This document shows positions 1-64,000 of a stretch of DNA of 64,000 bases, piece by piece (position 1 is the stretch's first letter; every line of letters starts with the position of its first letter). The stretch spans positions 124,001 to 188,000 of the forward strand of contig NZ_JAMTCO010000016.1 of NCBI RefSeq assembly GCF_024171925.1, in the 5' to 3' direction. The position numbers and the translations under genes were made by a program. Under the pieces are notes generated by a model. It was not told where the DNA came from. It worked only from the letters and a program-made list of their open reading frames with translations, and did not search any database. Source of the stretch: Actinokineospora diospyrosa. Lineage in GTDB: Bacteria > Actinomycetota > Actinomycetes > Mycobacteriales > Pseudonocardiaceae.

Positions 1-809
1 GCACCGACCACCGCGACGGCGGCGAGGCGTCGCTGCACCCGGTCGAGGTCGACCTGCTGTGCACGTTCGCCGAGGTGGCGGTGCCGTTCCCGCTGCGGGT
101 CGGTGGCGGGATGGACCGCGCGGCCGCCTTCGCCACCGCGCGTGCGCAGCTGTCGCGGCGCGGGCTGGCCGACGGGCGCGGGCCGCGTGGTGTGGCGGCT
201 GAGTTCGTGCACCTGCTGCGCAACGGCGCGGGCACCCTCGACCTGATGATCGCGCGGCTCGGGCAGAGCCGTGGCGCGCTCATCCTCGCTCAGCGCGACG
301 ACGCGTTGTTGCTCCGACAGGACATCGGCCTGCCCGGCGCGCGGGTGTACTTGGAGGTGCTGTCGCTTTATGACGCGATAGAGCGGCTGGCCGACCTGGT
401 GCCTGAGCACGGTGCCGGGATGGCTGCGCCGTTCAGCTTGTCGCAGCGAGCGTTGGATCGTGCCTATAAGTCCATCCAGGCCGCCATCGGCGAGTCAGGG
501 CAACCGCGGAAATTGCACGCGGACGACGTGGACCGGCTGCTGCGCGACAGCGGCATCGACGAGACCACCGCGCGGCGGATGACCACGCACCTGCACCCGG
601 TGCTGGGCAACGGTCAGGTCGGCGCTGCGGTGCGCCGCGGCTACGCCGACGAGTGGGGCAGGCTCGGCGACGAGCTGCGCTGGCTCGACACCGGCCGCGG
701 CCGGTTCCGGCTGGGCACCGACACCGAGGGGTGGGTCAGCGTCAACCCGCTGACCCGCGAGGACCTGCGGACCGGGGTCCGGGCCTTGGCCGCCCGGTTG
801 TGGTACTGA
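1..809 (+). CDS. ESX secretion-associated protein EspG family, 5'-truncated by window edge
   Basis: The reading frame is open from base 3, so the start lies upstream of the window. EspG proteins are cytosolic chaperones for type VII (ESX) substrates. The block HPVEVDLLC near the visible start and the closing pattern of LDTGRGRFRLG, then VNPLTREDL, recur almost unchanged in the complete paralogue at 2659-3498, which fixes family and frame. The GTG at 75 is internal: conserved sequence continues upstream of it. The gene heads a cassette of EspG, Gly-rich protein, small helical protein and EspG on one strand. No ESX core ATPase or membrane gene is visible. The EspG assignment rests on recalled family features and the paralogue match. 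Confidence 0.75.
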   Translation, partial: TDHRDGGEASLHPVEVDLLCTFAEVAVPFPLRVGGGMDRAAAFATARAQLSRRGLADGRGPRGVAAEFVHLLRNGAGTLDLMIARLGQSRGALILAQRDDALLLRQDIGLPGARVYLEVLSLYDAIERLADLVPEHGAGMAAPFSLSQRALDRAYKSIQAAIGESGQPRKLHADDVDRLLRDSGIDETTARRMTTHLHPVLGNGQVGAAVRRGYADEWGRLGDELRWLDTGRGRFRLGTDTEGWVSVNPLTREDLRTGVRALAARLWY

Positions 810-867
810 CCGCGGGCACTGACGACGGGCACTGACGACGGGCACTGACCACGGGGGTACTGACCAT
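802..867. repeat. Short tandem repeat over the espG stop codon
   Basis: The hexamer ACTGAC recurs at 805, 818, 831, 844 and 859, giving a unit close to CGGGCACTGACGA with a period of 13, 13, 13 and then 15 bp. The first unit contains the espG stop codon (807-809) and the rest fill the gap before the next gene. It looks like slippage-prone intergenic DNA. No hairpin or promoter role is evident. Confidence 0.7.
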
Positions 868-945
868 GGCGGACATTCCCGGAACGTCGGTCCAATCGGC
901 TACGGTTGCACCGCGGGACTGGCCGGTTGAGGGAGGGGCACAGGC

Positions 946-2313
946 ATGATCGCCGATCTCGACGACGTGGTGCGCCGGATGGCGGAGCAGGCTGAGCGCG
1001 CCGCGCAGGCGCGCCGGACGGCCGAGCAGGAGCGCAGACGGCGCCGCGAGTCCGAGGACAGCTACGTCACCGGCGGCGTGCACTGGGACGGCTACTCGCT
1101 CAAGTCGCTGCAGCGGATGGTCGGCGACCACGCCAACGCCGCGCAGCTGGACATGCTGGCCACCGAGTGGTCGCGCTACGGCCAGAAGGTCGCCGAAGCC
1201 TCGCGCGACCTCTCCCGGTCGATGTCCAAGCTGCTGCAGTTCTGGTCCGGCGGCGCTTCGCAGGACGCCTCGCGCACCGTGGTGAGCAACGCCGCGTGGA
1301 TGTCGCAGCTCGGCGGCACAGCCGCGCAGATGGCCGACCCGATCCAGGACGCCAGCGGCGCGTTGCGCTCCGCGCAGAGCACGATGCCCGGCGGTTCCCC
1401 GAGCAGCCCGTTCCTGGCGACCGCCGGTGGTGGCGCCGCCGCGGGTTTTGCGATCGGCGGCCCTGTTGGCGCTGCCTTCGGTGCCGCGATCGGTGGCATC
1501 GCCAGCGCGTTCGGCTTCGGTAGCAACAAGAAGAAGATGAAGCGCAAGGCAGTCCAGACGATGCAGCGCTTCGAGACCGCGGTGCTCGGCATCGACGGCA
1601 CCACCCCACGCTTCGGTAGGCCTGCCGACGGTGTTGACCCCGGCGTGAACCGCCCACTGCCCCCGGCGCCGCGCCCCGGCCTCCCCGGCCCGGGCGTGAC
1701 GGTCCCCGGTGGTCCTGGCCGCGGCCCGTCCGACCCGTCCGCCCCGCCCCCCAGCTTCGGCGGTGGCCCCAACATCGGCACCACGCCGTCGTTCGCCCCC
1801 GGCATCGACAAGGGCTGGGAGAGCCACTGGCGCGGCCTCACCGGCATGGGCAACGGTGGTTCCCTGCCCGGCGGCATCAGCAACAACGTCGGCGGCGGCC
1901 CCAACTCCATCGGCCTCGGCAACGGTGGCTTCCTGCCCGGCGGTCTCGGCGCCAGCGGCCGCAACGGCGGCTCCGGCTCGGGCCGCGCCGGCCTCGGCTC
2001 CGGTTTCGGTGCAGGTGGCCGCGGCGCGGACGGCGGTCGCGGTGGCTCCGGTTCGGGTCGTGGCACGGCCGGTGTCGGCGCGGGTGGCCCCGGTGGCGGT
2101 CGCGGTCGCGACGGCAGCCGTGGCGCCAGCCGGTTCGGCCGGGCGGGCGCGTTCGGCAACGACCCGCACGGGCGCTCCGGCAGCGGGTACGGCATGCCCG
2201 GCAGCGCCAAGGACAAGGAAGAGGACGGCACCCACCAGCGGCGGGTGCCGATCGAGGAGGACCCGTTCACCACGGCGGACCTGACCGCGGCACCACCGGT
2301 CATCGGCGCCTGA
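946..2313 (+). CDS. Gly/Pro-rich ESX-associated secreted-type protein
   Basis: The protein has 455 residues. ATG 946 follows a GGGAGGGG ribosome site. Residues 1-40 form a charged, Arg/Glu-rich helix, and a helical region continues to about residue 160. A hydrophobic Gly/Ala stretch at about 164-192 (containing GGPVGAAFGAAIGG) precedes a basic KKKMKRK cluster. From about 225 on the chain is low complexity, first Pro-rich and then very Gly-rich, with a charged tail. A helical N-terminus plus a Gly-rich C-terminus between two espG genes fits a PPE-like or other type VII substrate, but no PPE or WXG motif is visible. Function is unknown; the role as secreted ESX substrate is inferred from context. 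Confidence 0.6.
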   Translation: MIADLDDVVRRMAEQAERAAQARRTAEQERRRRRESEDSYVTGGVHWDGYSLKSLQRMVGDHANAAQLDMLATEWSRYGQKVAEASRDLSRSMSKLLQFWSGGASQDASRTVVSNAAWMSQLGGTAAQMADPIQDASGALRSAQSTMPGGSPSSPFLATAGGGAAAGFAIGGPVGAAFGAAIGGIASAFGFGSNKKKMKRKAVQTMQRFETAVLGIDGTTPRFGRPADGVDPGVNRPLPPAPRPGLPGPGVTVPGGPGRGPSDPSAPPPSFGGGPNIGTTPSFAPGIDKGWESHWRGLTGMGNGGSLPGGISNNVGGGPNSIGLGNGGFLPGGLGASGRNGGSGSGRAGLGSGFGAGGRGADGGRGGSGSGRGTAGVGAGGPGGGRGRDGSRGASRFGRAGAFGNDPHGRSGSGYGMPGSAKDKEEDGTHQRRVPIEEDPFTTADLTAAPPVIGA

Positions 2314-2332
2314 GCGGACTGAGGGAGCGGAT

Positions 2333-2662
2333 ATGAGCGAGAACGGCGGGTGGCAGGTCGACCCGGAGCAGGTGCGCGAGTTCGCCGCGGCGGTCGAGGA
2401 GGTCCGCGCGGACCTGAACTCGATCTTCGCCGAGGTGGCCGACCTGGCGACCCCGGCGTACCTGCCGATGCTGGGCACCAGCCCGGTCGGCCAGGAGCTG
2501 GCGGAGAAGTTCACCGAGCGGCTGGCCGGTGAGACCGGGCTGAAGGGTCAGCTGGAGGAGGCGCTGCAGCGCATGGAGGAGTTCGTCGCCAGCGCCGAGC
2601 GCTCCTCCGCCGCCTACCAGGACAGCGACGACAACTCCGCGCAACGCTTCACCACCCCGTGA
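2333..2662 (+). CDS. Small helical ESX-type protein (WXG100-like size)
   Basis: This 109-residue protein starts at ATG 2333 behind GGGAGCGG. It is almost entirely amphipathic helix: a first helix around EQVREFAAAVEEVRADLNS and a second around EALQRMEEFVASAERSSA, joined by a Pro/Gly turn (TPAYLPMLGTSPVG). Size, helix-turn-helix layout and position between an ESX-like gene and espG match the ESAT-6/WXG100 superfamily, but the WxG tripeptide is absent from the turn, so this is a divergent member at best. Its stop overlaps the next GTG by 4 nt (GTGA), so the downstream espG is probably translationally coupled. Confidence 0.6.
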   Translation: MSENGGWQVDPEQVREFAAAVEEVRADLNSIFAEVADLATPAYLPMLGTSPVGQELAEKFTERLAGETGLKGQLEEALQRMEEFVASAERSSAAYQDSDDNSAQRFTTP

Positions 2663-3498
2663 CCACCCCGCCGGTCCCCGGCGTCGCGCTGCACCCGGTC
2701 GAGGTGGACCTGCTGTGCGCGTTCGCCGAGGTCCAGCCCCCGTTCCCGATCGAGGTCCCGGCCACCGCGACCTCCGAGGACGAACGCGGCGCGCTCTACC
2801 GGGCGGCCGCCGAGGAACTCGCCGCGCGCGGCCTCGCCGACGAGGACGGCCCGCTCGACGTCGCCGAGGAGTTCGTCCACCTGCTGCGCTCGTGCACCGG
2901 CGTGCTCGACGTGGTCGTCAACGGGCCTGCGGGCACCCTCGGCATCGCCGTGCTCGTCGTGCGGGACGAGGCGCTCGTGCTCACCCAGGACCAGGCCGAC
3001 CCCCACGGCCTGATCCGGATGTGGGCCGCCACCCTCGACGAGGCGCTCGGTCGCGTCAGCCGCATGATCCCGCGCGCCGACGCCCCGCTCACCGCGCCGT
3101 TCAGCCTTCCGTTGCGCCCCTTGGAAGAGGCGTTCGCGGTGATGCTGTCGCGGTTGCCGGAGCCGGACCAGCCGGGCAGCCCGAACCCGATGTCGCAGGG
3201 CGAGATCGACGACCTGCTGCGCGCGCACGGCATCGACGACCGGGTCGCCCGGCGCATGGTCGCGCACCTGCAACCGGTGCTGGGCAACGGCCAGTCGGGC
3301 GTCGCCGTGCGCGACGACACCGAGGACCAGTGGCGCCGGGTCGGCGCGGAGATCCGCTGGCTGGACACCGCTCGCGGCCGGTACCGGTTGGCCGCGGTGT
3401 CCGGTGAGGACGGTTCCTGGCTCAGCGTCAACCCGCTGAGCCAGGACGACCTCCTGGCTGGTCTGCGCTCGCTCGCCTACACCACCCGGGGCCAGTAG
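2659..3498 (+). CDS. ESX secretion-associated protein EspG family
   Basis: A complete 279-residue EspG-type chaperone. GTG 2659 overlaps the preceding stop as GTGA. It shares with the truncated gene at the window start the N-terminal HPVEVDLLC(A/T)FAEV block, the central VAEEFVHLLR, the HLHPVLGNGQ-like block (here HLQPVLGNGQSG) and the C-terminal LDTARGRYRL and VNPLSQDDL segments. Two EspG paralogues flanking two candidate substrates suggests one chaperone per substrate, which is an inference. No signal peptide or membrane segment is seen, as expected for a cytosolic protein. Confidence 0.75.
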   Translation: MTTPPVPGVALHPVEVDLLCAFAEVQPPFPIEVPATATSEDERGALYRAAAEELAARGLADEDGPLDVAEEFVHLLRSCTGVLDVVVNGPAGTLGIAVLVVRDEALVLTQDQADPHGLIRMWAATLDEALGRVSRMIPRADAPLTAPFSLPLRPLEEAFAVMLSRLPEPDQPGSPNPMSQGEIDDLLRAHGIDDRVARRMVAHLQPVLGNGQSGVAVRDDTEDQWRRVGAEIRWLDTARGRYRLAAVSGEDGSWLSVNPLSQDDLLAGLRSLAYTTRGQ

Positions 3499-3532
3499 CG
3501 CGGTTGGTCCACAGAGGACCGTGGTGCGGTCG

Positions 3533-3634
3533 TTACGAGGTCGGGGTTTCCGCGATGATCACGGTCACCACCGTGATCCAGGTGACGATCACCGCGAGGA
3601 GCCAGAACTTCACATTGGTCAGCAGCCGGGCCAT
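3533..3634 (-). CDS. 33-residue single-span membrane microprotein downstream of corA
   Basis: ATG at 3634 lies 6 nt after a GGGAGG ribosome site. The product begins MARLLTNVKFWLLAVIVTW and continues as one hydrophobic span ending in AETPTS, then TAA at 3533. A short basic head followed by one transmembrane helix suggests an N-in membrane peptide. It begins 35 nt beyond the corA stop on the same strand and is probably co-transcribed, so it could be a small accessory of the transporter, but no family is recognised. The strong ribosome site and clean hydrophobic profile argue that it is real. Confidence 0.6.
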   Translation of the reverse strand: MARLLTNVKFWLLAVIVTWITVVTVIIAETPTS

Positions 3635-3669
3635 GGGGAAACCTCCCGTCAAAGGGGGCGGACTGGGGG

Positions 3670-4752
3670 CTAGAGCCAGCGGTTCTTGCGGAAGATGCGG
3701 TACAGCACGATGCAGGCCAGGAAGATCACGACCATCACCATCGGGTAGCCGAAGCGCCAATGGGTCTCGGGCATGTGGTCGAAGTTCATGCCGTAGACGC
3801 CGACCACCATGGTGGGCACCGCGATGATCGCCGCCCACGCGGTGATCTTGCGCATGTCGGTGTTCTGCTGCAGCGTGATCTTGGCCAGGGTCGCGTCGAC
3901 GAGCGTGGTGAGCAGCTCGTCGAAGCTGGTGACGCGCTCGGACACGGTGGTGAGGTGGTCGTCGACGTCGCGGAAGTACGAGCGGATCGTGTCGGGGACC
4001 AGCGGGGAGCAGCCCTCGGCGAGGCGGCGCAGCGGGTTGGCCAGCGGCATGACCGCGCGGCGCAGCTCCAGGATCTCCCGCTTCATCAGGTACATCTGCT
4101 CGGCGCTGACCGGGCTGCGCGGCGCGAAGACCGCCTTCTCGATCAGGTCGATGTCGTTCTCGAACGCGTCGGTGACCGCGAGGTAGGTGTCCACCACGTG
4201 GTCGGCGATCGCGTGCAGCACCGCGGCGGGCCCGCCGCGCAGCCGCTCCGGGGACTTCTCCAACCCCGAGCGCAGCTCGTGCAGGCCGGAGTGCTTGCCG
4301 TGGCGCACGGTCACCACGTAGTCGGCGCCGAGGAAGGCCATGATCTCGCCGGTCTCGACGATCTCGTTGGCCGTGGTCGGCGACTCGTGCTCGACGTAGC
4401 GGACCGTTTTGAGCACCATGAACAGGTTGTCGTCGTAGCGCTCCAGCTTGGGCCGCTGGTGCGCGGTGACCGCGTCCTCGACCGCGAGCTCGTGCAGCCC
4501 GAAAGTCTGCGCGACGCCCTGGATCTGGCGCTCGTCGGGTTCGTGCAGGCCGATCCAGACGAAGCCCTCGCCGCGGCGGCGGACCTCGGCGACGGCGTCG
4601 ATGTGCGTCCACCGACCGGGCAGCCGCACCCCGTCGACGTACACGCCGCAGTCCACGACGTACGCCGAGAGCAGGACCGGGATCGGTGGGGCGGGCGGGG
4701 CGACTCGGTTCGCGCGACCTCTCAGGCCGCCGAACGACGGGATGGTGGGCAT
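3670..4752 (-). CDS. corA: CorA family magnesium/cobalt transporter
   Basis: This protein of about 360 residues has the CorA hallmark YGMNF at residues 320-324, at the mouth of the pore between the two C-terminal membrane helices, and a basic end (RIFRKNRWL). The long N-terminal cytosolic domain includes the IGLHEPDERQ region. ATG 4752 is chosen because GGAGGT sits just before it; the frame stays open upstream to 4845 but without CorA-like sequence. CorA forms pentamers that pass Mg2+ into the cell. Upstream on the same strand lies a 26-codon ORF with a perfect ribosome site whose stop falls in a hairpin, a possible leader peptide. Confidence 0.93.
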   Translation of the reverse strand: MPTIPSFGGLRGRANRVAPPAPPIPVLLSAYVVDCGVYVDGVRLPGRWTHIDAVAEVRRRGEGFVWIGLHEPDERQIQGVAQTFGLHELAVEDAVTAHQRPKLERYDDNLFMVLKTVRYVEHESPTTANEIVETGEIMAFLGADYVVTVRHGKHSGLHELRSGLEKSPERLRGGPAAVLHAIADHVVDTYLAVTDAFENDIDLIEKAVFAPRSPVSAEQMYLMKREILELRRAVMPLANPLRRLAEGCSPLVPDTIRSYFRDVDDHLTTVSERVTSFDELLTTLVDATLAKITLQQNTDMRKITAWAAIIAVPTMVVGVYGMNFDHMPETHWRFGYPMVMVVIFLACIVLYRIFRKNRWL

Positions 4753-4839
4753 CAGACCTCCAGCGACGCGCGGACGCGGCGAACCGGTTGGCCGATCGGC
4801 TGACCGGTGGCGGAGCGCCCCGGCCGGTAACGCGGTGCA

Positions 4840-4854
4840 CACCACTCAGTGGTG
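4840..4854 (-). promoter_or_regulatory. Perfect 15-bp palindrome in the corA 5' region
   Basis: CACCACTCAGTGGTG is a 6-bp perfect inverted repeat around TCA. On the corA strand that TCA is the TGA stop codon of the upstream 26-codon ORF, so a terminating ribosome would cover the hairpin. Nearer corA (about 4790-4810) ACCGGT/ACCGGT arms enclose GCCGATCGGC, a second possible hairpin. The rest of 4927-5138 has no further gene that I can support; an actinobacterial promoter for the MaoC gene may lie around TTGCAC at 5072, but the match is weak. No M-box or ykoK-like riboswitch was recognised. Confidence 0.4.
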
Positions 4855-4926
4855 GCGCGCAACTCCGGAGGGGACGCGGGGACTACTGGATCCGATCGCG
4901 GTTTCATGACCGTTCGGGTCGCCCAT
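4846..4926 (-). CDS. Candidate leader peptide ORF upstream of corA
   Basis: On the corA strand AGGAGGTGAGACGC precedes ATG 4926, an essentially perfect Shine-Dalgarno at a spacing of 8 nt. The ORF encodes MGDPNGHETAIGSSS followed by PRVPSGVARHH and stops at 4846, 93 nt before the corA start. The stop codon is the centre of the CACCAC/GTGGTG palindrome. A short, well-initiated ORF ending in a hairpin upstream of an ion transporter resembles translational or attenuation leaders such as MgtL, though it has only three prolines. It is in frame with corA but separated from it by its stop. It might instead be an independent microprotein. Confidence 0.45.
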   Translation of the reverse strand: MGDPNGHETAIGSSSPRVPSGVARHH

Positions 4927-5138
4927 GCGTCTCACCTCCTCTGGTCGGCGGCGGTCTGGCGCGTGACGCGCGGGCCTGCCGGGAGGACAGCGTACTCCCG
5001 GCCGCCGCGCACCCGGCCACCAGGCGGGAAAACCGAACGCGTTTCACACGCGGTGCCCTGCCTCACACACCGGTTGCACCCCGGCGCCCGCCGCCGTACA
5101 CAGGTCCCCTACTGGCCGGTCACATGCGGGAGGTCGAC

Positions 5139-5642
5139 GTGCAGTTCGGGCGGTACTACGAGGAGTTCGAGGTCGGCGCGGTGTACAAGCACTGGCCGGG
5201 CAAGACGGTGACCGAGTACGACGACCACCTGTTCTGCCTGCTCACCATGAACCACCACCCGCTGCACCTGGACGCGAACTACGCGGGGAACACCACCGAC
5301 TTCGGCAAGAACGTCGTGGTGGGCAACTACGTCTACTCGCTGCTGCTGGGCATGTCCGTGCCGGACGTGTCCGGAAAGGCCATCGCCAACCTCGAGGTCG
5401 AGTCGTTGCGGCACGTGAAGCCGACCTTCCACGGTGACACCATCTACGGTGAGACCGAGGTACTCGACAAAACGCCCTCCAAGTCGAAAGACGACAGGGG
5501 GGTTGTGCATGTCGAGACACGGGGCTACAAGCAGGACGGAACGGTCGTCTGCATCTTCCGCCGGAAGGTGATGGTGCCCAAGCGCTCTTACGGTGAGGCG
5601 CGCGGGGGCGAGCAGCCGGGACGACCGGAACCGAAGGCCTAA
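5139..5642 (+). CDS. MaoC family hot-dog dehydratase
   Basis: The protein has about 167 residues with a typical MaoC-like order: YYEEFEVGAVYKHWPGKTVT, then the motif NHHPLHLDANYA with the hydratase-type D..H residues, and the hot-dog strands around VKPTFHGDTIYGETEV. Such proteins hydrate or dehydrate acyl-CoA thioesters. GTG 5139 is preferred over ATG 5124 because GGGAGG lies 5 nt upstream of the GTG and nothing precedes the ATG. A DUF2332 gene follows 42 nt downstream on the same strand. The substrate cannot be told from the sequence. Confidence 0.85.
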   Translation: MQFGRYYEEFEVGAVYKHWPGKTVTEYDDHLFCLLTMNHHPLHLDANYAGNTTDFGKNVVVGNYVYSLLLGMSVPDVSGKAIANLEVESLRHVKPTFHGDTIYGETEVLDKTPSKSKDDRGVVHVETRGYKQDGTVVCIFRRKVMVPKRSYGEARGGEQPGRPEPKA

Positions 5643-5684
5643 CTGCCGGGTTGGGGACAGCCCGGGCGGACGGAAGGGACAGCC

Positions 5685-6797
5685 GTGACCGTGTCGCTGG
5701 AGGAGGTCAAGCACCGGTTGCGGCGCTTTGCCGAGGTCGAGGCCGCCGGGGTGTCACCGCTCTACCAGCACCTGGCCGAGCGGGCCGCCGAGGACGACGA
5801 CGTCGCCGCCCCGCTGACCGCCGCCCAGCCCGGGTTCGAGACCGCGACCCTGCTGTTCGCCGCGATCCACCGGGCGGTCCAGGCCGAGCCGTTCCACGAG
5901 CTGGTCAACTACTACCCGTCCATGGGTGGCAGCTACGGCGTGGACGCCGCGACCTGGCCGCTGTTCCGGCAGTTCGTCGTCGAGCGGGCGGAGAAGATCC
6001 GCGCTCTTGTCGCCGCGCACACCACGCAGACCAACGAGGTGCGCCGCGCTGCTCTGCTGTACCCGGCGGTGTCCTTGGCCGCTAAGCAGGCTGGCGCCCC
6101 CGTGGGCTTGCTCGAGGTTGGTTGCTCCGCAGGGCTTCTCCTCAACCTCGACCGTTACGGCTACCGGTACCAAACGGAGCAGTCCGGTCAGATCGTTGTT
6201 GGGCCTACCAAGACGCCGCTTGGGCTGCATTGTGCGCTGGAGTTGGGACCAGAGGCGGCGCTGCCGTCGATCCCGAAGAAGCTCGCCGTGGCTGACAGGG
6301 TCGGTCTAGACCGGGCTCCGGTAGACCTAGCCGACGAGGACGCCGCTGCGTGGCTAGAGGCTTGTATCTGGGCCGATCAGCCTGAGCGTCAGCGGCTGTT
6401 CAGCACCGCCGCCGCTCTGCAGCGCAAGAGCCCGCCCCAGTTCGTCGAAGGCGACGCGATCGCCGATCTCGGCAAGGCCGCCGCGCTGATCCCGTCCTCC
6501 GTGCCGCTGGTTGTCATCACCAGCCACGTCTTGCCGTACCTGACCGAAGACGACCGCGCGAGCTTCGTCGCCGCCGTCGCAGCGCTGGCGGAAACGCGAC
6601 CGCTGTGGTGGGTCAGCGACGAGGTTTACACCGTCGGACTGCGGCACGTGCTGCCCGACCGCGAGGACCTCGTCGCGGCTCAGGGGCAGCAGGCGTTCAG
6701 CGTTGTGGGGCTCACCAGGTGGGACGGCGGGGTGCCGACTTCTGCCGCTTTGGCCCGCGCCGCCATGCACGGTGAGCGCATGGTGTGGCTTGTCTGA
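5685..6797 (+). CDS. DUF2332 family protein
   Basis: The 370-residue product starts at GTG 5685 after GGAAGGGACA. It matches the DUF2332 family in length and in segments such as PSMGGSYGV near residue 85 and LLEVGCSAGLLLNLDRYGYR near residue 145. The latter resembles a degenerate SAM-binding loop, so a methyltransferase-like fold is conceivable, but no function is established for the family. It is probably transcribed with the MaoC gene. The convergent NUDIX gene ends 7 nt after its stop. Confidence 0.8.
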   Translation: MTVSLEEVKHRLRRFAEVEAAGVSPLYQHLAERAAEDDDVAAPLTAAQPGFETATLLFAAIHRAVQAEPFHELVNYYPSMGGSYGVDAATWPLFRQFVVERAEKIRALVAAHTTQTNEVRRAALLYPAVSLAAKQAGAPVGLLEVGCSAGLLLNLDRYGYRYQTEQSGQIVVGPTKTPLGLHCALELGPEAALPSIPKKLAVADRVGLDRAPVDLADEDAAAWLEACIWADQPERQRLFSTAAALQRKSPPQFVEGDAIADLGKAAALIPSSVPLVVITSHVLPYLTEDDRASFVAAVAALAETRPLWWVSDEVYTVGLRHVLPDREDLVAAQGQQAFSVVGLTRWDGGVPTSAALARAAMHGERMVWLV

Positions 6798-6803
6798 TTC
6801 CCG

Positions 6804-7226
6804 TCATCGGGGCAGCTCACCCCAGTCGCTCAACGTCGCGCAAAGGCCTGCCACCAGGGCATTACGGTCATCCAATGTGGTGAACATCGCAAGATCCACC
6901 CAGGTGGCCGCATCGGCGTCGTCCCCGGGCGAAAGATCACCCGCGGTGATCGAGCAGCGGTAGTCGTGGATCTCGAACAGCCCACCGGGCGCCGGGCGCT
7001 CGACCGAGCCCACGTGGTCACCGACGGCCACCACGAGCCCGGTCTCCTCGCGCATCTCCCGCGTCAGTGCCTCGTGGTCGGACTCGCCTTGCTCGACCTT
7101 CCCACCAGGGATGGACCACAGTCCGGCGCCGGGGTCGCGGCCCCGGCGGATCAGCAGCAGCCGCCCGCGCTCGTCGCGCACGAGCCCACCCACGCACCTG
7201 ATCCGCCGAATGTGATGCCCGTTCAT
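6804..7226 (-). CDS. NUDIX hydrolase
   Basis: A 140-residue protein. The complete Nudix box GKVEQGESDHEALTREMREE plus TGL occupies residues 42-64 and fits GX5EX7REUXEEXGU, which binds the metal for hydrolysis of a nucleoside diphosphate-linked substrate. ATG 7226 is chosen because similarity to Nudix proteins begins at once with a strand containing CVGGLVRDERGRLLLIRRG; the open frame upstream to 7328 has no family features. A TACTCT hexamer ends 8 nt before the ATG, suggesting a leaderless mRNA. The substrate is unknown. Confidence 0.85.
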   Translation of the reverse strand: MNGHHIRRIRCVGGLVRDERGRLLLIRRGRDPGAGLWSIPGGKVEQGESDHEALTREMREETGLVVAVGDHVGSVERPAPGGLFEIHDYRCSITAGDLSPGDDADAATWVDLAMFTTLDDRNALVAGLCATLSDWGELPR

Positions 7227-7369
7227 GACGACGCAGAGTAGCGATCTACGGGTGATCACGCTCCGCGTTGCCCCAAGAGCTTGACTACTCTCCCTAACCG
7301 CCGCCCGGTGCGGTACAACGGTTTTCAACAGGCGCCATGCAGGGTGCGTACGGAACGGGGTAGATCACA

Positions 7370-7534
7370 GTGGACATCAAGAAGATCTTGATCATCACTG
7401 GGGCCGCTTTGCTCGTCTTCTTCCTGGTGACGCAGCCGGTCCAGTCTGCGGGGATCGTGAACTCCATCCTCACCAGCCTCAAGGACGGGGCCGAAGCGGT
7501 GATCACCTTCGTCCGCACTGTCTTCCAGGGCTGA
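7370..7534 (+). CDS. 54-residue membrane or secreted small protein
   Basis: GTG 7370 opens VDIKKILIITGAALLVFFLV, a charged head followed by one hydrophobic span, and then a polar amphipathic tail (NSILTSLKDGAEAVITFVRT). It ends 19 nt before the PH-domain protein on the same strand, so the two are probably co-transcribed. The ribosome site (ACGGGG) is weak. No family with a known function is recognised; the coding call rests on the hydrophobic pattern, codon use and spacing. Confidence 0.6.
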   Translation: MDIKKILIITGAALLVFFLVTQPVQSAGIVNSILTSLKDGAEAVITFVRTVFQG

Positions 7535-7553
7535 GACGAAGTAGCGTCGGAGC

Positions 7554-8126
7554 ATGTTCGCGCCCAGGGACCCTGACGAGTACCTGCTCGACTCCGAACG
7601 GCGGGTGATCCGCGTTCGCAGGCACTGGGCGAGCTTGGCGTGGCAGGTCTTCGAGGCCGTCGCCCTGCTCGCGGTCTGCGTGATGATCTCCTACCTGCTG
7701 CCGCCGCAGGCGTGGCTGATCCAGAACATCCTCTGGTACGTCGCGCTGGTGGTGGTCCTCCGCTTCACCTACCAGGTGATCGAGTGGTGGGTGGAGCGGA
7801 TCGTGGTCACCGACAAGCGGTTCATGATGACCACCGGGGTGTTCACCACCCGGGTGCTCATGATGCCGATCAGCAAGGTCACCGACCTCACCTACAAGCG
7901 GACCGCGACCGGCCGGATCTTCGGCTACGGCACGATGGTCGTGGAGTCGGCCGGTCAGATCCAGGCGCTGAACAACATCGAGTTCCTGCCCCGGCCGGAG
8001 CAGGTGTACGACGCCATCTCCGAGTTGGTCTTCGGCGACAAGAAGGCCCAGGCCGAGCGGTTCTCGATGATCAAGGCCCAGCGCATCGCCAGGGGTACCC
8101 GCAAGGCGCGCAAGCCGGTCGGCTGA
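7554..8126 (+). CDS. Bacterial PH domain membrane protein (YdbS/DUF304 type)
   Basis: The 190-residue product has two adjacent membrane helices (about 29-50 and 53-78) followed by a bacterial PH-like domain with the typical VVTDKRFMMTTGVFTTRV strand pair and PISKVTDLTYKR, GRIFGYGTMVVESAG. The C-terminal 30 residues are charged. These membrane-tethered PH-like proteins are common in actinobacteria, and their ligand is unknown. ATG 7554 has only GGAG nearby. The 54-residue membrane protein gene lies directly upstream. Confidence 0.85.
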   Translation: MFAPRDPDEYLLDSERRVIRVRRHWASLAWQVFEAVALLAVCVMISYLLPPQAWLIQNILWYVALVVVLRFTYQVIEWWVERIVVTDKRFMMTTGVFTTRVLMMPISKVTDLTYKRTATGRIFGYGTMVVESAGQIQALNNIEFLPRPEQVYDAISELVFGDKKAQAERFSMIKAQRIARGTRKARKPVG

Positions 8127-8172
8127 CCCGCCCGGACCGCCGGTGACCTGGGTCATCGGGAACACTGGTCCG

Positions 8173-9036
8173 GTGCGGATCGACCTCCACTGCCACTCAA
8201 ACGCCTCCGACGGCACCGACACCCCCGCCGAGCTGGTGATCGCGGCCGCCCGGGCGGGCCTGGACGCGCTGGCGATCACCGACCACGACACCACCGCGGG
8301 CTGGCAGCCCGCCGCCGAGGCTTTGCCGCCCGGCCTGCGGCTGGTCCGGGGCGCCGAGCTGACCTGCGTGTCCGAGGACGGCCGCGGCGGGTACTGCACG
8401 ATCCACTTGCTGGCCTACCTGTTCGACCCGCACGCTGAGCCGGTGGTACGCGAGTACGCCCGCACCCGCGCTGAGCGGCGTAGCAGGTTGCACACGATGG
8501 CCGTGCGGATGGCAGCCGACGGCTACCCCGTCGACCCCGACGGCCTGATGGCGGACCTACCGCCGGATGCCCCCGCCGGGCGGCCCCACCTCGCGCAGGC
8601 ACTCGTGCGCGCCGGGGTGGTCGGTTCGGTCACCGAGGCGTTCGCGGAGCTGCTGCACGGCCGCAACGGCTACTACGTGCCCAGCTCGAAGACGCCCGTC
8701 GCGGACGCCATCGCGATGGTCCGCGCCGCGGGCGGGGTGACGGTGCTGGCCCACGGGTTCGCCCACCAGCGCGGTCCGACGATCACCGAGGCGGTGGTGG
8801 TCGACCTGGTCGGCGCCGGGCTGGACGGGGTCGAGGTCGACCACCCCGACCACGACGCGCCCGCCCGCGCCCAGCTGCGCTCGATCGCCGCCAAGCACGA
8901 CCTGATCATCACCGGTTCGAGTGATTACCACGGCACCAACAAGACGATCGGGCTCGGCGCGGAGACCACCTCGGCCGCGATGCTCGACGAGATCGTGGCC
9001 CGGGCGAGCGGCGCGGAACTGCTGGTGGGTGCCTGA
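8173..9036 (+). CDS. PHP domain metal-dependent phosphoesterase (TrpH/YciV type)
   Basis: GTG 8173 gives VRIDLHCHSNASDGTD, the canonical PHP opening with the HxH metal ligands at residues 6 and 8; an upstream in-frame GTG at 8143 would add ten residues without family character. Further metal motifs are AITDHDTTAGW and the late SSDYHGTNK. In this family such enzymes remove phosphate from nucleoside 3',5'-bisphosphates or trim RNA 5' ends, so a role in nucleotide turnover is inferred. Its TGA overlaps the next ATG by one base (TGATG), coupling it to marC. Confidence 0.85.
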   Translation: MRIDLHCHSNASDGTDTPAELVIAAARAGLDALAITDHDTTAGWQPAAEALPPGLRLVRGAELTCVSEDGRGGYCTIHLLAYLFDPHAEPVVREYARTRAERRSRLHTMAVRMAADGYPVDPDGLMADLPPDAPAGRPHLAQALVRAGVVGSVTEAFAELLHGRNGYYVPSSKTPVADAIAMVRAAGGVTVLAHGFAHQRGPTITEAVVVDLVGAGLDGVEVDHPDHDAPARAQLRSIAAKHDLIITGSSDYHGTNKTIGLGAETTSAAMLDEIVARASGAELLVGA

Positions 9037-9656
9037 TGGCGGTGTTCGACGCCGCCTTGTTCGCCGAGGCGACGATCACCCTCGTGGTGATCATGGACCC
9101 GCCGGGCACGGTCCCGGTGTTCCTCAGCCTCACCGGCCGCAAGACCAAGCAGACCCGCAACCGCGCCGCCCGCCAGGCGGTCCTGGTCTCGCTGATGGTG
9201 ATCAGCCTCTTCGCGATCAGCGGCGAGGCCATCTTGCGCTACCTGGGTATCGGTATCCCTGCCTTGCAAGGCGCGGGTGGCCTGCTGCTGTTGCTGATCG
9301 CGCTGGACCTGCTGACCGGTAAGAACGCCAACGAACCGGAGGCGGTCGAAGACGTCAACGTCGCCCTCGTGCCCCTGGGGACCCCGCTGCTGGCGGGCCC
9401 AGGCGCGATCGCGGCCACGATCGTGTTCGTCCGCGGGGCGGGCGGGCACCTCGAGTCCTACATCGCGCTGGGGTTCGCGATCCTGGCCGTGCACCTGATC
9501 CTGTACCTGTGTCTGCGGTTCTCCGGCGCGGTGATCCGGCTGGTGAAGGACAGCGGCATCACCCTGCTGGCCAAGATCGCCGGTCTCCTGCTCGCCGCGA
9601 TCGCGGTGCAGCTGATCGCCAACTCGGTGCGCGGGTTCATCACCGGCGCTAGCTGA
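9036..9656 (+). CDS. MarC family integral membrane protein
   Basis: The 206-residue protein has about six membrane helices. The N-terminal MDPPGTVPVFLSLTGRKT and central LVPLGTPLLAGPGAIA are hallmarks of the MarC/UPF0056 family, whose transport function has not been settled. The start overlaps the stop of the PHP gene, so the two are translationally coupled. The 3' end overlaps the convergent ArsC-like gene by 8 bp. Confidence 0.88.
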   Translation: MAVFDAALFAEATITLVVIMDPPGTVPVFLSLTGRKTKQTRNRAARQAVLVSLMVISLFAISGEAILRYLGIGIPALQGAGGLLLLLIALDLLTGKNANEPEAVEDVNVALVPLGTPLLAGPGAIAATIVFVRGAGGHLESYIALGFAILAVHLILYLCLRFSGAVIRLVKDSGITLLAKIAGLLLAAIAVQLIANSVRGFITGAS

Positions 9657-9996
9657 GCGCCGCGTCGAGCTCGTTGGGGGAGCGGGCGACGAACGCCCGG
9701 CCGTCGTCGGTGATGATGATCGGCCGCTCGATCAGCACCGGGTTCGCCGCGAGCACCGCGATCCACGCGGCGCGGTCCTTCGGCTTGGCGGCCAGCCCGA
9801 GCTCCTTCGCCAGCGGCTCCTTGAGCCGGGTGATCTCCCAGGGCTGCTTGCCGAGCTTGGTCAGCACCTCGTCGAGCTGCGCGGCGGTCGGCGGCTCGTC
9901 GAGGTAGCGGCGGACGGTGTGCCCGGGGTCGGCGGCGTCGAGCGCGGCCTTCGCGGTGCGCGACTTCGAGCAGCGCGGGTTGTGCCAGATTTCCAC
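9649..9996 (-). CDS. ArsC family reductase (YfgD/Spx-like)
   Basis: The 115-residue thioredoxin-fold protein begins MEIWHNPRCSKSR with the catalytic Cys at residue 9, followed by VRRYLDEPPT and the ERPIIITDDGRAFVARSP block with the arsenate-binding Arg. It resembles glutaredoxin-dependent arsenate reductases of the YfgD type. No ars operon surrounds it, so arsenate need not be its substrate. The gene is convergent with marC, with an 8-bp overlap. Confidence 0.85.
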   Translation of the reverse strand: MEIWHNPRCSKSRTAKAALDAADPGHTVRRYLDEPPTAAQLDEVLTKLGKQPWEITRLKEPLAKELGLAAKPKDRAAWIAVLAANPVLIERPIIITDDGRAFVARSPNELDAALS

Positions 9997-10051
9997 GCGC
10001 TCGATTGTGCCCGTACCCGGGTTGTCGGTGCCGGTGCGTACCGTGTACCTC

Positions 10052-10885
10052 GTGCAAGGTCAACTCGGGTTCGACAGCATGCCGCGCAAGCTGATCAAGG
10101 TGACGCCGTCGCGGCTCGGTGTGTGGAACGACTGCAGGCGCCGGTTCCGGATGACCTACGTGGACCGCCCCACCCCGCCGCGCGGTGGCCCGTGGGCGCA
10201 CAGCACGCTCGGCGCGGTCGTGCACAACGCGCTCAAGGCGCTGTTCGACCTGCCCGTCGAGCGGCGCACCCCCGACAGCGCGGCCGCCCTCGTCGGCACG
10301 CACTGGAAGGACGACGGGTTCGCCGATTCCGCGCAGGCGGGGGAGTTCCGCGAGCGCGCGGCGGGCTGGGTGCACGACTACGTCAAGGAAACCGACGTGT
10401 CCGACGACCCGGTCGGTCTGGAGCGCTGGGTCTCCGCCCCGGTCGGCACGATCGTCGCCGAGGGCCGGGTCGACCGGATCGACCAGCGCGGCGGCGAACT
10501 GGTGATCGTCGACTACAAGACCGGCCGCCACGCCCTCACCACCGACGACGCCCGCGGTTCCCAGGCGCTGGCGCTCTACGTGCTCGCCGCCCGCCGCACC
10601 CTGCGCCGCCCGTGCACCCGGGTGGAGCTGCACCACCTGCCCACCGGTGGCGTCGCGGTCTGGGAGCACACCGAGGACTCGCTGGCCAGGCACCTGTCCC
10701 GGGCCGAGGAGGCCGCCGACGAGTTCCAGCTCGCCATCGACACGCACAAGGCGGGCGGCGACCCGGAGGTCCTCTTCCCGCCCAACCCCGGCCGCCAGTG
10801 CTCCTGGTGCGACTTCCGCCGCAACTGCGCCGAGGGCCAGGCAGCTGGACCCGCGATCGACCCATGGGCGATGCTGTCCCCGTGA
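10052..10885 (+). CDS. RecB/Cas4-like PD-(D/E)XK exonuclease with Fe-S cysteines
   Basis: The product has about 277 residues. The nuclease core is visible as GELVIVDYKTGR (the D and K of the PD-(D/E)XK site), preceded by the helical HNALKALFDLP with the conserved His. Four cysteines (WNDCRRRFR near the start, QCSWCDFRRNC at the end) have the C-n-CX2CX5C spacing of iron-sulfur nucleases of the AddB/Cas4 class. GTG 10052 lies 7 nt after TACCGT and fits a leaderless start; ATG 10079 (MPRKLIKVTPSRLGVW) is the alternative. It likely processes DNA ends, with partners unknown. It overlaps the next gene as GTGA. Confidence 0.8.
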   Translation: MQGQLGFDSMPRKLIKVTPSRLGVWNDCRRRFRMTYVDRPTPPRGGPWAHSTLGAVVHNALKALFDLPVERRTPDSAAALVGTHWKDDGFADSAQAGEFRERAAGWVHDYVKETDVSDDPVGLERWVSAPVGTIVAEGRVDRIDQRGGELVIVDYKTGRHALTTDDARGSQALALYVLAARRTLRRPCTRVELHHLPTGGVAVWEHTEDSLARHLSRAEEAADEFQLAIDTHKAGGDPEVLFPPNPGRQCSWCDFRRNCAEGQAAGPAIDPWAMLSP

Positions 10886-11226
10886 CCCAACCTGACCCCG
10901 TGACCCGACCGGACGACGCGACCGTCGAGCTCCCGCGCACGCCCGCCGAGCCGGTGCGGTCGGGGTTCTGGCGGGAGGTCTCCGGGGCGCTGGCCGTCGG
11001 GTTGTCCGGGTTGGCGCTGATCGTGCTGGTACTGCAGGTGATCGCGTGGGTCCGGGGCGTGCCCGGCCCGGGGATCGGTGTGGTGCTGGGGCATTTCGCC
11101 ACCGCCGCGGTGGGCGTCGTGGCGCAGCGGTTCGCCGACCGGCGGCGGGGGCCGGAAGCGGCGCTGGCCGTGGTCGTCGTGGCGATCGCGACCGGCGTGG
11201 CCATCTGGTTCTTCTGGTGGGCCTGA
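10882..11226 (+). CDS. Small membrane protein coupled to the RecB-like nuclease
   Basis: GTG 10882 overlaps the nuclease stop (GTGA). The 114-residue product has a polar Thr/Pro-rich head and three hydrophobic segments: around ALAVGLSGLALIVLVLQVIAW, the middle GIGVVLGHFATAAVGVVAQ, and the last VVVVAIATGVAIWFFWWA. A basic linker (RFADRRRG) sits between the last two. It is an integral membrane protein of unknown function. It ends 4 nt from the convergent hydrolase gene. Confidence 0.7.
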   Translation: MTQPDPVTRPDDATVELPRTPAEPVRSGFWREVSGALAVGLSGLALIVLVLQVIAWVRGVPGPGIGVVLGHFATAAVGVVAQRFADRRRGPEAALAVVVVAIATGVAIWFFWWA

Positions 11227-11230
11227 GGTC

Positions 11231-12112
11231 CTACCCCGCGGCGGCCAACCGGGGCGCGCTCGCCACCAGTCCGGCCAGCCGCGCCCGCACCTCGGCCGCG
11301 CGCTCGTAGTTGAGCATGTGCCCGGCGCCCGGGTAGATCAACAGCGCCGCGTCCGGCAGCGCGCCCGCGATGATCCGCGCGTCGGCCACCGTGCAGAGCC
11401 GGTCGCGCCCGCCCGCCAGCACCACAGCGGGTACGCCGCGGTACACCGGCAACGCGTGCAGCCGCTCGTGCTCGTTGAGCGCGCTGCGGAACTCGACCAT
11501 GTTCGCCGGGTTGCACCGTCCGACTTGGGCGGCGGTGGCCGCGATGTGCGTTGGCACCGGCCGCTTGCCGAACACCAGCCACCGCACGCCGGGACGGGCG
11601 TAGCCGGTCCGCTTGCCCATCAGCGCGGGCCTGCGGATCCGGGCGATCCGCCGGTTGACCAGCTTCTCCGCGTACAGCACCGGCGCGGCGACCCAGCGCG
11701 GCAGGCCGAAGGTCAACCTGGACAGTCCACCTGAGGTGGTCGCCACGAACGCGACCCCGGCGACCCGCTCCGCGATCAACCCCGGGTGCCGCTCGGCGAG
11801 GGCCATCAGCGTCATCCCGCCCAGCGAGTGCCCGCCGAGCACCAGCGGTCCCGTCGGCGCCACCGCGGCGATGACCTCGGCCAGGTCGTCGGCGATCCGG
11901 TCGATGGTGGCGCTGCCCGCCGGGGCGGACCCGGACGAGCCGTGGCCGCGCAGGTCGAAGCGCACGACGCGGACCCCGGCCAGCCCGTCCGCGACGAGGT
12001 CCCACGAGGTGTGGTCCATCGTCCAGCCGTGCACGAGCACGACCGTGGTCGGGCCGTCGCCGCTGGTCACGACGTTCAGCTCGACGCCGTCGGAGGTGCG
12101 CACGGTGCTCAT
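11231..12112 (-). CDS. Alpha/beta hydrolase
   Basis: The 293-residue protein starts at ATG 12112, which overlaps the stop of the upstream diiron oxygenase (ATGA). The fold signature is VVLVHGWTMDHTSW (oxyanion loop), LGGHSLGGMTLMA (nucleophile Ser in GHSLGG), LAGGRDRLCTV (acid) and GAGHMLNYE (His). Coupling to an AurF-type oxygenase and a divergent TetR suggests a small oxidative or detoxifying module, possibly hydrolysing an ester. The substrate is unknown. Confidence 0.88.
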   Translation of the reverse strand: MSTVRTSDGVELNVVTSGDGPTTVVLVHGWTMDHTSWDLVADGLAGVRVVRFDLRGHGSSGSAPAGSATIDRIADDLAEVIAAVAPTGPLVLGGHSLGGMTLMALAERHPGLIAERVAGVAFVATTSGGLSRLTFGLPRWVAAPVLYAEKLVNRRIARIRRPALMGKRTGYARPGVRWLVFGKRPVPTHIAATAAQVGRCNPANMVEFRSALNEHERLHALPVYRGVPAVVLAGGRDRLCTVADARIIAGALPDAALLIYPGAGHMLNYERAAEVRARLAGLVASAPRLAAAG

Positions 12113-13020
12113 TTCGCGAGCAGCATCGAGCGGCGCCACAGGACCGTGCCCGGCCCGCCGACGAGGTCGGTCTCGGCCAGGAACTTCATGATCCGCTCAC
12201 CCCAGTAGCGCATCGTCTCCTGGAAGTGCGGGTTGTTCTTGGCGGCCTTCCACGCCTGCTTCGGGTCCAGCCCGACCGCGCGGTAGACCTCCGGGTTGAC
12301 CAGGCTCAGCGCGACGAAGTACGACACGACCGCGGTCAGCAGCCGGTGGTAGCTCCGGGCGAACCGGCCCGCCTTGGCCATGCCCTGCACGACCTCCTGG
12401 CGGGCGAAGGTGACGTGCCGCGCCTCCTCCAGCACGTGGATCCGGTTCACCATGCGGATCAGCGGCTGCAGGCCGGGGTCCACCATGTTCTCCCGCTGCA
12501 TCCGGTCCAGCACCTCCTCGGCGACCAGGATCGCCGCGTACGCCGAGGGGCCCCTGCCGAGTACGGGCAGGACCTTCGCCAGCTGCTTGACCCACTTGCG
12601 CGGACCGTAGGCGGGGACGCCGAAGCGCTTGCACGCCTTGCCGAACATCGTGGAGTGGCGGCACTCGTCGGCGATCTCGGCGAGCAGGTAGTGCACGTGG
12701 TCGGTGGTCGGGTCGTGCTTGTAGACCTGCTTGAGCAGCATCTGCATCAACAGGACCTCGAAGAAGATCCCGGTGCTGGCGATGCTCGCGATCTCGTGCT
12801 TGCCCAGCTCCAACCGCTGCTGCGGGGTCATCCGGTCCCAGAGTTCGGTGCCGTACAACGAGATCCGGTGTTCGGGGTGGAAGGACAGGTCGGCCGGGAT
12901 CTCGGCGTCCCAGTCGATATCGATGTCGGGGTCGTAGAACTTGTCCGCGGAGGACTTCAGCAAACGACCCGCGGTCTTCTCCCGATCGGCTAACTTGGCA
13001 ACCTGCGTCGCGCGGCTCAT
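12109..13020 (-). CDS. AurF family diiron oxygenase
   Basis: The 303-residue protein carries the AurF-type carboxylate/histidine diiron ligands: FFEVLLMQML, LLAEIADECRHSTMFGKA (E..DE..H) and HVLEEARHVTFARQEV (EE..H). Members of this family oxidise aryl amines such as p-aminobenzoate, or act as uncharacterised diiron oxygenases in mycobacteria. ATG 13020 is preceded at about 10 nt by AGGAG. The gene is divergent from a TetR regulator across 69 bp that contain a palindromic site, so repression by that regulator is likely. The downstream hydrolase is translationally coupled. Confidence 0.82.
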   Translation of the reverse strand: MSRATQVAKLADREKTAGRLLKSSADKFYDPDIDIDWDAEIPADLSFHPEHRISLYGTELWDRMTPQQRLELGKHEIASIASTGIFFEVLLMQMLLKQVYKHDPTTDHVHYLLAEIADECRHSTMFGKACKRFGVPAYGPRKWVKQLAKVLPVLGRGPSAYAAILVAEEVLDRMQRENMVDPGLQPLIRMVNRIHVLEEARHVTFARQEVVQGMAKAGRFARSYHRLLTAVVSYFVALSLVNPEVYRAVGLDPKQAWKAAKNNPHFQETMRYWGERIMKFLAETDLVGGPGTVLWRRSMLLAK

Positions 13021-13058
13021 CGTCGAGTCACTCCTCTTACGCGGCGGTTCCAGCACGC

Positions 13059-13079
13059 GTAACTTCGGGTAACAGTTAC
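13059..13079. promoter_or_regulatory. Candidate TetR operator between the AurF-type gene and the TetR gene
   Basis: The divergent spacer holds GTAAC at 13059 and a perfect palindrome GTAAC-A-GTTAC at 13069-13079, so GTAAC half-sites occur three times in 21 bp. Palindromes of this kind, between a TetR gene and the divergent gene it controls, are usually its operator. The site begins about 39 bp from the oxygenase start and ends 11 bp before the TetR ATG, so both genes could be controlled. Confidence 0.5.
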
Positions 13080-13089
13080 TTCTGGTAGC

Positions 13090-13827
13090 ATGAGTCGCAT
13101 GCCTGACCGTGTCAAGCGCCACAGCACCGGCGACACCGGGGACGCGCGGCGCGACCGCTGGAAGTCCCACCGCGCCGCCCGGCGCGAGGAGTTCGTCGAG
13201 GCAGCGCTGCGCGCGCTCGCCGAACACGGCCCCGACCTGGGCATGGAGCACGTCGCCGCGGCGACGGGGGTGACCAAGCCGGTGCTCTACCGGCACTTCA
13301 CCGACAAGGCCGACCTGTTCGTCGCGCTCGGCCACCGGGGCACCGAGATCCTCTTCGAGCGGCTCATCCCGGCGATGAGCCGCGAGGAGGCGCCGCTGCC
13401 GCGGATCCGCCGCAGCCTGGACGCGTTCTTCTCCATCATCGAGGAGTACCCGAACCTCTACCGGCTGCTGGTGCGCAGCACCTTCGCCGACCGCAAGATC
13501 GACAACGACATCGTCGCCGAGGACAAGGAGGTCATCGCCAACGCGCTGGCCGCGCTGCTCGGCGACTACATGCGGGCGTACCAGATCGACTCCGGCGGGG
13601 CCGAGATCTGGGGCCACGGCATCGTCGGCATGGTGCAGAACGTCGGCGAGTGGTGGCTGGAGCGGCGCACGATGAGCCGCGACGCGGTCGTGGAGTACCT
13701 GACGATGACCATCTGGGCCGCCATCGACGGCACCATGCGCGGCTACGGCGTGACCATCGACCCGCACAAACCCCTGGAAATCAACAAGATTATCACACTG
13801 TCCACCGGCGACGCCGCCGCTGGCTGA
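13090..13827 (+). CDS. TetR/AcrR family transcriptional regulator
   Basis: The 245-residue protein has an N-terminal helix-turn-helix (GMEHVAAATGVTKPVLYRHF, residues about 50-72) followed by a helical ligand domain. ATG 13090 is used; ATG 13099 is a near alternative. It is divergent from the diiron oxygenase/hydrolase pair and probably represses it through the GTAAC palindrome in the spacer. A DUF4873 gene follows 9 nt downstream and may be co-transcribed. Confidence 0.88.
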   Translation: MSRMPDRVKRHSTGDTGDARRDRWKSHRAARREEFVEAALRALAEHGPDLGMEHVAAATGVTKPVLYRHFTDKADLFVALGHRGTEILFERLIPAMSREEAPLPRIRRSLDAFFSIIEEYPNLYRLLVRSTFADRKIDNDIVAEDKEVIANALAALLGDYMRAYQIDSGGAEIWGHGIVGMVQNVGEWWLERRTMSRDAVVEYLTMTIWAAIDGTMRGYGVTIDPHKPLEINKIITLSTGDAAAG

Positions 13828-13836
13828 GGAGCCACC

Positions 13837-14160
13837 ATGCCCGACCCCCTCGACGAAGACGGCTACCGCGGCCCGGCGCGACTGCACATCGGCCCCCAGA
13901 AGTTCGCCGTCACGGTCGACCTGCGCGGCCACTTCCAGCCCATCGACGGCTACTACCGCTGGTACGGCCGAGTGTCGGCGGACCAGCTGCTGTCGGAAGC
14001 ACTGGCAGGCCGCAAGACCACGGCGACCCTGCACACCCCCCAGGTCACCGCGACGGGCGAACTGTCCGATCCGGACCCGTGGGACCGCTACCGGATCATG
14101 GGCACCTCCACCCCACCGTTCACCGTGGTGACCGAACTGGACGCCGCGCTCGAGGTGTAG
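13837..14160 (+). CDS. DUF4873 domain protein
   Basis: The 107-residue protein consists of the DUF4873 module alone: YRGPARLHIGPQKFAVTVDL, then GHFQPIDGYYRWYGRV and a closing TVVTELDAALEV. In other actinobacteria this domain is found at the end of flavin monooxygenases or as a stand-alone protein. GGAG lies just upstream of ATG 13837. Its link to the adjacent AurF-type oxygenase locus is an inference from position. Bases 14161-14320 after it hold nothing I can support. Confidence 0.75.
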   Translation: MPDPLDEDGYRGPARLHIGPQKFAVTVDLRGHFQPIDGYYRWYGRVSADQLLSEALAGRKTTATLHTPQVTATGELSDPDPWDRYRIMGTSTPPFTVVTELDAALEV

Positions 14161-14323
14161 CGCGCCACCGGAGTCGATGGGGCGGCTATCGGACGACGGC
14201 GCTTTTGCCCTGCCGCTCACCTGTGGCGACGGCTCTGGGCACGTCGCGCCTATCGCGCTTGGCGACGCCGAAGATCGCTGGTGTGGTCGTCCACGCTGTC
14301 CGGTCACCCGTTCGGGGGCAACG

Positions 14324-14355
14324 AAAAGGCCGCTGTCCGGAGTGGACAGCGGCCT
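14324..14355 (-). terminator. Rho-independent terminator of the DUF3107 gene
   Basis: A perfect 12-bp stem (AGGCCGCTGTCC / GGACAGCGGCCT, loop of 5) occupies 14327-14355. On the minus strand it is followed by TTTTCGTT, giving a classic intrinsic terminator 15 bp beyond the DUF3107 stop. A further palindrome, CCCCTGATCAGGGG, sits over the stop codon region. Confidence 0.85.
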
Positions 14356-14370
14356 CGACGGTGCCCCTGA

Positions 14371-14595
14371 TCAGGGGGCGAAGCCGACCTTGCGGGAGTC
14401 GGCGCTGCCGATCTCCACGTAGGCCACTCGCGCGGCCGGGATCACGAACCGGCGACCCTTGTCGTCGACCAGGGCCAGGTGTCCGCTGCCGGTGCGCAGT
14501 GCGTCGGCGACCAGGGCCTCGACCTCGTCGGGGGTCTGCGAGCTGCTGAGCACGAGCTCCCGCGCGGTGTCCGCGACACCGATCTTGACCTCCAC
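14371..14595 (-). CDS. DUF3107 family protein (Rv3208A/TB9.4 type)
   Basis: The 74-residue protein begins VEVKIGVADTARELVLSS and contains LALVDDKGRRFVIPAARVAY, matching the small actinobacterial DUF3107 family. GTG 14595 has GGAGGT 5 nt upstream. In mycobacteria the gene lies beside a TetR gene and near rhlE; here it sits beside the ferritin-like gene but far from the syntenic TetR (22066-22701). A TAGCCT hexamer about 50 nt upstream could be its -10. Function is unknown. Confidence 0.85.
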   Translation of the reverse strand: MEVKIGVADTARELVLSSSQTPDEVEALVADALRTGSGHLALVDDKGRRFVIPAARVAYVEIGSADSRKVGFAP

Positions 14596-14701
14596 GCCGA
14601 ACCTCCGGGCATCGAATCGAAAAGACCTTCGTCACCAAGGCTAGTGGAGCGCGGGGCCCCGGGCGCGCAGGGGCGCGTTCACCGGTCGCGAAATCCGGCC
14701 C

Positions 14702-15373
14702 TCAGCCAAGGCCCAGGGCGCTCATGCGCTTGCCGTGCTGCTGCTGCAGCCTGCGGAACAGCGCCGCGATCCCGGCGAGGTCACCCGTTCCGGCGACGAT
14801 CAGCTCGGAGAGCCCGTCGCGCTCGGCGACCACGTACTGGGCCTGGGTGAGCGCCTCGCCGAGCAGCCGCCGCCCCCACAGCGCCAGCCGGTCGCGCACC
14901 GTCCTGTCCCGCTCGATGGCCGCGGTGACCTCCCGCTCGGCGAAGGCCGAGTGCCCGGTGTCGGCCAGCACCGCCAGCACCAGCGCCCCGCTCTCGGCGT
15001 CGAGCCAGGCGGCGATCTCGCGGTACAGGTCGGCCGCCAGCCCGTCCCCGACGTAGGCCTTGACCAGCGACTCCAGCCACGAGCGGGGCGCGGTCGAGGC
15101 GTGCCAGGTGTCGATGTGGGCGATGAACGGGGCGATCGCGTCCTCGATCGCCACGCCGTGCGCGGCCAGGTACTTCTCGATCTTGGCGTAGTGCCCCATC
15201 TCGGCGGCCGCCATCTCCGAGAGCGCGGCCCGCCCGGACACCGTCGGGGCCGACCTGGCGTCCTCGGACAGCCGGTCGAACGCCGACAGCTCCCCGTAGG
15301 CGAGCACGCCGAGCAGGTCGACCACCCCCGCCGACAGGCCGCTCCCGGACACTCCCGACTCCGCGTTCTCCAT
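14702..15373 (-). CDS. Ferritin-like fold protein (Rv3210c type)
   Basis: The 223-residue helical protein has [13 protein letters not shown] and [19 protein letters not shown] with the E..E..H pattern of ferritin-like four-helix bundles, plus a C-terminal basic helix ending in [11 protein letters not shown]. In actinobacteria it is the divergent neighbour of the DEAD-box helicase rhlE, as here. ATG 15373 follows TACGCT by 7 nt, consistent with a leaderless transcript. The metal and biochemical role are unknown; a MiaE-like activity is sometimes suggested for the fold but cannot be judged here. Confidence 0.75.
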
Positions 15374-15651
15374 GGTTGGCAGCGTATCCGGCGGCCGTCG
15401 CGGGTAGACTCGCCAGGACGCCTGGCTCGCCACCGCCCACGGGCGGGTGGCGCCGGGCGGCTACGAAGACCTCGGGGAACGTCGCGGGCACCCTGCCCGC
15501 GGGACCGAGTGAGAAGGGTGCGCGCCTACCTCGCAGGCCCTCCCGCGCCCCACCCGGGCCGCGCCACGACGCGCAGGACCGGGGCGGGACCGACGCGGTC
15601 GAGAAGGGCCCTCCAGGGCAGTGCGCGCTGGTACGAGAGAGGCTGATCACC

Positions 15652-17370
15652 CTGACGCAGGACGACACCCAGGGCGGCGACACCGCCGCCGGGACCGACG
15701 AGCTGGACCCGGTCACGCTGGAGCACAGCGAGGCCGGTCTGCCCGACAACGACACATCGCACCCGCTCACCGCGGGTGCCCCGGTCAAACCGACCGCCCC
15801 GACCTTCGCCGAGCTCGACGTGCGGGCCGAGATCGTGCGCGCGCTGTCCGAGGCGGGCATCGAGCGCACCTTCGCCATCCAGGAACTGACCCTGCCGCTG
15901 GCCCTGGCCGGTGAGGACCTGATCGGGCAGGCGCGCACCGGCACCGGCAAGACGCTGGGCTTCGGCGTCCCGCTGCTGCAGCGGATCGTCTCCCCCGGCG
16001 ACGGCACCCCGCAGGCGCTGGTGGTCGTGCCGACCCGCGAGCTGTGCCTGCAGGTCACCGCCGACATCCGGGACGCGGGCAAGTACCTCGGCGTGCGGGT
16101 GCTCTCGATCTACGGCGGCCGCCCGTACGAGCCGCAGGTCGCCGCGCTGCGCAAGGGCGTGGACATCGTGGTCGGCACCCCCGGCCGCCTGCTCGACCTC
16201 GCCGAGCAGAAGCACTTGGTGCTGGGCAAGGTCCGCGGCCTGGTCCTCGACGAGGCCGACGAGATGCTCGACCTGGGCTTCCTGCCCGACATCGAGCGGA
16301 TCCTGCGGATGGTCCCCGACCAGCGCCAGACCATGCTGTTCTCGGCGACCATGCCCGGCCCGATCATCACCCTGGCCCGCACCTTCCTCACCCGCCCGAC
16401 GCACATCCGGGCCGAGGAGAACGACGCCAGCGCGGTGCACGAGCGCACCGAGCAGTTCGTCTACCGGGCGCACTCGCTGGACAAGGTGGAGGTGGTGGCC
16501 CGCTCGCTGCAGGCGGCTGGCCGCGGCCTCACGATGATCTTCACCAGGACCAAGCGGACCGCGCAGAAGGTGGCCGACGAGCTCACCGAGCGCGGGTTCG
16601 CCGCGGGCGCGGTGCACGGCGACCTCGGCCAGGGCGCGCGCGAGCAGGCGCTGCGGGCGTTCCGCTCCGGCAAGGTCGACGTGCTGGTCTGCACCGACGT
16701 CGCCGCGCGCGGCATCGACGTGACCGACGTCACGCACGTGATCAACTACCAGTGCCCCGAGGACGAGAAGACCTACGTGCACCGCATCGGCCGCACCGGC
16801 CGCGCAGGCAAGACCGGCGTCGCGGTCACCCTGGTCGACTGGGACGAGGAGACCCGCTGGAAGGAGATCAGCGACGCGCTCGGCCTGGACAAGCCCGCGC
16901 CGGTGGAGACCTACTCCACCTCCGCGCACCTGTTCAGCGACCTGGGCATCCCGGAGGGCTCGACCGGCAGGCTGCCGATGGCCATGCGCACCCGCGCGGG
17001 CCTGGACGCTGAGCCGGAAGAGGACTTCGGCGGCAAGCGCCGCGGCGCCACAGCCGGTGCAGGTGCGGGCCGCACCCGCCGGGTCCGCGCGTCCGGCGCG
17101 AGCCGGGCCAAGGCCGAGGCAGCCGCCCGACCTGCCAGCGACGAGGCGGGCGAGGGCGACAGCAGGCCGCGTCGGCGTCGGCGCAGGCGCGGTGGCTCCG
17201 ACGTCGGTGAGGACGCGACCCCGGTCGAGGTCAACGCCGAGCAGAAGCCGGAGCCGGAGGGCAAGACCGACAAGCCCGCCCGGGTCCGCCGCAGGCGCCG
17301 CCGCGGTGGCGCCGACTCCGCCGGTGAGGCGGGGGCCAACACGGGCGACACACCGGGCGGGGCAGACTAG
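15652..17370 (+). CDS. rhlE: DEAD-box RNA helicase
   Basis: All helicase motifs are present in order: Q motif, GQARTGTGKT (I), PTRELCLQ (Ia), GTPGRLLD (Ib), LDEADEM (II), FSATMP (III), VLVCTDVAARGID (V) and HRIGRTGRAG (VI). The C-terminus is a basic, low-complexity RNA-binding tail rich in RRRRRRGG. The start is uncertain: no ATG or GTG lies in frame between the divergent gene and the Q motif. CTG 15652 with GAGAGG 9 nt upstream is the best candidate; TTG 15376 is far upstream. The long region 15374-15651 is probably leader and includes a TAGACT hexamer. The role is RNA unwinding in ribosome assembly or decay. Confidence 0.85.
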   Translation: MTQDDTQGGDTAAGTDELDPVTLEHSEAGLPDNDTSHPLTAGAPVKPTAPTFAELDVRAEIVRALSEAGIERTFAIQELTLPLALAGEDLIGQARTGTGKTLGFGVPLLQRIVSPGDGTPQALVVVPTRELCLQVTADIRDAGKYLGVRVLSIYGGRPYEPQVAALRKGVDIVVGTPGRLLDLAEQKHLVLGKVRGLVLDEADEMLDLGFLPDIERILRMVPDQRQTMLFSATMPGPIITLARTFLTRPTHIRAEENDASAVHERTEQFVYRAHSLDKVEVVARSLQAAGRGLTMIFTRTKRTAQKVADELTERGFAAGAVHGDLGQGAREQALRAFRSGKVDVLVCTDVAARGIDVTDVTHVINYQCPEDEKTYVHRIGRTGRAGKTGVAVTLVDWDEETRWKEISDALGLDKPAPVETYSTSAHLFSDLGIPEGSTGRLPMAMRTRAGLDAEPEEDFGGKRRGATAGAGAGRTRRVRASGASRAKAEAAARPASDEAGEGDSRPRRRRRRRGGSDVGEDATPVEVNAEQKPEPEGKTDKPARVRRRRRRGGADSAGEAGANTGDTPGGAD

Positions 17371-17375
17371 CGCCC

Positions 17376-18827
17376 GTGACGCTCGGCGAGACCAGGGACG
17401 ACAGCGGGGACCGGGAGCAGCAGAGCCCGGCCCCGCGCTACGGGTCGGCCAACGGCCAGGTGGCCGTGGCCGACGAGGACGTGCTGGCCGGGCCCGCCCC
17501 GGCCGCGCGGCTGCGCGGTCCGCGCAACGGGTTCAACACCAAGCGCGATTGGGCGCTGCTGGTGCTGATCGTTCTCGCCCTGGTCGGCGCCGGGGTGGTG
17601 GTGTGGCGGACCAGCGACATCGCCGCCACCGAGTCGACCCCTGGGACCGGCACGTACCGGTCGCTCCAGCCGCCCGAGGTGTTCCCGCCCTCGCTCGGCG
17701 AGGCCTGGCGGGTCAGCAGCCCGGCCACCTGGCAGCCCGTCGTCGCCACGCCGCTGCCCGACCAGAGCTCCCCGCCCGCGGCCTCGACGGTCGTCACCGG
17801 CGAGGGCGGCGTGGTCACCGGGCGGGACCCGGAGACCGGCGAGGTCCGGTGGACCTACAGCCGCGACCTGGACCTGTGCGGGCTCACCCCGGCCTGGAAC
17901 AAGATCATCTCGGTGTACCGGACCACCGGGAACCTGCTGCCGTCGAAGGACCCGTACTCCGGCGGCGGCTGCAGCGAGGTCACCGCGCTGGACCCGACCA
18001 CGGGCGTGCGGGACAACCAGAACAACGGCGAGAGCAACGGCGGCCAGCGCAACTGGGACGCCGAGCCCGGCGCCCGCTTCCTGTTCGACGGGCAGGACTA
18101 CCTGACCGCCACCGGCTCCAAGCTGCTGGTGTCGGTCCGCTCCGACCTGGTGAAGACCCAGGAGTACGGAACGGTGCCCGCCAAGGTCAACCCCGGCAGG
18201 CAGCCCAGGACCGGCTGCGAGTACCACTCGGTCTTCGCCGCGGCTGGCAAGGTCGCCGTCATCGAGAGCTGCCCGGACGAGAGCTCCGACCGGCTGACCG
18301 TGCTGCGCGCGGCCCCCGCCGAGTGGGAGAAGCCCGAAGAGGTCACCAGCCAGGTTCTCGACGGCAGGGGCGCCCAGGTGGTGGCCATGAACAACGGCCT
18401 CACCGCCATCGCCCTCCCCGACCCGGGGCGACTCGTGATCTACAACGAGCAGGGCCAGCGCACCGGCAACTTCGACATCGAACTCGGCCCCGAAGACCTG
18501 CGCGGTGACGCCCCCGGCCGCAGCGCGTTGGTGACCACCGCGACCGGCGCCTACTACTGGTACACCGGCTCCCGCACCATCGTGCTGTCCGCCACCGAAA
18601 TGCGTCCGCTGTGGACCATCCAGGACACCCTCGGCCCGGGCGTCGTGTTCGCCGGTCGGGCCCTGCTCCCGGTCCCCGACGGCCTCGCGGTCCTCAGCCA
18701 GGCGGACGGTTCGCGGATCGGCACCATCCCGGTCAACCGCGAGGGCTACACCGGCCCGGTCACCCTCGGCACGGTCGGCCCGATGGTCCTGGAACAGCGC
18801 GGTCCGACCCTGGTCGCCCTGCACTGA
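17376..18827 (+). CDS. Membrane-anchored PQQ-like beta-propeller protein (Rv3212 type)
   Basis: The 483-residue protein starts 5 nt after rhlE. Residues 1-58 are polar and cytoplasmic, 59-77 form one membrane span (WALLVLIVLALVGAGVVVW), and the rest is extracytoplasmic with beta-propeller-like repeats such as VVTGRDPETGEVRWTYSRDL and PLWTIQDTLGPGVVF. Paired cysteines (LCGLTP, GGGCSE, RTGCEY, ESCPDE) suggest disulphides. The rhlE-Rv3212 pairing is conserved in mycobacteria. Function is unknown. Confidence 0.75.
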   Translation: MTLGETRDDSGDREQQSPAPRYGSANGQVAVADEDVLAGPAPAARLRGPRNGFNTKRDWALLVLIVLALVGAGVVVWRTSDIAATESTPGTGTYRSLQPPEVFPPSLGEAWRVSSPATWQPVVATPLPDQSSPPAASTVVTGEGGVVTGRDPETGEVRWTYSRDLDLCGLTPAWNKIISVYRTTGNLLPSKDPYSGGGCSEVTALDPTTGVRDNQNNGESNGGQRNWDAEPGARFLFDGQDYLTATGSKLLVSVRSDLVKTQEYGTVPAKVNPGRQPRTGCEYHSVFAAAGKVAVIESCPDESSDRLTVLRAAPAEWEKPEEVTSQVLDGRGAQVVAMNNGLTAIALPDPGRLVIYNEQGQRTGNFDIELGPEDLRGDAPGRSALVTTATGAYYWYTGSRTIVLSATEMRPLWTIQDTLGPGVVFAGRALLPVPDGLAVLSQADGSRIGTIPVNREGYTGPVTLGTVGPMVLEQRGPTLVALH

Positions 18828-18866
18828 TCCGGTGGCCGCAGGCTGGCGCGGTGGCAGACTGGTCGC

Positions 18867-19709
18867 ATGCACTCGCAGCTGAGCAGCCACTCGGCCGAGC
18901 CGGTCGAACTGGCCAACTCCACCGCGGCCCTGCGCCTGGACACCGGCGGACCGTACGCGCTGCTGGTGCCCGGGTACACGGGGTCGAAGGAGGACTTCGC
19001 CCCGCTGCTGGACGAGATCGCGGGCGCGGGCCTGAGCCCCGTCGCCATCGACCTCCCCGGCCAGATGGACACCCCCGGCCCCGCTGACGAGTCCGCCTAC
19101 CTGCCCGAGGTCCTCGGCGCGTTCGTCGCCTCGCTCATCGCCACCCTGGACCGCCCGGTGCTGCTCCTGGGCCACTCCTACGGCGGCCTGGTGGCCCGCC
19201 GAGCCGTCCTCGCGGGTGCGCGGGTCGTCGGCCTGACCCTGCTGAGCACCGGCCCGGCCGAACTCCCCACCGGCCCCCGCAGGCACATCCTCGACCTGGC
19301 CGAAGCCCTCCTCCGCGACCAGGGCGTGGCCGCTGTGCACCGCGGCCTGGAGGCCATGAACGCCGCCAATCCCCGCTGGCTGGCGCAAACCCCCCAGGTC
19401 CGCGAGTTCCTCCGCCTGCGGTTCCTGCGCAACCGCGCCGAAGCCCTGCTCGGCATGGGCACGGGCCTGCGCCAAGAGCCCGACCTGGTGGCCGACCTGG
19501 CCCGCACCCTCCGAACCACCAACACCCCCAGCCTGGTCACCTGCGGCGCCCAAGACGACGCCTGGCCCCCCACCGTCCAACGAGACATGGCCGACCGCCT
19601 AGAGGCCGACTTCGCCACAATCGAATCCGCCGCCCACTCACCCGCCATAGAAAACCCAGACGGCCTGCTGGCCACTCTCTTGCCCACCTGGAAAACCTGG
19701 CTCGGGTAG
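18867..19709 (+). CDS. Alpha/beta hydrolase
   Basis: The 280-residue protein has a complete triad layout: LLVPGYTGSKEDF (oxyanion loop), LLGHSYGGLVAR with nucleophile Ser104, TCGAQDDAWPP (Asp) and ESAAHSPAIENP (His). ATG 18867 follows CAGACT by 6 nt, a probable leaderless start. It is the last gene before the left inverted repeat, which starts about 25 bp after its stop. The final 150 bp use A-ending codons more than the gene's first half does. Confidence 0.85.
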   Translation: MHSQLSSHSAEPVELANSTAALRLDTGGPYALLVPGYTGSKEDFAPLLDEIAGAGLSPVAIDLPGQMDTPGPADESAYLPEVLGAFVASLIATLDRPVLLLGHSYGGLVARRAVLAGARVVGLTLLSTGPAELPTGPRRHILDLAEALLRDQGVAAVHRGLEAMNAANPRWLAQTPQVREFLRLRFLRNRAEALLGMGTGLRQEPDLVADLARTLRTTNTPSLVTCGAQDDAWPPTVQRDMADRLEADFATIESAAHSPAIENPDGLLATLLPTWKTWLG

Positions 19710-19734
19710 CTGCCGCCCTTCGCACACTGCGCTT

Positions 19735-20000
19735 GCTTCTCCAGCCACTGGACACTCGGAGCTGCTGGTGCCACCTCAACTCCCGTCAGGTCCGCCTCGG
19801 CCCACCTGATCACCCCGCGCTCTCCGGACCCGGCGGTGCCAACTCGACTGCCGTCAGGTCCGCCCCAGCCCACCTGCTCAGCCGTGGACACTCGGACCCT
19901 GCGGTGCCATCCCGCCCCCCGTCAGGTCCGCCCCAACCCACCTGCTCAGCCCGCGCCCCTCGGACCCGTCGGTGCCAACTCGAGTGCCGTCAGGTCCGCC
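19735..20000. repeat. 68-bp tandem repeats, four units
   Basis: Four units end at 19796, 19864, 19932 and 20000 (exact 68-bp steps), each closing with GTCAGGTCCGCC on the plus strand and containing a GGTGCCA...CTC...CCGTCAGG core with a GGACACTCGGA-like segment. A partial fifth unit runs on to about 20050. The same repeat, inverted and more decayed, occurs at about 33065-33310. No conserved reading frame with a start and ribosome site covers the array. Confidence 0.8.
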
Positions 20001-20051
20001 TCAGCCCGCCTTCCCAGCGCGTGGACAGTCGGAGTCGCTGGTGCCAGGCCT

Positions 20052-20195
20052 GCTCGATGGGGCGGACTTGTTTTGCGTGGGGGGACGACACCCGTAGCGT
20101 TTCCGCGCGGCAGGGCCTGCTTTTGGGCCCCTGCTTTGCGGTTCTGCGTCGGGTGTTGTAGGGGCCCCGCGCAAAACAAGTTCGCCCCATCGAGC
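20052..20195. repeat. 144-bp palindromic (MITE-like) element, left copy
   Basis: Terminal arms of 26 bp (20052-20077 and 20170-20195) are inverted repeats with one mismatch; the arm reads GCTCGATGGGGCGGACTTG and continues into TTTTGCG. The inner 92 bp are also partly self-complementary (ACGACACCCG against CGGGTGTTGT; CAGGGCC against GGCCCCTG). The element could form a long hairpin in RNA or a cruciform in DNA, and resembles a non-autonomous transposon remnant. A second copy is at 32915-33059. No target-site duplication was evident. Confidence 0.75.
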
Positions 20196-20389
20196 TTGTC
20201 GCATTGTCGCGGATCTCCGCCGATGTTGCCGCCAGGCGACGAGGCGTTTCCCGGAGCCGGAGGCGGAGGCCCGAATCCCTTGCCCCGCACTCCCAGCAAC
20301 GGCCTACGTCAAGATCAACCTGATCGAAAGCCCCCAAATACACAGCCTACCGCGCGGCACCGACACAACGGGAGCAGCGACCAACGCCC

Positions 20390-20546
20390 CGTGGACAAGC
20401 GAGCACGTTGTGGACAACCACCCACCACAACCAACCCCCGCAAGATCAACTAATCCAAGAGCCCCCGATATACAGCCTACCGAGAGACGCCGACAAAGCG
20501 GGAGCAGCAAACGGAGCCTGTGGACAAGCGAAGCCGTTGTGGACAA
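20390..20546 (-). promoter_or_regulatory. Two paired DnaA-box units (left repeat)
   Basis: The actinomycete DnaA box TTGTCCACA lies on the minus strand at 20409-20417, 20519-20527 and 20538-20546, with a one-mismatch copy at 20390-20398. The boxes come in same-strand pairs whose starts are 19 bp apart, and the pairs recur every 129 bp. Each unit also holds GTAGGCTGTRTAT and a GATCTT segment. The spacing, conserved while the 10 bp between boxes varies, argues for protein binding. DnaA itself is an inference; no replication genes are nearby. Confidence 0.7.
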
Positions 20547-20586
20547 CCTCCCGCAGGCATCAACCCCGACCTCGCAAGAGATCCAC

Positions 20587-21267
20587 TCACCGATGCCCAC
20601 ACAACCGATGCGGTACCAACCCCTGATCCGCCGCCACCAGCAATCGTTCCCGGATCAAATAGTCCGCCACCTCATGCCGATGCCCCTGCGCCTCTCCCCA
20701 CACCTCCACCACCACATCATTCAACGCCCGCTCCAGCGCCGTGAACGATGTCAACCCCATGCACAACCGAGTCCGCGTCCGGTCCAATGGCTTAGGTGAC
20801 TCAATCCCCGGCGTAAAGTACTCGCGATAATAAGCAGCAAGCACCGCCCGATGGCGGGGCTTCCGCGACAGCAACAACGCCACTCGCACCGCTGCTCCAT
20901 TGAGCCCTGTCATGGTCTCCGGCCCGCCCACATCCGGCACGGACCATTCCAGGGAATCGCGCACCACGAGCCGCACCCGCGCATCCCACACGCGAACCTC
21001 CGACTCCCCGTCCGGTAGCGGAAATGCGCACCGCTCGCCGACGACGAACCGTCGGCTTTCTGCGGCTACCCAGACCGCCAGTTTGTCCCGGCTGTTGACC
21101 AGCCACCAGCGCCCGTCCATGTGGCGTAGGAACGGGGAGTTCGGTGCCCGGGAGATGCGTTCGTCAGTGCCGCCGCTGAGGAAGTCGCGGTCTAGGGGCA
21201 GTTGGTCGGAGGGTGGGACGACCAGGGGCTCGGGGAGGGCGTGGTAGTCGACTATCAGCTCAGCCAA
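20587..21267 (-). CDS. FHA-like domain protein next to a PP2C phosphatase
   Basis: The 226-residue product begins at TTG 21267 with GGAGGT 5 nt upstream and overlaps the phosphatase stop by 13 nt. Residues 30-110 (RISRAPNSPFLRHMDGRWWL, then VVGERCAFPLPDGESEVRVW) have the S/N, strand and loop pattern of a forkhead-associated domain, which binds phosphothreonine. The C-terminal half is helical, with LNGAAVRVALLLSRKPRHRA resembling a helix-turn-helix. With the PP2C gene it suggests a Ser/Thr phosphorylation module, though no kinase is visible. The FHA call is moderate. Confidence 0.6.
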   Translation of the reverse strand: MAELIVDYHALPEPLVVPPSDQLPLDRDFLSGGTDERISRAPNSPFLRHMDGRWWLVNSRDKLAVWVAAESRRFVVGERCAFPLPDGESEVRVWDARVRLVVRDSLEWSVPDVGGPETMTGLNGAAVRVALLLSRKPRHRAVLAAYYREYFTPGIESPKPLDRTRTRLCMGLTSFTALERALNDVVVEVWGEAQGHRHEVADYLIRERLLVAADQGLVPHRLCGHR

Positions 21268-21974
21268 CCGGCACCTCCGCGCACATCACCCACAACCGCC
21301 GTCACATTGTCTCTTGGGCCTGCTTCGCTTGCCGCGCGCACGAGGGCTTCGACGCAGGTGGTGGGGGATTCCGTGCGCAGCGAGGCGAGGAGGGGCCACA
21401 GGGTGTCGCCGAGGGTGTTGGTGAGGCCGTCGGTGCACAGGAGGTAGCGGTCGCCCCTGGCGGCGGGGAGTTCCCAGAGGTCCGGGCGGATGGTGGGCTC
21501 CAGGCCGACCGCGCGGACCAGGGCCGAGCGGTTCGGGTGGCGGGCGCCCTCGGCCTCGGTGAGGTGGCCTGCCGCGATCAGCTCGTTGGCCAGGGTGTGG
21601 CTGTTGGTCAGCACGCGGGTCCCGGTGTCGGACTGCACGACCGTCACGCTGTCGCCGATGTGGGCGCCGCGCACGAGCCAACGGCCCTGGGAGCGGACCA
21701 GGACGGCCAGGTCGAGGGTGGTGCCCATGCCGGTGGTGGTGGGGTCGTCCACCGAGTGCGCCAGCAGTGCCGTGTTCGCCAGCTCGACCATGCTCTCGGG
21801 GGAGTCGCCCCGCCGGTCGACCACGGTCGCGATGGCCAGCGCGGACGCCACCTCGCCAGCCGGCGCGCCGCCGACGCCGTCGGCCACCGCCAGCAGGTGT
21901 TCGGCCGCGTGCGCCGCGTCCTCGTTGGTCGGGCGCCCGCCCAGCACCGTCATGCTCGCCGCCGAGAAGATCAT
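21255..21974 (-). CDS. PP2C-type Ser/Thr protein phosphatase
   Basis: The protein of about 239 residues has the PP2C metal motifs GGRPTNEDAA, LLAVADGVGGAPAG, GAHIGDS, LLCTDGL and GPRDNVTAVV in order, so it should be an active Mn/Mg-dependent phosphatase. ATG 21974 is used; GTG 21983 is a near alternative and neither has a clear ribosome site. It is translationally coupled to the FHA-like gene downstream. It sits next to the TetR gene, where mycobacteria carry other genes. Confidence 0.88.
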   Translation of the reverse strand: MIFSAASMTVLGGRPTNEDAAHAAEHLLAVADGVGGAPAGEVASALAIATVVDRRGDSPESMVELANTALLAHSVDDPTTTGMGTTLDLAVLVRSQGRWLVRGAHIGDSVTVVQSDTGTRVLTNSHTLANELIAAGHLTEAEGARHPNRSALVRAVGLEPTIRPDLWELPAARGDRYLLCTDGLTNTLGDTLWPLLASLRTESPTTCVEALVRAASEAGPRDNVTAVVGDVRGGAGWLS

Positions 21975-22065
21975 GGTGTCCACGGTGCCCGGTCGGCGGC
22001 CGGTGCGGCAGGGGGAGGGCTCACCCCTTGGGAAACCGGCGCACAGGCAACCTCACCGGCAGACC

Positions 22066-22701
22066 TCAGTCGTGCGGGTGGAACGGGAAGCCGCCGCCGA
22101 TGCCGCGCCACGCCAGGTTGGAGATGAGGTTGATGGCCTCCTCCTTGGGCAGCGCGCGGTTGTCGGCCAGCCACGCGCGCGCGGCGACCTGGCTGGCGCC
22201 GACCAGGCCCACGGCCAGCAGCCGGGCCCGGCTGGAGTCCAGGCTCGCGTCCGCGGTGATCGTCGCCGCGATGGCGTCCACGCTGGCGCTGGTCGCCCGC
22301 TCGATGGCGTCCTGCACCAGCGGCTCGCCGCGCAGGTCGGACTCGAACACCAACCGGAACGCCTGGCTCTCGCCGTCGACGAAGTCGAAGTAGGCGCCGA
22401 CCGCGTTGCGCACCCTGGCCTTGTTGTCCGTGGTGGCGTCCATCGCCTCGCTGACCCGCCGGACCAGCTCGTCGACGTGCTTGTCCAGCAGCGCCATGTA
22501 CAGCTCGAGCTTGCCGGGGAAGTGCTGGTAGAGCACCGGCTTGCTCACGCCCGCGCGCTCGGCGATCTCGTCCATGCCCGCGGCGTGGTAGCCGTTCGCC
22601 GCGAACACGTCCTGGGCCGCGGCGAGCAGTTGCGCGCGCCTGGCGGTGCGCGGCAGTCTCGCCCCTCGGCCGACTCCGTTCGACTGAACCGTCTCGGACA
22701 T
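22066..22701 (-). CDS. TetR/AcrR family regulator (Rv3208 type)
   Basis: The 211-residue regulator has the HTH GMDEIAERAGVSKPVLYQHF at about residues 42-61, followed by a helical C-terminal domain. GGTGGAG lies just before ATG 22701. Its position, divergent from DUF3152/moeZ with one hydrolase gene between, matches Rv3208 in mycobacteria. The 184-bp divergent spacer has no obvious palindrome. Confidence 0.88.
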   Translation of the reverse strand: MSETVQSNGVGRGARLPRTARRAQLLAAAQDVFAANGYHAAGMDEIAERAGVSKPVLYQHFPGKLELYMALLDKHVDELVRRVSEAMDATTDNKARVRNAVGAYFDFVDGESQAFRLVFESDLRGEPLVQDAIERATSASVDAIAATITADASLDSSRARLLAVGLVGASQVAARAWLADNRALPKEEAINLISNLAWRGIGGGFPFHPHD

Positions 22702-22885
22702 GCGTCTCCACCCTCGTTCACCGCTATGCCGGGGTCAGGATCGCCAACCCCGCGGCTGGGTCGACCGTACTCGCCGGTATCCCCGTTCGGGGCAATTTCG
22801 CTGACGTTCGTGCTCCACGACAAGTATCCAGTGTGACCCACGTCGCAATGCGGCGAGCCCCGGGGATGGCGTGCACACTTGTTCG

Positions 22886-23866
22886 GTGAGTGTCTCAACC
22901 AGCCGCGGCGCCGCGACCGCGCAGGTGCCCATGTCGGAGGCCGAATTGCCGGTGCTCGACCCGGCCACCGCGGCCTGGCCGGGCGAGGTGGTCGAGTCGG
23001 CCGGGATCCGGCTGCACGTGCGCCGCACCCCCGGTGTCGGCGACATCACGGCCGTCTACGTGCACGGCCTCGGCGGGTCGGCGACCAACTGGACCGACCT
23101 GGCCGCCTCGCTGGCCGGGTTCGCCCCCGGCATCGCCGTCGACCTTCCCGGCTTCGGCCGCAGCGAGCCGCCCCGGGGCTACACCTACGCCCTCACCGCG
23201 CACGCCGACGCGCTGGCCACCTGGCTGCGCGGCCTCGACCTCGGCCCGGTCCACCTGCTGGGCAACTCGATGGGCGGGGCGATCAGCATCCTGCTCGCCG
23301 CCCGGCACCCCGACCTGGTGCGCACGCTCACCCTGATCTCCCCGGCCGTGCCCGACCTGCGGCCCAAGGCCAGCCGGATGTCCGACCGGCGCATCCCGCT
23401 CGCCTTCCTGCCCGTCGTCGGCCCCCGGGTGCGCCGCTCGCTGGCCAACCTCACCCCCGGTGAGCGGGCCCAGCAGATGCTCGACCTCTGCTACGCCGAA
23501 CCGTGGACGGTCACCGCGGCCCGGCTCGCCGAGGCCACCGAGGAGTACGCCGAGCGCGCGGGCATGGCCTGGTCCGGCCCCGCGCTCGCGGCCAGCACCA
23601 TCGGCCTCATCCGCGCCTGGTTCGCCACCGGCCCCCGCTCGCTGTGGCGGGCGCTGCCGCACATCAAGACGCCCACCCTGGTCATCTGGGGTGACCGCGA
23701 CCGGCTGATGAGCGTGCGCAAGGCACCCCGCACCACCCGGCTGATCCCGCGCGCCCGGCTGCTGGTGCTGCGCAGCACCGGTCACGTGGCGCAGATGGAG
23801 CGCCCGTCGACGGTCGCCCGGGCGGTGCTCGGGCTGTGGGAGACCGCCGAGGCGGGGGATTGGTGA
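22886..23866 (+). CDS. Alpha/beta hydrolase
   Basis: About 326 residues from GTG 22886; ATG 22931 (MSEAELPVLD) and GTG 22871 are alternatives. Triad elements: VYVHGLGGSATNW, LLGNSMGGAISI (Ser nucleophile in GNSMGG), VIWGDRDRLMSV (Asp) and RSTGHVAQMERP (His). A lid region lies around residues 170-230. The fold type is that of haloalkane dehalogenases or esterases, and the substrate is unknown. It is divergent from the TetR gene and upstream of DUF3152. Confidence 0.88.
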   Translation: MSVSTSRGAATAQVPMSEAELPVLDPATAAWPGEVVESAGIRLHVRRTPGVGDITAVYVHGLGGSATNWTDLAASLAGFAPGIAVDLPGFGRSEPPRGYTYALTAHADALATWLRGLDLGPVHLLGNSMGGAISILLAARHPDLVRTLTLISPAVPDLRPKASRMSDRRIPLAFLPVVGPRVRRSLANLTPGERAQQMLDLCYAEPWTVTAARLAEATEEYAERAGMAWSGPALAASTIGLIRAWFATGPRSLWRALPHIKTPTLVIWGDRDRLMSVRKAPRTTRLIPRARLLVLRSTGHVAQMERPSTVARAVLGLWETAEAGDW

Positions 23867-23930
23867 CACACCCCGTCGCGCTGACGCCACTGGTCAACCG
23901 AGCGTTGGGTGATGTGGCACCCTGGGGCGC

Positions 23931-24974
23931 GTGAGCCGAATGACGCAAGGCGAGCCGGACACGGCCACCAGGTCGTCACGCTCCGCGTCCGAACCCGGTG
24001 ATCGCCAGAGCCGCGGCGGCAGGCGCACCACGGCCGAACCGCTGGCGGCCGCCTGGGCCCCGCAGCGACCCCGCCCGGCTCGCAAGCGCGGGTTCGTGGC
24101 GACCTACGGCTGGCGCATCTACGCGGTGCCGGTCCTCGTCGCCGTGACCGCCCTGGTCGTCGTGCGCACCGCGGGGGACAAGGCCGACACCGTCGCCAGC
24201 GCGCCCACGTCCGAGGCGGGTTCCCCGGTGAACCCGGTCACCGACGGCGGCAACGCCCCGCCGGACGTCACCGAGCGCCCGGGCGGTCCGATCGACGTGA
24301 ACGTCCCGTCGGCCGAGCTGCCCAACGGCGGCGCCTTCACCCAGGCGGGCGCCGGGTCCTTCCACGTCGTGCCCGGCAGCGGCCAGAAGGTGGGCACCGG
24401 GCCCAAGTTCTTCACCTACACCGTCGAGGTCGAGAACGGCGTCGACCCCGCGTCTTACGGCGGTGACGAGGCCTTCGCCAGCCTGGTCGACTCCACGATG
24501 GCCGACCCGCGCGGCTGGACCGGCCTCGGCGAGATCTCCGTGCAGCGGGTGCCTGCCGAGTTCCCGAACCCCAGCTTCCGGATCAGCCTGACCACCCCGG
24601 ACACCGCCCACCGGGCCGACATGTGCGGGTACTCGATCAAGTACGAGTCCTCCTGCTACCGCTCGAGCGAGAAGCGGGTCATGATCAACCTGGCCCGCTG
24701 GTCGCGCGGCGCGGTCGCCTTCGGCGGCGACATGCTCACCTACCGGCAGTACGCGCTCAACCACGAGGTCGGCCACGCCTTCCGCAACAACCACGTCGGC
24801 TGCCCGCAGGCCGGGGCGCTGGCGCCGGTGATGATGCAGCAGAGCTTCGGCGTCGCCAACGACTACGTCGCCCAGCTCAACAAGCAGGTCGGCAACCCGG
24901 ACCCGGTGAAGGCCGACGGGCTGGTCTGCAAGCCCAACGCGTGGCCCAACCCACAGGCGCGTCCAGCGGGCTGA
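23931..24974 (+). CDS. DUF3152 membrane-anchored zinc metalloprotease-like protein (Rv3207c type)
   Basis: The 347-residue protein starts at GTG 23931. It has a basic cytoplasmic head, one membrane span (WRIYAVPVLVAVTALVVV) and an extracytoplasmic domain. Residues from His278 read HEVGHAFRNNH, the HEXXHXXXXXH zinc site of metzincins, followed by VMMQQ, which could be the Met-turn. This suggests an active cell-surface protease, although the DUF3152 family is formally uncharacterised. MoeZ follows 101 nt downstream, as in mycobacteria. Confidence 0.82.
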   Translation: MSRMTQGEPDTATRSSRSASEPGDRQSRGGRRTTAEPLAAAWAPQRPRPARKRGFVATYGWRIYAVPVLVAVTALVVVRTAGDKADTVASAPTSEAGSPVNPVTDGGNAPPDVTERPGGPIDVNVPSAELPNGGAFTQAGAGSFHVVPGSGQKVGTGPKFFTYTVEVENGVDPASYGGDEAFASLVDSTMADPRGWTGLGEISVQRVPAEFPNPSFRISLTTPDTAHRADMCGYSIKYESSCYRSSEKRVMINLARWSRGAVAFGGDMLTYRQYALNHEVGHAFRNNHVGCPQAGALAPVMMQQSFGVANDYVAQLNKQVGNPDPVKADGLVCKPNAWPNPQARPAG

Positions 24975-25075
24975 CCCCGTTCTCCCGGATCGTGGGAACC
25001 GGGAAGACGCGGGTGGGATTCCGGCGTTGCACCAGGGGAGAATCCGGCACACATCCGTGCTTGTAGGAGGAGCAG

Positions 25076-26254
25076 ATGCCAGGCAGTTTGCCGCCGCTCG
25101 TCGAGCCCGCGCAGGAGCTCACCAGGGACGAGGTGGCCCGCTACAGCCGTCACCTGATCATCCCTGACGTGGGCATGGACGGGCAGAAGCGGCTCAAGAA
25201 CGCGAAGGTCCTCGTTGTCGGCGCGGGCGGGCTGGGCAGCCCCGCGCTGCTCTACCTCGCGGCGGCCGGTGTCGGCACCCTCGGCATCGTCGACTTCGAC
25301 GTCGTCGACGAGTCCAACCTGCAGCGCCAGGTGATCCACGGCCAGTCCGACATCGGCAAGCCCAAGGCCGTCTCGGCCAAGGAGTCGATCGCCGAGATCA
25401 ACCCGCTGATCACCGTGAACCTGCACCAGGAGCACCTGAACTCCACCAACGCGCTGGAGATCTTCGCCCCGTACGACCTGATCCTCGACGGCACCGACAA
25501 CTTCGCGACCAGGTACCTGGTCAACGACGCCGCGGTGCTGCTGGGCAAGCCGTACGTGTGGGGCTCGATCTTCCGGTTCGAGGGCCAGGTCAGCGTGTTC
25601 TGGGAGGACGCGCCCAACGGGCAGGGCCTCAACTACCGCGACCTCTACCCCGAGCCGCCGCCGCCCGGGATGGTCCCCTCCTGCGCCGAGGGCGGCGTGC
25701 TCGGCGTGCTGTGCGCCTCCATCGGCTCGGTGATGGTGACCGAGGCGATCAAGCTGCTCACCGGCATCGGCGAGCCGCTGCTGGGTCGGCTGATGGTCTA
25801 CGACGCGCTGGAGATGTCCTACCGGACCATCAAGATCCGCAAGGACCCGGCGACCAAGCCGATCGAGGCCCTGATCGACTACGAGGCGTTCTGCGGCGTG
25901 GTCAGCGACGACGCCCAGCAGGCCGCCGCGGGCTCGACCATCACCCCGCAGGAGCTCAAGGCCAAGTTCGACCGGGGCGACACCTTCGCGCTGATCGACG
26001 TCCGCGAGCCGCACGAGTACGAGATCGTCCGGATCGAGGGCTCCACCCTGGTGCCCAAGGACGAGATCATCTCCGGTGCCGCGCTCGCCGGTCTGCCGCA
26101 CGACCGGCAGATCGTGCTGCACTGCAAGTCCGGTGTCCGCTCCGCCGAGGCGCTCGCGGTGCTGCACAAGGCCGGGTTCAAGGACGCGGTGCACGTGGGC
26201 AGCGGTGTGCTCGGCTGGGCGCGCGACGTGGACACGAGCCTGCCGACCTACTGA
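25076..26254 (+). CDS. moeZ: Adenylyltransferase/sulfurtransferase MoeZ
   Basis: The 392-residue protein fuses a ThiF/MoeB adenylation domain (VVGAGGLGSPALLYLAAAGV, then DFDVVDESNLQRQ) to a C-terminal rhodanese domain with active Cys350 in LHCKSGVRSAE. It activates the C-terminus of small sulfur carriers (MoaD, ThiS, CysO) as acyl-adenylates and transfers sulfur, and so serves molybdopterin and cysteine or thiamine synthesis. AGGAGG precedes ATG 25076. A nearby molybdoenzyme (27286-29502) is a likely beneficiary. A strong terminator follows the gene. Confidence 0.93.
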   Translation: MPGSLPPLVEPAQELTRDEVARYSRHLIIPDVGMDGQKRLKNAKVLVVGAGGLGSPALLYLAAAGVGTLGIVDFDVVDESNLQRQVIHGQSDIGKPKAVSAKESIAEINPLITVNLHQEHLNSTNALEIFAPYDLILDGTDNFATRYLVNDAAVLLGKPYVWGSIFRFEGQVSVFWEDAPNGQGLNYRDLYPEPPPPGMVPSCAEGGVLGVLCASIGSVMVTEAIKLLTGIGEPLLGRLMVYDALEMSYRTIKIRKDPATKPIEALIDYEAFCGVVSDDAQQAAAGSTITPQELKAKFDRGDTFALIDVREPHEYEIVRIEGSTLVPKDEIISGAALAGLPHDRQIVLHCKSGVRSAEALAVLHKAGFKDAVHVGSGVLGWARDVDTSLPTY

Positions 26255-26272
26255 TCGTTCGACCGTCGTGGC

Positions 26273-26314
26273 AACGGCCCCGGTTCCACCGCGAACCGGG
26301 GCCGTTCCCGTTTT
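26273..26314 (+). terminator. Intrinsic terminator after moeZ
   Basis: Perfect 14-bp arms (AACGGCCCCGGTTC / GAACCGGGGCCGTT, loop CACCGC) span 26273-26306, followed by CCCGTTTT. It begins 18 bp after the moeZ stop and should separate moeZ from the TIGR02569 gene. Confidence 0.88.
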
Positions 26315-26391
26315 CCCACCGCGAGATCAACCATCTGGGGGCACGTGTCGCGCCCGCGCGAGCAGGTGCCGGGCAGGTAGCGTCCCCGCCC

Positions 26392-27183
26392 GTGAGAACA
26401 CCGCCCCCGCCGCACGTCCGCGCCGCCTTCGGTGCCCGCACCGCCGAGCCGGTGCTGGTCGAGCACGGGCCCGTGTGGCGCTGCGGGGAGATCGCGCTGC
26501 GGCAGGCGGTCAACCCCGCCGAGGCGTCCTGGGTCGCGCAGACCCTCGGTGAGCTCGAGGTTCCCGAGCTGCGGGTGGCGCGCCCGGTGCGCTCCTCCGA
26601 CGGCCGCTACGTGGTCGGCGGCTGGGTGGCGTTCCGGTTCATCCCCGGCCGCGCCGAGCCGCGCTACGACGAGGTGATCTCCGCCTCGCTGCGGCTGCAC
26701 CAGGTCACCGCCGAGCTGCGCAGGCCGCGGTTCCTGCAGTTGCGCGCGGACGTGTTCGCCACGGCCGACCGGCTGGCGTGGGGCGAGGAGAAGAAGGTCA
26801 AGCTCGACCCGCACCTGGGTGGGCGGTTGTTCGAGCTCTACGCCGAGTCGTGCAAGGAGGTCAGCCTCACCGCGCAGGTCGTGCACGGCGACCTCTTCGG
26901 GAACCTGTTGTTCGACGGCGACGCCGACCCGGGGATCATCGACTTCACCGCGTTCTTCCGCCCGCCGGAGTGGGCCGCGGCCGTGGTCGTGGTGGACGCG
27001 ATGGCGTGGGGCGGCGCCGATGAGGCCATCGCCAAGCGGTGGGGCCACCTGCCGGAGTGGCCGCAGGCGCTGTTGCGCGCGCTGCTGTTCCGCCTGGCCG
27101 TGCACGCGTTGCACCCGAAGTCCACGCCCAGGTCGATGCGCGGCCTTGAGCGGGCGGCGCAGGTCATCGGGCAGTTGATCTGA
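26392..27183 (+). CDS. TIGR02569 family protein (Rv3205c type)
   Basis: The 263-residue protein starts at GTG 26392, 8 nt after TAGCGT. It resembles an aminoglycoside-phosphotransferase fold: VVHGDLFGNLLFD (catalytic HGD) and PGIIDFTAFFRPPEW (the DFG-like Asp) are present. The actinobacterial TIGR02569 family is uncharacterised; a small-molecule kinase role is inferred. In mycobacteria the next gene is the ATL gene; here the nitrate operon, the right repeat and about 4 kb intervene. Confidence 0.82.
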   Translation: MRTPPPPHVRAAFGARTAEPVLVEHGPVWRCGEIALRQAVNPAEASWVAQTLGELEVPELRVARPVRSSDGRYVVGGWVAFRFIPGRAEPRYDEVISASLRLHQVTAELRRPRFLQLRADVFATADRLAWGEEKKVKLDPHLGGRLFELYAESCKEVSLTAQVVHGDLFGNLLFDGDADPGIIDFTAFFRPPEWAAAVVVVDAMAWGGADEAIAKRWGHLPEWPQALLRALLFRLAVHALHPKSTPRSMRGLERAAQVIGQLI

Positions 27184-27285
27184 CCCCTAGTAGGGGCTGT
27201 TCTGGCAAGTTCCTGCCGGCTGGGCCTGGACGGCGCGCCGCGACATACGTTCTCCTTGGGGTAGGTGCCGACGCGGGGGGAACTT

Positions 27286-29502
27286 GTGACGCGACTGGCC
27301 GCGCCTGGCCTGGTTGATACGCACTGTCCGTATTGCGCTTTGCAGTGCGGGATGCGGGTGGGTGGGCTTCAGCACAGCGGGATGCGGGTGGGTGGGCCTG
27401 AGCACAGTGGGATGCGGGTGGGTGGGCCTGAGCACAGTGGGATGCGGGTGGGCGGGCTTCAGCTCAGTGGGATGCGGGTGGGCGGGCCTGAACACAGCGG
27501 GATGCGGGTGGGTGGGCCTGAACACGGCGGCTCCACTGTCGAGGCCCGGGACTTCCCGACCAACCGGGGTGGGTTGTGCCAGAAGGGCTGGACCGCGGGC
27601 GCACTGTTGCGCACACCGGCCCGGCTGACGACACCGTTGCTCCGAGTGGACGGCGAACTCCAGCCGACTTCCTGGGACACCGCGCTGGACTTCGTCGCGG
27701 CGAGGTTGGCGCGGACACGGGTCGAGCACGGTGCCGACGCGGTGGCGGTGTTCGGCGGTGGCGGGCTGACCAACGAGAAGGCTTATCTGCTGGGCAAGTT
27801 CGCCCGGGTCGCGCTGGGGACGGCGCAGATCGACTACAACGGCCGGTTCTGCATGTCCTCGGCGGCAGCGGCGGGGATGCGCGCGTTCGGCCTCGATCGC
27901 GGGATGCCTTTCCCCATCGAGGATCTGGCCGCCTCCGACGTCGTGGTGCTCGCGGGCGCGAATCCCGCTGAGACGATGCCGCCGTTCATGCAACACCTGA
28001 CCGGCAAGGTGATCGTGGTGGATCCCCGGCGCACGGCCACGGCCGAGCGCGCGGACCTGCACCTGCGGCCGCGTCCAGGCACGGATTTGGCGCTGGCGTT
28101 GGGAATCCTGCACGCCGTGGTCGCCGACGGGCACTTCCGCGCCGACTACGCCGCCGAGCGCACGACCGGCTTCGAGTCGGTGTGGCGGATCGCCGCGGCG
28201 TGGTGGCCCGAGCGGGTGGAGCGGGTGACCGGGGTCGCCGCGCGGGACCAGCGCGAGGCCGCGGCGCTGCTGGCCGGGGCGGGCAACGCGCACATCCTCA
28301 CCGGTCGCGGTGCGGAGCAACACGCCAACGGCACCGACACCGTCGGCGCGTGGATCAACCTGGCGCTCGCCCTCGGTTTACCCGGGCGGCCCGGCTCCGG
28401 CTACGGATGCCTTACCGGCCAAGGCAATGGCCAGGGTGGGCGCGAGCACGGGCAGAAGGCCGACCAGCTCCCCGGGTACCGCAAGATCGCCGACCCCGCC
28501 GCCCGCGCGCACGTCGCCTCGGTCTGGGGTGTGCCCGCCGAATCCCTGCCCGGCCCCGGGCGGTCGGCGTACGAGCTGCTCGATTCGCTCGGCACCGAGG
28601 GTGGGCCGCGCGCGCTGCTCGTTTTCGGCAGCAACGTCGTGGTGTCAGCCCCCCGATCCAGCCACATCGCAAACCGACTATCTACTTTGGACTTGCTGGT
28701 GGTCGCGGACTTCGTGCTCTCGGAGACCGCCGCTGCGGCCGACGTCGTGTTCCCGGTGACCCAGTGGGCCGAGGAGGGCGGCACGATGACCAACCTCGAA
28801 GGCCGCGTTCTCCTGCGATCGCCCGCGGTTCCCGTCCCGGACGGGGTGCGCAGCGACCTGGACCTGTTGCGCGGCTTGGCTATCCGCCTCGGGCAGCCGG
28901 AACACCGGTTCCCCGCCGACCCCGAGGCGGTGTTCGACGAGCTGCGCCGAGCCTCGCAGGGCGGTCCCGCCGACTACTCCGGCATCACCTACCAGCGCTT
29001 GCGCGATGGCGACCAGTTGCACTGGCCCGTCCCGTCGACCGAGCACCCCGGCACGCCCCGGGTGTTCCTCGACCGCTTCGCCCACCCCGACGGCCGCGCC
29101 CGGTTCACCCCCGTCGAGCACACCGGCCCGGCCGAACCGGTTGACGACCAGTACCCGCTGGTGGCCACCACCGGCCGCGTCCTGCAGCACTACCAGTCCG
29201 GCGCGCAGACCCGGCTCATCGCGGAGCTAAACGATGCCGTGCCGGAGGTGTTCGTGCAGGTCCACCCGGACACCGCGACTCGGGCCGGGCTGCTCGACGG
29301 CGGTCGCGCGCTGGTCGTGTCCCGGCGCGGGGCGACCGAGGCGCTGGTGCGGTGCGACGTGACGATGCGACTGGACACCGTCTTCCTGCCGTTCCACTTC
29401 CCCGGCGCGCAACGGGCCAACCTGCTGACCAACCCGGCGCTCGACCCGCACAGCAGGATGCCCGAGTTCAAGGTGTGCGCGGTCCGGCTGGAGGCGCGGT
29501 GA
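27286..29502 (+). CDS. Assimilatory-type molybdopterin nitrate reductase with repeat-expanded Fe-S motif
   Basis: The 738-residue protein starts at GTG 27286, 5 nt after GGGGGGA. The N-terminus THCPYCALQC supplies three [4Fe-4S] cysteines (14, 17, 21); the fourth is Cys98 in NRGGLCQKGW. Between them lie six 10-residue repeats, so the third-to-fourth spacing is 76 residues. The molybdopterin domains follow (YNGRFCMSSAAAAG, VVLAGANPAETMPPF, VFPVTQWAEEGGTMTNLEGR), then the C-terminal dinucleotide-binding domain (GRVLQHYQSGAQTR). It should reduce nitrate to nitrite in the cytosol. No twin-arginine signal is present. It overlaps the FAD gene by 4 nt. Confidence 0.85.
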   Translation: MTRLAAPGLVDTHCPYCALQCGMRVGGLQHSGMRVGGPEHSGMRVGGPEHSGMRVGGLQLSGMRVGGPEHSGMRVGGPEHGGSTVEARDFPTNRGGLCQKGWTAGALLRTPARLTTPLLRVDGELQPTSWDTALDFVAARLARTRVEHGADAVAVFGGGGLTNEKAYLLGKFARVALGTAQIDYNGRFCMSSAAAAGMRAFGLDRGMPFPIEDLAASDVVVLAGANPAETMPPFMQHLTGKVIVVDPRRTATAERADLHLRPRPGTDLALALGILHAVVADGHFRADYAAERTTGFESVWRIAAAWWPERVERVTGVAARDQREAAALLAGAGNAHILTGRGAEQHANGTDTVGAWINLALALGLPGRPGSGYGCLTGQGNGQGGREHGQKADQLPGYRKIADPAARAHVASVWGVPAESLPGPGRSAYELLDSLGTEGGPRALLVFGSNVVVSAPRSSHIANRLSTLDLLVVADFVLSETAAAADVVFPVTQWAEEGGTMTNLEGRVLLRSPAVPVPDGVRSDLDLLRGLAIRLGQPEHRFPADPEAVFDELRRASQGGPADYSGITYQRLRDGDQLHWPVPSTEHPGTPRVFLDRFAHPDGRARFTPVEHTGPAEPVDDQYPLVATTGRVLQHYQSGAQTRLIAELNDAVPEVFVQVHPDTATRAGLLDGGRALVVSRRGATEALVRCDVTMRLDTVFLPFHFPGAQRANLLTNPALDPHSRMPEFKVCAVRLEAR
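27349..27528 (+). repeat. Six in-frame 30-bp tandem repeats in the nitrate reductase gene
   Basis: Units start at 27349, 27379, 27409, 27439, 27469 and 27499, each GGGATGCGGGTGGGYGGGCY followed by a 10-bp variable part, and encode GMRVGG(L/P)(Q/E)(H/L)(S/G). The length is exactly ten codons, so gain or loss of units keeps the frame. They lie immediately after the third cluster cysteine (Cys21). Removing five units would leave 26 residues between cysteines three and four, near the spacing usual in this family. Differences are confined to a few positions per unit, which implies recent expansion. Confidence 0.92.
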
Positions 29503-30938
29503 CCGCGCGCCGGGTGGTCGTCGTCGGCTACGGCATGGCGGGAGCCCGGTTCGCCGACGAAGTCCGCCGCCGGGACCCGGCCGGGGAACGGGTCGCGCTG
29601 ACCGTGGTCGGGGCCGAGCCGCACCCCGCGTACAACCGGGTCCTGCTTTCCGCTGTGCTGGCCGGGACGATGCCCCCATCGCTGGTGGGCCTGCACGGAC
29701 CGGATTGGGCGGTGGAGACCGGCGTCGATCTCCGGGTCGGGGTCGGTGCGCGGTCCGTCGACCGGGTCGGGCGGACGGTGACGCTGTCCGATGAGTCCAC
29801 TGTGGAGTACGACGCGCTCGTCCTCGCGACCGGGAGCCGCGCCTGGGTCCCGCCGGTGGACGGCTTGCGCACCGAATCCGGCGCGCTGGCACCGGATGTG
29901 GCGACGTTCCGGGACTTGGACGACTGCGCGGCGATCATCGACCACGCCCGGCCGGGTGCGCCGATCGCGGTCCTCGGCGGGGGTCTCCTCGGGCTGGAGG
30001 CCGCGCGGGGACTGCTGGGCCGCGGTTGCCTGGTCACCGTGGTTCACCCCGTCGGGCACCTGATGGAACGCCAGCTCGACCCGGCGGCGGGCGCGGTGCT
30101 CGCCAAGACCCTCACCGACCTGGGCATCGACGTCCGCTTGGGGCGCTCCGCGGCCCAACACGTCAGCGGGGACGGCCTCAAGCTCGACGACGGCAGCCAC
30201 GTCCCGGCCGAGTTGGTGGTCGTCGCCGCCGGGGCGCGCGCGGAGGTGGGTATCGCCGAGTCGATCGGGCTGTCGGTGCGCGGCGGGATCGTGGTCGACG
30301 ACCTGTTGCGCACCAGCGATCCCCGGATCCACGCGATCGGCGACTGCGCCACCCACCCCGGCACGGCGGCCGGTCTGGTCCAACCCGCGTGGGACCAGGC
30401 CACCGTGCTGGCCGACCTGCTGACCGGCGCCGACCCGGCCGCCCGCTACCGCTCGACGCCCGCCGTCACCCGTCTCAAAGCGCGCGGCGTCGACCTGGCC
30501 GCACTCGGCGAGACCCACGCCGAGGATGCCGAGGTCATCACGCTGCACGACCCGGCCCGCGGCCGCTACGCCAAGCTCGTCCTGCGCGACGACCGGGTGG
30601 CGGGTGCCATCGTCCTCGGTTTCCCCGACGCGGCCGCCACCATCACCGAGTTCTTCGACACCGGCGCCCCGGCCCCCGCCGACCGGCTCGCCCTCCTCCT
30701 CGGCCGGGCCAACCCCGGCGGTGCGCAACCCCGCTCACCAGCCCAGTTGCCCGACGACGCGCTCGTCTGCCGCTGCAACACCGTCACCAAGTCCCGCCTC
30801 GTCGAAGCCTGGCGCGCGGGAGCTACCGACGTGCCCGCCCTGGTGGCGGCCACCCGCGCCACCACCGGGTGCGGCACCTGCACCGACAGCACGCGGGCCA
30901 TCGCCGAGTGGCTCGCCACGACCCCGGAGAGGCCATGA
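29499..30938 (+). CDS. NirB/NasB-like FAD-NAD(P)H oxidoreductase with BFD-type [2Fe-2S] domain
   Basis: The 479-residue protein has an N-terminal FAD site (VVVVGYGMAGARFADE), the PAYNRVLLS segment typical of nitrite/rubredoxin reductases, an NAD site (IAVLGGGLLGLEAARG), HAIGDCATH for the second FAD motif, and a C-terminal BFD-like domain with CRCNTVTKSRL and TGCGTC as [2Fe-2S] ligands. It probably passes electrons from NAD(P)H to the adjacent nitrate reductase. It lacks the sirohaem domains of NirB, so it is not itself a nitrite reductase. Both ends overlap neighbours by 4 nt. Confidence 0.85.
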   Translation: MTARRVVVVGYGMAGARFADEVRRRDPAGERVALTVVGAEPHPAYNRVLLSAVLAGTMPPSLVGLHGPDWAVETGVDLRVGVGARSVDRVGRTVTLSDESTVEYDALVLATGSRAWVPPVDGLRTESGALAPDVATFRDLDDCAAIIDHARPGAPIAVLGGGLLGLEAARGLLGRGCLVTVVHPVGHLMERQLDPAAGAVLAKTLTDLGIDVRLGRSAAQHVSGDGLKLDDGSHVPAELVVVAAGARAEVGIAESIGLSVRGGIVVDDLLRTSDPRIHAIGDCATHPGTAAGLVQPAWDQATVLADLLTGADPAARYRSTPAVTRLKARGVDLAALGETHAEDAEVITLHDPARGRYAKLVLRDDRVAGAIVLGFPDAAATITEFFDTGAPAPADRLALLLGRANPGGAQPRSPAQLPDDALVCRCNTVTKSRLVEAWRAGATDVPALVAATRATTGCGTCTDSTRAIAEWLATTPERP

Positions 30939-32413
30939 ACCGCTGGATCGACCACTGGGACCCCGAGGACGAGCGCTTCTGGGCCACCACCGGCAAACGT
31001 GTCGCCCGGCGGAACCTGATCTTCTCGATCTTCGCCGAGCACCTGGGTTTCTCCATCTGGGTCCTGTGGTCGGTCGTCGTGCTCAACCTCACCAACGCGG
31101 GCTTCGGCGGCGAAATCCCGTTCACACCAAGCGAACTCTTCTGGCTCACCGCCGCCCCCAACCTCGTCGGCTCCGCCCTGCGCATCCCCTACACCTTCGC
31201 CGTCCCCCGCTTCGGCGGTCGCTTGTGGACCGCGATCAGCGCCGCCCTCTTGCTGATCCCCACCGTGACCCTCGCCGCCCTGGTCCACTTCGACTTCGTC
31301 CGCGCCCAATCCCACGACACCCAGTTCGCCCTGCTCCTCATCGCTGCCTCCTTGGCAGGCGTGGGCGGCGGCAACTTCTCCTCGTCAATGGCGAACATCT
31401 CGTTCTTCTACCCGGAAAAGCGCAAGGGCCTAGCCCTGGGCCTCAACGCAGCAGGCGGCAACCTCGGCGTCGCAGTAGTCCAACTCCTAACCCCTTTGAT
31501 AATCATCGTCGGCGTCCCGTACGCCGTGGCGAAGAACCCCGTGCACCCGGTCCACCTCGCCTACGCGGGCCTGATGTGGATCCCGTTCATCATCGCGGCG
31601 GTGGTCTGCGCGTGGCTGTTCATGGACAGCCTCACCATGGCCCGCTCAGACGCCAGCGCGTACGCGGCCTGCCTCAGCCGAGGCCAGACCTGGATCATGT
31701 CCGTGCTCTACATCGGGACGTTCGGCTCGTTCATCGGTTTCTCGTTCGCGCTGCCACTGGTGATCAAGCTGACCTTCCCCGAGTTCTTGGCCTCACACCC
31801 GTTCATCGGGACGTACCTGGCGGGACTGGGTTTCTTGGGCGCGCTGATCGGTTCCTTCACCCGCCCCCTGGGCGGCTGGCTGTCGGATCGCCTGGGCGGA
31901 GCACGGGTGACGTTGTGGGTGTTCGTACTGATGGCCCTGTTCACCCTGCTGGCAATCCTCGGCGTAACCCAGCGCGACTTCACCCTGTTCTTCGGCGCCT
32001 ACATGGTGATCTTCGCGCTATCAGGTGCCGGCAACGGCTCGACCTACCGGATGATCCCAGTAATCTTCGGCGCACTCGGCCGCCGCGAGTCCGACGATGC
32101 TGCCACCGCCTTGCGGTACAAGCGAATGGGCGCTGCGGTAATCGGCATCGCTGGGGCGATCGGGGCTTTCGGTGGGTTCTTGATCCAGCAGGTGTTCCGG
32201 GTGGCTAGCGGGGAGGTAGGAGCAGCTGTCGCCTCAGCACGGACGTTGGAGGGAAAGGCAGCTGCTGCCGCAGCTCACGCCGACTGGTCAACGTCGGCGT
32301 TGTGGGTGTTCGTGGGGGCGTACGTGGTGTTTGGGGGGATGACGTGGTTCTTCTATCTGCGGAGGGCTGGAGTGGGGGCGCGGGTGCCTAGTTTGGCGCA
32401 TGCGGGGGTTTGA
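30935..32413 (+). CDS. narK: NarK/NasA-type nitrate/nitrite transporter (MFS)
   Basis: The 492-residue protein has about 12 membrane helices. It carries both nitrate-porter signatures, GGNFSSSMANISFFYPEKRK in TM5 and GAGNGSTYRMIPVIF in TM11, and the substrate Arg regions around SALRIPYTF. ATG 30935 overlaps the previous stop (ATGA). It would import nitrate for the reductase upstream, or export nitrite. Codon choice in the 3' third (31430 onward) shifts to A- and T-ending codons compared with the first third. The right inverted repeat begins at its stop codon. Confidence 0.9.
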   Translation: MNRWIDHWDPEDERFWATTGKRVARRNLIFSIFAEHLGFSIWVLWSVVVLNLTNAGFGGEIPFTPSELFWLTAAPNLVGSALRIPYTFAVPRFGGRLWTAISAALLLIPTVTLAALVHFDFVRAQSHDTQFALLLIAASLAGVGGGNFSSSMANISFFYPEKRKGLALGLNAAGGNLGVAVVQLLTPLIIIVGVPYAVAKNPVHPVHLAYAGLMWIPFIIAAVVCAWLFMDSLTMARSDASAYAACLSRGQTWIMSVLYIGTFGSFIGFSFALPLVIKLTFPEFLASHPFIGTYLAGLGFLGALIGSFTRPLGGWLSDRLGGARVTLWVFVLMALFTLLAILGVTQRDFTLFFGAYMVIFALSGAGNGSTYRMIPVIFGALGRRESDDAATALRYKRMGAAVIGIAGAIGAFGGFLIQQVFRVASGEVGAAVASARTLEGKAAAAAAHADWSTSALWVFVGAYVVFGGMTWFFYLRRAGVGARVPSLAHAGV

Positions 32414-32417
32414 TGGG

Positions 32418-32727
32418 TTGTCCACAAGGTGCCTGCTTGTCCACAGGTCGCTATTCGCTGCTGCTGTTTGGTCGGGCTGCGTTGGTAGGCTGTGTATTGG
32501 GGGCTTCTTGATTAGTTGATCTTAAGCGGGGATGGTTGCTTCTGCTCGCTCGCGCGTGGGACTTCTTGGTTATCCACAACGTCTTCTGTTGTCCACAGGC
32601 TCCGTTTGCTGCTCCCGTTTTGTCGGCGTCTCTCGGTAGGCTGTATATCGGGGGGTCTTGAGTCAGTTGATCTTGCGGGGGGTTGGTTGTGGTGGGTGGT
32701 TGTCCACAACGGCTTTAGTTGTCCACA
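32418..32727 (+). promoter_or_regulatory. Three paired DnaA-box units (right repeat)
   Basis: TTGTCCACA occurs at 32418, 32437, 32589, 32700 and 32719, and TTATCCACA (the E. coli consensus) at 32570. The three pairs each have starts exactly 19 bp apart (9-bp box, 10-bp variable spacer), all on the plus strand, at steps of 152 and 130 bp. The first box begins 4 bp after the narK stop codon. Each unit continues with GGTAGGCTGTRTAT and a GTTGATCTT segment. The arrangement is the mirror image of the left repeat. Confidence 0.75.
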
Positions 32728-32914
32728 GGGCGTTGGTTGCCGCTCCCGTTGTGTTGGTGGTGCGCGGTAGGCTGTGTATTTGGGGGCTTTCGATCAGGTT
32801 GATCTTGACGTAGGCCGTGGCTGGGAGTGCGGGGCAAGGGATTCGGGCCTCCGCCTTCGGCTCCGGTGAACGGCTCGCCTTCGGCATTGCATCTGATCCG
32901 CGACAATGCGGAAA

Positions 32915-33059
32915 GCTCGATGGGGCGAACTTGTTTTGCGCGGGGCCCCTACGACACCCGTGGCAGAACCGCAAAGCAGGGGCCGAAAAGACTGGCCCTG
33001 CCGCTGAACGACGCTACGGCTGCCGTCCCCCCACGCAAAACAAGTCCGCCCCATCGAGC
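32915..33059. repeat. 145-bp palindromic (MITE-like) element, right copy
   Basis: Arms of 26 bp at 32915-32940 and 33034-33059 are inverted repeats with one mismatch and match the arms at 20052-20195. The interior differs from the left copy by several substitutions and small indels, while the palindromic arms are nearly unchanged, which suggests selection on, or conversion of, the ends. Confidence 0.75.
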
Positions 33060-33064
33060 CGGCC

Positions 33065-33310
33065 TGGCACCAGCGAGTCCGACTGTCCAGGTGCTGGGTT
33101 GGCAGGGCCGACGAGAGCGGGCTGGGATGGCACCGGATCTTCCGAGTGGCCAGGCGCTGGGAATGTGGGCTGGGGCGGACCTGACGGGGGGCGAGCTGGC
33201 ACCGCCGGGTCCGAGTGTCCAGGGGCTGGCCAGGTGGGCTGGGGCGGACCTGGCGAAGCTGGGATGGCACCGACGCTTCCGAGTGTCCAGTGGTCGGAGC
33301 AGGACTGGGT
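33065..33310. repeat. Decayed 68-bp tandem repeats, right copy
   Basis: About three units are recognisable by GGCGGACCTGACGG or GGATGGCACCG cores and GTCCGAGTGTCCAG segments, in the opposite orientation to the array at 19735-20000. Only one unit (about 33175-33243) keeps the full 68-bp form. Confidence 0.6.
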
Positions 33311-33433
33311 GGCACCTGTGGCTTCGGGGGCTCGCAGGAGTTGTGGTGAATGGCCGGGAGGCGCAGATGGTTCTGAGGGAAGAGCCCTGAAGGCGCTTGG
33401 TCGGCCCAAGCGACCAAGCGCGGCGGGGTCTGG

Positions 33434-34060
33434 TTAGGCCGGGGCGTCGGGTAGGCGTTCGAAGATGGCTTCGGTGATTTTCTTGGCGGCTAGACATGGA
33501 GACGACTCGAAGCTGCCTAGGACGGTGAGGTGGGAGCCGTGTTCGTGGGGGGCTAGGTAGGGGTCCAGGGCGACCGCCAGGCCGCAGGCGGAGGGGTCGG
33601 GGCCGGTGACCTGGTAGGCGGTGTTGCCGAAGTGGTCGCTGGTGGGGATGTAGCTGGGCGTGCCTGGGGGTTCGGCGCGGAAGAAGATGGAGATGTTGGT
33701 GGTTCCGCGGGCGTAAGGCAGCCGGTAGCGGCATAGGCCTGTGGCGTCGGGGAGGGGTTCTGCTTTCACCCCGGTCGCCTTGGTGATCAAGGTGACGTAA
33801 GAGGGGCAGTCCAGGGGGGAGGGGACTGTCTTCGGGGAGCCGACCATGATGCCGGGTTGGCGGGTTCGGGTGGGGGATGGGGCGGCTGTGGTGGGGGCAG
33901 GGGAATCTATGCGGACGGGGGCTAGTTCGGCGCGGGGGGTTGCTGTCGAGGTGGCGCAGCCGGCGGCGGTGAGGGCGGTCAGGAGGACGGCGGTGGGTCG
34001 GGCGAGCACGCGGAAACGGTAGGGGCTCCTGGTCGGTGTCGCCTGGTGCGGTGGCTGCAT
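33434..34060 (-). CDS. Putative lipoprotein of unknown function
   Basis: The 208-residue protein has a basic head, the hydrophobic stretch VLARPTAVLLTALTAAGC with a lipobox Cys, and then a Pro/Thr-rich linker (TTAAPSPTRTRQP). The globular part holds four further cysteines (LDCPSY, GLCRYR, SACGLAV, SPCLAAKK), probably two disulphides, in a DUF3558-like pattern. ATG 34060 is used; an internal GTG just before the hydrophobic stretch is possible. It is divergent from a second lipoprotein gene across 112 bp. Confidence 0.65.
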   Translation of the reverse strand: MQPPHQATPTRSPYRFRVLARPTAVLLTALTAAGCATSTATPRAELAPVRIDSPAPTTAAPSPTRTRQPGIMVGSPKTVPSPLDCPSYVTLITKATGVKAEPLPDATGLCRYRLPYARGTTNISIFFRAEPPGTPSYIPTSDHFGNTAYQVTGPDPSACGLAVALDPYLAPHEHGSHLTVLGSFESSPCLAAKKITEAIFERLPDAPA

Positions 34061-34172
34061 TCAACCGATCGTGGAGGTCCGCAGTGGACGGATGACTGGG
34101 TGTGGGGTTGTTCGGATGAGAAAGGACTCACGGGCGCGTAACGGACCGCGGTGGTCGATCGAAGCTGCGGGC

Positions 34173-34670
34173 ATGAGGTCAATCGCCGGTTTAGTCGTGC
34201 TCCTTGCTGTGGTCACGGGCTGTTCCACGCCCGTCACGGGTTCCGCGGCGGGGGCGTCAACCGCAACCACCACAACCACCAAGCCCGAACCCACCACGAC
34301 CACTACGACCACCACGAGGCAGCCCACCAAACCGACCACGACCACAAAGGTCACCAAGACCAAGCCGAGCAGCACCACGCCCAAGATCGACGAAAGCGCC
34401 CCCACCACCCACTGCGACCGCCCCTTCAAGGGTGCCCTCGGCAAGAACATGTACGCCGCGGTAGTGGAGACGCCCGCAGGCAGGCTCAACTGTGAGCAAG
34501 CGGCCGCGATCCTGTTCGACTACTACGCCGCTCGCCCCGAGCCCAAGACCGGACTGCCGCCCTTCGAGATCGGGCCGATGCGCTGCAACCAGGTCGACGA
34601 GCCCGCGCTGCCGCAGGTCGTGTGCGCCGACGAGGACAACATCATCTACTCGATGTGGGGACAGACCTGA
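34173..34670 (+). CDS. Putative lipoprotein with Thr-rich linker
   Basis: ATG 34173 opens MRSIAGLVVLLAVVTGC, a short signal peptide with lipobox Cys17. A 60-residue Thr/Lys/Pro linker follows, then a compact domain with four cysteines (HCDRPF, LNCEQA, MRCNQV, VVCADED). An open frame extends upstream to 34071 but lacks signal-peptide character. The predicted product is anchored to the outer face of the membrane. Function is unknown. The divergent neighbour is also a lipoprotein with a similar layout. Confidence 0.65.
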   Translation: MRSIAGLVVLLAVVTGCSTPVTGSAAGASTATTTTTKPEPTTTTTTTTRQPTKPTTTTKVTKTKPSSTTPKIDESAPTTHCDRPFKGALGKNMYAAVVETPAGRLNCEQAAAILFDYYAARPEPKTGLPPFEIGPMRCNQVDEPALPQVVCADEDNIIYSMWGQT

Positions 34671-34765
34671 GGAGTGGGGGGCAGCCCTGAGGAATAATTG
34701 CGCACGCAACTAGGTTGACGGGGGCGTGGTCGCCGATCGGGTGGCCCTAGGAGATGGAGGCGATC

Positions 34766-35737
34766 ATGCCTGCTATCACCGCGGACACGCTGACCCTGCC
34801 CCGCCTGCCCGTCCTGCCCCCGGCGACGACTTGGCGCGGGGTGCGCAAGACGGTGCGCGCCCAGTCCTTCCTGGAAGGGGAGGGCTTCCAGGTCCGCAGG
34901 CCCTTCCCGGGCGTCGACCTGGCGATGGCCGACCCGTTCCTGCTGCTCGACCACATGGGTGCCGTCGAGTACGGGCCCGGTGAGGCCAAGGGCGCGCCCT
35001 GGCACCCGCACCGCGGCTTCGAGACCGTCACCTACATGATCGACGGTGCCATGGCGCACACCGACTCGATCGGTGGCGGTGGTCTTATCACCGACGGGTC
35101 GACCCAATGGATGACCGCGGCCAGTGGGATTCTGCACAACGAGATGCCCCCGCCGGAGCTGGTGGCAAAGGGCGGGTTGTTCCACGGCGTGCAGCTATGG
35201 GTAAACCTGCCTAAGTCGATGAAGATGGCGCAGCCGCGTTATCAAGACATCGCCGCCGGTGATGCGAAGCTTCTTGCTAGCGACGATGGTGGCGCTCTTG
35301 TTCGCGTCATCGCAGGTGAGCTTGCCGGGTACAAGGGGCCAGGCTCGACCTACACCCCGATCAACTACCTGCACGCGACAGTGGCACCTGGCGCCCGGTT
35401 GACCATGCCGTGGCCGGAGCACTTCAACGCTCTTGTGTACGTGCTCTCCGGTAAGGGAACCGTGGGCAGGGAAGGTAGGCCGCTGGAGGAAGGCGAGCTC
35501 GCCGTATTCGGTGAATCCGGTGAGGCTCTTACCTTGCGAGCCGCTGAAAGGCAGTCCGCGTGGGAAATCCTGGTGCTCGGTGGTCTGCCGATCAACGAGC
35601 CGGTGGCCCGATACGGTCCGTTCGTGATGAACACCCGCCAAGAGATCCTGCAGGCGTTCGAGGACTACCAAGCTGGCAGGCTTGGGCAGATCCCGGTCGC
35701 GCACCGCAGTTCCGCCGACATCGCGGAGGAGGATTAG
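34766..35737 (+). CDS. Pirin family protein
   Basis: The 323-residue bicupin has the pirin metal site PHRGFETVTYMIDGAMAHTD with HPHRGFE and the later ASGILHNEMP (His and Glu ligands). The C-terminal cupin holds FNALVYVLSGKG. Some pirins act as quercetinases, while others modulate transcription or metabolism. ATG 34766 is chosen over ATG 34754 because GGAGG lies 5 nt before it. The TPR gene begins directly at its stop. Confidence 0.88.
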   Translation: MPAITADTLTLPRLPVLPPATTWRGVRKTVRAQSFLEGEGFQVRRPFPGVDLAMADPFLLLDHMGAVEYGPGEAKGAPWHPHRGFETVTYMIDGAMAHTDSIGGGGLITDGSTQWMTAASGILHNEMPPPELVAKGGLFHGVQLWVNLPKSMKMAQPRYQDIAAGDAKLLASDDGGALVRVIAGELAGYKGPGSTYTPINYLHATVAPGARLTMPWPEHFNALVYVLSGKGTVGREGRPLEEGELAVFGESGEALTLRAAERQSAWEILVLGGLPINEPVARYGPFVMNTRQEILQAFEDYQAGRLGQIPVAHRSSADIAEED

Positions 35738-36097
35738 ATGACTGACCTCGCCACGCTTTACGAACTCGGTCGCCGCTACCGAGAGGCAGGCGACCCCACC
35801 ACGGCCGCCCGCTACCTCACGCAGGCAGCCGAAGAGGACCCCAGTTCGCGGGCAGTGCTAACGGAGTTGGCATTGGCACACTTCCAATCCGCAGCGCTGG
35901 GTAAGGCGGAGACCACGGCGCGTGCTCTTGTCGAACTCGACCCGTCGGACGCGTTCGCGCTGACTCTGCTCGGGCGGGCGCTCGCCAGGCAGAGCAAACA
36001 CGCCGAGGCGGTGCCATACCTGCGGTTGGCGGCGGTGATGACCGGATCGCCTGAAGCCGGGGACGCGCTCGCTGAGTGCGAGGCGAGGCTCACTTAG
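35738..36097 (+). CDS. Tetratricopeptide repeat protein
   Basis: The 119-residue protein consists of about three TPR units (YELGRRYREAGDPTTAARYL, then ALAHFQSAALGKAETTARAL and LLGRALARQSKHAEAVPYLR). ATG 35738 directly follows the pirin stop, with GGAGGAGG upstream inside the pirin gene, so the two are coupled. It is likely a protein-protein adaptor; its partner may be the pirin. A hairpin terminator lies just beyond it. Confidence 0.85.
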   Translation: MTDLATLYELGRRYREAGDPTTAARYLTQAAEEDPSSRAVLTELALAHFQSAALGKAETTARALVELDPSDAFALTLLGRALARQSKHAEAVPYLRLAAVMTGSPEAGDALAECEARLT

Positions 36098-36116
36098 CGT
36101 TCTCACAATGCGCGCT

Positions 36117-36148
36117 GATTGGGTGGGTGGAAAAACTCCCACCCAATC
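36117..36148 (+). terminator. Hairpin terminator after the pirin-TPR operon
   Basis: Perfect 11-bp arms GATTGGGTGGG / CCCACCCAATC enclose a 10-base A-rich loop, 19 bp beyond the TPR stop. No T-tract follows, so it is a hairpin-only terminator candidate. Confidence 0.6.
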
Positions 36149-36185
36149 AGGGCAACCCGCCGGGCCGCGGCCGCGTCTTCACACC

Positions 36186-36275
36186 ATGGACATTGGTCTC
36201 ATCGCGGTAGTCGTGGGGGCGTTGTTGCTCGTGGGCAGCCTGATCGCCTTCACCAAGCGACGGATCAAGCAGTGA
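36186..36275 (+). CDS. 29-residue membrane microprotein
   Basis: ATG 36186 encodes MDIGLIAVVVGALLLVGSLI followed by AFTKRRIKQ and TGA: one hydrophobic helix with a basic C-terminus, topologically N-out/C-in. No clear ribosome site is present, so the call is tentative. It sits alone between the terminator at 36117 and the 67-residue protein gene. Confidence 0.4.
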   Translation: MDIGLIAVVVGALLLVGSLIAFTKRRIKQ

Positions 36276-36460
36276 TTGTGCTCACCCAATCGCAATCCGT
36301 GACATTCACGCAGGCGTAACACAACAGGTCCGTTGGGCCTCTTGCGGCGGCGGCATTGGGCTGAAAGAGTGACAAGACTCCGGCCGGCACGCCGCGCGAA
36401 TCCCCTGTGGGCACCTCGACGCCCTTCGTGGTGGCGGCCGTCTTCAGGAAGGTAGTCGTC

Positions 36461-36664
36461 ATGACGCTCGCGAACGGGACACCGACGTCCCCGACCAGGA
36501 TCGCCGCGGCAAGGGAGGTCGAGTCCATGCACAACGCCGAGCAGTGCAGCAAGGCTGCGCGGACGGTGGCCGACCACTCGTCCGACGCCGCGGACTGCCT
36601 GCGGTTGCTCGACATGCTCGGCCTCGACCCCGCGCTGGGCAAGCGCCCGCTCGAACCCCGCTAG
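36461..36664 (+). CDS. Conserved small actinobacterial protein, 67 residues
   Basis: ATG 36461 has AGGAAGG 8 nt upstream. The product MTLANGTPTSPTRIAAAREV continues with ESMHNAEQCSKAARTVADHS and a helical end with DCLRLLDMLGLD; it is hydrophilic and helical with two cysteines. I recall it as a conserved small protein of Pseudonocardiales but know no function. Its stop overlaps the convergent ATL gene by 4 nt. Bases 36276-36460 upstream contain no other gene that I can support. Confidence 0.6.
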   Translation: MTLANGTPTSPTRIAAAREVESMHNAEQCSKAARTVADHSSDAADCLRLLDMLGLDPALGKRPLEPR

Positions 36665-36987
36665 AACAGCCCGGCCTCCGGCTCCTCGACCACGTCGGCC
36701 CACCGGTGGCGGCGCAGGTCGACCCGCTCCTCGTCCGCGAGCACCCCCTCCGCGCGCAACCGCTCGAGCTGCTCGTGCGCCAGGTGCGGGGCCGGGGTCC
36801 CGTTCGCCCGCAGCACCCGGTGCCACGGCAGGTCGTGGCCGTCCTCGGCCAGGATCTTGCCGATCAGCCGGGGCGAGGGCGCCCCGGTCAGGGTCGCGAT
36901 GTCGCCGTAGGTGGCGACGCTGCCCGCCGGGATCGACTTGATCGCCGCGCGCACCCGCTCGTGCAGTTCCTCGTCCACGTCACTCAC
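36661..36987 (-). CDS. Alkyltransferase-like protein (ATL, MGMT family)
   Basis: The 108-residue MGMT-fold protein has the motif PWHRV where DNA alkyltransferases have PCHR, so the acceptor cysteine is replaced by Trp. This is the signature of ATL proteins, which bind O6-alkylguanine without repairing it and flag it to nucleotide excision repair. The helix-turn-helix region is VATYGDIATLTGAPSPRLIG. It overlaps the upstream hydrolase by 4 nt (ATGA), as in the mycobacterial Rv3203-Rv3204 pair. Confidence 0.9.
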   Translation of the reverse strand: MSDVDEELHERVRAAIKSIPAGSVATYGDIATLTGAPSPRLIGKILAEDGHDLPWHRVLRANGTPAPHLAHEQLERLRAEGVLADEERVDLRRHRWADVVEEPEAGLF

Positions 36988-37694
36988 CCCAAGAAGTCGG
37001 TCACCAGAGCGCCGACGCGCTCCGGGGCGTCCACATAGACCACGTGCCCGCAGTCGAGGTCAACCACGTTCGCGGCGAACCCCGGGCCCACGTAGTCCGC
37101 CCGCGTGGCCCGCACGACCAGGGTCTCCCCGGTCGGCTCCGGCACCGGGCGGCACATCTCGCTCCACGCCGTGGCCACCGCGGCCGGGCAGTACCGGGGC
37201 CGCCAGCCGTCGCCGACCCGCACCCAGTGCGCGGCGACCTCTTCGGCCACCGCCTCGTCCGACGCCGCGGGCCAGTCACCGCGCTGCGCGGCCACGGGGT
37301 CACCCGCGGTCGCCGCGGCGCTCTCGGCGCACTCCAGGGCCCATTCCGGCCGCACGCTCACCGCCGGGTCGAGCAGCACCAGCCGACCGACCCGGTGCCG
37401 GGGCAGGTGCAGCGCGACCACCCCGCCGAAGGAGTGCGCGATCATCGGCGGCGCCTCGAGGCCGAACCGCTCCAGCACAGCGAGGACGTCCGCCGCGTGC
37501 TGCTCCAGCGTCCACGGCGGCAGCGACGGCGAGTGGCCGTGGCCGCGCAGGTCCGGGGCGATCACGCGGTAGCCGGCCAGCTGGTTCGCCGCTAGCGCGC
37601 GGTAACGACCGCCGTGCCCGGTCACCCCGTGCAGTGCGAGCAGCGGTGGCGCGTCCGGTGGTCCGAAGACGTGCACAGCGAGGGCGTCGGACAT
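36984..37694 (-). CDS. Alpha/beta hydrolase (LipV-like)
   Basis: The 236-residue protein has LLALHGVTGHGGRYR, DLRGHGHSP, MIAHSFGGVVALH (Ser nucleophile in AHSFGG) and DCGHVVYVDAPE (His). ATG 37694 is used; ATG 37706 is 12 nt upstream. It is coupled to the ATL gene and divergent from adnA across 76 bp. Position and size match M. tuberculosis LipV. The physiological ester is unknown. Confidence 0.85.
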   Translation of the reverse strand: MSDALAVHVFGPPDAPPLLALHGVTGHGGRYRALAANQLAGYRVIAPDLRGHGHSPSLPPWTLEQHAADVLAVLERFGLEAPPMIAHSFGGVVALHLPRHRVGRLVLLDPAVSVRPEWALECAESAAATAGDPVAAQRGDWPAASDEAVAEEVAAHWVRVGDGWRPRYCPAAVATAWSEMCRPVPEPTGETLVVRATRADYVGPGFAANVVDLDCGHVVYVDAPERVGALVTDFLG

Positions 37695-37770
37695 GCCGCG
37701 AATCATCCCACCCGCCGCCCATGGGCGTGCCGCGTCGGGGTCTCGGTGGTCGCCGTGGTCCAATCGGCGG

Positions 37771-40700
37771 ATGGTCGCCGGGAGGTCGTCACTCGCTCCT
37801 CGGCTCGTCCGCGTACCCGAACCGCGCCAGCGGGCACTGCGCTGGGGCGAGGACGCCCGCCGCGTGCTCGCCGGTGCCGACGGTTTCGTGCGCGTCCTCG
37901 GCGGTCCCGGCTCCGGCAAGACGACCCTGCTCGCGGAACTGGCCGCCGACCGGATCCTGCGCGGCGGGGTGGACCCGGAGCAGCTGCTCGTCCTCACCGC
38001 AAGCCGCCGCGCCGCCGCTGACCTGCGCGGACGCATCACCGCGCTGCTCACCGACCAGGGCGCGCCGCGCACGGTCCGTGAGCCGCTGGTGCGCACCGTG
38101 CACTCCTACGCCTTCGCCGTGCTGCGCATCCAGGCGATGCTGCACGAAGGCCCCGGGCCGCGGCTGCTGTCGGGCCCCGAGCAGGACGCGGTGATCCGCG
38201 AACTGCTGGCGGGCGACATCGAGATGGGTGCCAAGCACTGGCCCGAACGGCTCCAGCCCGCGCTCGCCGTGCCCGGGTTCGCCGAGGAGCTGCGGGACCT
38301 GATCCTGCGGGCGTCCGAGCGCGGTCTTGGCCCTGAGGACCTGATCGAGCTCGGCGAGCGAGAGGGCCGCGACGAGTGGGTCGCAGCAGGCCGGTTTGGA
38401 CGGCAATACGAACAGGTCACGCTGCTTATCGGTTCGGCGGACAGCGGTATCGCGCACACCACCGCCCCCGCGCTCGACGCCGCTGAACTCGTTGCCAGCG
38501 CGCAGCTCGCCTTCGACACCGACAACGCCTTGCTGACCGCTGAACGAGAGCGGGTCCGTTACCTGCTCGTCGACGACGCGCAGCACCTCGACCCGCTGCA
38601 ATACGCGCTCCTGCGGACGCTTGGTGGCGCTGCCAAGGAGTTCGTCGTCGCGGGCGATCCAGACCAGGCGATCTTCTCCTTTCGCGGCGCGGATCCGGCT
38701 TTATTGCGCGATGCCGATCCCGGTGGGGGGACGGTGGTCCTGGGGTCCGGCCACCGGATGGCACCCGCTGTGCGCAAGGCGGTGTCACACCTCGCGGCAC
38801 GGCTACCGGGCGCGGTTCGCCGCGTTGACAAGGGAAGCGACAACGGCGGGACCGTGACCGTGCGGCTGCACCCGTCGGCCGCCGCCGAGGCGAGCTGGGT
38901 CGCCAACCAGTTGCGCCGCGCGCACTTGATCGACGGTGTGCCGTGGGCGGACATGGCCGTGCTGGTCCGGTCCGCGACCCGGTCGGTCCCCGTGCTGCAC
39001 CGAGCCCTTGCCGCCGCCGGGGTCCCGGTCGCCGCGCCGGGCGATGAACTCCCGTTGTCCCAGCAGCCCGCGGTCCGGCCGCTGCTCGCGCTGTTGCGGT
39101 GCGCGGCCGTCCCGTCCGTGCTCGACCCCGAGTACGCGGAGGTGCTGCTCGCCTCGCAGCTCGGTGGCGCGGACCCGTTGGCGTTGCGGCGGTTGCGCCG
39201 CGGTCTGCGCCGCCTGGAACTCACCTCCGGCGGCGACAAGTCCAGCGACGAGCTGCTCGTCGAGGTCATCAACGACGACGACCGGCTCAGCGCGCTCGCC
39301 GACACCGAGGCCGGTCCGGTGCGCCGGGTCGCCGGACTGATCGCCCTGGCGCGCAAGGGGATCGAAGAAGGCATCGGGCTCGAGCAGATCCTGTGGGACG
39401 TGTGGCAGGCCAGCGGCCTGGAGGCCAGGTGGGTCGGCGTCGCCTCGCGCGGCGGCCCGGTCGGGGCGCAGGCCGACCGCGACCTGGACGCGATCGTCGC
39501 CCTGTTCCACACCGCCCAGCGCTACGCCGAGCGGCTGCCCGGGTCCGGCATCACCGGGTTCGTCGACCACATCGTGTCCCAGCGCATCGCGGGCGACACC
39601 CTGGCCCCGAGCGCGCCGAAGGGGGACGCGGTCGCGGTGCTGACCGCGCACGCCGCCGCCGGTCGCGAGTGGACGGTCGTCGCGGTCCCGGGGGTCCAGG
39701 AGGGGGCCTGGCCGGACCTGCGGCTGCGCGGGTCCCTGTTGGGTGTCGAGCGGCTGGTCGACGTGCTGGCCGGGGTCGGCGAGGACGCCTCGGCCACGGC
39801 CCCGTTGCTGGCCGAGGAACGCCGCTTGCTGCTGGTCGCCGCGTCCCGTGCCCGGTCGAAGCTGCTGGTCAGCGCGGTGCGCGGCGAGGAGGAGCAGCCG
39901 TCGCGGTTCCTCGCCGAGCTGGCGGGCGCCGATACCGCTGACACCGACATGCCGGTGCCGATGGCCGAGCAGGAACGCGCGCTCGTGCTGGCCGACCTGG
40001 TCGGCGAGCTGCGGCAGGTGGTGTGCGACGGCGCGGCGGACCCGGATCGGCGCAGTCAGGCGGCCCGGCAGCTGGCCAGGTTGGCCGAGGCGGGTGTGCC
40101 GGGTGCCAACCCGGACAGCTGGTACGGGCTGCCGGAGCTGACCACCGCGGTCCCGTTGCGCGACGCGGACCAGCCGGTGCGCGTGTCACCGTCCACAGTG
40201 GAGATCCTGGCGAAGTGCCCGCTGCGCTGGATGGTCGAGCGGCACGGCGGCCAGGACCCGGCCGAGCTCGCCGCGGTCACCGGGACGCTCGTGCACGCCC
40301 TCGCCCAGGCCGCCGCCTCCGGGGTGCCGCGCGCGGAGCTGATGGCCGAGCTGGAGAAGGCCTGGCACTCGGTGGACGCGGGTGCCCCGTGGTTCTCCCG
40401 GCGCGAGCAGCAGCGGGTGCGCGCCATGGTCGACACGTTCCTGAGCTGGATGGGGTCGACCCGCTCGGAGCTGACCCAGGTCGCGGTCGAGCGCGAGGTC
40501 ACCGTCGAGCTGCCGGACAAGATCACCGTCAGCGGGCGGGTCGACCGGCTGGAGGTCGACGCCGACGGGCGCCCGGTGATCGTGGACATCAAGACCGGCA
40601 AGTCCCCGGTCAGCGCCAACGACGCCCAGCAACACCCGCAGCTGGCCGTCTACCAGCTCGCGGTGGCCTACGGCGCGTTCACCGACGTCGGCACCGAGCC

Positions 40701-40935
40701 CGGCGGCGCGCGGCTGCTCTACGTCTCCAAGCCGAACAAGAAGTCCGGTGCCACCGAGCGGGTCCAGACGCCGGTGCAGGGCGAGTCGGCCGAGCACTGG
40801 CTGAAGATCGTGCGGGAGGCGGCGGCGTCCACCGTGGGACCGGAGTACACGGCCTACGAGAACCCGGATTGCCCCCGGTGCCCGGTCCGCACCGCCTGCC
40901 CGCTGCACCCGAGTGGCCGCCAGGTCACCGAGTAG
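37771..40935 (+). CDS. adnA: Helicase-nuclease subunit AdnA
   Basis: ATG 37771 gives 1054 residues, close to the mycobacterial protein. Walker A is GGPGSGKTT (44-52). Motif II reads LLVDDAQHLDP, DDAQ instead of the usual DEXQ. GDPDQAIFSFRGAD is motif III. The C-terminal nuclease has VIVDIKTGKSP (catalytic D and K), framed by LAKCPLRW and CPRCPVRTAC cysteines that should hold a [4Fe-4S] cluster. AdnAB resects double-strand breaks in place of RecBCD in mycobacteria. AdnB follows after 75 nt. Confidence 0.93.
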   Translation: MVAGRSSLAPRLVRVPEPRQRALRWGEDARRVLAGADGFVRVLGGPGSGKTTLLAELAADRILRGGVDPEQLLVLTASRRAAADLRGRITALLTDQGAPRTVREPLVRTVHSYAFAVLRIQAMLHEGPGPRLLSGPEQDAVIRELLAGDIEMGAKHWPERLQPALAVPGFAEELRDLILRASERGLGPEDLIELGEREGRDEWVAAGRFGRQYEQVTLLIGSADSGIAHTTAPALDAAELVASAQLAFDTDNALLTAERERVRYLLVDDAQHLDPLQYALLRTLGGAAKEFVVAGDPDQAIFSFRGADPALLRDADPGGGTVVLGSGHRMAPAVRKAVSHLAARLPGAVRRVDKGSDNGGTVTVRLHPSAAAEASWVANQLRRAHLIDGVPWADMAVLVRSATRSVPVLHRALAAAGVPVAAPGDELPLSQQPAVRPLLALLRCAAVPSVLDPEYAEVLLASQLGGADPLALRRLRRGLRRLELTSGGDKSSDELLVEVINDDDRLSALADTEAGPVRRVAGLIALARKGIEEGIGLEQILWDVWQASGLEARWVGVASRGGPVGAQADRDLDAIVALFHTAQRYAERLPGSGITGFVDHIVSQRIAGDTLAPSAPKGDAVAVLTAHAAAGREWTVVAVPGVQEGAWPDLRLRGSLLGVERLVDVLAGVGEDASATAPLLAEERRLLLVAASRARSKLLVSAVRGEEEQPSRFLAELAGADTADTDMPVPMAEQERALVLADLVGELRQVVCDGAADPDRRSQAARQLARLAEAGVPGANPDSWYGLPELTTAVPLRDADQPVRVSPSTVEILAKCPLRWMVERHGGQDPAELAAVTGTLVHALAQAAASGVPRAELMAELEKAWHSVDAGAPWFSRREQQRVRAMVDTFLSWMGSTRSELTQVAVEREVTVELPDKITVSGRVDRLEVDADGRPVIVDIKTGKSPVSANDAQQHPQLAVYQLAVAYGAFTDVGTEPGGARLLYVSKPNKKSGATERVQTPVQGESAEHWLKIVREAAASTVGPEYTAYENPDCPRCPVRTACPLHPSGRQVTE

Positions 40936-40980
40936 CGTGATCGACTGCGGTGAGTGACGGGTTTCGTCGGTGCCGCGAGG

Positions 40981-40986
40981 TAGATT
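40981..40986 (+). promoter_or_regulatory. Candidate -10 (TAGATT) for a leaderless transcript before adnB
   Basis: TAGATT lies 7 nt before ATG 40994, the spacing expected when transcription starts at the start codon. No convincing -35 is present. If real, adnB has its own promoter in addition to read-through from adnA. Confidence 0.4.
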
Positions 40987-40993
40987 GTCGCCC

Positions 40994-41014
40994 ATGAGGT
41001 CGAGTCGCCGGTGA
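40994..41014 (+). CDS. Leaderless micro-ORF overlapping the adnB start
   Basis: ATG 40994 encodes MRSSRR and stops at TGA 41012-41014, which overlaps the adnB GTG (GTGA). With TAGATT 7 nt upstream it would be translated from a leaderless mRNA and hand ribosomes to adnB, which lacks a convincing ribosome site of its own. The same layout is found before the K+ channel gene (45699-45728). Confidence 0.35.
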   Translation: MRSSRR

Positions 41015-44000
41015 GCTTGCCGCTGCCTGGGTTGGCGCTGGTCAGCCCCCGGGAGTTGGCTGCCGAGCTGGGGCTCGCGCCGCCGACCCGGGAGCAGGCC
41101 GAGGTCATCGCGGCACCGCCGGAGCCCGCGCTGGTCGTCGCCGGGGCGGGGGCGGGCAAGACCGAGACGATGGCCGGGCGCGTGGTGTGGCTGGTCGCGA
41201 ACGGGCTCGTCACGCCGGAGCGGGTCCTCGGGTTGACCTTCACGCGTAAGGCAGCTCGTCAGCTCGCAGACCGTGTCCGTGCCCGGTTGCGCCGCCTTGC
41301 CGGGTCGCGTCTGCTCGACAAGCTCGACCCCACCGGTGAACGTAAGGCCGCGGTGTTCGCCGGTGAACCCACGATCCTCACGTACCACGCTTACGCGGGC
41401 AGGCTCGTCGCCGAACATGGCCTACGTCTACCGGTGGAGCCCGGTGCCCGGTTGCTCACGGAGACCGCGTCGTGGCAGACCGCGCACCGCGTTGTGTCCA
41501 CCTGGGGCCACGACCTCGACACCGACTATGTGCCTGCGACCGTCACCCAATACCTGCTGTCGCTCGCAGGTGAGCTCGCCGAGCACCTAGTGGACGCAGA
41601 TACCTTGCGTAGGCATGCCGAGGCTGTGTGCGCTGCGATCGAGTCCGCCCCTCGCGCTAAGGGCCAGCGCGCTGAGCCCTCTCAAGACCTGCAGAAGGTT
41701 CTTGTCACGCAACGGTTCCGGATCGCACTGCTACCACTGGTTCAGGCCTACGCGGACCGCAAGCGTCGTGAGGGAGCGCTCGACTTCGGCGACCAGATGT
41801 CCTTGGCGGCCAAGCTCGCGGCGGGTCATCCCGAGGTGGTGCAAGGCGAGCGAGCTCGATTCGGCGCGGTACTGCTAGATGAGTACCAGGACACCGGCCA
41901 CTCGCAGCGGGTCTTGTTGCGGTCGCTGTTCGGCAGCTCCTTGGAGTACCCGAACGCCGAGCCGATGCCGGTAACCGCGGTCGGTGACCCTGCCCAAGCG
42001 ATCTACGGTTGGCGTGGCGCGAGCGCGGCGAACCTACCTCGGTTCACCACCGACTTCCCGCAGAAGCACCGTGGCCGCAAGGAACCCGCGACCCGCTACG
42101 GCCTGCTCACCAGTTTCCGCAATCCACCCGAGGTGCTAGAACTCGCCAACGCGGTCTCCGCGCCACTTCGCCGTAGTGGCCTTGAGGTCGACGAGCTGCG
42201 CGCCCGTGACGAGGCCCCGCCCGGTGACATCCGGCTCGCCCTGCTGTCCGATGTGGACACCGAGGTCACCTGGGTGGCCGACCAGGTCGCCGCGCGCTGG
42301 CACGCCGCGGTCGAGGAGCACGGGACACCGCCGACGGCCGCGGTCCTGGTGCGCCGCCGCGCGGACATGGCCGACATCGCGACCGCCCTGCGCGAGCGGG
42401 GGCTGCCGGTCGAGGTCGTCGGCCTCGGCGGGCTGCTCGACGAGCCCGAGGTCCGCGACCTGGTCAGCACCCTGCGCGTGCTGATCGACCCGCTCGCCGG
42501 GACCGCGGCGGCCCGGCTGCTCACCGGGTCCCGCTGGCGCGTGGGTGCCGCGGACCTGGCCGCGCTGTGGAACCGGGCCCGCACCCTCGCGGGCGCCTTC
42601 GCCATCGAGCCGGGCGCTTTGGTCCCCGGTGAGGGCGTCGAGCAGGCAGGCTTGGTCGACGCGATCGACGACCCCGGCGACGCGGACGCCTACTCGGCGG
42701 CTGGTTATCAACGCATCCGCCACCTCGGGCGCGAGTTGACCATGCTGCGCCGCAGGCTCGACCAGCCGCTGCCGGAACTGGTCGCCGACGTGGAGCGCAC
42801 CATGCTGCTCGACATCGAGGCCACCGCCCGGCGCGGTGGCGCGGGCCGGGCGCACCTGGACGCGTTCGCCGATGTCGTCGCCGACTACGCGCAAGCCGCC
42901 CCGGCGGCGAGCCTGGCCGCGCTGCTGGATTACCTCGCCACCGCCGAGGCGGCCGAGGACGGGCTGGAACCCGGTGAGGTCGAGGTCGCCGAGGACCGGG
43001 TGCAGATCGTCACCGTGCACTCCGCGAAGGGCCTGGAGTGGGAGGTCGTCGCGGTCCCGCACGTGGTGCGCGACGTGTTCCCCAGCGGCAGGCGCGGCGG
43101 CAGTTGGCTGCGCACGGTCACCGAACTGCCCGCCGACCTGCGCGGCGACGCCGTCGACCTGCCCGAGCTGAACCTGGCGGGCGCGGCGAACCGCAAGGAG
43201 GTCGAGCAGCTGCTGAAGATCCACAACGAGGAGTTCGCCGAGCGCGGGCTGCTCGAGGAGCGGCGGCTGTTCTACGTCGCGCTGACCAGGGCCGAGCGGA
43301 CGCTGCTGGTGTCGGGCCACTGGTGGGCCCGCACCGGGTCGACCCCGCGCGGGCCCTCGGAGCTGCTGACCGGGTTGGCGGACTACGAGTCCTTCGTGGA
43401 CACCTGGGCCGAGGAGCCCGAGGACGGCGCGGACAACCCGCTGGCCGCGGTGGTCCGGTCCGCGCGCTGGCCAGCCGATCCGTTGCGCGACCGGCGCCCC
43501 GACGTGGCGGAGGGGGCCGAACTGGTGCGCGCCGAGCTGGCGGCGCTGCGGGCGGGGGAGGAGCCGGAAGCCGAGGAGGACGACCCGGACGGCTGGGTGC
43601 GCGACACCGACGTGCTGCTGGCCGAGCGCGCTGCGGGTGGGCGCCAGGAGCAGGTGCGGTTGCCCGACCAGCTCTCGGTGAGCCAGCTCGTCGAGCTCGC
43701 CACCGACCCGACCGCGCTGGCCCGCCGGTTGCGCCGCCCGCTGCCCTTCCCGCCCAACCCGGTCGCCCGCCGCGGTACCGCCTTCCACGCCTGGTTGGAG
43801 CGCCGCTTCGGCTCCCGGGCCCTGCTCGACCTCGACGAACTCCCCGGCGCCGCAGACGACGACGCTGCCCCGGACACCGACCTCGACGCCCTGCGCGAGG
43901 CATTCCTGGCCGGTGACTGGGCCAACCGGACCCCGCACGAGGTCGAGGTCCCGTTCGCCACCGAGCTGGACGGGGTCGCCATCCGCGGCCGCATGGACGC

Positions 44001-44259
44001 CGTCTACCTGGACCCCGACGGCGGCTGGACGGTCGTGGACTGGAAGACCGGCCGCGTCCCCGACGCCGACCAGCTGCCCGCTCTCACCGTCCAGCTGGCC
44101 GCGTACCGGCTCGCCTGGTCCGGCCTCTCCGGTGTCCCGCTCGACCAGGTGCGCGCCGCCTTCCACTACGTCCGCCCCAACAGGACCCTGCGCCCGGCCG
44201 ACCTCCTCGACGCCGACGGCCTCCGCGCCCTGCTGCGCGGCGTCCCGCACGCCGAGTAA
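41011..44259 (+). CDS. adnB: Helicase-nuclease subunit AdnB
   Basis: The 1082-residue protein has a complete UvrD-type motor: Walker A VVAGAGAGKTETM, LTFTRKAARQLADRV (Ia), LLDEYQDTGHSQR (II), VGDPAQAIYGWRGAS (III), and VTVHSAKGLEWEVVAVPHV (V). The C-terminal RecB-like nuclease has RGTAFHAWLERRF (His) and WTVVDWKTGRVP (D..K) followed by QLAAYRLAW. With AdnA it forms the heterodimeric end-resection machine. It starts at GTG 41011, overlapping a six-codon ORF. Confidence 0.93.
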   Translation: MSLPLPGLALVSPRELAAELGLAPPTREQAEVIAAPPEPALVVAGAGAGKTETMAGRVVWLVANGLVTPERVLGLTFTRKAARQLADRVRARLRRLAGSRLLDKLDPTGERKAAVFAGEPTILTYHAYAGRLVAEHGLRLPVEPGARLLTETASWQTAHRVVSTWGHDLDTDYVPATVTQYLLSLAGELAEHLVDADTLRRHAEAVCAAIESAPRAKGQRAEPSQDLQKVLVTQRFRIALLPLVQAYADRKRREGALDFGDQMSLAAKLAAGHPEVVQGERARFGAVLLDEYQDTGHSQRVLLRSLFGSSLEYPNAEPMPVTAVGDPAQAIYGWRGASAANLPRFTTDFPQKHRGRKEPATRYGLLTSFRNPPEVLELANAVSAPLRRSGLEVDELRARDEAPPGDIRLALLSDVDTEVTWVADQVAARWHAAVEEHGTPPTAAVLVRRRADMADIATALRERGLPVEVVGLGGLLDEPEVRDLVSTLRVLIDPLAGTAAARLLTGSRWRVGAADLAALWNRARTLAGAFAIEPGALVPGEGVEQAGLVDAIDDPGDADAYSAAGYQRIRHLGRELTMLRRRLDQPLPELVADVERTMLLDIEATARRGGAGRAHLDAFADVVADYAQAAPAASLAALLDYLATAEAAEDGLEPGEVEVAEDRVQIVTVHSAKGLEWEVVAVPHVVRDVFPSGRRGGSWLRTVTELPADLRGDAVDLPELNLAGAANRKEVEQLLKIHNEEFAERGLLEERRLFYVALTRAERTLLVSGHWWARTGSTPRGPSELLTGLADYESFVDTWAEEPEDGADNPLAAVVRSARWPADPLRDRRPDVAEGAELVRAELAALRAGEEPEAEEDDPDGWVRDTDVLLAERAAGGRQEQVRLPDQLSVSQLVELATDPTALARRLRRPLPFPPNPVARRGTAFHAWLERRFGSRALLDLDELPGAADDDAAPDTDLDALREAFLAGDWANRTPHEVEVPFATELDGVAIRGRMDAVYLDPDGGWTVVDWKTGRVPDADQLPALTVQLAAYRLAWSGLSGVPLDQVRAAFHYVRPNRTLRPADLLDADGLRALLRGVPHAE

Positions 44260-44317
44260 CGGACCGACTCCGCAACCGATCTACAGTGGCGTGACTCGAC
44301 CGACGGGGGAGCCCCAC

Positions 44318-45652
44318 GTGTCCACTGGGATCCGCAACGATGAGCCTGCCTCTAAAGACACGCTCGACCGGGACAAGATGGCCCGGGCGCTCGCAGCGGC
44401 TGTTCGCGTGTGTGGCACCCCGCTCGTGGTTGGTGTCTACGGGTCATGGGGGACCGGCAAGACTTCCTTGATGCGGTTGGTGCAAGACGAGCTGCGCAAG
44501 GAGCCCGACTACTACACGGTTTGGTTCGACTCGTGGCAGCACCAGTTCGACGACAACCCCGCCATCGGCCTGCTGCACACCATGGTCACCCAGCTCGGCC
44601 TCGGTGAGGACGAGGACGCCCAGGAGTTGCTCACCGCGGTGGCGGGTGCCTTCACCGATCTCACCCAGTGGGTCCAACCGCTCGTTGACTCCACCCTGCA
44701 GTTGGACGAGCTCCGGGAGAGGTTCCTCAAGGAGCGATTCGCGGCAAGAGAGCAACAGATCCTCCTAAGAGACCACCTCATCAAGCTGCTCGCTAAAGCC
44801 ACCAAGGGCGGCAAGATCCGGCTGACGTTCTTCATAGACGACCTCGACCGGTGCCTGCCCGAGTACATCCTCAAGACCCTTGAGGCGCTGAAGCTGTTCC
44901 TCAACCTCCCGGACTGCGTGTTCATCCTCGGCGTCGACCGGGACGCGCTGGAGAGCACCATCCGGACCCGCTACGGCGACGAGGGCATCAGCGAGCACTA
45001 CCTGGACAAGATCGTCCAGGTCCCGTTCGCGCTGCCGCCGATCACCAAGGCCGCCGCGACCCGGTTCGTCCGCTCGATGCTGCCCGACGAGCTGGCGGGC
45101 CTGACCGAGCACATCGTCGCCGGGCTCGACCCCAACCCGCGCGGGCTCAAGCGGTTCGTCAACTCGTTCATCCTCAACAACGAGCTGGCCAAGCAGATCT
45201 TCGAGGGGCCCGCCTACGACCCCAAGGTGCTGGCCTACCTGCTGATCGTCCAGTACCGGTTGCCCGCGTTCTACAAGGAGGTCGTCGACTCCCGGCAGGC
45301 GCTGATCGCCAGCGGGCCGGACAAGACGGTCAACAAGATCAGCGACGTCTCGGTGATCAAGCTGGCCGAGCTGGTGAGGCGCGACACCACGGCCCTGGAC
45401 GGGTACATCTACCTGTCCGAGGTGGTCAGCGTGCGCCGGATCGCCTTCGACCTGGTCGTCACCGAGGTCGGCGAGTTCCGCATCCAGCTGATCAGGGTGT
45501 TGCGCGAGCAGCTCGGGCTCAGCCTCAAAGACGCCAAGGACCTGGTCGAGACCGGCGTCCCGATCACCATCGCCACCGCGCTGAGCAGGGAGAAGGCCGA
45601 CGGGCTGCTGGTCAAGGTGCGCGAGACCGGCAGCACGGCGGAGATCGTCTGA
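44318..45652 (+). CDS. KAP-family P-loop NTPase with C-terminal L7/L12-like domain
   Basis: The 444-residue protein starts at GTG 44318 after GGGGGAG. Walker A is VGVYGSWGTGKTSLMRL (about 38-54) and Walker B is LTFFIDDLDRCLPEYI, with VFILGVDRDALESTI, the KAP order. Many KAP proteins have membrane spans between the two Walker motifs; here that insert is helical and soluble. The last 68 residues, from FDLVVTEVGEF through LREQLGLSLKDAKDLVE to the end, align along the whole L7/L12 C-terminal domain. It lies between adnB and the K+ channel. KAP proteins include the phage-exclusion protein PifA, so a defence role is possible but unproven. Confidence 0.85.
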   Translation: MSTGIRNDEPASKDTLDRDKMARALAAAVRVCGTPLVVGVYGSWGTGKTSLMRLVQDELRKEPDYYTVWFDSWQHQFDDNPAIGLLHTMVTQLGLGEDEDAQELLTAVAGAFTDLTQWVQPLVDSTLQLDELRERFLKERFAAREQQILLRDHLIKLLAKATKGGKIRLTFFIDDLDRCLPEYILKTLEALKLFLNLPDCVFILGVDRDALESTIRTRYGDEGISEHYLDKIVQVPFALPPITKAAATRFVRSMLPDELAGLTEHIVAGLDPNPRGLKRFVNSFILNNELAKQIFEGPAYDPKVLAYLLIVQYRLPAFYKEVVDSRQALIASGPDKTVNKISDVSVIKLAELVRRDTTALDGYIYLSEVVSVRRIAFDLVVTEVGEFRIQLIRVLREQLGLSLKDAKDLVETGVPITIATALSREKADGLLVKVRETGSTAEIV

Positions 45653-45685
45653 GGGTGGGAGCGAGCGGATCCGGGGGCGGGTGGG

Positions 45686-45691
45686 TAGCCT
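45686..45691 (+). promoter_or_regulatory. Candidate -10 (TAGCCT) for a leaderless transcript before the K+ channel gene
   Basis: TAGCCT ends 7 nt before GTG 45699, which opens a nine-codon ORF overlapping the channel gene start. This repeats the arrangement seen before adnB. Confidence 0.4.
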
Positions 45692-45698
45692 TCCCGCC

Positions 45699-45728
45699 GT
45701 GAGTCGCACGGTGGGGCAGTGGCGGTGA
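45699..45728 (+). CDS. Leaderless micro-ORF overlapping the K+ channel start
   Basis: GTG 45699 encodes VSRTVGQWR and stops at TGA 45726-45728, overlapping the channel GTG at 45725 (GTGA). The channel gene has no good ribosome site, so coupling through this micro-ORF would explain how it is translated. Confidence 0.35.
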   Translation: MSRTVGQWR

Positions 45729-46786
45729 TCCGCCCTCGACGGTCTGACGACCTCGCGGCGCGGGCCGAGCACGACCTGGTCGGGATCATCCGCATGCCGG
45801 AGGGCAGCGTCAGCCCGGTCACCTCGATCCTCCGCCGGATCGTGTGGGCGCTGGTCGCGCTGTTCGCGGCCGTGCTGCTGGTCTACCTCGACCGGGACGG
45901 CTACCGCGACGTCAACGACGACGGGATCTCCTTCCTCGACGCGGTGTACTACGCCACGGTGTCGCTCTCGACCACCGGGTACGGCGACATCACCCCCTAC
46001 AGCGACTCGGCGCGGCTGACCAACATCCTGGTCATCACCCCGCTGCGCGTCCTCTTCCTCATCGTCCTGGTCGGCACCACCCTCGCGGTGCTGACCGAGC
46101 GCTCACGGCAGGCATTCAAGATCCAACGGTGGAGGTCGAAGGTGCGGGACCACGTGGTCGTCGTCGGCTACGGCACCAAGGGGCGGTCGGCGGTGAGCGC
46201 GGTCCTCTCCGACGGGGTGGAACCCAGCCGCATCGTCGTCGTGGACACCGACCAGGCGATGCTCGACGCGGCGTCGGCGTTGGGGTTGGTGACCGTGCAC
46301 GGCTCGGGCACCCGCGCCGACGTGTTGCGGGTGGCGGGCGTGCCCAGGGCGAAGTCGGTGGTCGTCGCCGCCAGCCGGGACGACTCCGCCGTGCTGATCA
46401 CCCTCACCGCCCGTGAGATGTCGCCCAGCGCCCAGATCGTGGCGGCGGTGCGCGAGACCGAGAACGTCCACCTGCTGCGGCAGTCCGGTGCGAACCAGGT
46501 CGTGGTGTCCAGCGAGACCGCCGGTCGGCTGCTCGGCATGGCCACCCACACGCCTACGGTCGTGGACATGGTCGAGGACCTCATCACCCCGGACGAGGGC
46601 TTGGCCATCGCCGAGCGCGAGGTCGAGCCGAGCGAGATCGGTGGTTCGCCGAGGCACCTGCCCGACATCGTGCTCGGGCTGGTGCGGGCCGGGAAGCTCT
46701 ACCGGGTGGACTCCTCGGAGGCTGACGCCATCGAGTACGGCGACCGGTTGCTCTACATCCGGAAGGTAACCCCGGCCGAGGACTGA
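45725..46786 (+). CDS. Two-span potassium channel with RCK/TrkA domains (Rv3200c type)
   Basis: The 353-residue protein has TM1 (RIVWALVALFAAVLLVYL), a pore loop with the K+ filter STTGYGDITP, TM2 (LRVLFLIVLVGTTLAVL), a cytosolic TrkA-N domain (HVVVVGYGTKGRSAVSAVL) and a TrkA-C-like end (VLGLVRAGKLYRVD). It resembles MthK-type gated K+ channels. The start is GTG 45725, or GTG 45719 six nt earlier. In mycobacteria it follows adnB directly; here the KAP gene is between. Confidence 0.88.
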   Translation: MIRPRRSDDLAARAEHDLVGIIRMPEGSVSPVTSILRRIVWALVALFAAVLLVYLDRDGYRDVNDDGISFLDAVYYATVSLSTTGYGDITPYSDSARLTNILVITPLRVLFLIVLVGTTLAVLTERSRQAFKIQRWRSKVRDHVVVVGYGTKGRSAVSAVLSDGVEPSRIVVVDTDQAMLDAASALGLVTVHGSGTRADVLRVAGVPRAKSVVVAASRDDSAVLITLTAREMSPSAQIVAAVRETENVHLLRQSGANQVVVSSETAGRLLGMATHTPTVVDMVEDLITPDEGLAIAEREVEPSEIGGSPRHLPDIVLGLVRAGKLYRVDSSEADAIEYGDRLLYIRKVTPAED

Positions 46787-46818
46787 CGGCTCCTTGCGCG
46801 GTCTGCGACGATCCGGGG

Positions 46819-47229
46819 ATGCGAGTCCCCTTCGCCATCCCGGCTCCCGCCTTGAAGTTGGCGGCGGTCGCGGCATTCAGCGTCGTCGTGGCGCTGGGGC
46901 TGGCATTGGCGGGCGCGTTAGGGCACTGGTCCAGTGGTCCTACGACGGTTACGACGGTTCAGGCGACAGTTCTCGCTGGCGTGCCTTGCGACGGTAGTGG
47001 CCTGGAACGAGTCTCTTACCCCACCGACCACGGCACGCAAGAGGCTCGCCTCGACGCTTGCGGTCATCAGTCGGGGGAGAAGGTAGAGGTAACCGTCGGG
47101 GATGGCGTTGTCCACCTCGCGCGGGCCACGACGGGGGCAACGCTCGACGCGCGCCCGTTCGCCGTGGTCCTCCTCGTCTTTGCCGGGATCGCCGGGGCCT
47201 GGTTCACCCAGCTCAAGCGGCGCGACTAA
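46819..47229 (+). CDS. Two-span membrane protein of unknown function
   Basis: The 136-residue protein has a first span around LAAVAAFSVVVALGLALAGAL, a predicted extracytoplasmic domain with two cysteines (GVPCDGSG, LDACGHQSGE) that may pair, and a second span (FAVVLLVFAGIAGAWF) ending in KRRD. No family is recognised. The stop overlaps the convergent peptidase gene by 4 nt. Confidence 0.6.
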   Translation: MRVPFAIPAPALKLAAVAAFSVVVALGLALAGALGHWSSGPTTVTTVQATVLAGVPCDGSGLERVSYPTDHGTQEARLDACGHQSGEKVEVTVGDGVVHLARATTGATLDARPFAVVLLVFAGIAGAWFTQLKRRD

Positions 47230-48455
47230 GACACGTCGGCAGCGGCGGCCAGCCAGGTGTTGCACGGCATGGTCCGGTTGTTCTTAAAACCGTGCTCCTG
47301 CCAGGCGCCGTAGTGCTGGGGGCTGCCGTGGTCCGGCTGGACACCTTGCTGCCAGTCTCCCCGCGTGTAGCCGTCCGCGAGCATGTCCCGGATGAAGGTG
47401 TCGGTGATAGAGCCGCCGCCGTGCTGCCCGCCCGCGAACCACATGCCGCCGAAGCATTGCGCCTGCAACTCCGAGCGCCTTGATAGCTCCAACCCGGTCG
47501 GGGTCTGGTCGCCTGCCTCGTAGCGGGCATCCCAGTAGGCGTCGTTGATGCCGGAGATCGCCTGGATGTGGTGGCCGAACTCGTGCGAGAACAGCGCGAG
47601 GTAGACCCCGGCCTTGTTGCCGTACTGCTCGATCTGGAGGCCCTCGTAGGGCATGTAGATCGTGTTGTCCTGTCCGCAATAGAAGGCTGCCCACGTGGAC
47701 TTGGCCGTACCGCAGGCACTGGACCAGGTCTCACCGGGCGGGAACTTCAGCGCGGGGGTGAAGTACGGGAGGTTCGCGCGTTGCATCACCGGCGCCCACG
47801 CCTTGTCGAAGCACGGCAGGGCTGCCGTGAAGAACGCCTGCGCCGACTGGGGGTCGCTGCGCCAAGCGGGGAGGTTGCAGGTGACCACGCTGACGCCGTT
47901 GGTGGCGCTGAACAGCGGGTTGTCGCCCAGTGCGTGAACCGGTTGCGGACCTGCCTGCGTAGTCGTCGTCGGTTGCGAGGACCGCGTCGTGCCGCGCGTT
48001 GTTGTGGTCGTGGTCGTACTACGAGTCGGTCTGGATGTCGTAGTAGCGGTGGTTGTCGTCGTAGTGCGCGAGGCCGACGTGGTGGTGGGGGCGGAGTAAC
48101 CGACATCGTTGGGTCGACTGCGCTTGCCCGCCAGTTGGACATATCCGACGAAGGCCGCGCCCGCGAGTAAGAGGGTCACCAGACTGATCGCGACAACGAG
48201 GCCGGTGTTCGACTTCGGCTGCACCGGAACGTATCCGGGCGGCGGCCCGTACCAGGCGGTCCTCTGTGGATATTGCTGTGGATACTGCTGGGGGTAGGGC
48301 TGCTGGGAGGGCTGCTGGTAGTGGCCGTGCGGCGGGTAGCCGGGTTGCGGGTAGGCCTGCGGGTGGTTCGGTAATGCCATCGGCGGCGGTGCTACCGGCA
48401 TCGGCGGCGGGTATGGGCCATGTGGACGCCACGGACCCATGGGCGGATGGCTCAT
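47226..48455 (-). CDS. Membrane-anchored neutral zinc metallopeptidase (YpfJ/PF04228 type)
   Basis: The 409-residue protein has a Pro/Gln/Tyr-rich cytosolic head of about 110 residues, one span (GLVVAISLVTLLLAGAAFVG), a Thr-rich linker and an outer peptidase domain with LFSHEFGHHIQAISG (HEXXH). AACFGG-like and FIRDMLADGYTRGDWQ segments match the YpfJ family. Paired cysteines suggest disulphides. ATG 48455 follows GGGGGAA. Natural substrates are unknown. Confidence 0.85.
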   Translation of the reverse strand: MSHPPMGPWRPHGPYPPPMPVAPPPMALPNHPQAYPQPGYPPHGHYQQPSQQPYPQQYPQQYPQRTAWYGPPPGYVPVQPKSNTGLVVAISLVTLLLAGAAFVGYVQLAGKRSRPNDVGYSAPTTTSASRTTTTTTATTTSRPTRSTTTTTTTRGTTRSSQPTTTTQAGPQPVHALGDNPLFSATNGVSVVTCNLPAWRSDPQSAQAFFTAALPCFDKAWAPVMQRANLPYFTPALKFPPGETWSSACGTAKSTWAAFYCGQDNTIYMPYEGLQIEQYGNKAGVYLALFSHEFGHHIQAISGINDAYWDARYEAGDQTPTGLELSRRSELQAQCFGGMWFAGGQHGGGSITDTFIRDMLADGYTRGDWQQGVQPDHGSPQHYGAWQEHGFKNNRTMPCNTWLAAAADVS

Positions 48456-48522
48456 CGTTCCCCCGTGTCGGCTGGAGTTGGCCAATTCGGCCAGACCGGC
48501 GGTGAGCATAAGGGCGCTCGGC

Positions 48523-48528
48523 TATCGT
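48523..48528 (+). promoter_or_regulatory. Candidate -10 (TATCGT) of the DUF2207 gene
   Basis: TATCGT ends 8 nt before GTG 48537, compatible with a leaderless transcript. The divergent peptidase gene starts about 80 bp away on the other strand. Confidence 0.35.
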
Positions 48529-48536
48529 TCGCTGCC

Positions 48537-50303
48537 GTGTTGAGGAAATGGGGGGTCGCCGCCGTCACAGCCACGACGGCCGCGTTGACCGTGGGTTTGG
48601 CGTTGGGCGCGAGCGCGGCGGTCCAGCCGACGTTCCCGTCTCTGCCGTCCATACCGCCGACAGCCCCGAGCATCGATTTCCCCATCCCCAAACCGGGCCC
48701 GACCGGGACGGTTAAGCCACCCGTCATCGACCCGATCCCACCCTCCGGTGGCCCTACCCGGCCTCCCGGCGCTGTTCAGCCGATCCTCCCGCGCAGCGTC
48801 AACGTCCAACTCAAGGTCGAGCGCGACGGCAGGCTCACCGTCCGCGAGCAGATCATCGTGCAGGCGAAGCAACAGATGACCCGCGTCGCGCCACTCCGCA
48901 TCGGTGACCGCGTGTTCACCGTCCGCGACGCGCGGATCGAGGGCCACGGCACGGTGGACGTGACCGCCGATGCCATCACCATCCGCGTCGGTGAAGGCGC
49001 TTCGACGGTGCACTACACCGTGGACGGCACCATCGCCGACGGTGACGACCGGCAGGAGTTCCGGTGGCAGCCAGCCAGCGGGTGGGACACCAAGTTGGCC
49101 CTCTTGCGCGTCTCGCTGCTCACGCCGCGACCCGGCCGTGATTTCGTCTGCCTGGCAGGACAACCTGGCACCAACGAGGTCTGCGACTCCGCGCTCACGG
49201 ATGGCGGCGGCATCCTCCGCGTCGTGCAGTCCGACCTGGACGTCGGAGCGCGGGTGGATCTGTCCGCCAAGTTGCCCGCCGGGCTCGTCCCCGCGAACGC
49301 GCGCTTCGACAAGGCAACGTCAACGGCCTTCGCGGTCACGCCTGTCAGCGGTGCTGGGCTGGGCTTGGTCGCACTCTTGCTTCTAGGTGGGTTCGTTTTC
49401 CTCTGGCGTGCTCGAGCGCGTGACGCCAAGTCGCTCGTCGCCGACGTAGAGCCAGTTGCACTTGTTGCCAACGACGGCGGCAAGGCTGCCTTCGCTTCGC
49501 CGGATGGAGTCCTCCCGGGACAGGCTGGAACGGTGCTCGCGGAGCGGGCGGACGAAGGTGCCTTCGCAGCCACGATCGTCGACTTGGCGGTCCGCAACTA
49601 CCTCTGGGTGACCGAGTCCAGCGGCGATTGGCAGATCGTCCGGCGCAACCCGGCCGATGACGCCCTCAACGCCTACGAACACACCGTCTACGCCACCTTG
49701 CTTCCGGAGGGCACCGAGTCGGTCACTCTGTCCGCACTGCGCGGCGCCCCGCTGGATCTCGCCGGGGCGCGATCTGCCCTGCACGCGGATGCCGTCGACC
49801 GCGGCTGGTTCGTGCGACGCCCGGATCGTGTGGGTCACCTAGCTATCGCTGGTGCTGTCATTCTTGCTCTTGGCGTCATCGGGACTGTGGTGCTCGCACT
49901 GACCGGCGGCCCTGCCTTGCTCGGCATCGCTTCTGCGTTGGGTGGGCTGGGTCTGTTCCTTGGCGGGCGGTTCGTGCCAGTGCGTACTAAGCGTGGCTCG
50001 GTGCTCGCGCAGCAGGTGCGCGGTGTCGCCCTCTATCTGGCGGGTGTCCAGTCAGACACGGTGCCGACGGACAGGGCGCCGACCGAGCGCGAGGTCGTAT
50101 TCTCCCGAGCCCTGCCCTACGCCGTCGCCCTCGGCGAGTCCGAGCGCTGGTTGTCCGGGTTCGGCCCGATCGACCCGGCCGCGGTCCGCTGGTACGCCAC
50201 CCAGGACGCGGAAGTCGCCGCCGACCAGGGGAAGTTCGCCGACCAGGTGGCGGCGTTCGTCGACTCACTCAGCCGGGTGCTGACCCCGCCGGAAAAACAC
50301 TGA
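48537..50303 (+). CDS. DUF2207 domain membrane protein
   Basis: The 588-residue protein starts at GTG 48537 with a signal peptide (ATTAALTVGLALGASAA). A Pro-rich stretch is followed by an extracytoplasmic beta-rich domain (DUF2207 style: LTVREQIIVQ, DVTADAITIRVGEG). A membrane span (LGLVALLLLGGFVFLW) leads to a cytosolic region with PPGQAGTVLAERADEGAFAA-like DUF2207 features, and two further spans (HLAIAGAVILALGVIG and the next) precede a C-terminal domain with FSRALPYAVALGESERW. It matches the usual DUF2207 layout. Function is unknown. Confidence 0.8.
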   Translation: MLRKWGVAAVTATTAALTVGLALGASAAVQPTFPSLPSIPPTAPSIDFPIPKPGPTGTVKPPVIDPIPPSGGPTRPPGAVQPILPRSVNVQLKVERDGRLTVREQIIVQAKQQMTRVAPLRIGDRVFTVRDARIEGHGTVDVTADAITIRVGEGASTVHYTVDGTIADGDDRQEFRWQPASGWDTKLALLRVSLLTPRPGRDFVCLAGQPGTNEVCDSALTDGGGILRVVQSDLDVGARVDLSAKLPAGLVPANARFDKATSTAFAVTPVSGAGLGLVALLLLGGFVFLWRARARDAKSLVADVEPVALVANDGGKAAFASPDGVLPGQAGTVLAERADEGAFAATIVDLAVRNYLWVTESSGDWQIVRRNPADDALNAYEHTVYATLLPEGTESVTLSALRGAPLDLAGARSALHADAVDRGWFVRRPDRVGHLAIAGAVILALGVIGTVVLALTGGPALLGIASALGGLGLFLGGRFVPVRTKRGSVLAQQVRGVALYLAGVQSDTVPTDRAPTEREVVFSRALPYAVALGESERWLSGFGPIDPAAVRWYATQDAEVAADQGKFADQVAAFVDSLSRVLTPPEKH

Positions 50304-50420
50304 CCGTGGCCAAGCGGTCACGTGTCTGACCTGGACATACACACCTTCGGGGGTAATTAGCGGATCAACCATCACGCGGTGTACGTTTCGCGCACTTCAT
50401 CGCGTGTTCTGGGAGGTCCG

Positions 50421-51893
50421 TTGCTCACGTTCGTGAAGCGCGCAGCCGTGGCGGTGCTGACCGGGTTGACCCTGGTCGTGACCGCGGTGCCCGCTCTGGC
50501 CCAGGACGACCCGGACCTGTCCTTCCCGGACTACCCGATGGACGAGGTCGTCAGCCCGACCCCGGCCACGGTCGCCAGCATCTGCAAGAAGGGCGTTCGC
50601 TCGGTCGAGGTCAACATCCACGACAGCGGCCCCTTCACGGTCCGCCTGGTGGGTTCCGACCTCCCCGCGAAGACCACCAAGGCCACCGACGACCCGAAGG
50701 TGACCTTCAAGCCGGTGCCGCCCGGCGAGTACACCGTCGAGATCGACGGCGCGGGCGAGCCCTCCGACGGCCTGCCGGTCGTGGTCAAGCCGTGCACCGA
50801 GGACACCCCGTCGGACGACCCGCTCGAGGTCTCCGTGCAGTGCCGCGGCGGCTGGGGGATCGTCACCGCCAAGATCACCAACCCGTCCACCGACGAGGTG
50901 CGCGAGTACGCGATCGACATCGACCTGCCTTACACGCACTCCGGTGAGGTTGCCCCGGGTGTCGCGTTCACGGTCGTCGACAACGCCTACGAAGACCGCG
51001 ACAAGTACCAGATCAAGCTGCACGGGCCCGGTTTCAACCCGCCCATCATCAAGACCTTCAGCGTCAACTGCCGTTCCGGCAACGCGCCGGGCGTGGGTAC
51101 CTACGCGCAGTGCGACGGCAAGGAGAACGTCACCACTCAGCCCACCTTGTGGGTCGAGCTCGACAACCCCAACCGCATCTCGGTGGACTACACCGTGACC
51201 GCGCACGAGGCGACCAAGACGGTCACCGTTCCCGCTGTCGCGCACGGTAGCGCCAACCTCGGCCCCATCCCCGCGGGCGACTACAAGGTCGTCGTGAAGG
51301 GCTCTGACGGCACCGAGGTCGTCACCGGCGTCTCCGTCGACTTCTGCGAGGACGTCAAGGTCGACCGCGACGGCCTGCAGGTGTCCACCCGCTGCGTCGA
51401 CGAGCAGTCGGTCGTGACCATCCGGTACTACGCCGTCGGCCCCTACCCGGCCGAGCGGAAGTTCACCGTCGACGGCAAGCCCGGCTTCGAGGAGACCGTC
51501 CGCTTCGACGGCGACGGCGTCTACCAGTGGACCCGCCACGTCGGGGTCTTCGCCGACGGCAGCTACACCGCGCACCTGACCGGCTCGGGCCTGGACACCA
51601 CCGAGAAGTTCACCGTCGACTGCGAGCGCGACACCACGACGACGACCACACCGTCCACCCCGGACACGACGACGACCGCGCCGCCCACCACCACGGTCGG
51701 CAGCACGGCCCCGACCAGCGTCGTCACCACCAGCCCGGCCCCGCAGGGCGGTGGCACGCCGAACACCGACGGCGGCTCGGGCGGCCTGCCGGTCACCGGC
51801 GCCGCGGTCGGCGGTCTGGTCCTGCTCGGCCTCGCCGCGCTCGGCGGCGGCGCGTTCCTGCTGCTCGCCCAGCGGCGCAAGCGCTCCGCCTAG
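50421..51893 (+). CDS. LPXTG-anchored cell-wall surface protein
   Basis: TTG 50421 has GGGAGG 4 nt upstream and opens LLTFVKRAAVAVLTGLTLVV, a signal peptide cleaved near PALAQ. The mature part has repeated beta-sandwich-like units with regularly placed cysteines (KPCTED, VQCRGG, VNCRSG, FCEDV, TRCVDE, VDCERD). A Thr-rich wall-spanning segment precedes the sorting signal LPVTG, a hydrophobic helix and RRKRSA. A class E or F sortase should attach it to peptidoglycan. An adhesin or structural role is inferred; the in-frame GTG 50379 is less likely. Confidence 0.82.
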   Translation: MLTFVKRAAVAVLTGLTLVVTAVPALAQDDPDLSFPDYPMDEVVSPTPATVASICKKGVRSVEVNIHDSGPFTVRLVGSDLPAKTTKATDDPKVTFKPVPPGEYTVEIDGAGEPSDGLPVVVKPCTEDTPSDDPLEVSVQCRGGWGIVTAKITNPSTDEVREYAIDIDLPYTHSGEVAPGVAFTVVDNAYEDRDKYQIKLHGPGFNPPIIKTFSVNCRSGNAPGVGTYAQCDGKENVTTQPTLWVELDNPNRISVDYTVTAHEATKTVTVPAVAHGSANLGPIPAGDYKVVVKGSDGTEVVTGVSVDFCEDVKVDRDGLQVSTRCVDEQSVVTIRYYAVGPYPAERKFTVDGKPGFEETVRFDGDGVYQWTRHVGVFADGSYTAHLTGSGLDTTEKFTVDCERDTTTTTTPSTPDTTTTAPPTTTVGSTAPTSVVTTSPAPQGGGTPNTDGGSGGLPVTGAAVGGLVLLGLAALGGGAFLLLAQRRKRSA

Positions 51894-51922
51894 TCGGGTT
51901 ATCCACAACCCCACCGGTTCAT

Positions 51923-51955
51923 CCACAGGCGGACACGCACGGTGTCCGCCTGTGG
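51923..51955. terminator. 14-bp perfect hairpin after the LPXTG gene
   Basis: CCACAGGCGGACAC and its exact inverse flank a 5-base loop, 30 bp past the stop. A DnaA-like box TTATCCACA (51899-51907) and a second near match (TCATCCACA, 51919-51927) sit on its upstream side, the latter overlapping the stem. No T-tract follows. It probably ends the LPXTG gene transcript. Confidence 0.7.
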
Positions 51956-51966
51956 CGCGCCTCCCG

Positions 51967-51972
51967 TAGGCT
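51967..51972 (+). promoter_or_regulatory. Candidate -10 (TAGGCT) of the M16 peptidase pair
   Basis: TAGGCT ends 6 nt before GTG 51979, suggesting a leaderless transcript for the two peptidase genes. Confidence 0.45.
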
Positions 51973-51978
51973 CGCCAG

Positions 51979-53262
51979 GTGACCGTTTCCCAGCCGCACC
52001 GCTACACCCTCGCCAACGGCCTGCGGGTTGTCCTCGCCCCCGACGACACCGCGCCGGTCGTCGGCGTCAGCGTGCACTACGACGTGGGCTTCCGCTCCGA
52101 GCCCGAAGGCCGGACCGGGTTCGCCCACCTCTTTGAGCACCTGATGTTCCAGGGCAGCGAGAGCCTGGAGAAGCTGGCGCACTTCCGGCACGTGCAATCC
52201 TCCGGCGGCACCTTCAACGGGTCCACCCACCCGGACTACACCGACTACTTCGAGGTGCTGCCCTCGGCCGCGCTGGAGCGCGCGCTGTTCCTGGAGGCGG
52301 ACCGGATGCGCGCCCCCAAGCTCACCGAGGAGAACCTGCGCAACCAGATCGACGTGGTGAAGGAGGAGATCCGGCTCAACGTGCTCAACCGCCCCTACGG
52401 CGGTTTCCCGTGGATCCTGCTCCCGCCGGTGCTGTTCGACACCTTCCCCAACGCGCACAACGGCTACGGCGGCTTCGAGGACCTGGAGCAGGCCACGGTC
52501 GCCGACTGCGCCGCGTTCTTCGACACCTACTACGCCCCGGCCAACGCCGTGCTCACCGTCGCCGGTGACTTCACCGTCGAGGCGGCCAAGGAGCTCATCG
52601 AGCGGCACTTCGGCGACGTCCCGGCCCGGCCCCGGCCGCAGCGCCCGTCGTTCGCCGAGCCGCCGCCCACCACCGAGGTCCGCGCCGACCACCCGGACCC
52701 GTTGGCCCCGCTGCCCGCCGTCGCCATCGGGTACCGGATCCCGGACCCGATCGACGAGCTCGACGCCTACCTGGCGTACCTGGTGCTCGCGGGCGTGCTC
52801 ACCGACGGCGACGGGTCCCGGCTGCAGCAGCGCCTGGTCTACGGCGACCAGCTGGTCACCGAGGTCAGCGCGGGCTGCGGCATGTTCGGCCCGTTCGAGG
52901 CCCGCGACCCCGACACCTTCACCATCACCGCCATGTACTCCCCCGAGGTGGCCCTGGACCCGGTCCTGGCCGCCATCGACGAGGAGTTGGAGCGGCTGGC
53001 CAGCACCCCGCCGGACCAGGCCGAACTGGCCAAGATCACCGCGCGCTGGGCGGCCAGCCTGCACAAGGAGCACGACCGCATCGTCAGCCGCACCCTGGCC
53101 CTCGGCGCGTTCGAACTGCTCTACGGCAACCCGAGCCTGGTCTACGAGCTGCCCGAGCGGATCAGCGCCATCACCCCGGACGCGGTTTCCGCGGCCGCCA
53201 AGGCCCTGCGCCCGGACTCCCGCGCCATCCTCACCGTGACCCCCTCCGGCGGTGCCGAGTGA
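51979..53262 (+). CDS. M16 family zinc peptidase, active subunit
   Basis: The 427-residue protein has the inverted zinc motif HLFEHLMF (HXXEH) near residue 54 with the downstream glutamate in VVKEEIRLNV, so it is catalytically complete. It is half the length of single-chain pitrilysins, as in the bacterial two-subunit M16B type that resembles mitochondrial processing peptidase. The next gene encodes the partner lacking the motif. Peptide turnover is the likely role. Confidence 0.9.
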   Translation: MTVSQPHRYTLANGLRVVLAPDDTAPVVGVSVHYDVGFRSEPEGRTGFAHLFEHLMFQGSESLEKLAHFRHVQSSGGTFNGSTHPDYTDYFEVLPSAALERALFLEADRMRAPKLTEENLRNQIDVVKEEIRLNVLNRPYGGFPWILLPPVLFDTFPNAHNGYGGFEDLEQATVADCAAFFDTYYAPANAVLTVAGDFTVEAAKELIERHFGDVPARPRPQRPSFAEPPPTTEVRADHPDPLAPLPAVAIGYRIPDPIDELDAYLAYLVLAGVLTDGDGSRLQQRLVYGDQLVTEVSAGCGMFGPFEARDPDTFTITAMYSPEVALDPVLAAIDEELERLASTPPDQAELAKITARWAASLHKEHDRIVSRTLALGAFELLYGNPSLVYELPERISAITPDAVSAAAKALRPDSRAILTVTPSGGAE

Positions 53263-53347
53263 CGCGCGCGGCCCACCCCGTTCCCCACGGTGCCGCGGGC
53301 GGGTCCCCGCGGTCACCCCACCCCCACGTTCCCGCAGGAGGACAGCA

Positions 53348-54703
53348 GTGAGCCGCACCGCAGAGCAGATCGGGCGCACCGAGCTCGGGCCCCGACCGCT
53401 CCCCCCGCTCGGCGAGCAGCGGGCGGCCACCAACCTGTCCGTTGTGGACACCGTGCTGGACAACGGGCTGCGGGTCATCGCCGTGCACCAGCCGACCGTG
53501 CCGATGGTCGAGCTGCGGCTGCGGGTGCCCTTCGCGGGCACCGATCCCGCGCACGCGCCCACCGCCGAGGTGCTGGCCGCCGCCATCCTCACCGGCACCA
53601 AGTCGCGCGACCGGGTCGCCATGGACACCGAGCTCGCGCTCGTCGGCGGTGAGCTCAACGCCGCGGTCGACCCGGAACTGCTCTCCCTCGGCGGCAACGC
53701 GCTGGCCAGCGGGTTCGACACGCTGCTGACCGTGCTCGCCGACGCGCTCACCGCGGCCACCTACACCGACGACGAGGTGGCGGGGGAGAAGGCCCGGCTG
53801 ATCGAGCGGATCACCGTGGCCAGGTCCAAGCCCAACGTCATCGCCCGCCAGGCGCTGCAGCGGCACCGCTACGGCGACCACCCGTTCACCCGGGAGATCC
53901 CCGAGGCCGCCGACGTCGCCAAGGTCGAGTCCGCCGACGTGCGCGCCCTGCACCAGGCCGCGGTCCTGCCGCGCGGCGCGGTGCTCGTGGTCGTCGGCGA
54001 CGTCGAGCCGGTCAAGGCCGTCGCCGGTGTCTCCGCCGCCCTGGCCGACTGGCGCGGCGACGCCTCGGCCGCCGTGCTGCCCCCGCTGCCGCCGCTCACC
54101 CCCGGCGACCTGCTGGTCATCGACCGGCCGGGCGCGGTCCAGTCGCAGATCCGGCTCAGCGCGCAGTCGATCACCCGCACCGACCCGCGCTACCCGGCCC
54201 TGCAGCTGGCCAACCTCGCCCTCGGCGGCTTCTTCTCCTCCCGCCTGGTGGAGAACATCCGCGAGGACAAGGGCTACACCTACCACGCCCGCTCCTACCC
54301 GGAGTTCACCCCGGACGGCGCGACCCTGCTCATCGACACCGACACCGCCAGCGACGTCACCGCCGCCGCGCTGCTGGAGATCCGCTACGAGCTGGCCAGG
54401 ATCGCCCTGGTCGCGCCGGAGGAGTCCGAGGTGGACATCGTCCGCCAGTACGCCATCGGCTCCCTGCTCACCAGCACCTCCTCGCAGGGCGGGCTCGCCT
54501 CCCAGGTGGCCGCCCTCGCCGTGCTCGGCCTGGGCGTCGACTGGCTGGTCAACCACCCGGAGCGGCTCAAGGCCGTCACCGCCGAGCAGGTCGCCGAGGC
54601 CGCGGCGGAGTTCTTCGCCCCGACCCGCTTCACCGGCGTCATCGTCGGCGATGTGGCGAAGCTGGCCCCGCTCACCTGCATCGGCGGCGTCCGGTTCCCA
54701 TGA
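53348..54703 (+). CDS. M16 family peptidase-like partner subunit, zinc site absent
   Basis: The 451-residue protein starts at GTG 53348 behind AGGAGG. It shares the M16 fold (VLDNGLRVIAVHQPTVPMVE, FSSRLVENIREDKGYTYHA) but has PTAEVLAAAI where HXXEH belongs, so it cannot bind zinc. The conserved RL..REDKGYTY substrate-binding region is kept. It should pair with the active subunit upstream. A strong terminator follows directly. Confidence 0.88.
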   Translation: MSRTAEQIGRTELGPRPLPPLGEQRAATNLSVVDTVLDNGLRVIAVHQPTVPMVELRLRVPFAGTDPAHAPTAEVLAAAILTGTKSRDRVAMDTELALVGGELNAAVDPELLSLGGNALASGFDTLLTVLADALTAATYTDDEVAGEKARLIERITVARSKPNVIARQALQRHRYGDHPFTREIPEAADVAKVESADVRALHQAAVLPRGAVLVVVGDVEPVKAVAGVSAALADWRGDASAAVLPPLPPLTPGDLLVIDRPGAVQSQIRLSAQSITRTDPRYPALQLANLALGGFFSSRLVENIREDKGYTYHARSYPEFTPDGATLLIDTDTASDVTAAALLEIRYELARIALVAPEESEVDIVRQYAIGSLLTSTSSQGGLASQVAALAVLGLGVDWLVNHPERLKAVTAEQVAEAAAEFFAPTRFTGVIVGDVAKLAPLTCIGGVRFP

Positions 54704-54709
54704 CCAGGA

Positions 54710-54744
54710 CACCCCGCGCCGTCCTCTGTGGACGGCGCGGGGTG
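54710..54744 (+). terminator. Hairpin terminator after the M16 pair
   Basis: Perfect 15-bp arms CACCCCGCGCCGTCC / GGACGGCGCGGGGTG around a 5-base loop start 7 bp after the stop. No T-tract follows, as is common in high-GC actinobacteria. Confidence 0.8.
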
Positions 54745-54836
54745 CTGGGAACCCGCCCGCGCGCGGTGCCCGGCTGCGTAGGGTTGGCGCCGGGCACCGA
54801 CCCCGCCCGTCCGACCAGCAGCCAGGGGACCACCGC

Positions 54837-55808
54837 ATGACCGCCCGCGCACCGTTCCAGCTCGCCGCCCTGCCCGCGCTGTCGCGCGCCACCGCGGTCC
54901 GCGACGAGTCGGCCCGCAAGGACCCGGACCGGCTCGATCGGCTGTGGAAGTCGGGCCAGGTCATCCTGGTCGACCGGCACGGCCGCACGCCGGTGCGCGA
55001 CGCCGGTACCGCCCTGCTCCCCCGCCCGTCCGCCGAGGTCGCCGCCGAGCGCCCCGACGCCGCCCTGCTCTTGGGCGAAGAGGCCGACACCGCCTACTGG
55101 GCCCTGCCCGCCGACGTGGAACTGCGCCCCACCAACGCCCCGCCCGGCGCCTGGAGCCTCTGGGGTGGCGCGATCTCCGACACCGGCGAGGAGTGGCACG
55201 ACCTGCGCGGCATCGGCGCCCTGCTCGACGACACCGCCGCGGGCCTGTTCACCACCGCCGTCGGCCTGATCAACTGGCACGCCCGGTCCCGCTTCTGCGC
55301 CAAGTGCGGCCACCCCGTCGCCCCCACCGCCGCGGGCTGGTCGACCAAGTGCACCGGCTGCGGCCGCGAGGAGTACCCCCGCACCGACCCCGCCGTCATC
55401 TGCCTGGTCCACGACGGCGCCGACCAGGTCCTCCTCGCCAGGCAACCGATCTGGCCCGAACACCGCTACTCGATCCTGGCTGGCTTCGTGGAGACCGGCG
55501 AGTCGCTCGAGGCGTGCGTGGCCCGCGAGATCGCCGAGGAGGTGGGCATCCAGGTGACCGACATCGGCTACCTGGGCAGCCAGCCCTGGCCCTTCCCCCG
55601 CTCCATCATGATCGGCTTCACCGCCACGGCCGACCCCACCGCCCCGCTCGTCCCCGCCGACGGCGAGATCGAACACGCCCGCTGGATCCACCGCGCCGAG
55701 ATCACCGCCGCCCTGGCCACTGGCGGCCAAACCCCCACCCTCATCCTGCCCGGCGAGACCTCCATCGCCCGCCAGATGATCGAGGGCTGGGCCGCCACCG
55801 GCGCATAG
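54837..55808 (+). CDS. nudC: NAD(+) diphosphatase NudC
   Basis: The 323-residue protein has a Cys4 zinc ribbon (RFCAKCGHP, TKCTGCGRE), the Nudix box GFVETGESLEACVAREIAEE followed by VGI, and the NudC-specific SQPWPFPRS just after it. It hydrolyses NAD(H) and removes NAD caps from RNA. ATG 54837 has GGGGA upstream. In mycobacteria it follows the K+ channel gene; here about 8 kb of envelope and peptidase genes intervene. A degraded copy of its 3' end lies downstream. Confidence 0.93.
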   Translation: MTARAPFQLAALPALSRATAVRDESARKDPDRLDRLWKSGQVILVDRHGRTPVRDAGTALLPRPSAEVAAERPDAALLLGEEADTAYWALPADVELRPTNAPPGAWSLWGGAISDTGEEWHDLRGIGALLDDTAAGLFTTAVGLINWHARSRFCAKCGHPVAPTAAGWSTKCTGCGREEYPRTDPAVICLVHDGADQVLLARQPIWPEHRYSILAGFVETGESLEACVAREIAEEVGIQVTDIGYLGSQPWPFPRSIMIGFTATADPTAPLVPADGEIEHARWIHRAEITAALATGGQTPTLILPGETSIARQMIEGWAATGA

Positions 55809-55974
55809 CCCGCCCTGTTCAGCCGAGTCGCGCGTGACCCCCACTCGCCGCAGGGCGGTGGCACGGAGCCTGCGCTCGCCCCGCGATCAACCAGGGTGTT
55901 CGCCTCTCGCTGTTGTCTGCTCCCGCAGTCGGTTCCCATGCGGTCGATCCCGCTGGTCGCCGCAGGCCTCGGCC

Positions 55975-56078
55975 GATGGCGGCCAACCCCTTGCCCTCCG
56001 GCGGCGAGAGTCGCTCTCGTGCCCGGCCTGCCCGGCGAGACCTTCCTGGTCCGCCAGATGGTGCGCGGCGGGCGCTAG
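55975..56078 (+). pseudogene. Remnant duplicate of the nudC 3' end
   Basis: The last codons before TAG 56076 read LPGETFLVRQMVRGGR, close to the NudC tail LPGETSIARQMIEGW. The DNA before it (TGGCGGCCAACCCC) matches TGGCGGCCAAACCCC in nudC at 55721-55735. The stop overlaps the convergent permease gene stop. The rest of 55809-55974 has no feature that I can support. It looks like the scar of a tandem duplication or recombination at the nudC 3' end. Confidence 0.5.
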
Positions 56079-57421
56079 AGCAGCCAGCTCAGCGGCAGGA
56101 TGATGGCGATGCCGACCACCGAGATCACAGTCTCCATGATCGACCAGGTCTTCACCGTCTCGCCCACGCTGAGCCCGAAGTACTCCTTCACCAGCCAGAA
56201 CCCGGCGTCGTTGACGTGGGAGAAGAACAGGGAACCGGCGCCGATCGCCAGGGCGAGCAGGGCGGACTGGGCGGGTTCCATGCCCACCGCCAGGGGCGCG
56301 ATGATGCCCGCCGCGGAGATCGTGGCCACCGTGGCGGAGCCGGTCGCCAGGCGGATGGCCACGGCGATGAGCCAGCCGAGCAGCAGCGGCGAGAAGTTGG
56401 CGTCCTTGGCGAGGCCGGTGATCACGTCACCCACGCCCGCGTCCACCAGCGTCTGCTTGAACCCGCCGCCCGCGCCGACGATCAGCAGGATCCCGGCGAT
56501 CGGGGGCAGGGCCGACCCCACCGACTCCGCCAGGCGGTCGCGGCCGAACCCGCGGCCGAGGGTCACCATCCCGACGAGCACCGCGAGCAGCAGTGCCACC
56601 AGCGGGGTGCCCAGGAAGTCCAGCACGTGCCGGACCGTGTTCTCCTTGCCCAGCAGGATGTCCGCGAGCGCCTTGCCAAGCATCAGCACGACCGGCAGCA
56701 GCACCGTGCCCAGTGTCGCCGCGAAGCTCGGCCGCTCGGTCGGCCGCTCCTCCTCGACCGCCACCTCGGGCGCGGTCACCGGCACCCACCGCGCCGCGAG
56801 CCGGGCGAACAGCGGACCCGCGATGACCACGGTCGGGATCGCGACCAGCACCCCGAGGCCCAGCGTCAGGCCGAGGTCGGCCTTGAGCGCGTCGACCGCC
56901 ACGAGCGGACCGGGGTGCGGCGGCACGAGCCCGTGCAGCACCGACAGGCCCGCCAGCGCGGGGATCGCCAGCAGCATCAGCGGTCGACCGCTGCGCCGCG
57001 CGGTCAGCAGCACCACCGGGATCAGCATGACCAGGCCGATCTCGAAGAACATCGGCAGCCCGATCAGCGCGGCGACCAGCGCCATCGCCCAGGGCAGGCC
57101 GCGACCGGGGGTGCGGTTGAGGATGGTGTCCACGATCTGGTCGGCGCCACCGGAGTCGGCGAGCAGCTTGCCGAGCATGGCGCCGAGGGCGATCAGCACG
57201 CCGACACCGGCCACAGTGGACCCGACGCCCTTGGTGAAGCTCTCCACCAGCCCGCCGACCGGCATCCCGGCGACCAGCCCGAGCGTGCCTGCCCCGAGCA
57301 CCAGGGCCAGGAACGGGTGGAACTTGACCTTGGTGATCAGCACGACGATGAGCGCGATGCCCAGCACCGCGGCGCCGATGAGTCGGGTGTCGTGGCCGGT
57401 CCAGGCCGCCGCGGTGATCAT
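56075..57421 (-). CDS. gntP: Gluconate:H+ symporter, GntP family
   Basis: The 448-residue protein has about 12-14 hydrophobic segments and GntP-family blocks such as LPMFFEIGLVMLIPVV, GLVPPHPGPLVAVDAL, GSATVATISAAGI and FFSHVNDAGFWLVKE. ATG 57421 overlaps the gluconokinase stop (ATGA), so import and phosphorylation are coupled. The divergent GntR-type regulator probably controls both. Related permeases for other sugar acids exist, so gluconate is the likely but not certain substrate. Confidence 0.9.
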   Translation of the reverse strand: MITAAAWTGHDTRLIGAAVLGIALIVVLITKVKFHPFLALVLGAGTLGLVAGMPVGGLVESFTKGVGSTVAGVGVLIALGAMLGKLLADSGGADQIVDTILNRTPGRGLPWAMALVAALIGLPMFFEIGLVMLIPVVLLTARRSGRPLMLLAIPALAGLSVLHGLVPPHPGPLVAVDALKADLGLTLGLGVLVAIPTVVIAGPLFARLAARWVPVTAPEVAVEEERPTERPSFAATLGTVLLPVVLMLGKALADILLGKENTVRHVLDFLGTPLVALLLAVLVGMVTLGRGFGRDRLAESVGSALPPIAGILLIVGAGGGFKQTLVDAGVGDVITGLAKDANFSPLLLGWLIAVAIRLATGSATVATISAAGIIAPLAVGMEPAQSALLALAIGAGSLFFSHVNDAGFWLVKEYFGLSVGETVKTWSIMETVISVVGIAIILPLSWLL

Positions 57422-57930
57422 GGCTGGTCTCCTTCGAACTCGGCGGTGGCGCGGGCCGCGGCCTCGGCGAGGTGGTCGGGGGGTGCGGCGATGTCGAGCT
57501 CGATGCCGGGTTCGCCGTCGGTGAGCGGTTGCAGGTCGGCCAGTTGCGAGTCCAGCAGCGACACCGGCATGAAGTGCCCGCTGCGGCCACGCATGCGGTG
57601 TGCCAGCAGGTCCCGCGAGCCGGTCAGGTGCACGAAGAACACCCGGGCGTCGGCGGCGAGCAGGTCGCGGTAGGAGCGCTTGAGGGCCGAACAGGTGACG
57701 ATCCCGCCGATGTCGTGCCCGCGCTCGGCGATCCAGTCGGCGATCGCGGCCAGCCAAGGCCAGCGGTCCTCGTCGGTGAGCGGGACCCCCGAGCGCATCT
57801 TGGCGATGTTGGCCGCCGGGTGGAACTCGTCGGCCTCGGCCAGCGGGACCCCCAGCCGCTCGGCCAGCAGCCCGGCGACGGTGGTCTTGCCCGACCCCGC
57901 CACGCCCATCACGACCACGACTGTGTGCAC
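57418..57930 (-). CDS. gntK: Gluconokinase
   Basis: From GTG 57930 the product has 170 residues: VHTVVVVMGVAGSGKTTVAG holds the P-loop, followed by ADEFHPAANIAKMRSGVPL (substrate site), VTCSALKRSYRDLL and GHFMPVSLLDSQLADLQP, all typical of GntK. It phosphorylates gluconate to 6-phosphogluconate for the pentose phosphate or Entner-Doudoroff route. TTG 57948 would add six residues. It is the first gene of the gntK-gntP operon. Confidence 0.92.
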   Translation of the reverse strand: MHTVVVVMGVAGSGKTTVAGLLAERLGVPLAEADEFHPAANIAKMRSGVPLTDEDRWPWLAAIADWIAERGHDIGGIVTCSALKRSYRDLLAADARVFFVHLTGSRDLLAHRMRGRSGHFMPVSLLDSQLADLQPLTDGEPGIELDIAAPPDHLAEAAARATAEFEGDQP

Positions 57931-57948
57931 CGACCCAGTGAAACTCAA

Positions 57949-57991
57949 AAGTAGTACTTATTCAAGAGGGTGACACCCATTGGTCATATGA
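57949..57991. promoter_or_regulatory. Candidate GntR operators in the gntK/regulator spacer
   Basis: Two palindromes lie in the 77-bp divergent spacer: AAGTA-G-TACTT at 57949-57959 and TCATATGA at 57984-57991 inside TTGGTCATATGAG. Both are A/T-rich in a GC-rich context, as expected of an operator-promoter region, and one flanks each start. GntR/FCD regulators usually bind such short palindromes. Confidence 0.5.
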
Positions 57992-58007
57992 GTGAGACAC
58001 TGCGGGT

Positions 58008-58688
58008 GTGACCTCAGGACTCCCCGGGCGACTGCTCGACGACCTCGGCCCGGCCATCGTGACCGGTAAGTACCCCGCTGGCGCGGTCTTGCGCACCGAG
58101 GAGCTGGAGCGCGCGTTCCGGGTCTCGCGCACCGTCGTCCGCGAGGCGCTGCGCGTCCTGGAGGCGATGCGGCTGGTCAGCAGCCGCCGCCGGGTCGGCA
58201 TCACAGTCCTGCCCCGCACCGACTGGAACCTCTACGACCCCCGCGTCATCCGCTGGCGCCTCGACGGCCCCGACCGAGCGGGCCAACTGCGGTCGCTGAC
58301 CGAACTGCGCTCCGCCACCGAACCGGTCGCCGCCGCCCTGGCCGCCGCCCGCGCGACCCCCGAACAAGCAGGCGCCTTAACCGCCCTAGCCGTTCAGCTC
58401 CGTTCCAGCACCCACGACCTCGACGCGTTCCTCGTGCACGACATCGCCTTCCACCGGGTACTGCTGATCGCCTCCGGCAACGACATGTTCGCCCAACTCG
58501 GCGACGTGGTCGACGCCGTACTCACCGGCCGCACCCACCACCACCTCATGCCCCAAACCCCCAAACCCGAAGCCGTCCGCCTCCACGTCGAAGTAGCCGA
58601 AGCCATCGCCGCGGGCGACCCAGCCCGCGCCGAAGCCGCCATGCGCGCGATCGTCACCGAGGTGCTGGACGTTCTCCCTGGAACGTGA
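58008..58688 (+). CDS. GntR family regulator, FCD type
   Basis: The 226-residue protein has a winged-helix N-terminus (ELERAFRVSRTVVREALRVL) and an all-helical FCD ligand domain with the metal/ligand residues LVHDIAFHRVLLIASGN and RLHVEVAEAIAAGD. GACACT ends 6 nt before GTG 58008. Divergence from gntKP makes it the probable gluconate-responsive repressor. Its last 35 bp overlap the convergent jetD-like gene. Confidence 0.9.
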   Translation: MTSGLPGRLLDDLGPAIVTGKYPAGAVLRTEELERAFRVSRTVVREALRVLEAMRLVSSRRRVGITVLPRTDWNLYDPRVIRWRLDGPDRAGQLRSLTELRSATEPVAAALAAARATPEQAGALTALAVQLRSSTHDLDAFLVHDIAFHRVLLIASGNDMFAQLGDVVDAVLTGRTHHHLMPQTPKPEAVRLHVEVAEAIAAGDPARAEAAMRAIVTEVLDVLPGT

Positions 58689-59793
58689 GCAGGTCCGCGA
58701 CGAGGGTGGGCGCGAGGATGTGTTCGGGGATGGCCCAGCCTGCGCGCATCGCCTCGGGGAGGGTGGGGTCCCAGGGGGCGGTGAGCGGGTCGGGGCCTAG
58801 GGCGAGGAGGTCGTGTCCTGGGGTGAGGGCGGCTCGGTAGTCGTCGGCGGACATGCGCCAGGGGGTGCCGTTGGTGAGGGTCAGGGCCTGGTGGGTGATG
58901 AGCAGTCCGTGGGCGTCGAAGTCGCTGTGGATGTGGGCGGTGTGGAGCTTCGGCAGGATTGTGCGGGCGACCGGGTTCAGGTGTCCGGACAGGCAGATCA
59001 CCGGGTAGCGGACTCCGGCGGCGATGCAGTTGTCCACAACCACCGGACTTGTGCACACGAAAGCACTTACCCCTGCCGGGATGGTGTCGCGGATGGTCAG
59101 ATGGGTGGGCAAGCCCGCATCCGTCCGCGCCTCACATCCGGGGAACCCCCATGTCAGCACCGTTGTCGACACCGCGTCCAGCAGAACGCCGCTGCGCTCC
59201 CACAGCCGCCGCTCGTCCACTGTGGACTTCGGCAGGGCCGCCCCATGCGCCACCGCCGCCGCCCGCAGCACGAGCCCGGCCAGTCGTGTTCCTCGAACCA
59301 AACCCAGGTCCGACAACACGATCCACTCGGCTGGTGCCCCCTCGCCCAGGTGCAACCGCGCGATCGCCGCTGCCGCTCTCGGCGCGACCTCGGCCAACTC
59401 GGCAGGCGAGATCTTGGCGTACCGGCGGGCCTGATCCACCCACGCCGCGACCCAACCACCACTGACCCCGGCCGCCGCGACCGCCGCACCGAGGATGTCG
59501 TCCGCTTCCGCGGGGGCGACCACGCTGCCCGCTGACTCACCGAACAGGGAGGAGAGCAATTCGCCCAGCCCACAACTGAATACGGCGCGCACCCGGCTGT
59601 CGAGGTCGGCGACGACGATGGTCGTTCCGATGCCCGCGGTCAGTTCGCGCCCGATCACCGCGCTGACGGCCGACGCCGCCGCCGGGTCGGGGGCCTTGTA
59701 GCCCAGCTTGACCTGGCCGCGTGCCACCGCCGTGCGTGCCTGCCGCCACAACACGGCGAACTCGGGGCGACCCGGGTCGGGGTGGGTGGTCAC
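58654..59793 (-). CDS. jetD: TIGR02679/DUF2399 protein, JetD of a type III Wadjet-like system
   Basis: The 379-residue protein starts at GTG 59793 behind AGGAG. The C-terminal DUF2399 region is a Toprim-like nuclease domain: VICLSGHLNPVARTIL followed by HIHSDFDAHGLLI, with the DXD metal pair, and the N-terminal half matches TIGR02679 (WIVLSDLGLVRGTRLAG). In Wadjet systems the JetD nuclease cuts plasmid DNA that the JetABC SMC complex has extruded. It is separated from jetC by 580 bp, unlike the usual tight operon. Confidence 0.8.
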   Translation of the reverse strand: MTTHPDPGRPEFAVLWRQARTAVARGQVKLGYKAPDPAAASAVSAVIGRELTAGIGTTIVVADLDSRVRAVFSCGLGELLSSLFGESAGSVVAPAEADDILGAAVAAAGVSGGWVAAWVDQARRYAKISPAELAEVAPRAAAAIARLHLGEGAPAEWIVLSDLGLVRGTRLAGLVLRAAAVAHGAALPKSTVDERRLWERSGVLLDAVSTTVLTWGFPGCEARTDAGLPTHLTIRDTIPAGVSAFVCTSPVVVDNCIAAGVRYPVICLSGHLNPVARTILPKLHTAHIHSDFDAHGLLITHQALTLTNGTPWRMSADDYRAALTPGHDLLALGPDPLTAPWDPTLPEAMRAGWAIPEHILAPTLVADLLTFQGERPAPR

Positions 59794-59954
59794 GGCGCTG
59801 CGCTCCTGGGTGCTCGGGTTGGGCGGGCTGCTGGGCCGGTGGCCAGTGGACCGACCGCGCGGCGGAAGGTTGCTCCGCCTCGGGTCCGGTGAGTTCCGCG
59901 CGCTCGCGCGTCGCACCGGTGCCCCGGGGGAGTCTGTCCGGTCGTCGGGCGGAG

Positions 59955-60230
59955 GACCAGCGACCTGTGGTGGGTCTGGCACGGCCACGGGTGCGCGAGC
60001 GGCACCCGGACCTGGTCATCAGCGTCGACACCTGGCGGTACGAGGTGGGTCGGGCGGTGTGCGAGGTCGGGGCCGACCTGATCAACGACACCTGGGCAGG
60101 CGCGGACCCGAAGCCGGCCGAGTTCGGGGTCGGCATCGTCTGCTCGCACACCGGAGGCGCCGCGCGGACCGACCCCCACCGCGTCCGGTACGACGACGTG
60201 GTCGGCGAAGGCGTGACCGAGCTGGTGCTC
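59955..60230 (+). pseudogene. Dihydropteroate synthase (folP) internal fragment
   Basis: In the frame with codons starting at 59991 the plus strand reads RERHPDLVISVDTWRYEVGR, then AVCEVGADLINDTWAGADP, FGVGIVCSHTGGAARTDPHR and VRYDDVV. This is the middle of a FolP-type protein (the SVDTW and SHTGG active-site segments). Compared with intact FolP there is a deletion of several residues before FGVGIV, and both ends are lost; no start or downstream domain is present. It lies antisense to, and between, jetC and jetD. Confidence 0.75.
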
Positions 60231-60262
60231 GGCCAGCCGCCCTGCCGCGCGTCCGGCGAGCA

Positions 60263-60376
60263 TCACGTGCGCACCCGGGTGGCCGCGCTGCCGAAGGTGA
60301 CCATCCTGCCGCGTGCCTGCCGCGCTGCCCGGGTGCTGCGCTGTCGGGTCGAACGGGATCGGGGGTGGGTGGTCAC
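60263..60376 (-). pseudogene. Decayed duplicate of the jetD 5' end
   Basis: Immediately after jetC, GTG 60376 overlaps the jetC stop (GTGA) and opens VTTHPRSRSTRQRS, later RQARGRMVTFGSAATRV, stopping at 60263 after 37 codons. The intact jetD begins with the same VTTHP, from identical DNA (GTGACCACCCACCCC), and later shares GCGGCAGGCACGC. This appears to be the original coupled start of a jetD gene, now truncated where the folP fragment begins. Confidence 0.5.
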
Positions 60377-63300
60377 GGGTCGTCGCGGTCCAGGGAGGAG
60401 CCGTCCCAGGTGGTGTGGGTGCAGGCGACGCCGTGGCCGGATTTGGGGCGGAGCACGTCGTAGATGTGCATCCGCGGGATCCGGTTGGACACGCCCCAGC
60501 CGCTTGGCCAGGTGATGATCCAGTCCATGTCCAGGTCGACGAGCAGTTCGAGCATCCGGGCGATGGTGGGGTCGTCCAGCCGCTCGAAGGCCTCGTCGAG
60601 CAGGACCAGGCGCAGCGGCGACATGGTGGCCGCCAGGCCCGCGGAGATCGCGCCGTAGAACGCGGCGGCCGCGGCGAACAGCGTCACGTACGAGATCAGC
60701 CGGGTCTCGCCGGAGGACAGCTGGCGCAGGCGCCGGGAGCGGGGCTTGCCGTCCGGGCCGGTGTCGCGGACCCGGACGGTGAACGCGAACCAGGACCGGT
60801 AGTCCAGCGCCCGGGCCAGGATCTCGGTGTACCCGCCGGTCGCACTGTCGCGTTCGGACTCGATGCGCTCGGTGAAGACCTGCTGCAGCCGGGTGTCCTG
60901 CTCCTCGGTCCGCTGCGCGAACGGCACCCGCAGCAGCCGCAGCGCCTCCAGGGTGGACTCGTCCAGCCAGGCGGCGGGCTGCCAGTCCAGCCGGACGTGC
61001 ACGCCCTGGCTCGACCGGGCCGTGTCCAGGACGTCGTTCATCCGCCGGGTCAGGTCCTCGGCGACCGCGATCTGCGCCGACAGCCGCTCGGCCAGTTCCC
61101 GCACCAGGTGCAGCGCGAAGATCCCCTGGTACTGCTCGGTCAGGAACCCGCGCCGCTCGGCCAAGCGGGTGGCCACCCGTCGGGCGGCGACCGCGACCGG
61201 GGCCGGGCCCTCCTCCGCCGAGACGACCACGGTCAGGATCCCGGCGTGCCGCTCCGGCAGGACGTTGTGCGTCCCGGCCAGCGACGCCTGCAGGTTCTGC
61301 AGCTTGCCGAGCACGTTCTCCTCGCTGGGCAGCCGCTTGGCCTCGGCGACCGCGGTGGCCAGCAACTCCCAGGCCTGGGCGTCGTCGCCGGGGTGGTCCT
61401 CGTCGATCGCCGCAGGCCACACCCCGGGCGCGGCCAACGCCTCGGCAAACGCTTGCGCGGCAGCCGTGGCCGCCGCCCGCTTGCCGTCGATCTCCGCGCC
61501 CCTGGTGTCGAGCAGGGTCTGCGTCTTCACCACCTGGTTCGACAGCTCACCCGCCGCCCGCCGCGACTCCGGCAGCTCGGCGCGCACCGCCCGGCGGGCC
61601 TTCTCCAGCTCGCCCAGCTGCCGCGAGACCTCTTCCGCCGCGCCACCGACCGCCGCCGTCAGCTCGGCCAACGCGGCCGCCTCGCGGTGGAACGCCACGC
61701 ACTTCTCGTCGGCGACCCGCTCGGCGCTCTCCCGGTCGTCCACCGCCGCGTTGTGGTCGTGCAGCGCCTCGACCAAGTCCCGCACCGTGCCGACGCACCG
61801 CTTCGCCAACGCGTCGCGCAGGCTCTCCGCCGACCCGCGCGCCTGCGTCGCCGCCCGGTGCGCGTGTCGCAGCGCCTCGGTGTCCGCGGTCAGCCCCGCC
61901 GTGCCCGCGTCCTGCGCCAGCCCGGTCTCCATCGCGCGGACCCGGCCCTCGGCGGCCACGTGCTCCGAGCGCCGCCGCTCGGCCTTCGTCGCGGTCTCCT
62001 CGGCTTGGCGCGCGGCCTGCTCCGCGGTCACCCGGGCGCCGATCAGCTCCCGGTCGTCGGGGAACGCGTCGAGGTGGCGGTCCCACACCTCCACCGTCCG
62101 CGACCGGTCCCGCAGCTCGGACTCCGCCGCCGACAACTCGGTGTGCAGGACCTCCAGCGCCTCGGCCAGCTCCGCGATCGCCCGCTGCCGCGCCGCTTCC
62201 CGGGCACCCGCGCCGACGAACTCCGCGTCCGGCTTGGTCCCCGCTCCGCGCAACACACCCGCGCGCCAACGCCCGTCCGGCCACACCGCGAGCCCGGCGA
62301 ACTCCTCGCCGAAGGACACCGAGGCCAGCAACCCCGCCACGACCTCAGCGGGCACCGGCCCGTCCGGCTCTACCGCGGGCGCGAGCACCGAAGCCAACGG
62401 CGAGGTCACCACCTCGGACACCGCCAGCGCCGCCGCGATCACCCCGGTCCGCGCCGCCGCACCGATGCCCCCGTCCGGGCGGACCCACGCGGTCAGCAGC
62501 CCGCTGCCCTGCAGCGCCGCCTCCAGACCCGCGCGCTCGACCGGCGTCAGCGCGGTGAAGTCCACCAGCCGGTAGAACGGCGCCCCCGCGCCCTGGTCGA
62601 CCAACCCGGGCGGGGCCGCGTCAACGCCCTTGCGCAGCTCGATCAGCCGCGCCTCCGCCGACTTGACCCGTCCCACCAGCTCGTCCACGGTCTGCCGCGC
62701 CGCGGTGACCCGCTGCCGCAGCCCGGTCAGGTGCGGCGCGGCCCACTGCCGCGCGGCGTCCCTGGCCTGGCGGGTCGCCTCGGGGCCGGTCAGCACCGCT
62801 TCCGCGGCGGGCGGGCGCGGCGGCCGCGCCGCGTGGTCACCGGCGAACGGGCCAGCCGCGGTCCACGTGGCCGCCTTCTCGCACCACACCTCGGCCGCGC
62901 CGAGGAACCGCTGCCGGGCCTCGTTGCGCCGCCCGGCCGACTCGGTCGCCTCGATCTGCGCGTCCCGCGCCCCGGCCTGCAGCTTGTCCAGCTCCTGGCG
63001 GTCCGCGTCCAGCGACATCGCGCGGTCGTGCAGCGACATCGCCAGCGCGGCCCGGTGCGCCACCACGCTCGCCAGGTCCCCGGCCCGCCCGGCCGCCTCG
63101 GCCAGCGCCGTCGACAGCTCGTCCGGCGCGACCGGCGGTGGGGTCCTGCGCTGGATCGTCAGCGGTTCGGCCTCGGGGTCCGGCTTCGCCCGCACCCGGT
63201 CGGTCACCGTGCCCGGCACGGGTTCCGGTGCCGCTGGCACGGCGGGGCACAGCCCCGCGTCCAGCCCGGCGGCCGCCACGGCCTCCGAAGTGGACAGTGC

Positions 63301-64000
63301 GAGCTCGACGGCGTCCTCGACGTCGCCACCGAGCCTGCGCAGCACGGTCAGCACCGTCTCCACCGCGCGGTCGGCGTGGTTGCGCTGCACACCCGCGTTG
63401 TCGAGGGCCGCCCCGGCCGCCTCCCTGGTCCGCTCGACCAGCTTCTCCCGGTCTTGCAGGTCGCGCAGGCCCTGGTAGGCGGGCAGCGACTTGAGCGAGT
63501 CGATGGTGTTCTCCAGCTCGGCGTCGCGCTCCTCCAGCACGCCGACCCGTTCCTCCGCCTCGGCGTGCCGCCCGGTGTCGGCGTCCAGTCGCTGCTCAAG
63601 CTTGCGGATCTCGGCGTGCGCGCTGTCCAACGCCTTAGCGGCCGCTTGAGACTTAGCGCCAGAAGCGTGCAGGGCGCTGAGGGCGTAACCGGAGTAGGTG
63701 GCCAAGAACGCGCTCATAGCCGTATCGGCGGCGCTTAGCCTGCCGATGTTTTCCCGGATCGACTCCAGGTCCTCGAAAGACGTCGCCAGCTGCTCCACGA
63801 CGCCGGCATCCAGCGGTGGCAGGGCATCCGTGAGGATTTGCTCCAGCTGACCGTCTTGCACCTTCAACCCGATGTCGGGGTTGCGCAGGGTTCGCTGGAG
63901 GTGCAAGAGGTCGCCGTAACGCCCACCTGGAACGCCATAGACGGTCTCGGCGACCTTGGCGCGGAACGCTGCCTCGTCGTAGACCCTGTCCGCCCCGAGA
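60373..64000 (-). CDS. jetC: TIGR02680 SMC-like ATPase, JetC of a type III Wadjet-like system, 5' end outside window
   Basis: The frame is open to the window end (upstream residues read YDEAAFRAKVAETVYGVPGG), so the Walker A head is missing here; about 1209 codons are visible. A very long Arg/Glu/Ala-rich coiled coil is followed by the C-terminal ABC head: LRQLSSGETRLISYVTLFAA (signature) and LRLVLLDEAFERLDDPTIA (Walker B and D-loop). It resembles TIGR02680, the loop-extruding subunit. jetA and jetB would be expected upstream, beyond 64000. The TTG at 63906 is internal. Confidence 0.85.
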   Translation of the reverse strand, partial: LGADRVYDEAAFRAKVAETVYGVPGGRYGDLLHLQRTLRNPDIGLKVQDGQLEQILTDALPPLDAGVVEQLATSFEDLESIRENIGRLSAADTAMSAFLATYSGYALSALHASGAKSQAAAKALDSAHAEIRKLEQRLDADTGRHAEAEERVGVLEERDAELENTIDSLKSLPAYQGLRDLQDREKLVERTREAAGAALDNAGVQRNHADRAVETVLTVLRRLGGDVEDAVELALSTSEAVAAAGLDAGLCPAVPAAPEPVPGTVTDRVRAKPDPEAEPLTIQRRTPPPVAPDELSTALAEAAGRAGDLASVVAHRAALAMSLHDRAMSLDADRQELDKLQAGARDAQIEATESAGRRNEARQRFLGAAEVWCEKAATWTAAGPFAGDHAARPPRPPAAEAVLTGPEATRQARDAARQWAAPHLTGLRQRVTAARQTVDELVGRVKSAEARLIELRKGVDAAPPGLVDQGAGAPFYRLVDFTALTPVERAGLEAALQGSGLLTAWVRPDGGIGAAARTGVIAAALAVSEVVTSPLASVLAPAVEPDGPVPAEVVAGLLASVSFGEEFAGLAVWPDGRWRAGVLRGAGTKPDAEFVGAGAREAARQRAIAELAEALEVLHTELSAAESELRDRSRTVEVWDRHLDAFPDDRELIGARVTAEQAARQAEETATKAERRRSEHVAAEGRVRAMETGLAQDAGTAGLTADTEALRHAHRAATQARGSAESLRDALAKRCVGTVRDLVEALHDHNAAVDDRESAERVADEKCVAFHREAAALAELTAAVGGAAEEVSRQLGELEKARRAVRAELPESRRAAGELSNQVVKTQTLLDTRGAEIDGKRAAATAAAQAFAEALAAPGVWPAAIDEDHPGDDAQAWELLATAVAEAKRLPSEENVLGKLQNLQASLAGTHNVLPERHAGILTVVVSAEEGPAPVAVAARRVATRLAERRGFLTEQYQGIFALHLVRELAERLSAQIAVAEDLTRRMNDVLDTARSSQGVHVRLDWQPAAWLDESTLEALRLLRVPFAQRTEEQDTRLQQVFTERIESERDSATGGYTEILARALDYRSWFAFTVRVRDTGPDGKPRSRRLRQLSSGETRLISYVTLFAAAAAFYGAISAGLAATMSPLRLVLLDEAFERLDDPTIARMLELLVDLDMDWIITWPSGWGVSNRIPRMHIYDVLRPKSGHGVACTHTTWDGSSLDRDDP

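Follow-up and report, generated by a model that had tools for sequence, protein, structure and literature searches.

KL12, as we designate the soil-bacterium gene described here, encodes a KAP NTPase domain fused to the C-terminal domain (CTD) of the ribosomal protein bL12. The fusion is real and maintained, is confined to one genus, Actinokineospora, as far as we have searched, and constitutes a new variant within the KAP family. KAP ATPases are of a kind often met in defense against viruses, and the bL12 CTD is the part of the ribosome that catches the factors of protein synthesis. We tentatively favor the possibility that KL12 is a conflict-type KAP ATPase whose tail would bind translational GTPases, perhaps acting as an oligomeric stalk off the ribosome.

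The gene occupies positions 44318..45652 on the plus strand of the window (the whole 64,000-nucleotide stretch of DNA that was analyzed) and is a single open reading frame (ORF) of 444 residues starting with GTG; all features of KL12 and its leader given below are on the same strand. Its KAP NTPase domain (residues 18 to 283; 44369..45166) matches the Pfam family PF07693 with a score of 123.6 bits against a cutoff of 20 (E = 1.2e-35). It shows the three motifs that KL12 has in common with the KAP family at large: the Walker A motif GSWGTGKTS (residues 42 to 50; 44441..44467), with G42, W44, G45, G47, K48, and T49 invariant in nine orthologues; the Walker B motif FIDDLDRCLP (residues 172 to 181; 44831..44860), within an FFIDDLDRC stretch (residues 171 to 179) that is invariant in the same nine; and the motif NPRxLKRFVN (residues 273 to 282; 45134..45163), with N273, P274, R275, K278, R279, F280, V281, and N282 likewise invariant, which might play the role of a sensor. 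By our reading of the sequence, an inter-domain region follows (residues 284 to 376; 45167..45445), in which no Ala/Gly-rich hinge ahead of the tail could be seen by eye. The tail itself (residues 377 to 444; 45446..45649) is a bL12 CTD, as indicated by Pfam, by a solved-structure match, and by the tails of the orthologues. The Ribosomal_L12 profile (PF00542) matches residues 377 to 443 with 49 bits (E = 7.5e-13; cutoff, 25.9), covering profile positions 1 to 66 of 67, and the tail as sole query recovers as its top solved structure the bL12 structure 1dd3 (E = 1e-9, over residues 1 to 67 of 68). A chance likeness to L12 is ruled out by the retention of the tail in nine orthologues. The ORF, coordinates, and Walker motifs given by an earlier sequence-only reading, with the GTG at 44318 and 444 residues, are thus confirmed, and its identification of the two domains holds, both passing the curated cutoffs in the Pfam profile search that it had proposed.

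KL12 shares with bL12 a complete CTD with the basic residues of the factor-binding face, but it is without the N-terminal dimerization domain of bL12: the full-length model TIGR00855 scores only 38.4 bits against a cutoff of 84.4 and matches over the CTD alone. From the KAP family it differs in carrying the L12 CTD and in being without a transmembrane segment predicted from hydropathy, none being suggested by a best 19-residue Kyte-Doolittle mean of 1.54; on this hydropathy profile the protein would be soluble. Many KAP NTPases have transmembrane helices within their P-loop domain, but these are neither universal nor a requirement for membership.

KL12 is carried by 9 of the 16 Actinokineospora genomes, with 52 to 88% identity, the full-length orthologues including those of A. 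terrae, A. globicatena, and A. inagensis among the matches listed. Every one of the nine tails passes the PF00542 cutoff of 25.9, with 46 to 67 bits each; their identity to the tail of the window is 47 to 91%, and 12 of the 68 columns are invariant across the nine. The survey of homologues for the same fusion, as proposed by the sequence-only reading, finds the tail kept in all carriers. An ordinary bL12 is also present in each of the nine. In a sample of 297 genomes of the family, within which all 16 Actinokineospora genomes fall, 39 were matched at E values up to 1e-20, and the full-length matches were nine, all from Actinokineospora. In the class (394 genomes; E up to 1e-25), eight genomes were matched, and the tail was reached only in the genome of the window itself (G000). 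In 398 genomes of the phylum of G970, a Thiotrichaceae metagenome-assembled genome that is the source of locus L043, 11 were matched and the tail was reached in none. No match spanning both the tail and the KAP part was thus found outside Actinokineospora in the sampled genomes within these E-value limits. A further scan of an 84,980-species collection by short exact peptides, with the best 80 matches, is informative for close relatives only. We found no published report of a KAP-L12 fusion in the open-licence literature, where the spelling “L7/L12” is not searchable.

A recent gain of KL12 from a mobile element is unsupported: none of the five matching phage records covers 80% of the query, none of 175 plasmid matches is full-length, the four viral-contig loci obtained with two short peptide patterns correspond to the KAP part only, with none full-length, and no tRNA is present in positions 30000 to 64000 of the window.

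Few genomes of the phylum have a second L12-like match: of 296, 275 were matched, and 11 besides G000 had two. These 11, together with four order-level genomes, were searched again for L12-like loci. In one case (L202; G363:C11:211785-211985, minus strand), an L12-CTD-like domain scoring 56.8 bits to PF00542 lies in frame inside an apparent RNA polymerase beta subunit, about 2.7 kb from the ordinary rplL of that genome; in family f40, to which G363 belongs, the six remaining genomes have at most one L12 match. Four further loci of the same class or order (L206, L207, L210, and L211) are frames of about 100 to 150 amino acids with a whole or partial L12-CTD-like helix region, some of them with a hydrophobic N-terminal segment.

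KL12 lies on the same strand as adnB and the K+ channel gene, and between them, in all nine carriers. The upstream neighbors possess UvrD-helicase and PD-(D/E)XK nuclease domains (Pfam), and on the basis of these domains and their order we take them to be AdnA and AdnB; the downstream neighbor combines ion-channel and TrkA_N domains (Pfam). Among the seven noncarriers, adnB runs directly into the channel gene in four, with 90 to 138 bp between the match edges, while adnB and the channel gene are rearranged in two and on separate contigs in one. The insertion between adnB and the channel gene proposed by the sequence-only reading is thereby supported, the site being occupied in all carriers and the two genes directly adjacent in four of the seven noncarriers. 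Identity to the adnB fragment of the window is 83 to 96% in the eight remaining carriers and 73 to 81% in the noncarriers, a split that fits one gain or one loss on a single branch within the genus. An extra 0.5 to 1.4 kb separates KL12 from the channel gene in G152, G167, and G078; in G078 and G167 (L148 and L149), this amounts to 1.3 to 1.4 kb 3' of KL12, with ORFs that look repetitive and no gene that could be recognized.

Ahead of KL12 we note a promoter-like element, GATCTACAGTGG (44278..44289), in which TACAGT is a possible -10 box; the sequence GATCTA(C/G) is found upstream of the gene in eight of the nine carriers. A Shine-Dalgarno-like GGGGGAG (44305..44311) would serve the GTG at 44318, and purine-rich stretches are found 5' of the start in several orthologues. 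Farther downstream, a short upstream ORF of 8 to 10 codons (VSRTVGQWR in the window, 45699-45728) begins with GTG shortly 3' of a TANNNT box and ends in a stop codon that overlaps the start of the K+ channel gene (GTGA or ATGA); 14 of the 16 loci examined show this layout, which the search had required. We read this as a sign of a leaderless leader peptide that is translationally coupled to the channel, whose start is probably at 45725 and not at 45719. Given the element conserved upstream of KL12 in eight carriers and the channel's own leader, KL12 seems to be transcribed as a unit of its own.

When 10 neighboring genes were scanned with PADLOC, eight had no match to any model, and AdnA and AdnB matched GajB models, as expected of UvrD-type helicases; nothing, therefore, marks the locus as a defense island. 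No QatB, QatC, or QatD was found among the PADLOC models of these neighbors (for adnA and adnB, among the best 25 matches), and no partner gene for KL12 was seen among the immediate neighbors. KL12 is probably a single-gene system.

Across five genome pairs, the pN/pS of KL12 is 0.24 to 0.47, compared with 0.11 to 0.24 for adnB (C-terminal part) and 0.03 to 0.19 for the channel gene; it amounts to 1.3 to 2.6 times the value of adnB and 2.5 to 9 times that of the channel gene. KL12 is hence under purifying selection overall and evolves faster than both of its neighbors. The values for the tail alone (0.35, 0.96, and 0.56 in three pairs) are noisy, as they come from 67 or 68 codons. These rates, together with the locus, bear on the possibility that KL12 is a resident, lineage-specific ATPase that is related to translation without a role in defense and uses its L12 CTD to reach translational GTPases or ribosomes, with a function in quality control or in adaptation to stress. 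Such a role would accord with a place in the chromosome that is identical in all carriers, the upstream element in eight of them, a pN/pS below 0.5 in each of the five pairs, the retention of the factor-facing patch discussed below, and the eight neighbors without a PADLOC match. It sits less well with the absence of the gene from the seven other genomes of the genus and from elsewhere in the samples, as it is then no core gene, with its rate relative to adnB and the channel gene, and with the immune-type domains of some of its KAP relatives. We therefore consider it possible but doubtful.

To evaluate the tail, we aligned the nine KL12 tails with 116 ordinary bL12 CTDs, 41 of them actinobacterial and 75 from the scan of the species collection. 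In this comparison set, which is partly biased in that 75 of the 116 were fetched with patterns including KDAKDLVE, 11 columns hold a basic residue in 60% or more of the bL12 CTDs. Of these 11, only four hold one in every KL12 tail, namely, 388, 393, 396, and 407 (R388, R393, R396, and K407 in the window; codons within 45479..45538). By alignment and spacing, they correspond to K65, K70, R73, and K84 of Escherichia coli bL12 on the translation-factor face, where R73 and K84 presumably have roles of their own. The search expression demanded K or R at these four positions and missed none of the 116 loci. Among the other usually basic columns, 424 is basic in eight of the nine tails, 404 (K81) in seven, and 444 in four, while 387, 415, 419, and 431 are basic in none. 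We conclude that the factor-facing patch has been kept while part of the remaining charge pattern has been lost; the retention of the helix in the tail may serve folding. By contrast, each of three nonribosomal L12-like proteins compared by eye (L201, L202, and L206) is without one or more of the four patch residues. In E. coli bL12, K65 and K70 are reported to matter for the binding of EF-Tu, and K65, K70, K81, and K84 are described as highly conserved (PMC10602876). Even a change from Lys to Arg at these two positions (K65R and K70R) is reported to reduce the binding of EF-Tu (PMC10602876). The window's KL12 has Arg at both equivalents (R388 and R393), so the earlier statement that the basic positions are kept as Arg is correct for this sequence.

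The same alignment weighs on the notion that the L12 fold is merely a generic module for protein binding or packing, like ClpS-like folds, with no link to translation. An L12/ClpS domain occurs in other predicted conflict proteins, the Bacteroidetes beta-propeller vWA-MoxR proteins, where the published description presents it as multimerizing and draws no link to translation (PMC7159879), and the L12-like domain inside RpoB (L202) exemplifies another reuse of the fold. A merely structural role is nonetheless at odds with the selective pattern of the tail, basic in all nine at the four factor-face positions and in none at 387, 415, 419, and 431. Moreover, Pfam lists no ClpS family for KL12 at E values up to 1. 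We hence deem the generic module somewhat unlikely.

The tail of the window is 34% identical to the bL12 of its own genome, against a mean of 41% to the bL12 of other phyla; the idea that it is a recent copy of the resident bL12 is thus unsupported. The nine tails are 34 to 48% identical to the bL12 of the window's genome, which, for four of the other eight, is about 2 points closer than the mean of the other phyla. This lack of a close copy tells against KL12 being an integrated decoy, in which the L12 CTD would serve as bait for a protein by which an invader attacks or binds the stalk of the ribosome, and binding of that protein would trigger the KAP ATPase. Plant immune receptors use integrated decoy domains in a like manner. 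A decoy has to keep the face that is attacked, and the factor-facing surface is indeed kept while much of the tail changes; the fast evolution of KL12 is also in line with this idea. Yet a search of the open-licence literature on the stalk, phages, and decoys found no phage protein targeting bL12, and KL12 has no recognized death effector. Accordingly, we regard a decoy as distinctly unlikely.

The preferred reading of KL12, as a conflict-type ATPase directed at translational GTPases, draws in addition on its relatives. We scanned 18 other KAP proteins over their whole length with Pfam (13 actinobacterial, one from a cyanobacterial plasmid, two from viral contigs, and two from Bacteroidales contigs). 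Six of them have a TIR, receiver, or NACHT/STAND domain downstream of KAP: TIR in L164 (67.5 bits) and L183 (70.5 bits), TIR and STAND in L185 (40.9 and 51.3 bits), receiver in L179 (32.7 bits) and L181 (59.5 bits), and a borderline NACHT in L178 (29.1 bits over the whole protein and 23.9 over the C-terminal part; cutoff, 26.7). Receiver matches below the threshold were obtained for three more (L182, L186, and L188), and in the other nine (L180, L184, L187, L189, L169, L165, L166, L012, and L013), no downstream signaling domain was detected with Pfam. None of the 18 possesses an L12 CTD. The six have the same order as KL12, i.e., KAP, then an intervening region, and then a signaling or effector domain; they differ from it in a KAP region that is 28 to 40% identical and in the nature of the C-terminal domain, which in KL12 is L12. 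Hence, L12 occupies the place that in a third of the relatives holds an immune-type or signaling domain, without this amounting to a rule. The deep branches of the KAP-domain tree are weakly supported (of its 24 inner branches, 10 are starred) and several branches are long, and we draw no inference from it.

Among known systems, KL12 matches the model of QatA, from the Qat antiphage system, with an E value of 3.5e-47, but its 161.4 bits fall well below the equivalog cutoff of 600, and it is adjoined by adnB and the K+ channel gene, with no qatBCD beside it. Its best PADLOC match is the defense candidate PDC-S20 (E = 7.8e-41), a model of similar length that is matched at positions 10 to 263 of 464 only, leaving the tail uncovered; likewise, PifA is matched only at positions 5 to 256 of 720, which does not make KL12 a PifA. 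We take these PADLOC matches (PDC-S20, QatA, and PifA) as KAP likeness only, as AdnA and AdnB also match GajB there. The Bacteroidetes vWA-MoxR proteins resemble KL12 in reusing an L12-type domain in a predicted NTPase-based conflict system; there, the L12/ClpS domain is described as inserted in a vWA/beta-propeller component, not joined to KAP, whereas in KL12 the fusion is C-terminal (PMC7159879). QatA, itself a KAP NTPase, is reported to form a heptamer or octamer and to bind DNA (PMC13279940), and by analogy KL12 may also oligomerize.

If it is oligomeric like QatA, KL12 would present several CTDs together, much as the ribosomal stalk does, and we propose on this ground an ATP-controlled stalk off the ribosome. 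In this scheme, the KAP part would oligomerize in an ATP-dependent manner and display the CTDs as a mimic of the stalk; these would capture translational GTPases (EF-G, EF-Tu, and IF2) or read their state, and KL12 would thereby slow translation during infection or stress. A link to translation is plausible and specific, judging from the sequence, and a role in defense is plausible; GTPase binding, translation arrest, and the defense role would all follow from the proposed scheme. The sequence-only reading had likewise supposed an NTPase directed at translation and possibly acting in defense, and it stands in part. The patch that is basic in all nine tails favors the link to translation factors, while the weakening of EF-Tu binding by K65R and K70R in E. 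coli counts against it, given the Arg of KL12 at these positions (PMC10602876). Its conflict role gains from the 6 of 18 relatives in which TIR, receiver, or NACHT/STAND follows KAP and from fast evolution, and it loses from the 9 of 18 without such a domain, from PADLOC matches that reflect family likeness only, from the fixed locus, and from the 8 of 10 neighbors without a PADLOC model. A tail pN/pS as high as 0.96 in one of three pairs is a further point against the preferred reading. A stronger version, in which KL12 is an immune-type KAP ATPase that senses invasion, forms a ring of stalk domains, and seizes or falsely stimulates translation factors, we judge unlikely.

The fusion poses a simple question, namely, whether or not the four basic residues matter for factor binding and for the phenotype, and the set of nine genomes eases the choice of swaps and point changes. 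To our knowledge, few effectors and sensors of the KAP family have been described. If the proposal is true, the KL12 tail would be a domain that lets an immune-type NTPase reach translation factors directly, and the stalk-mimicking ring would arrest translation in a new manner that involves no nuclease, no NADase, and no damage to the ribosome. KL12 may thus connect the immunity of bacteria with their protein synthesis.
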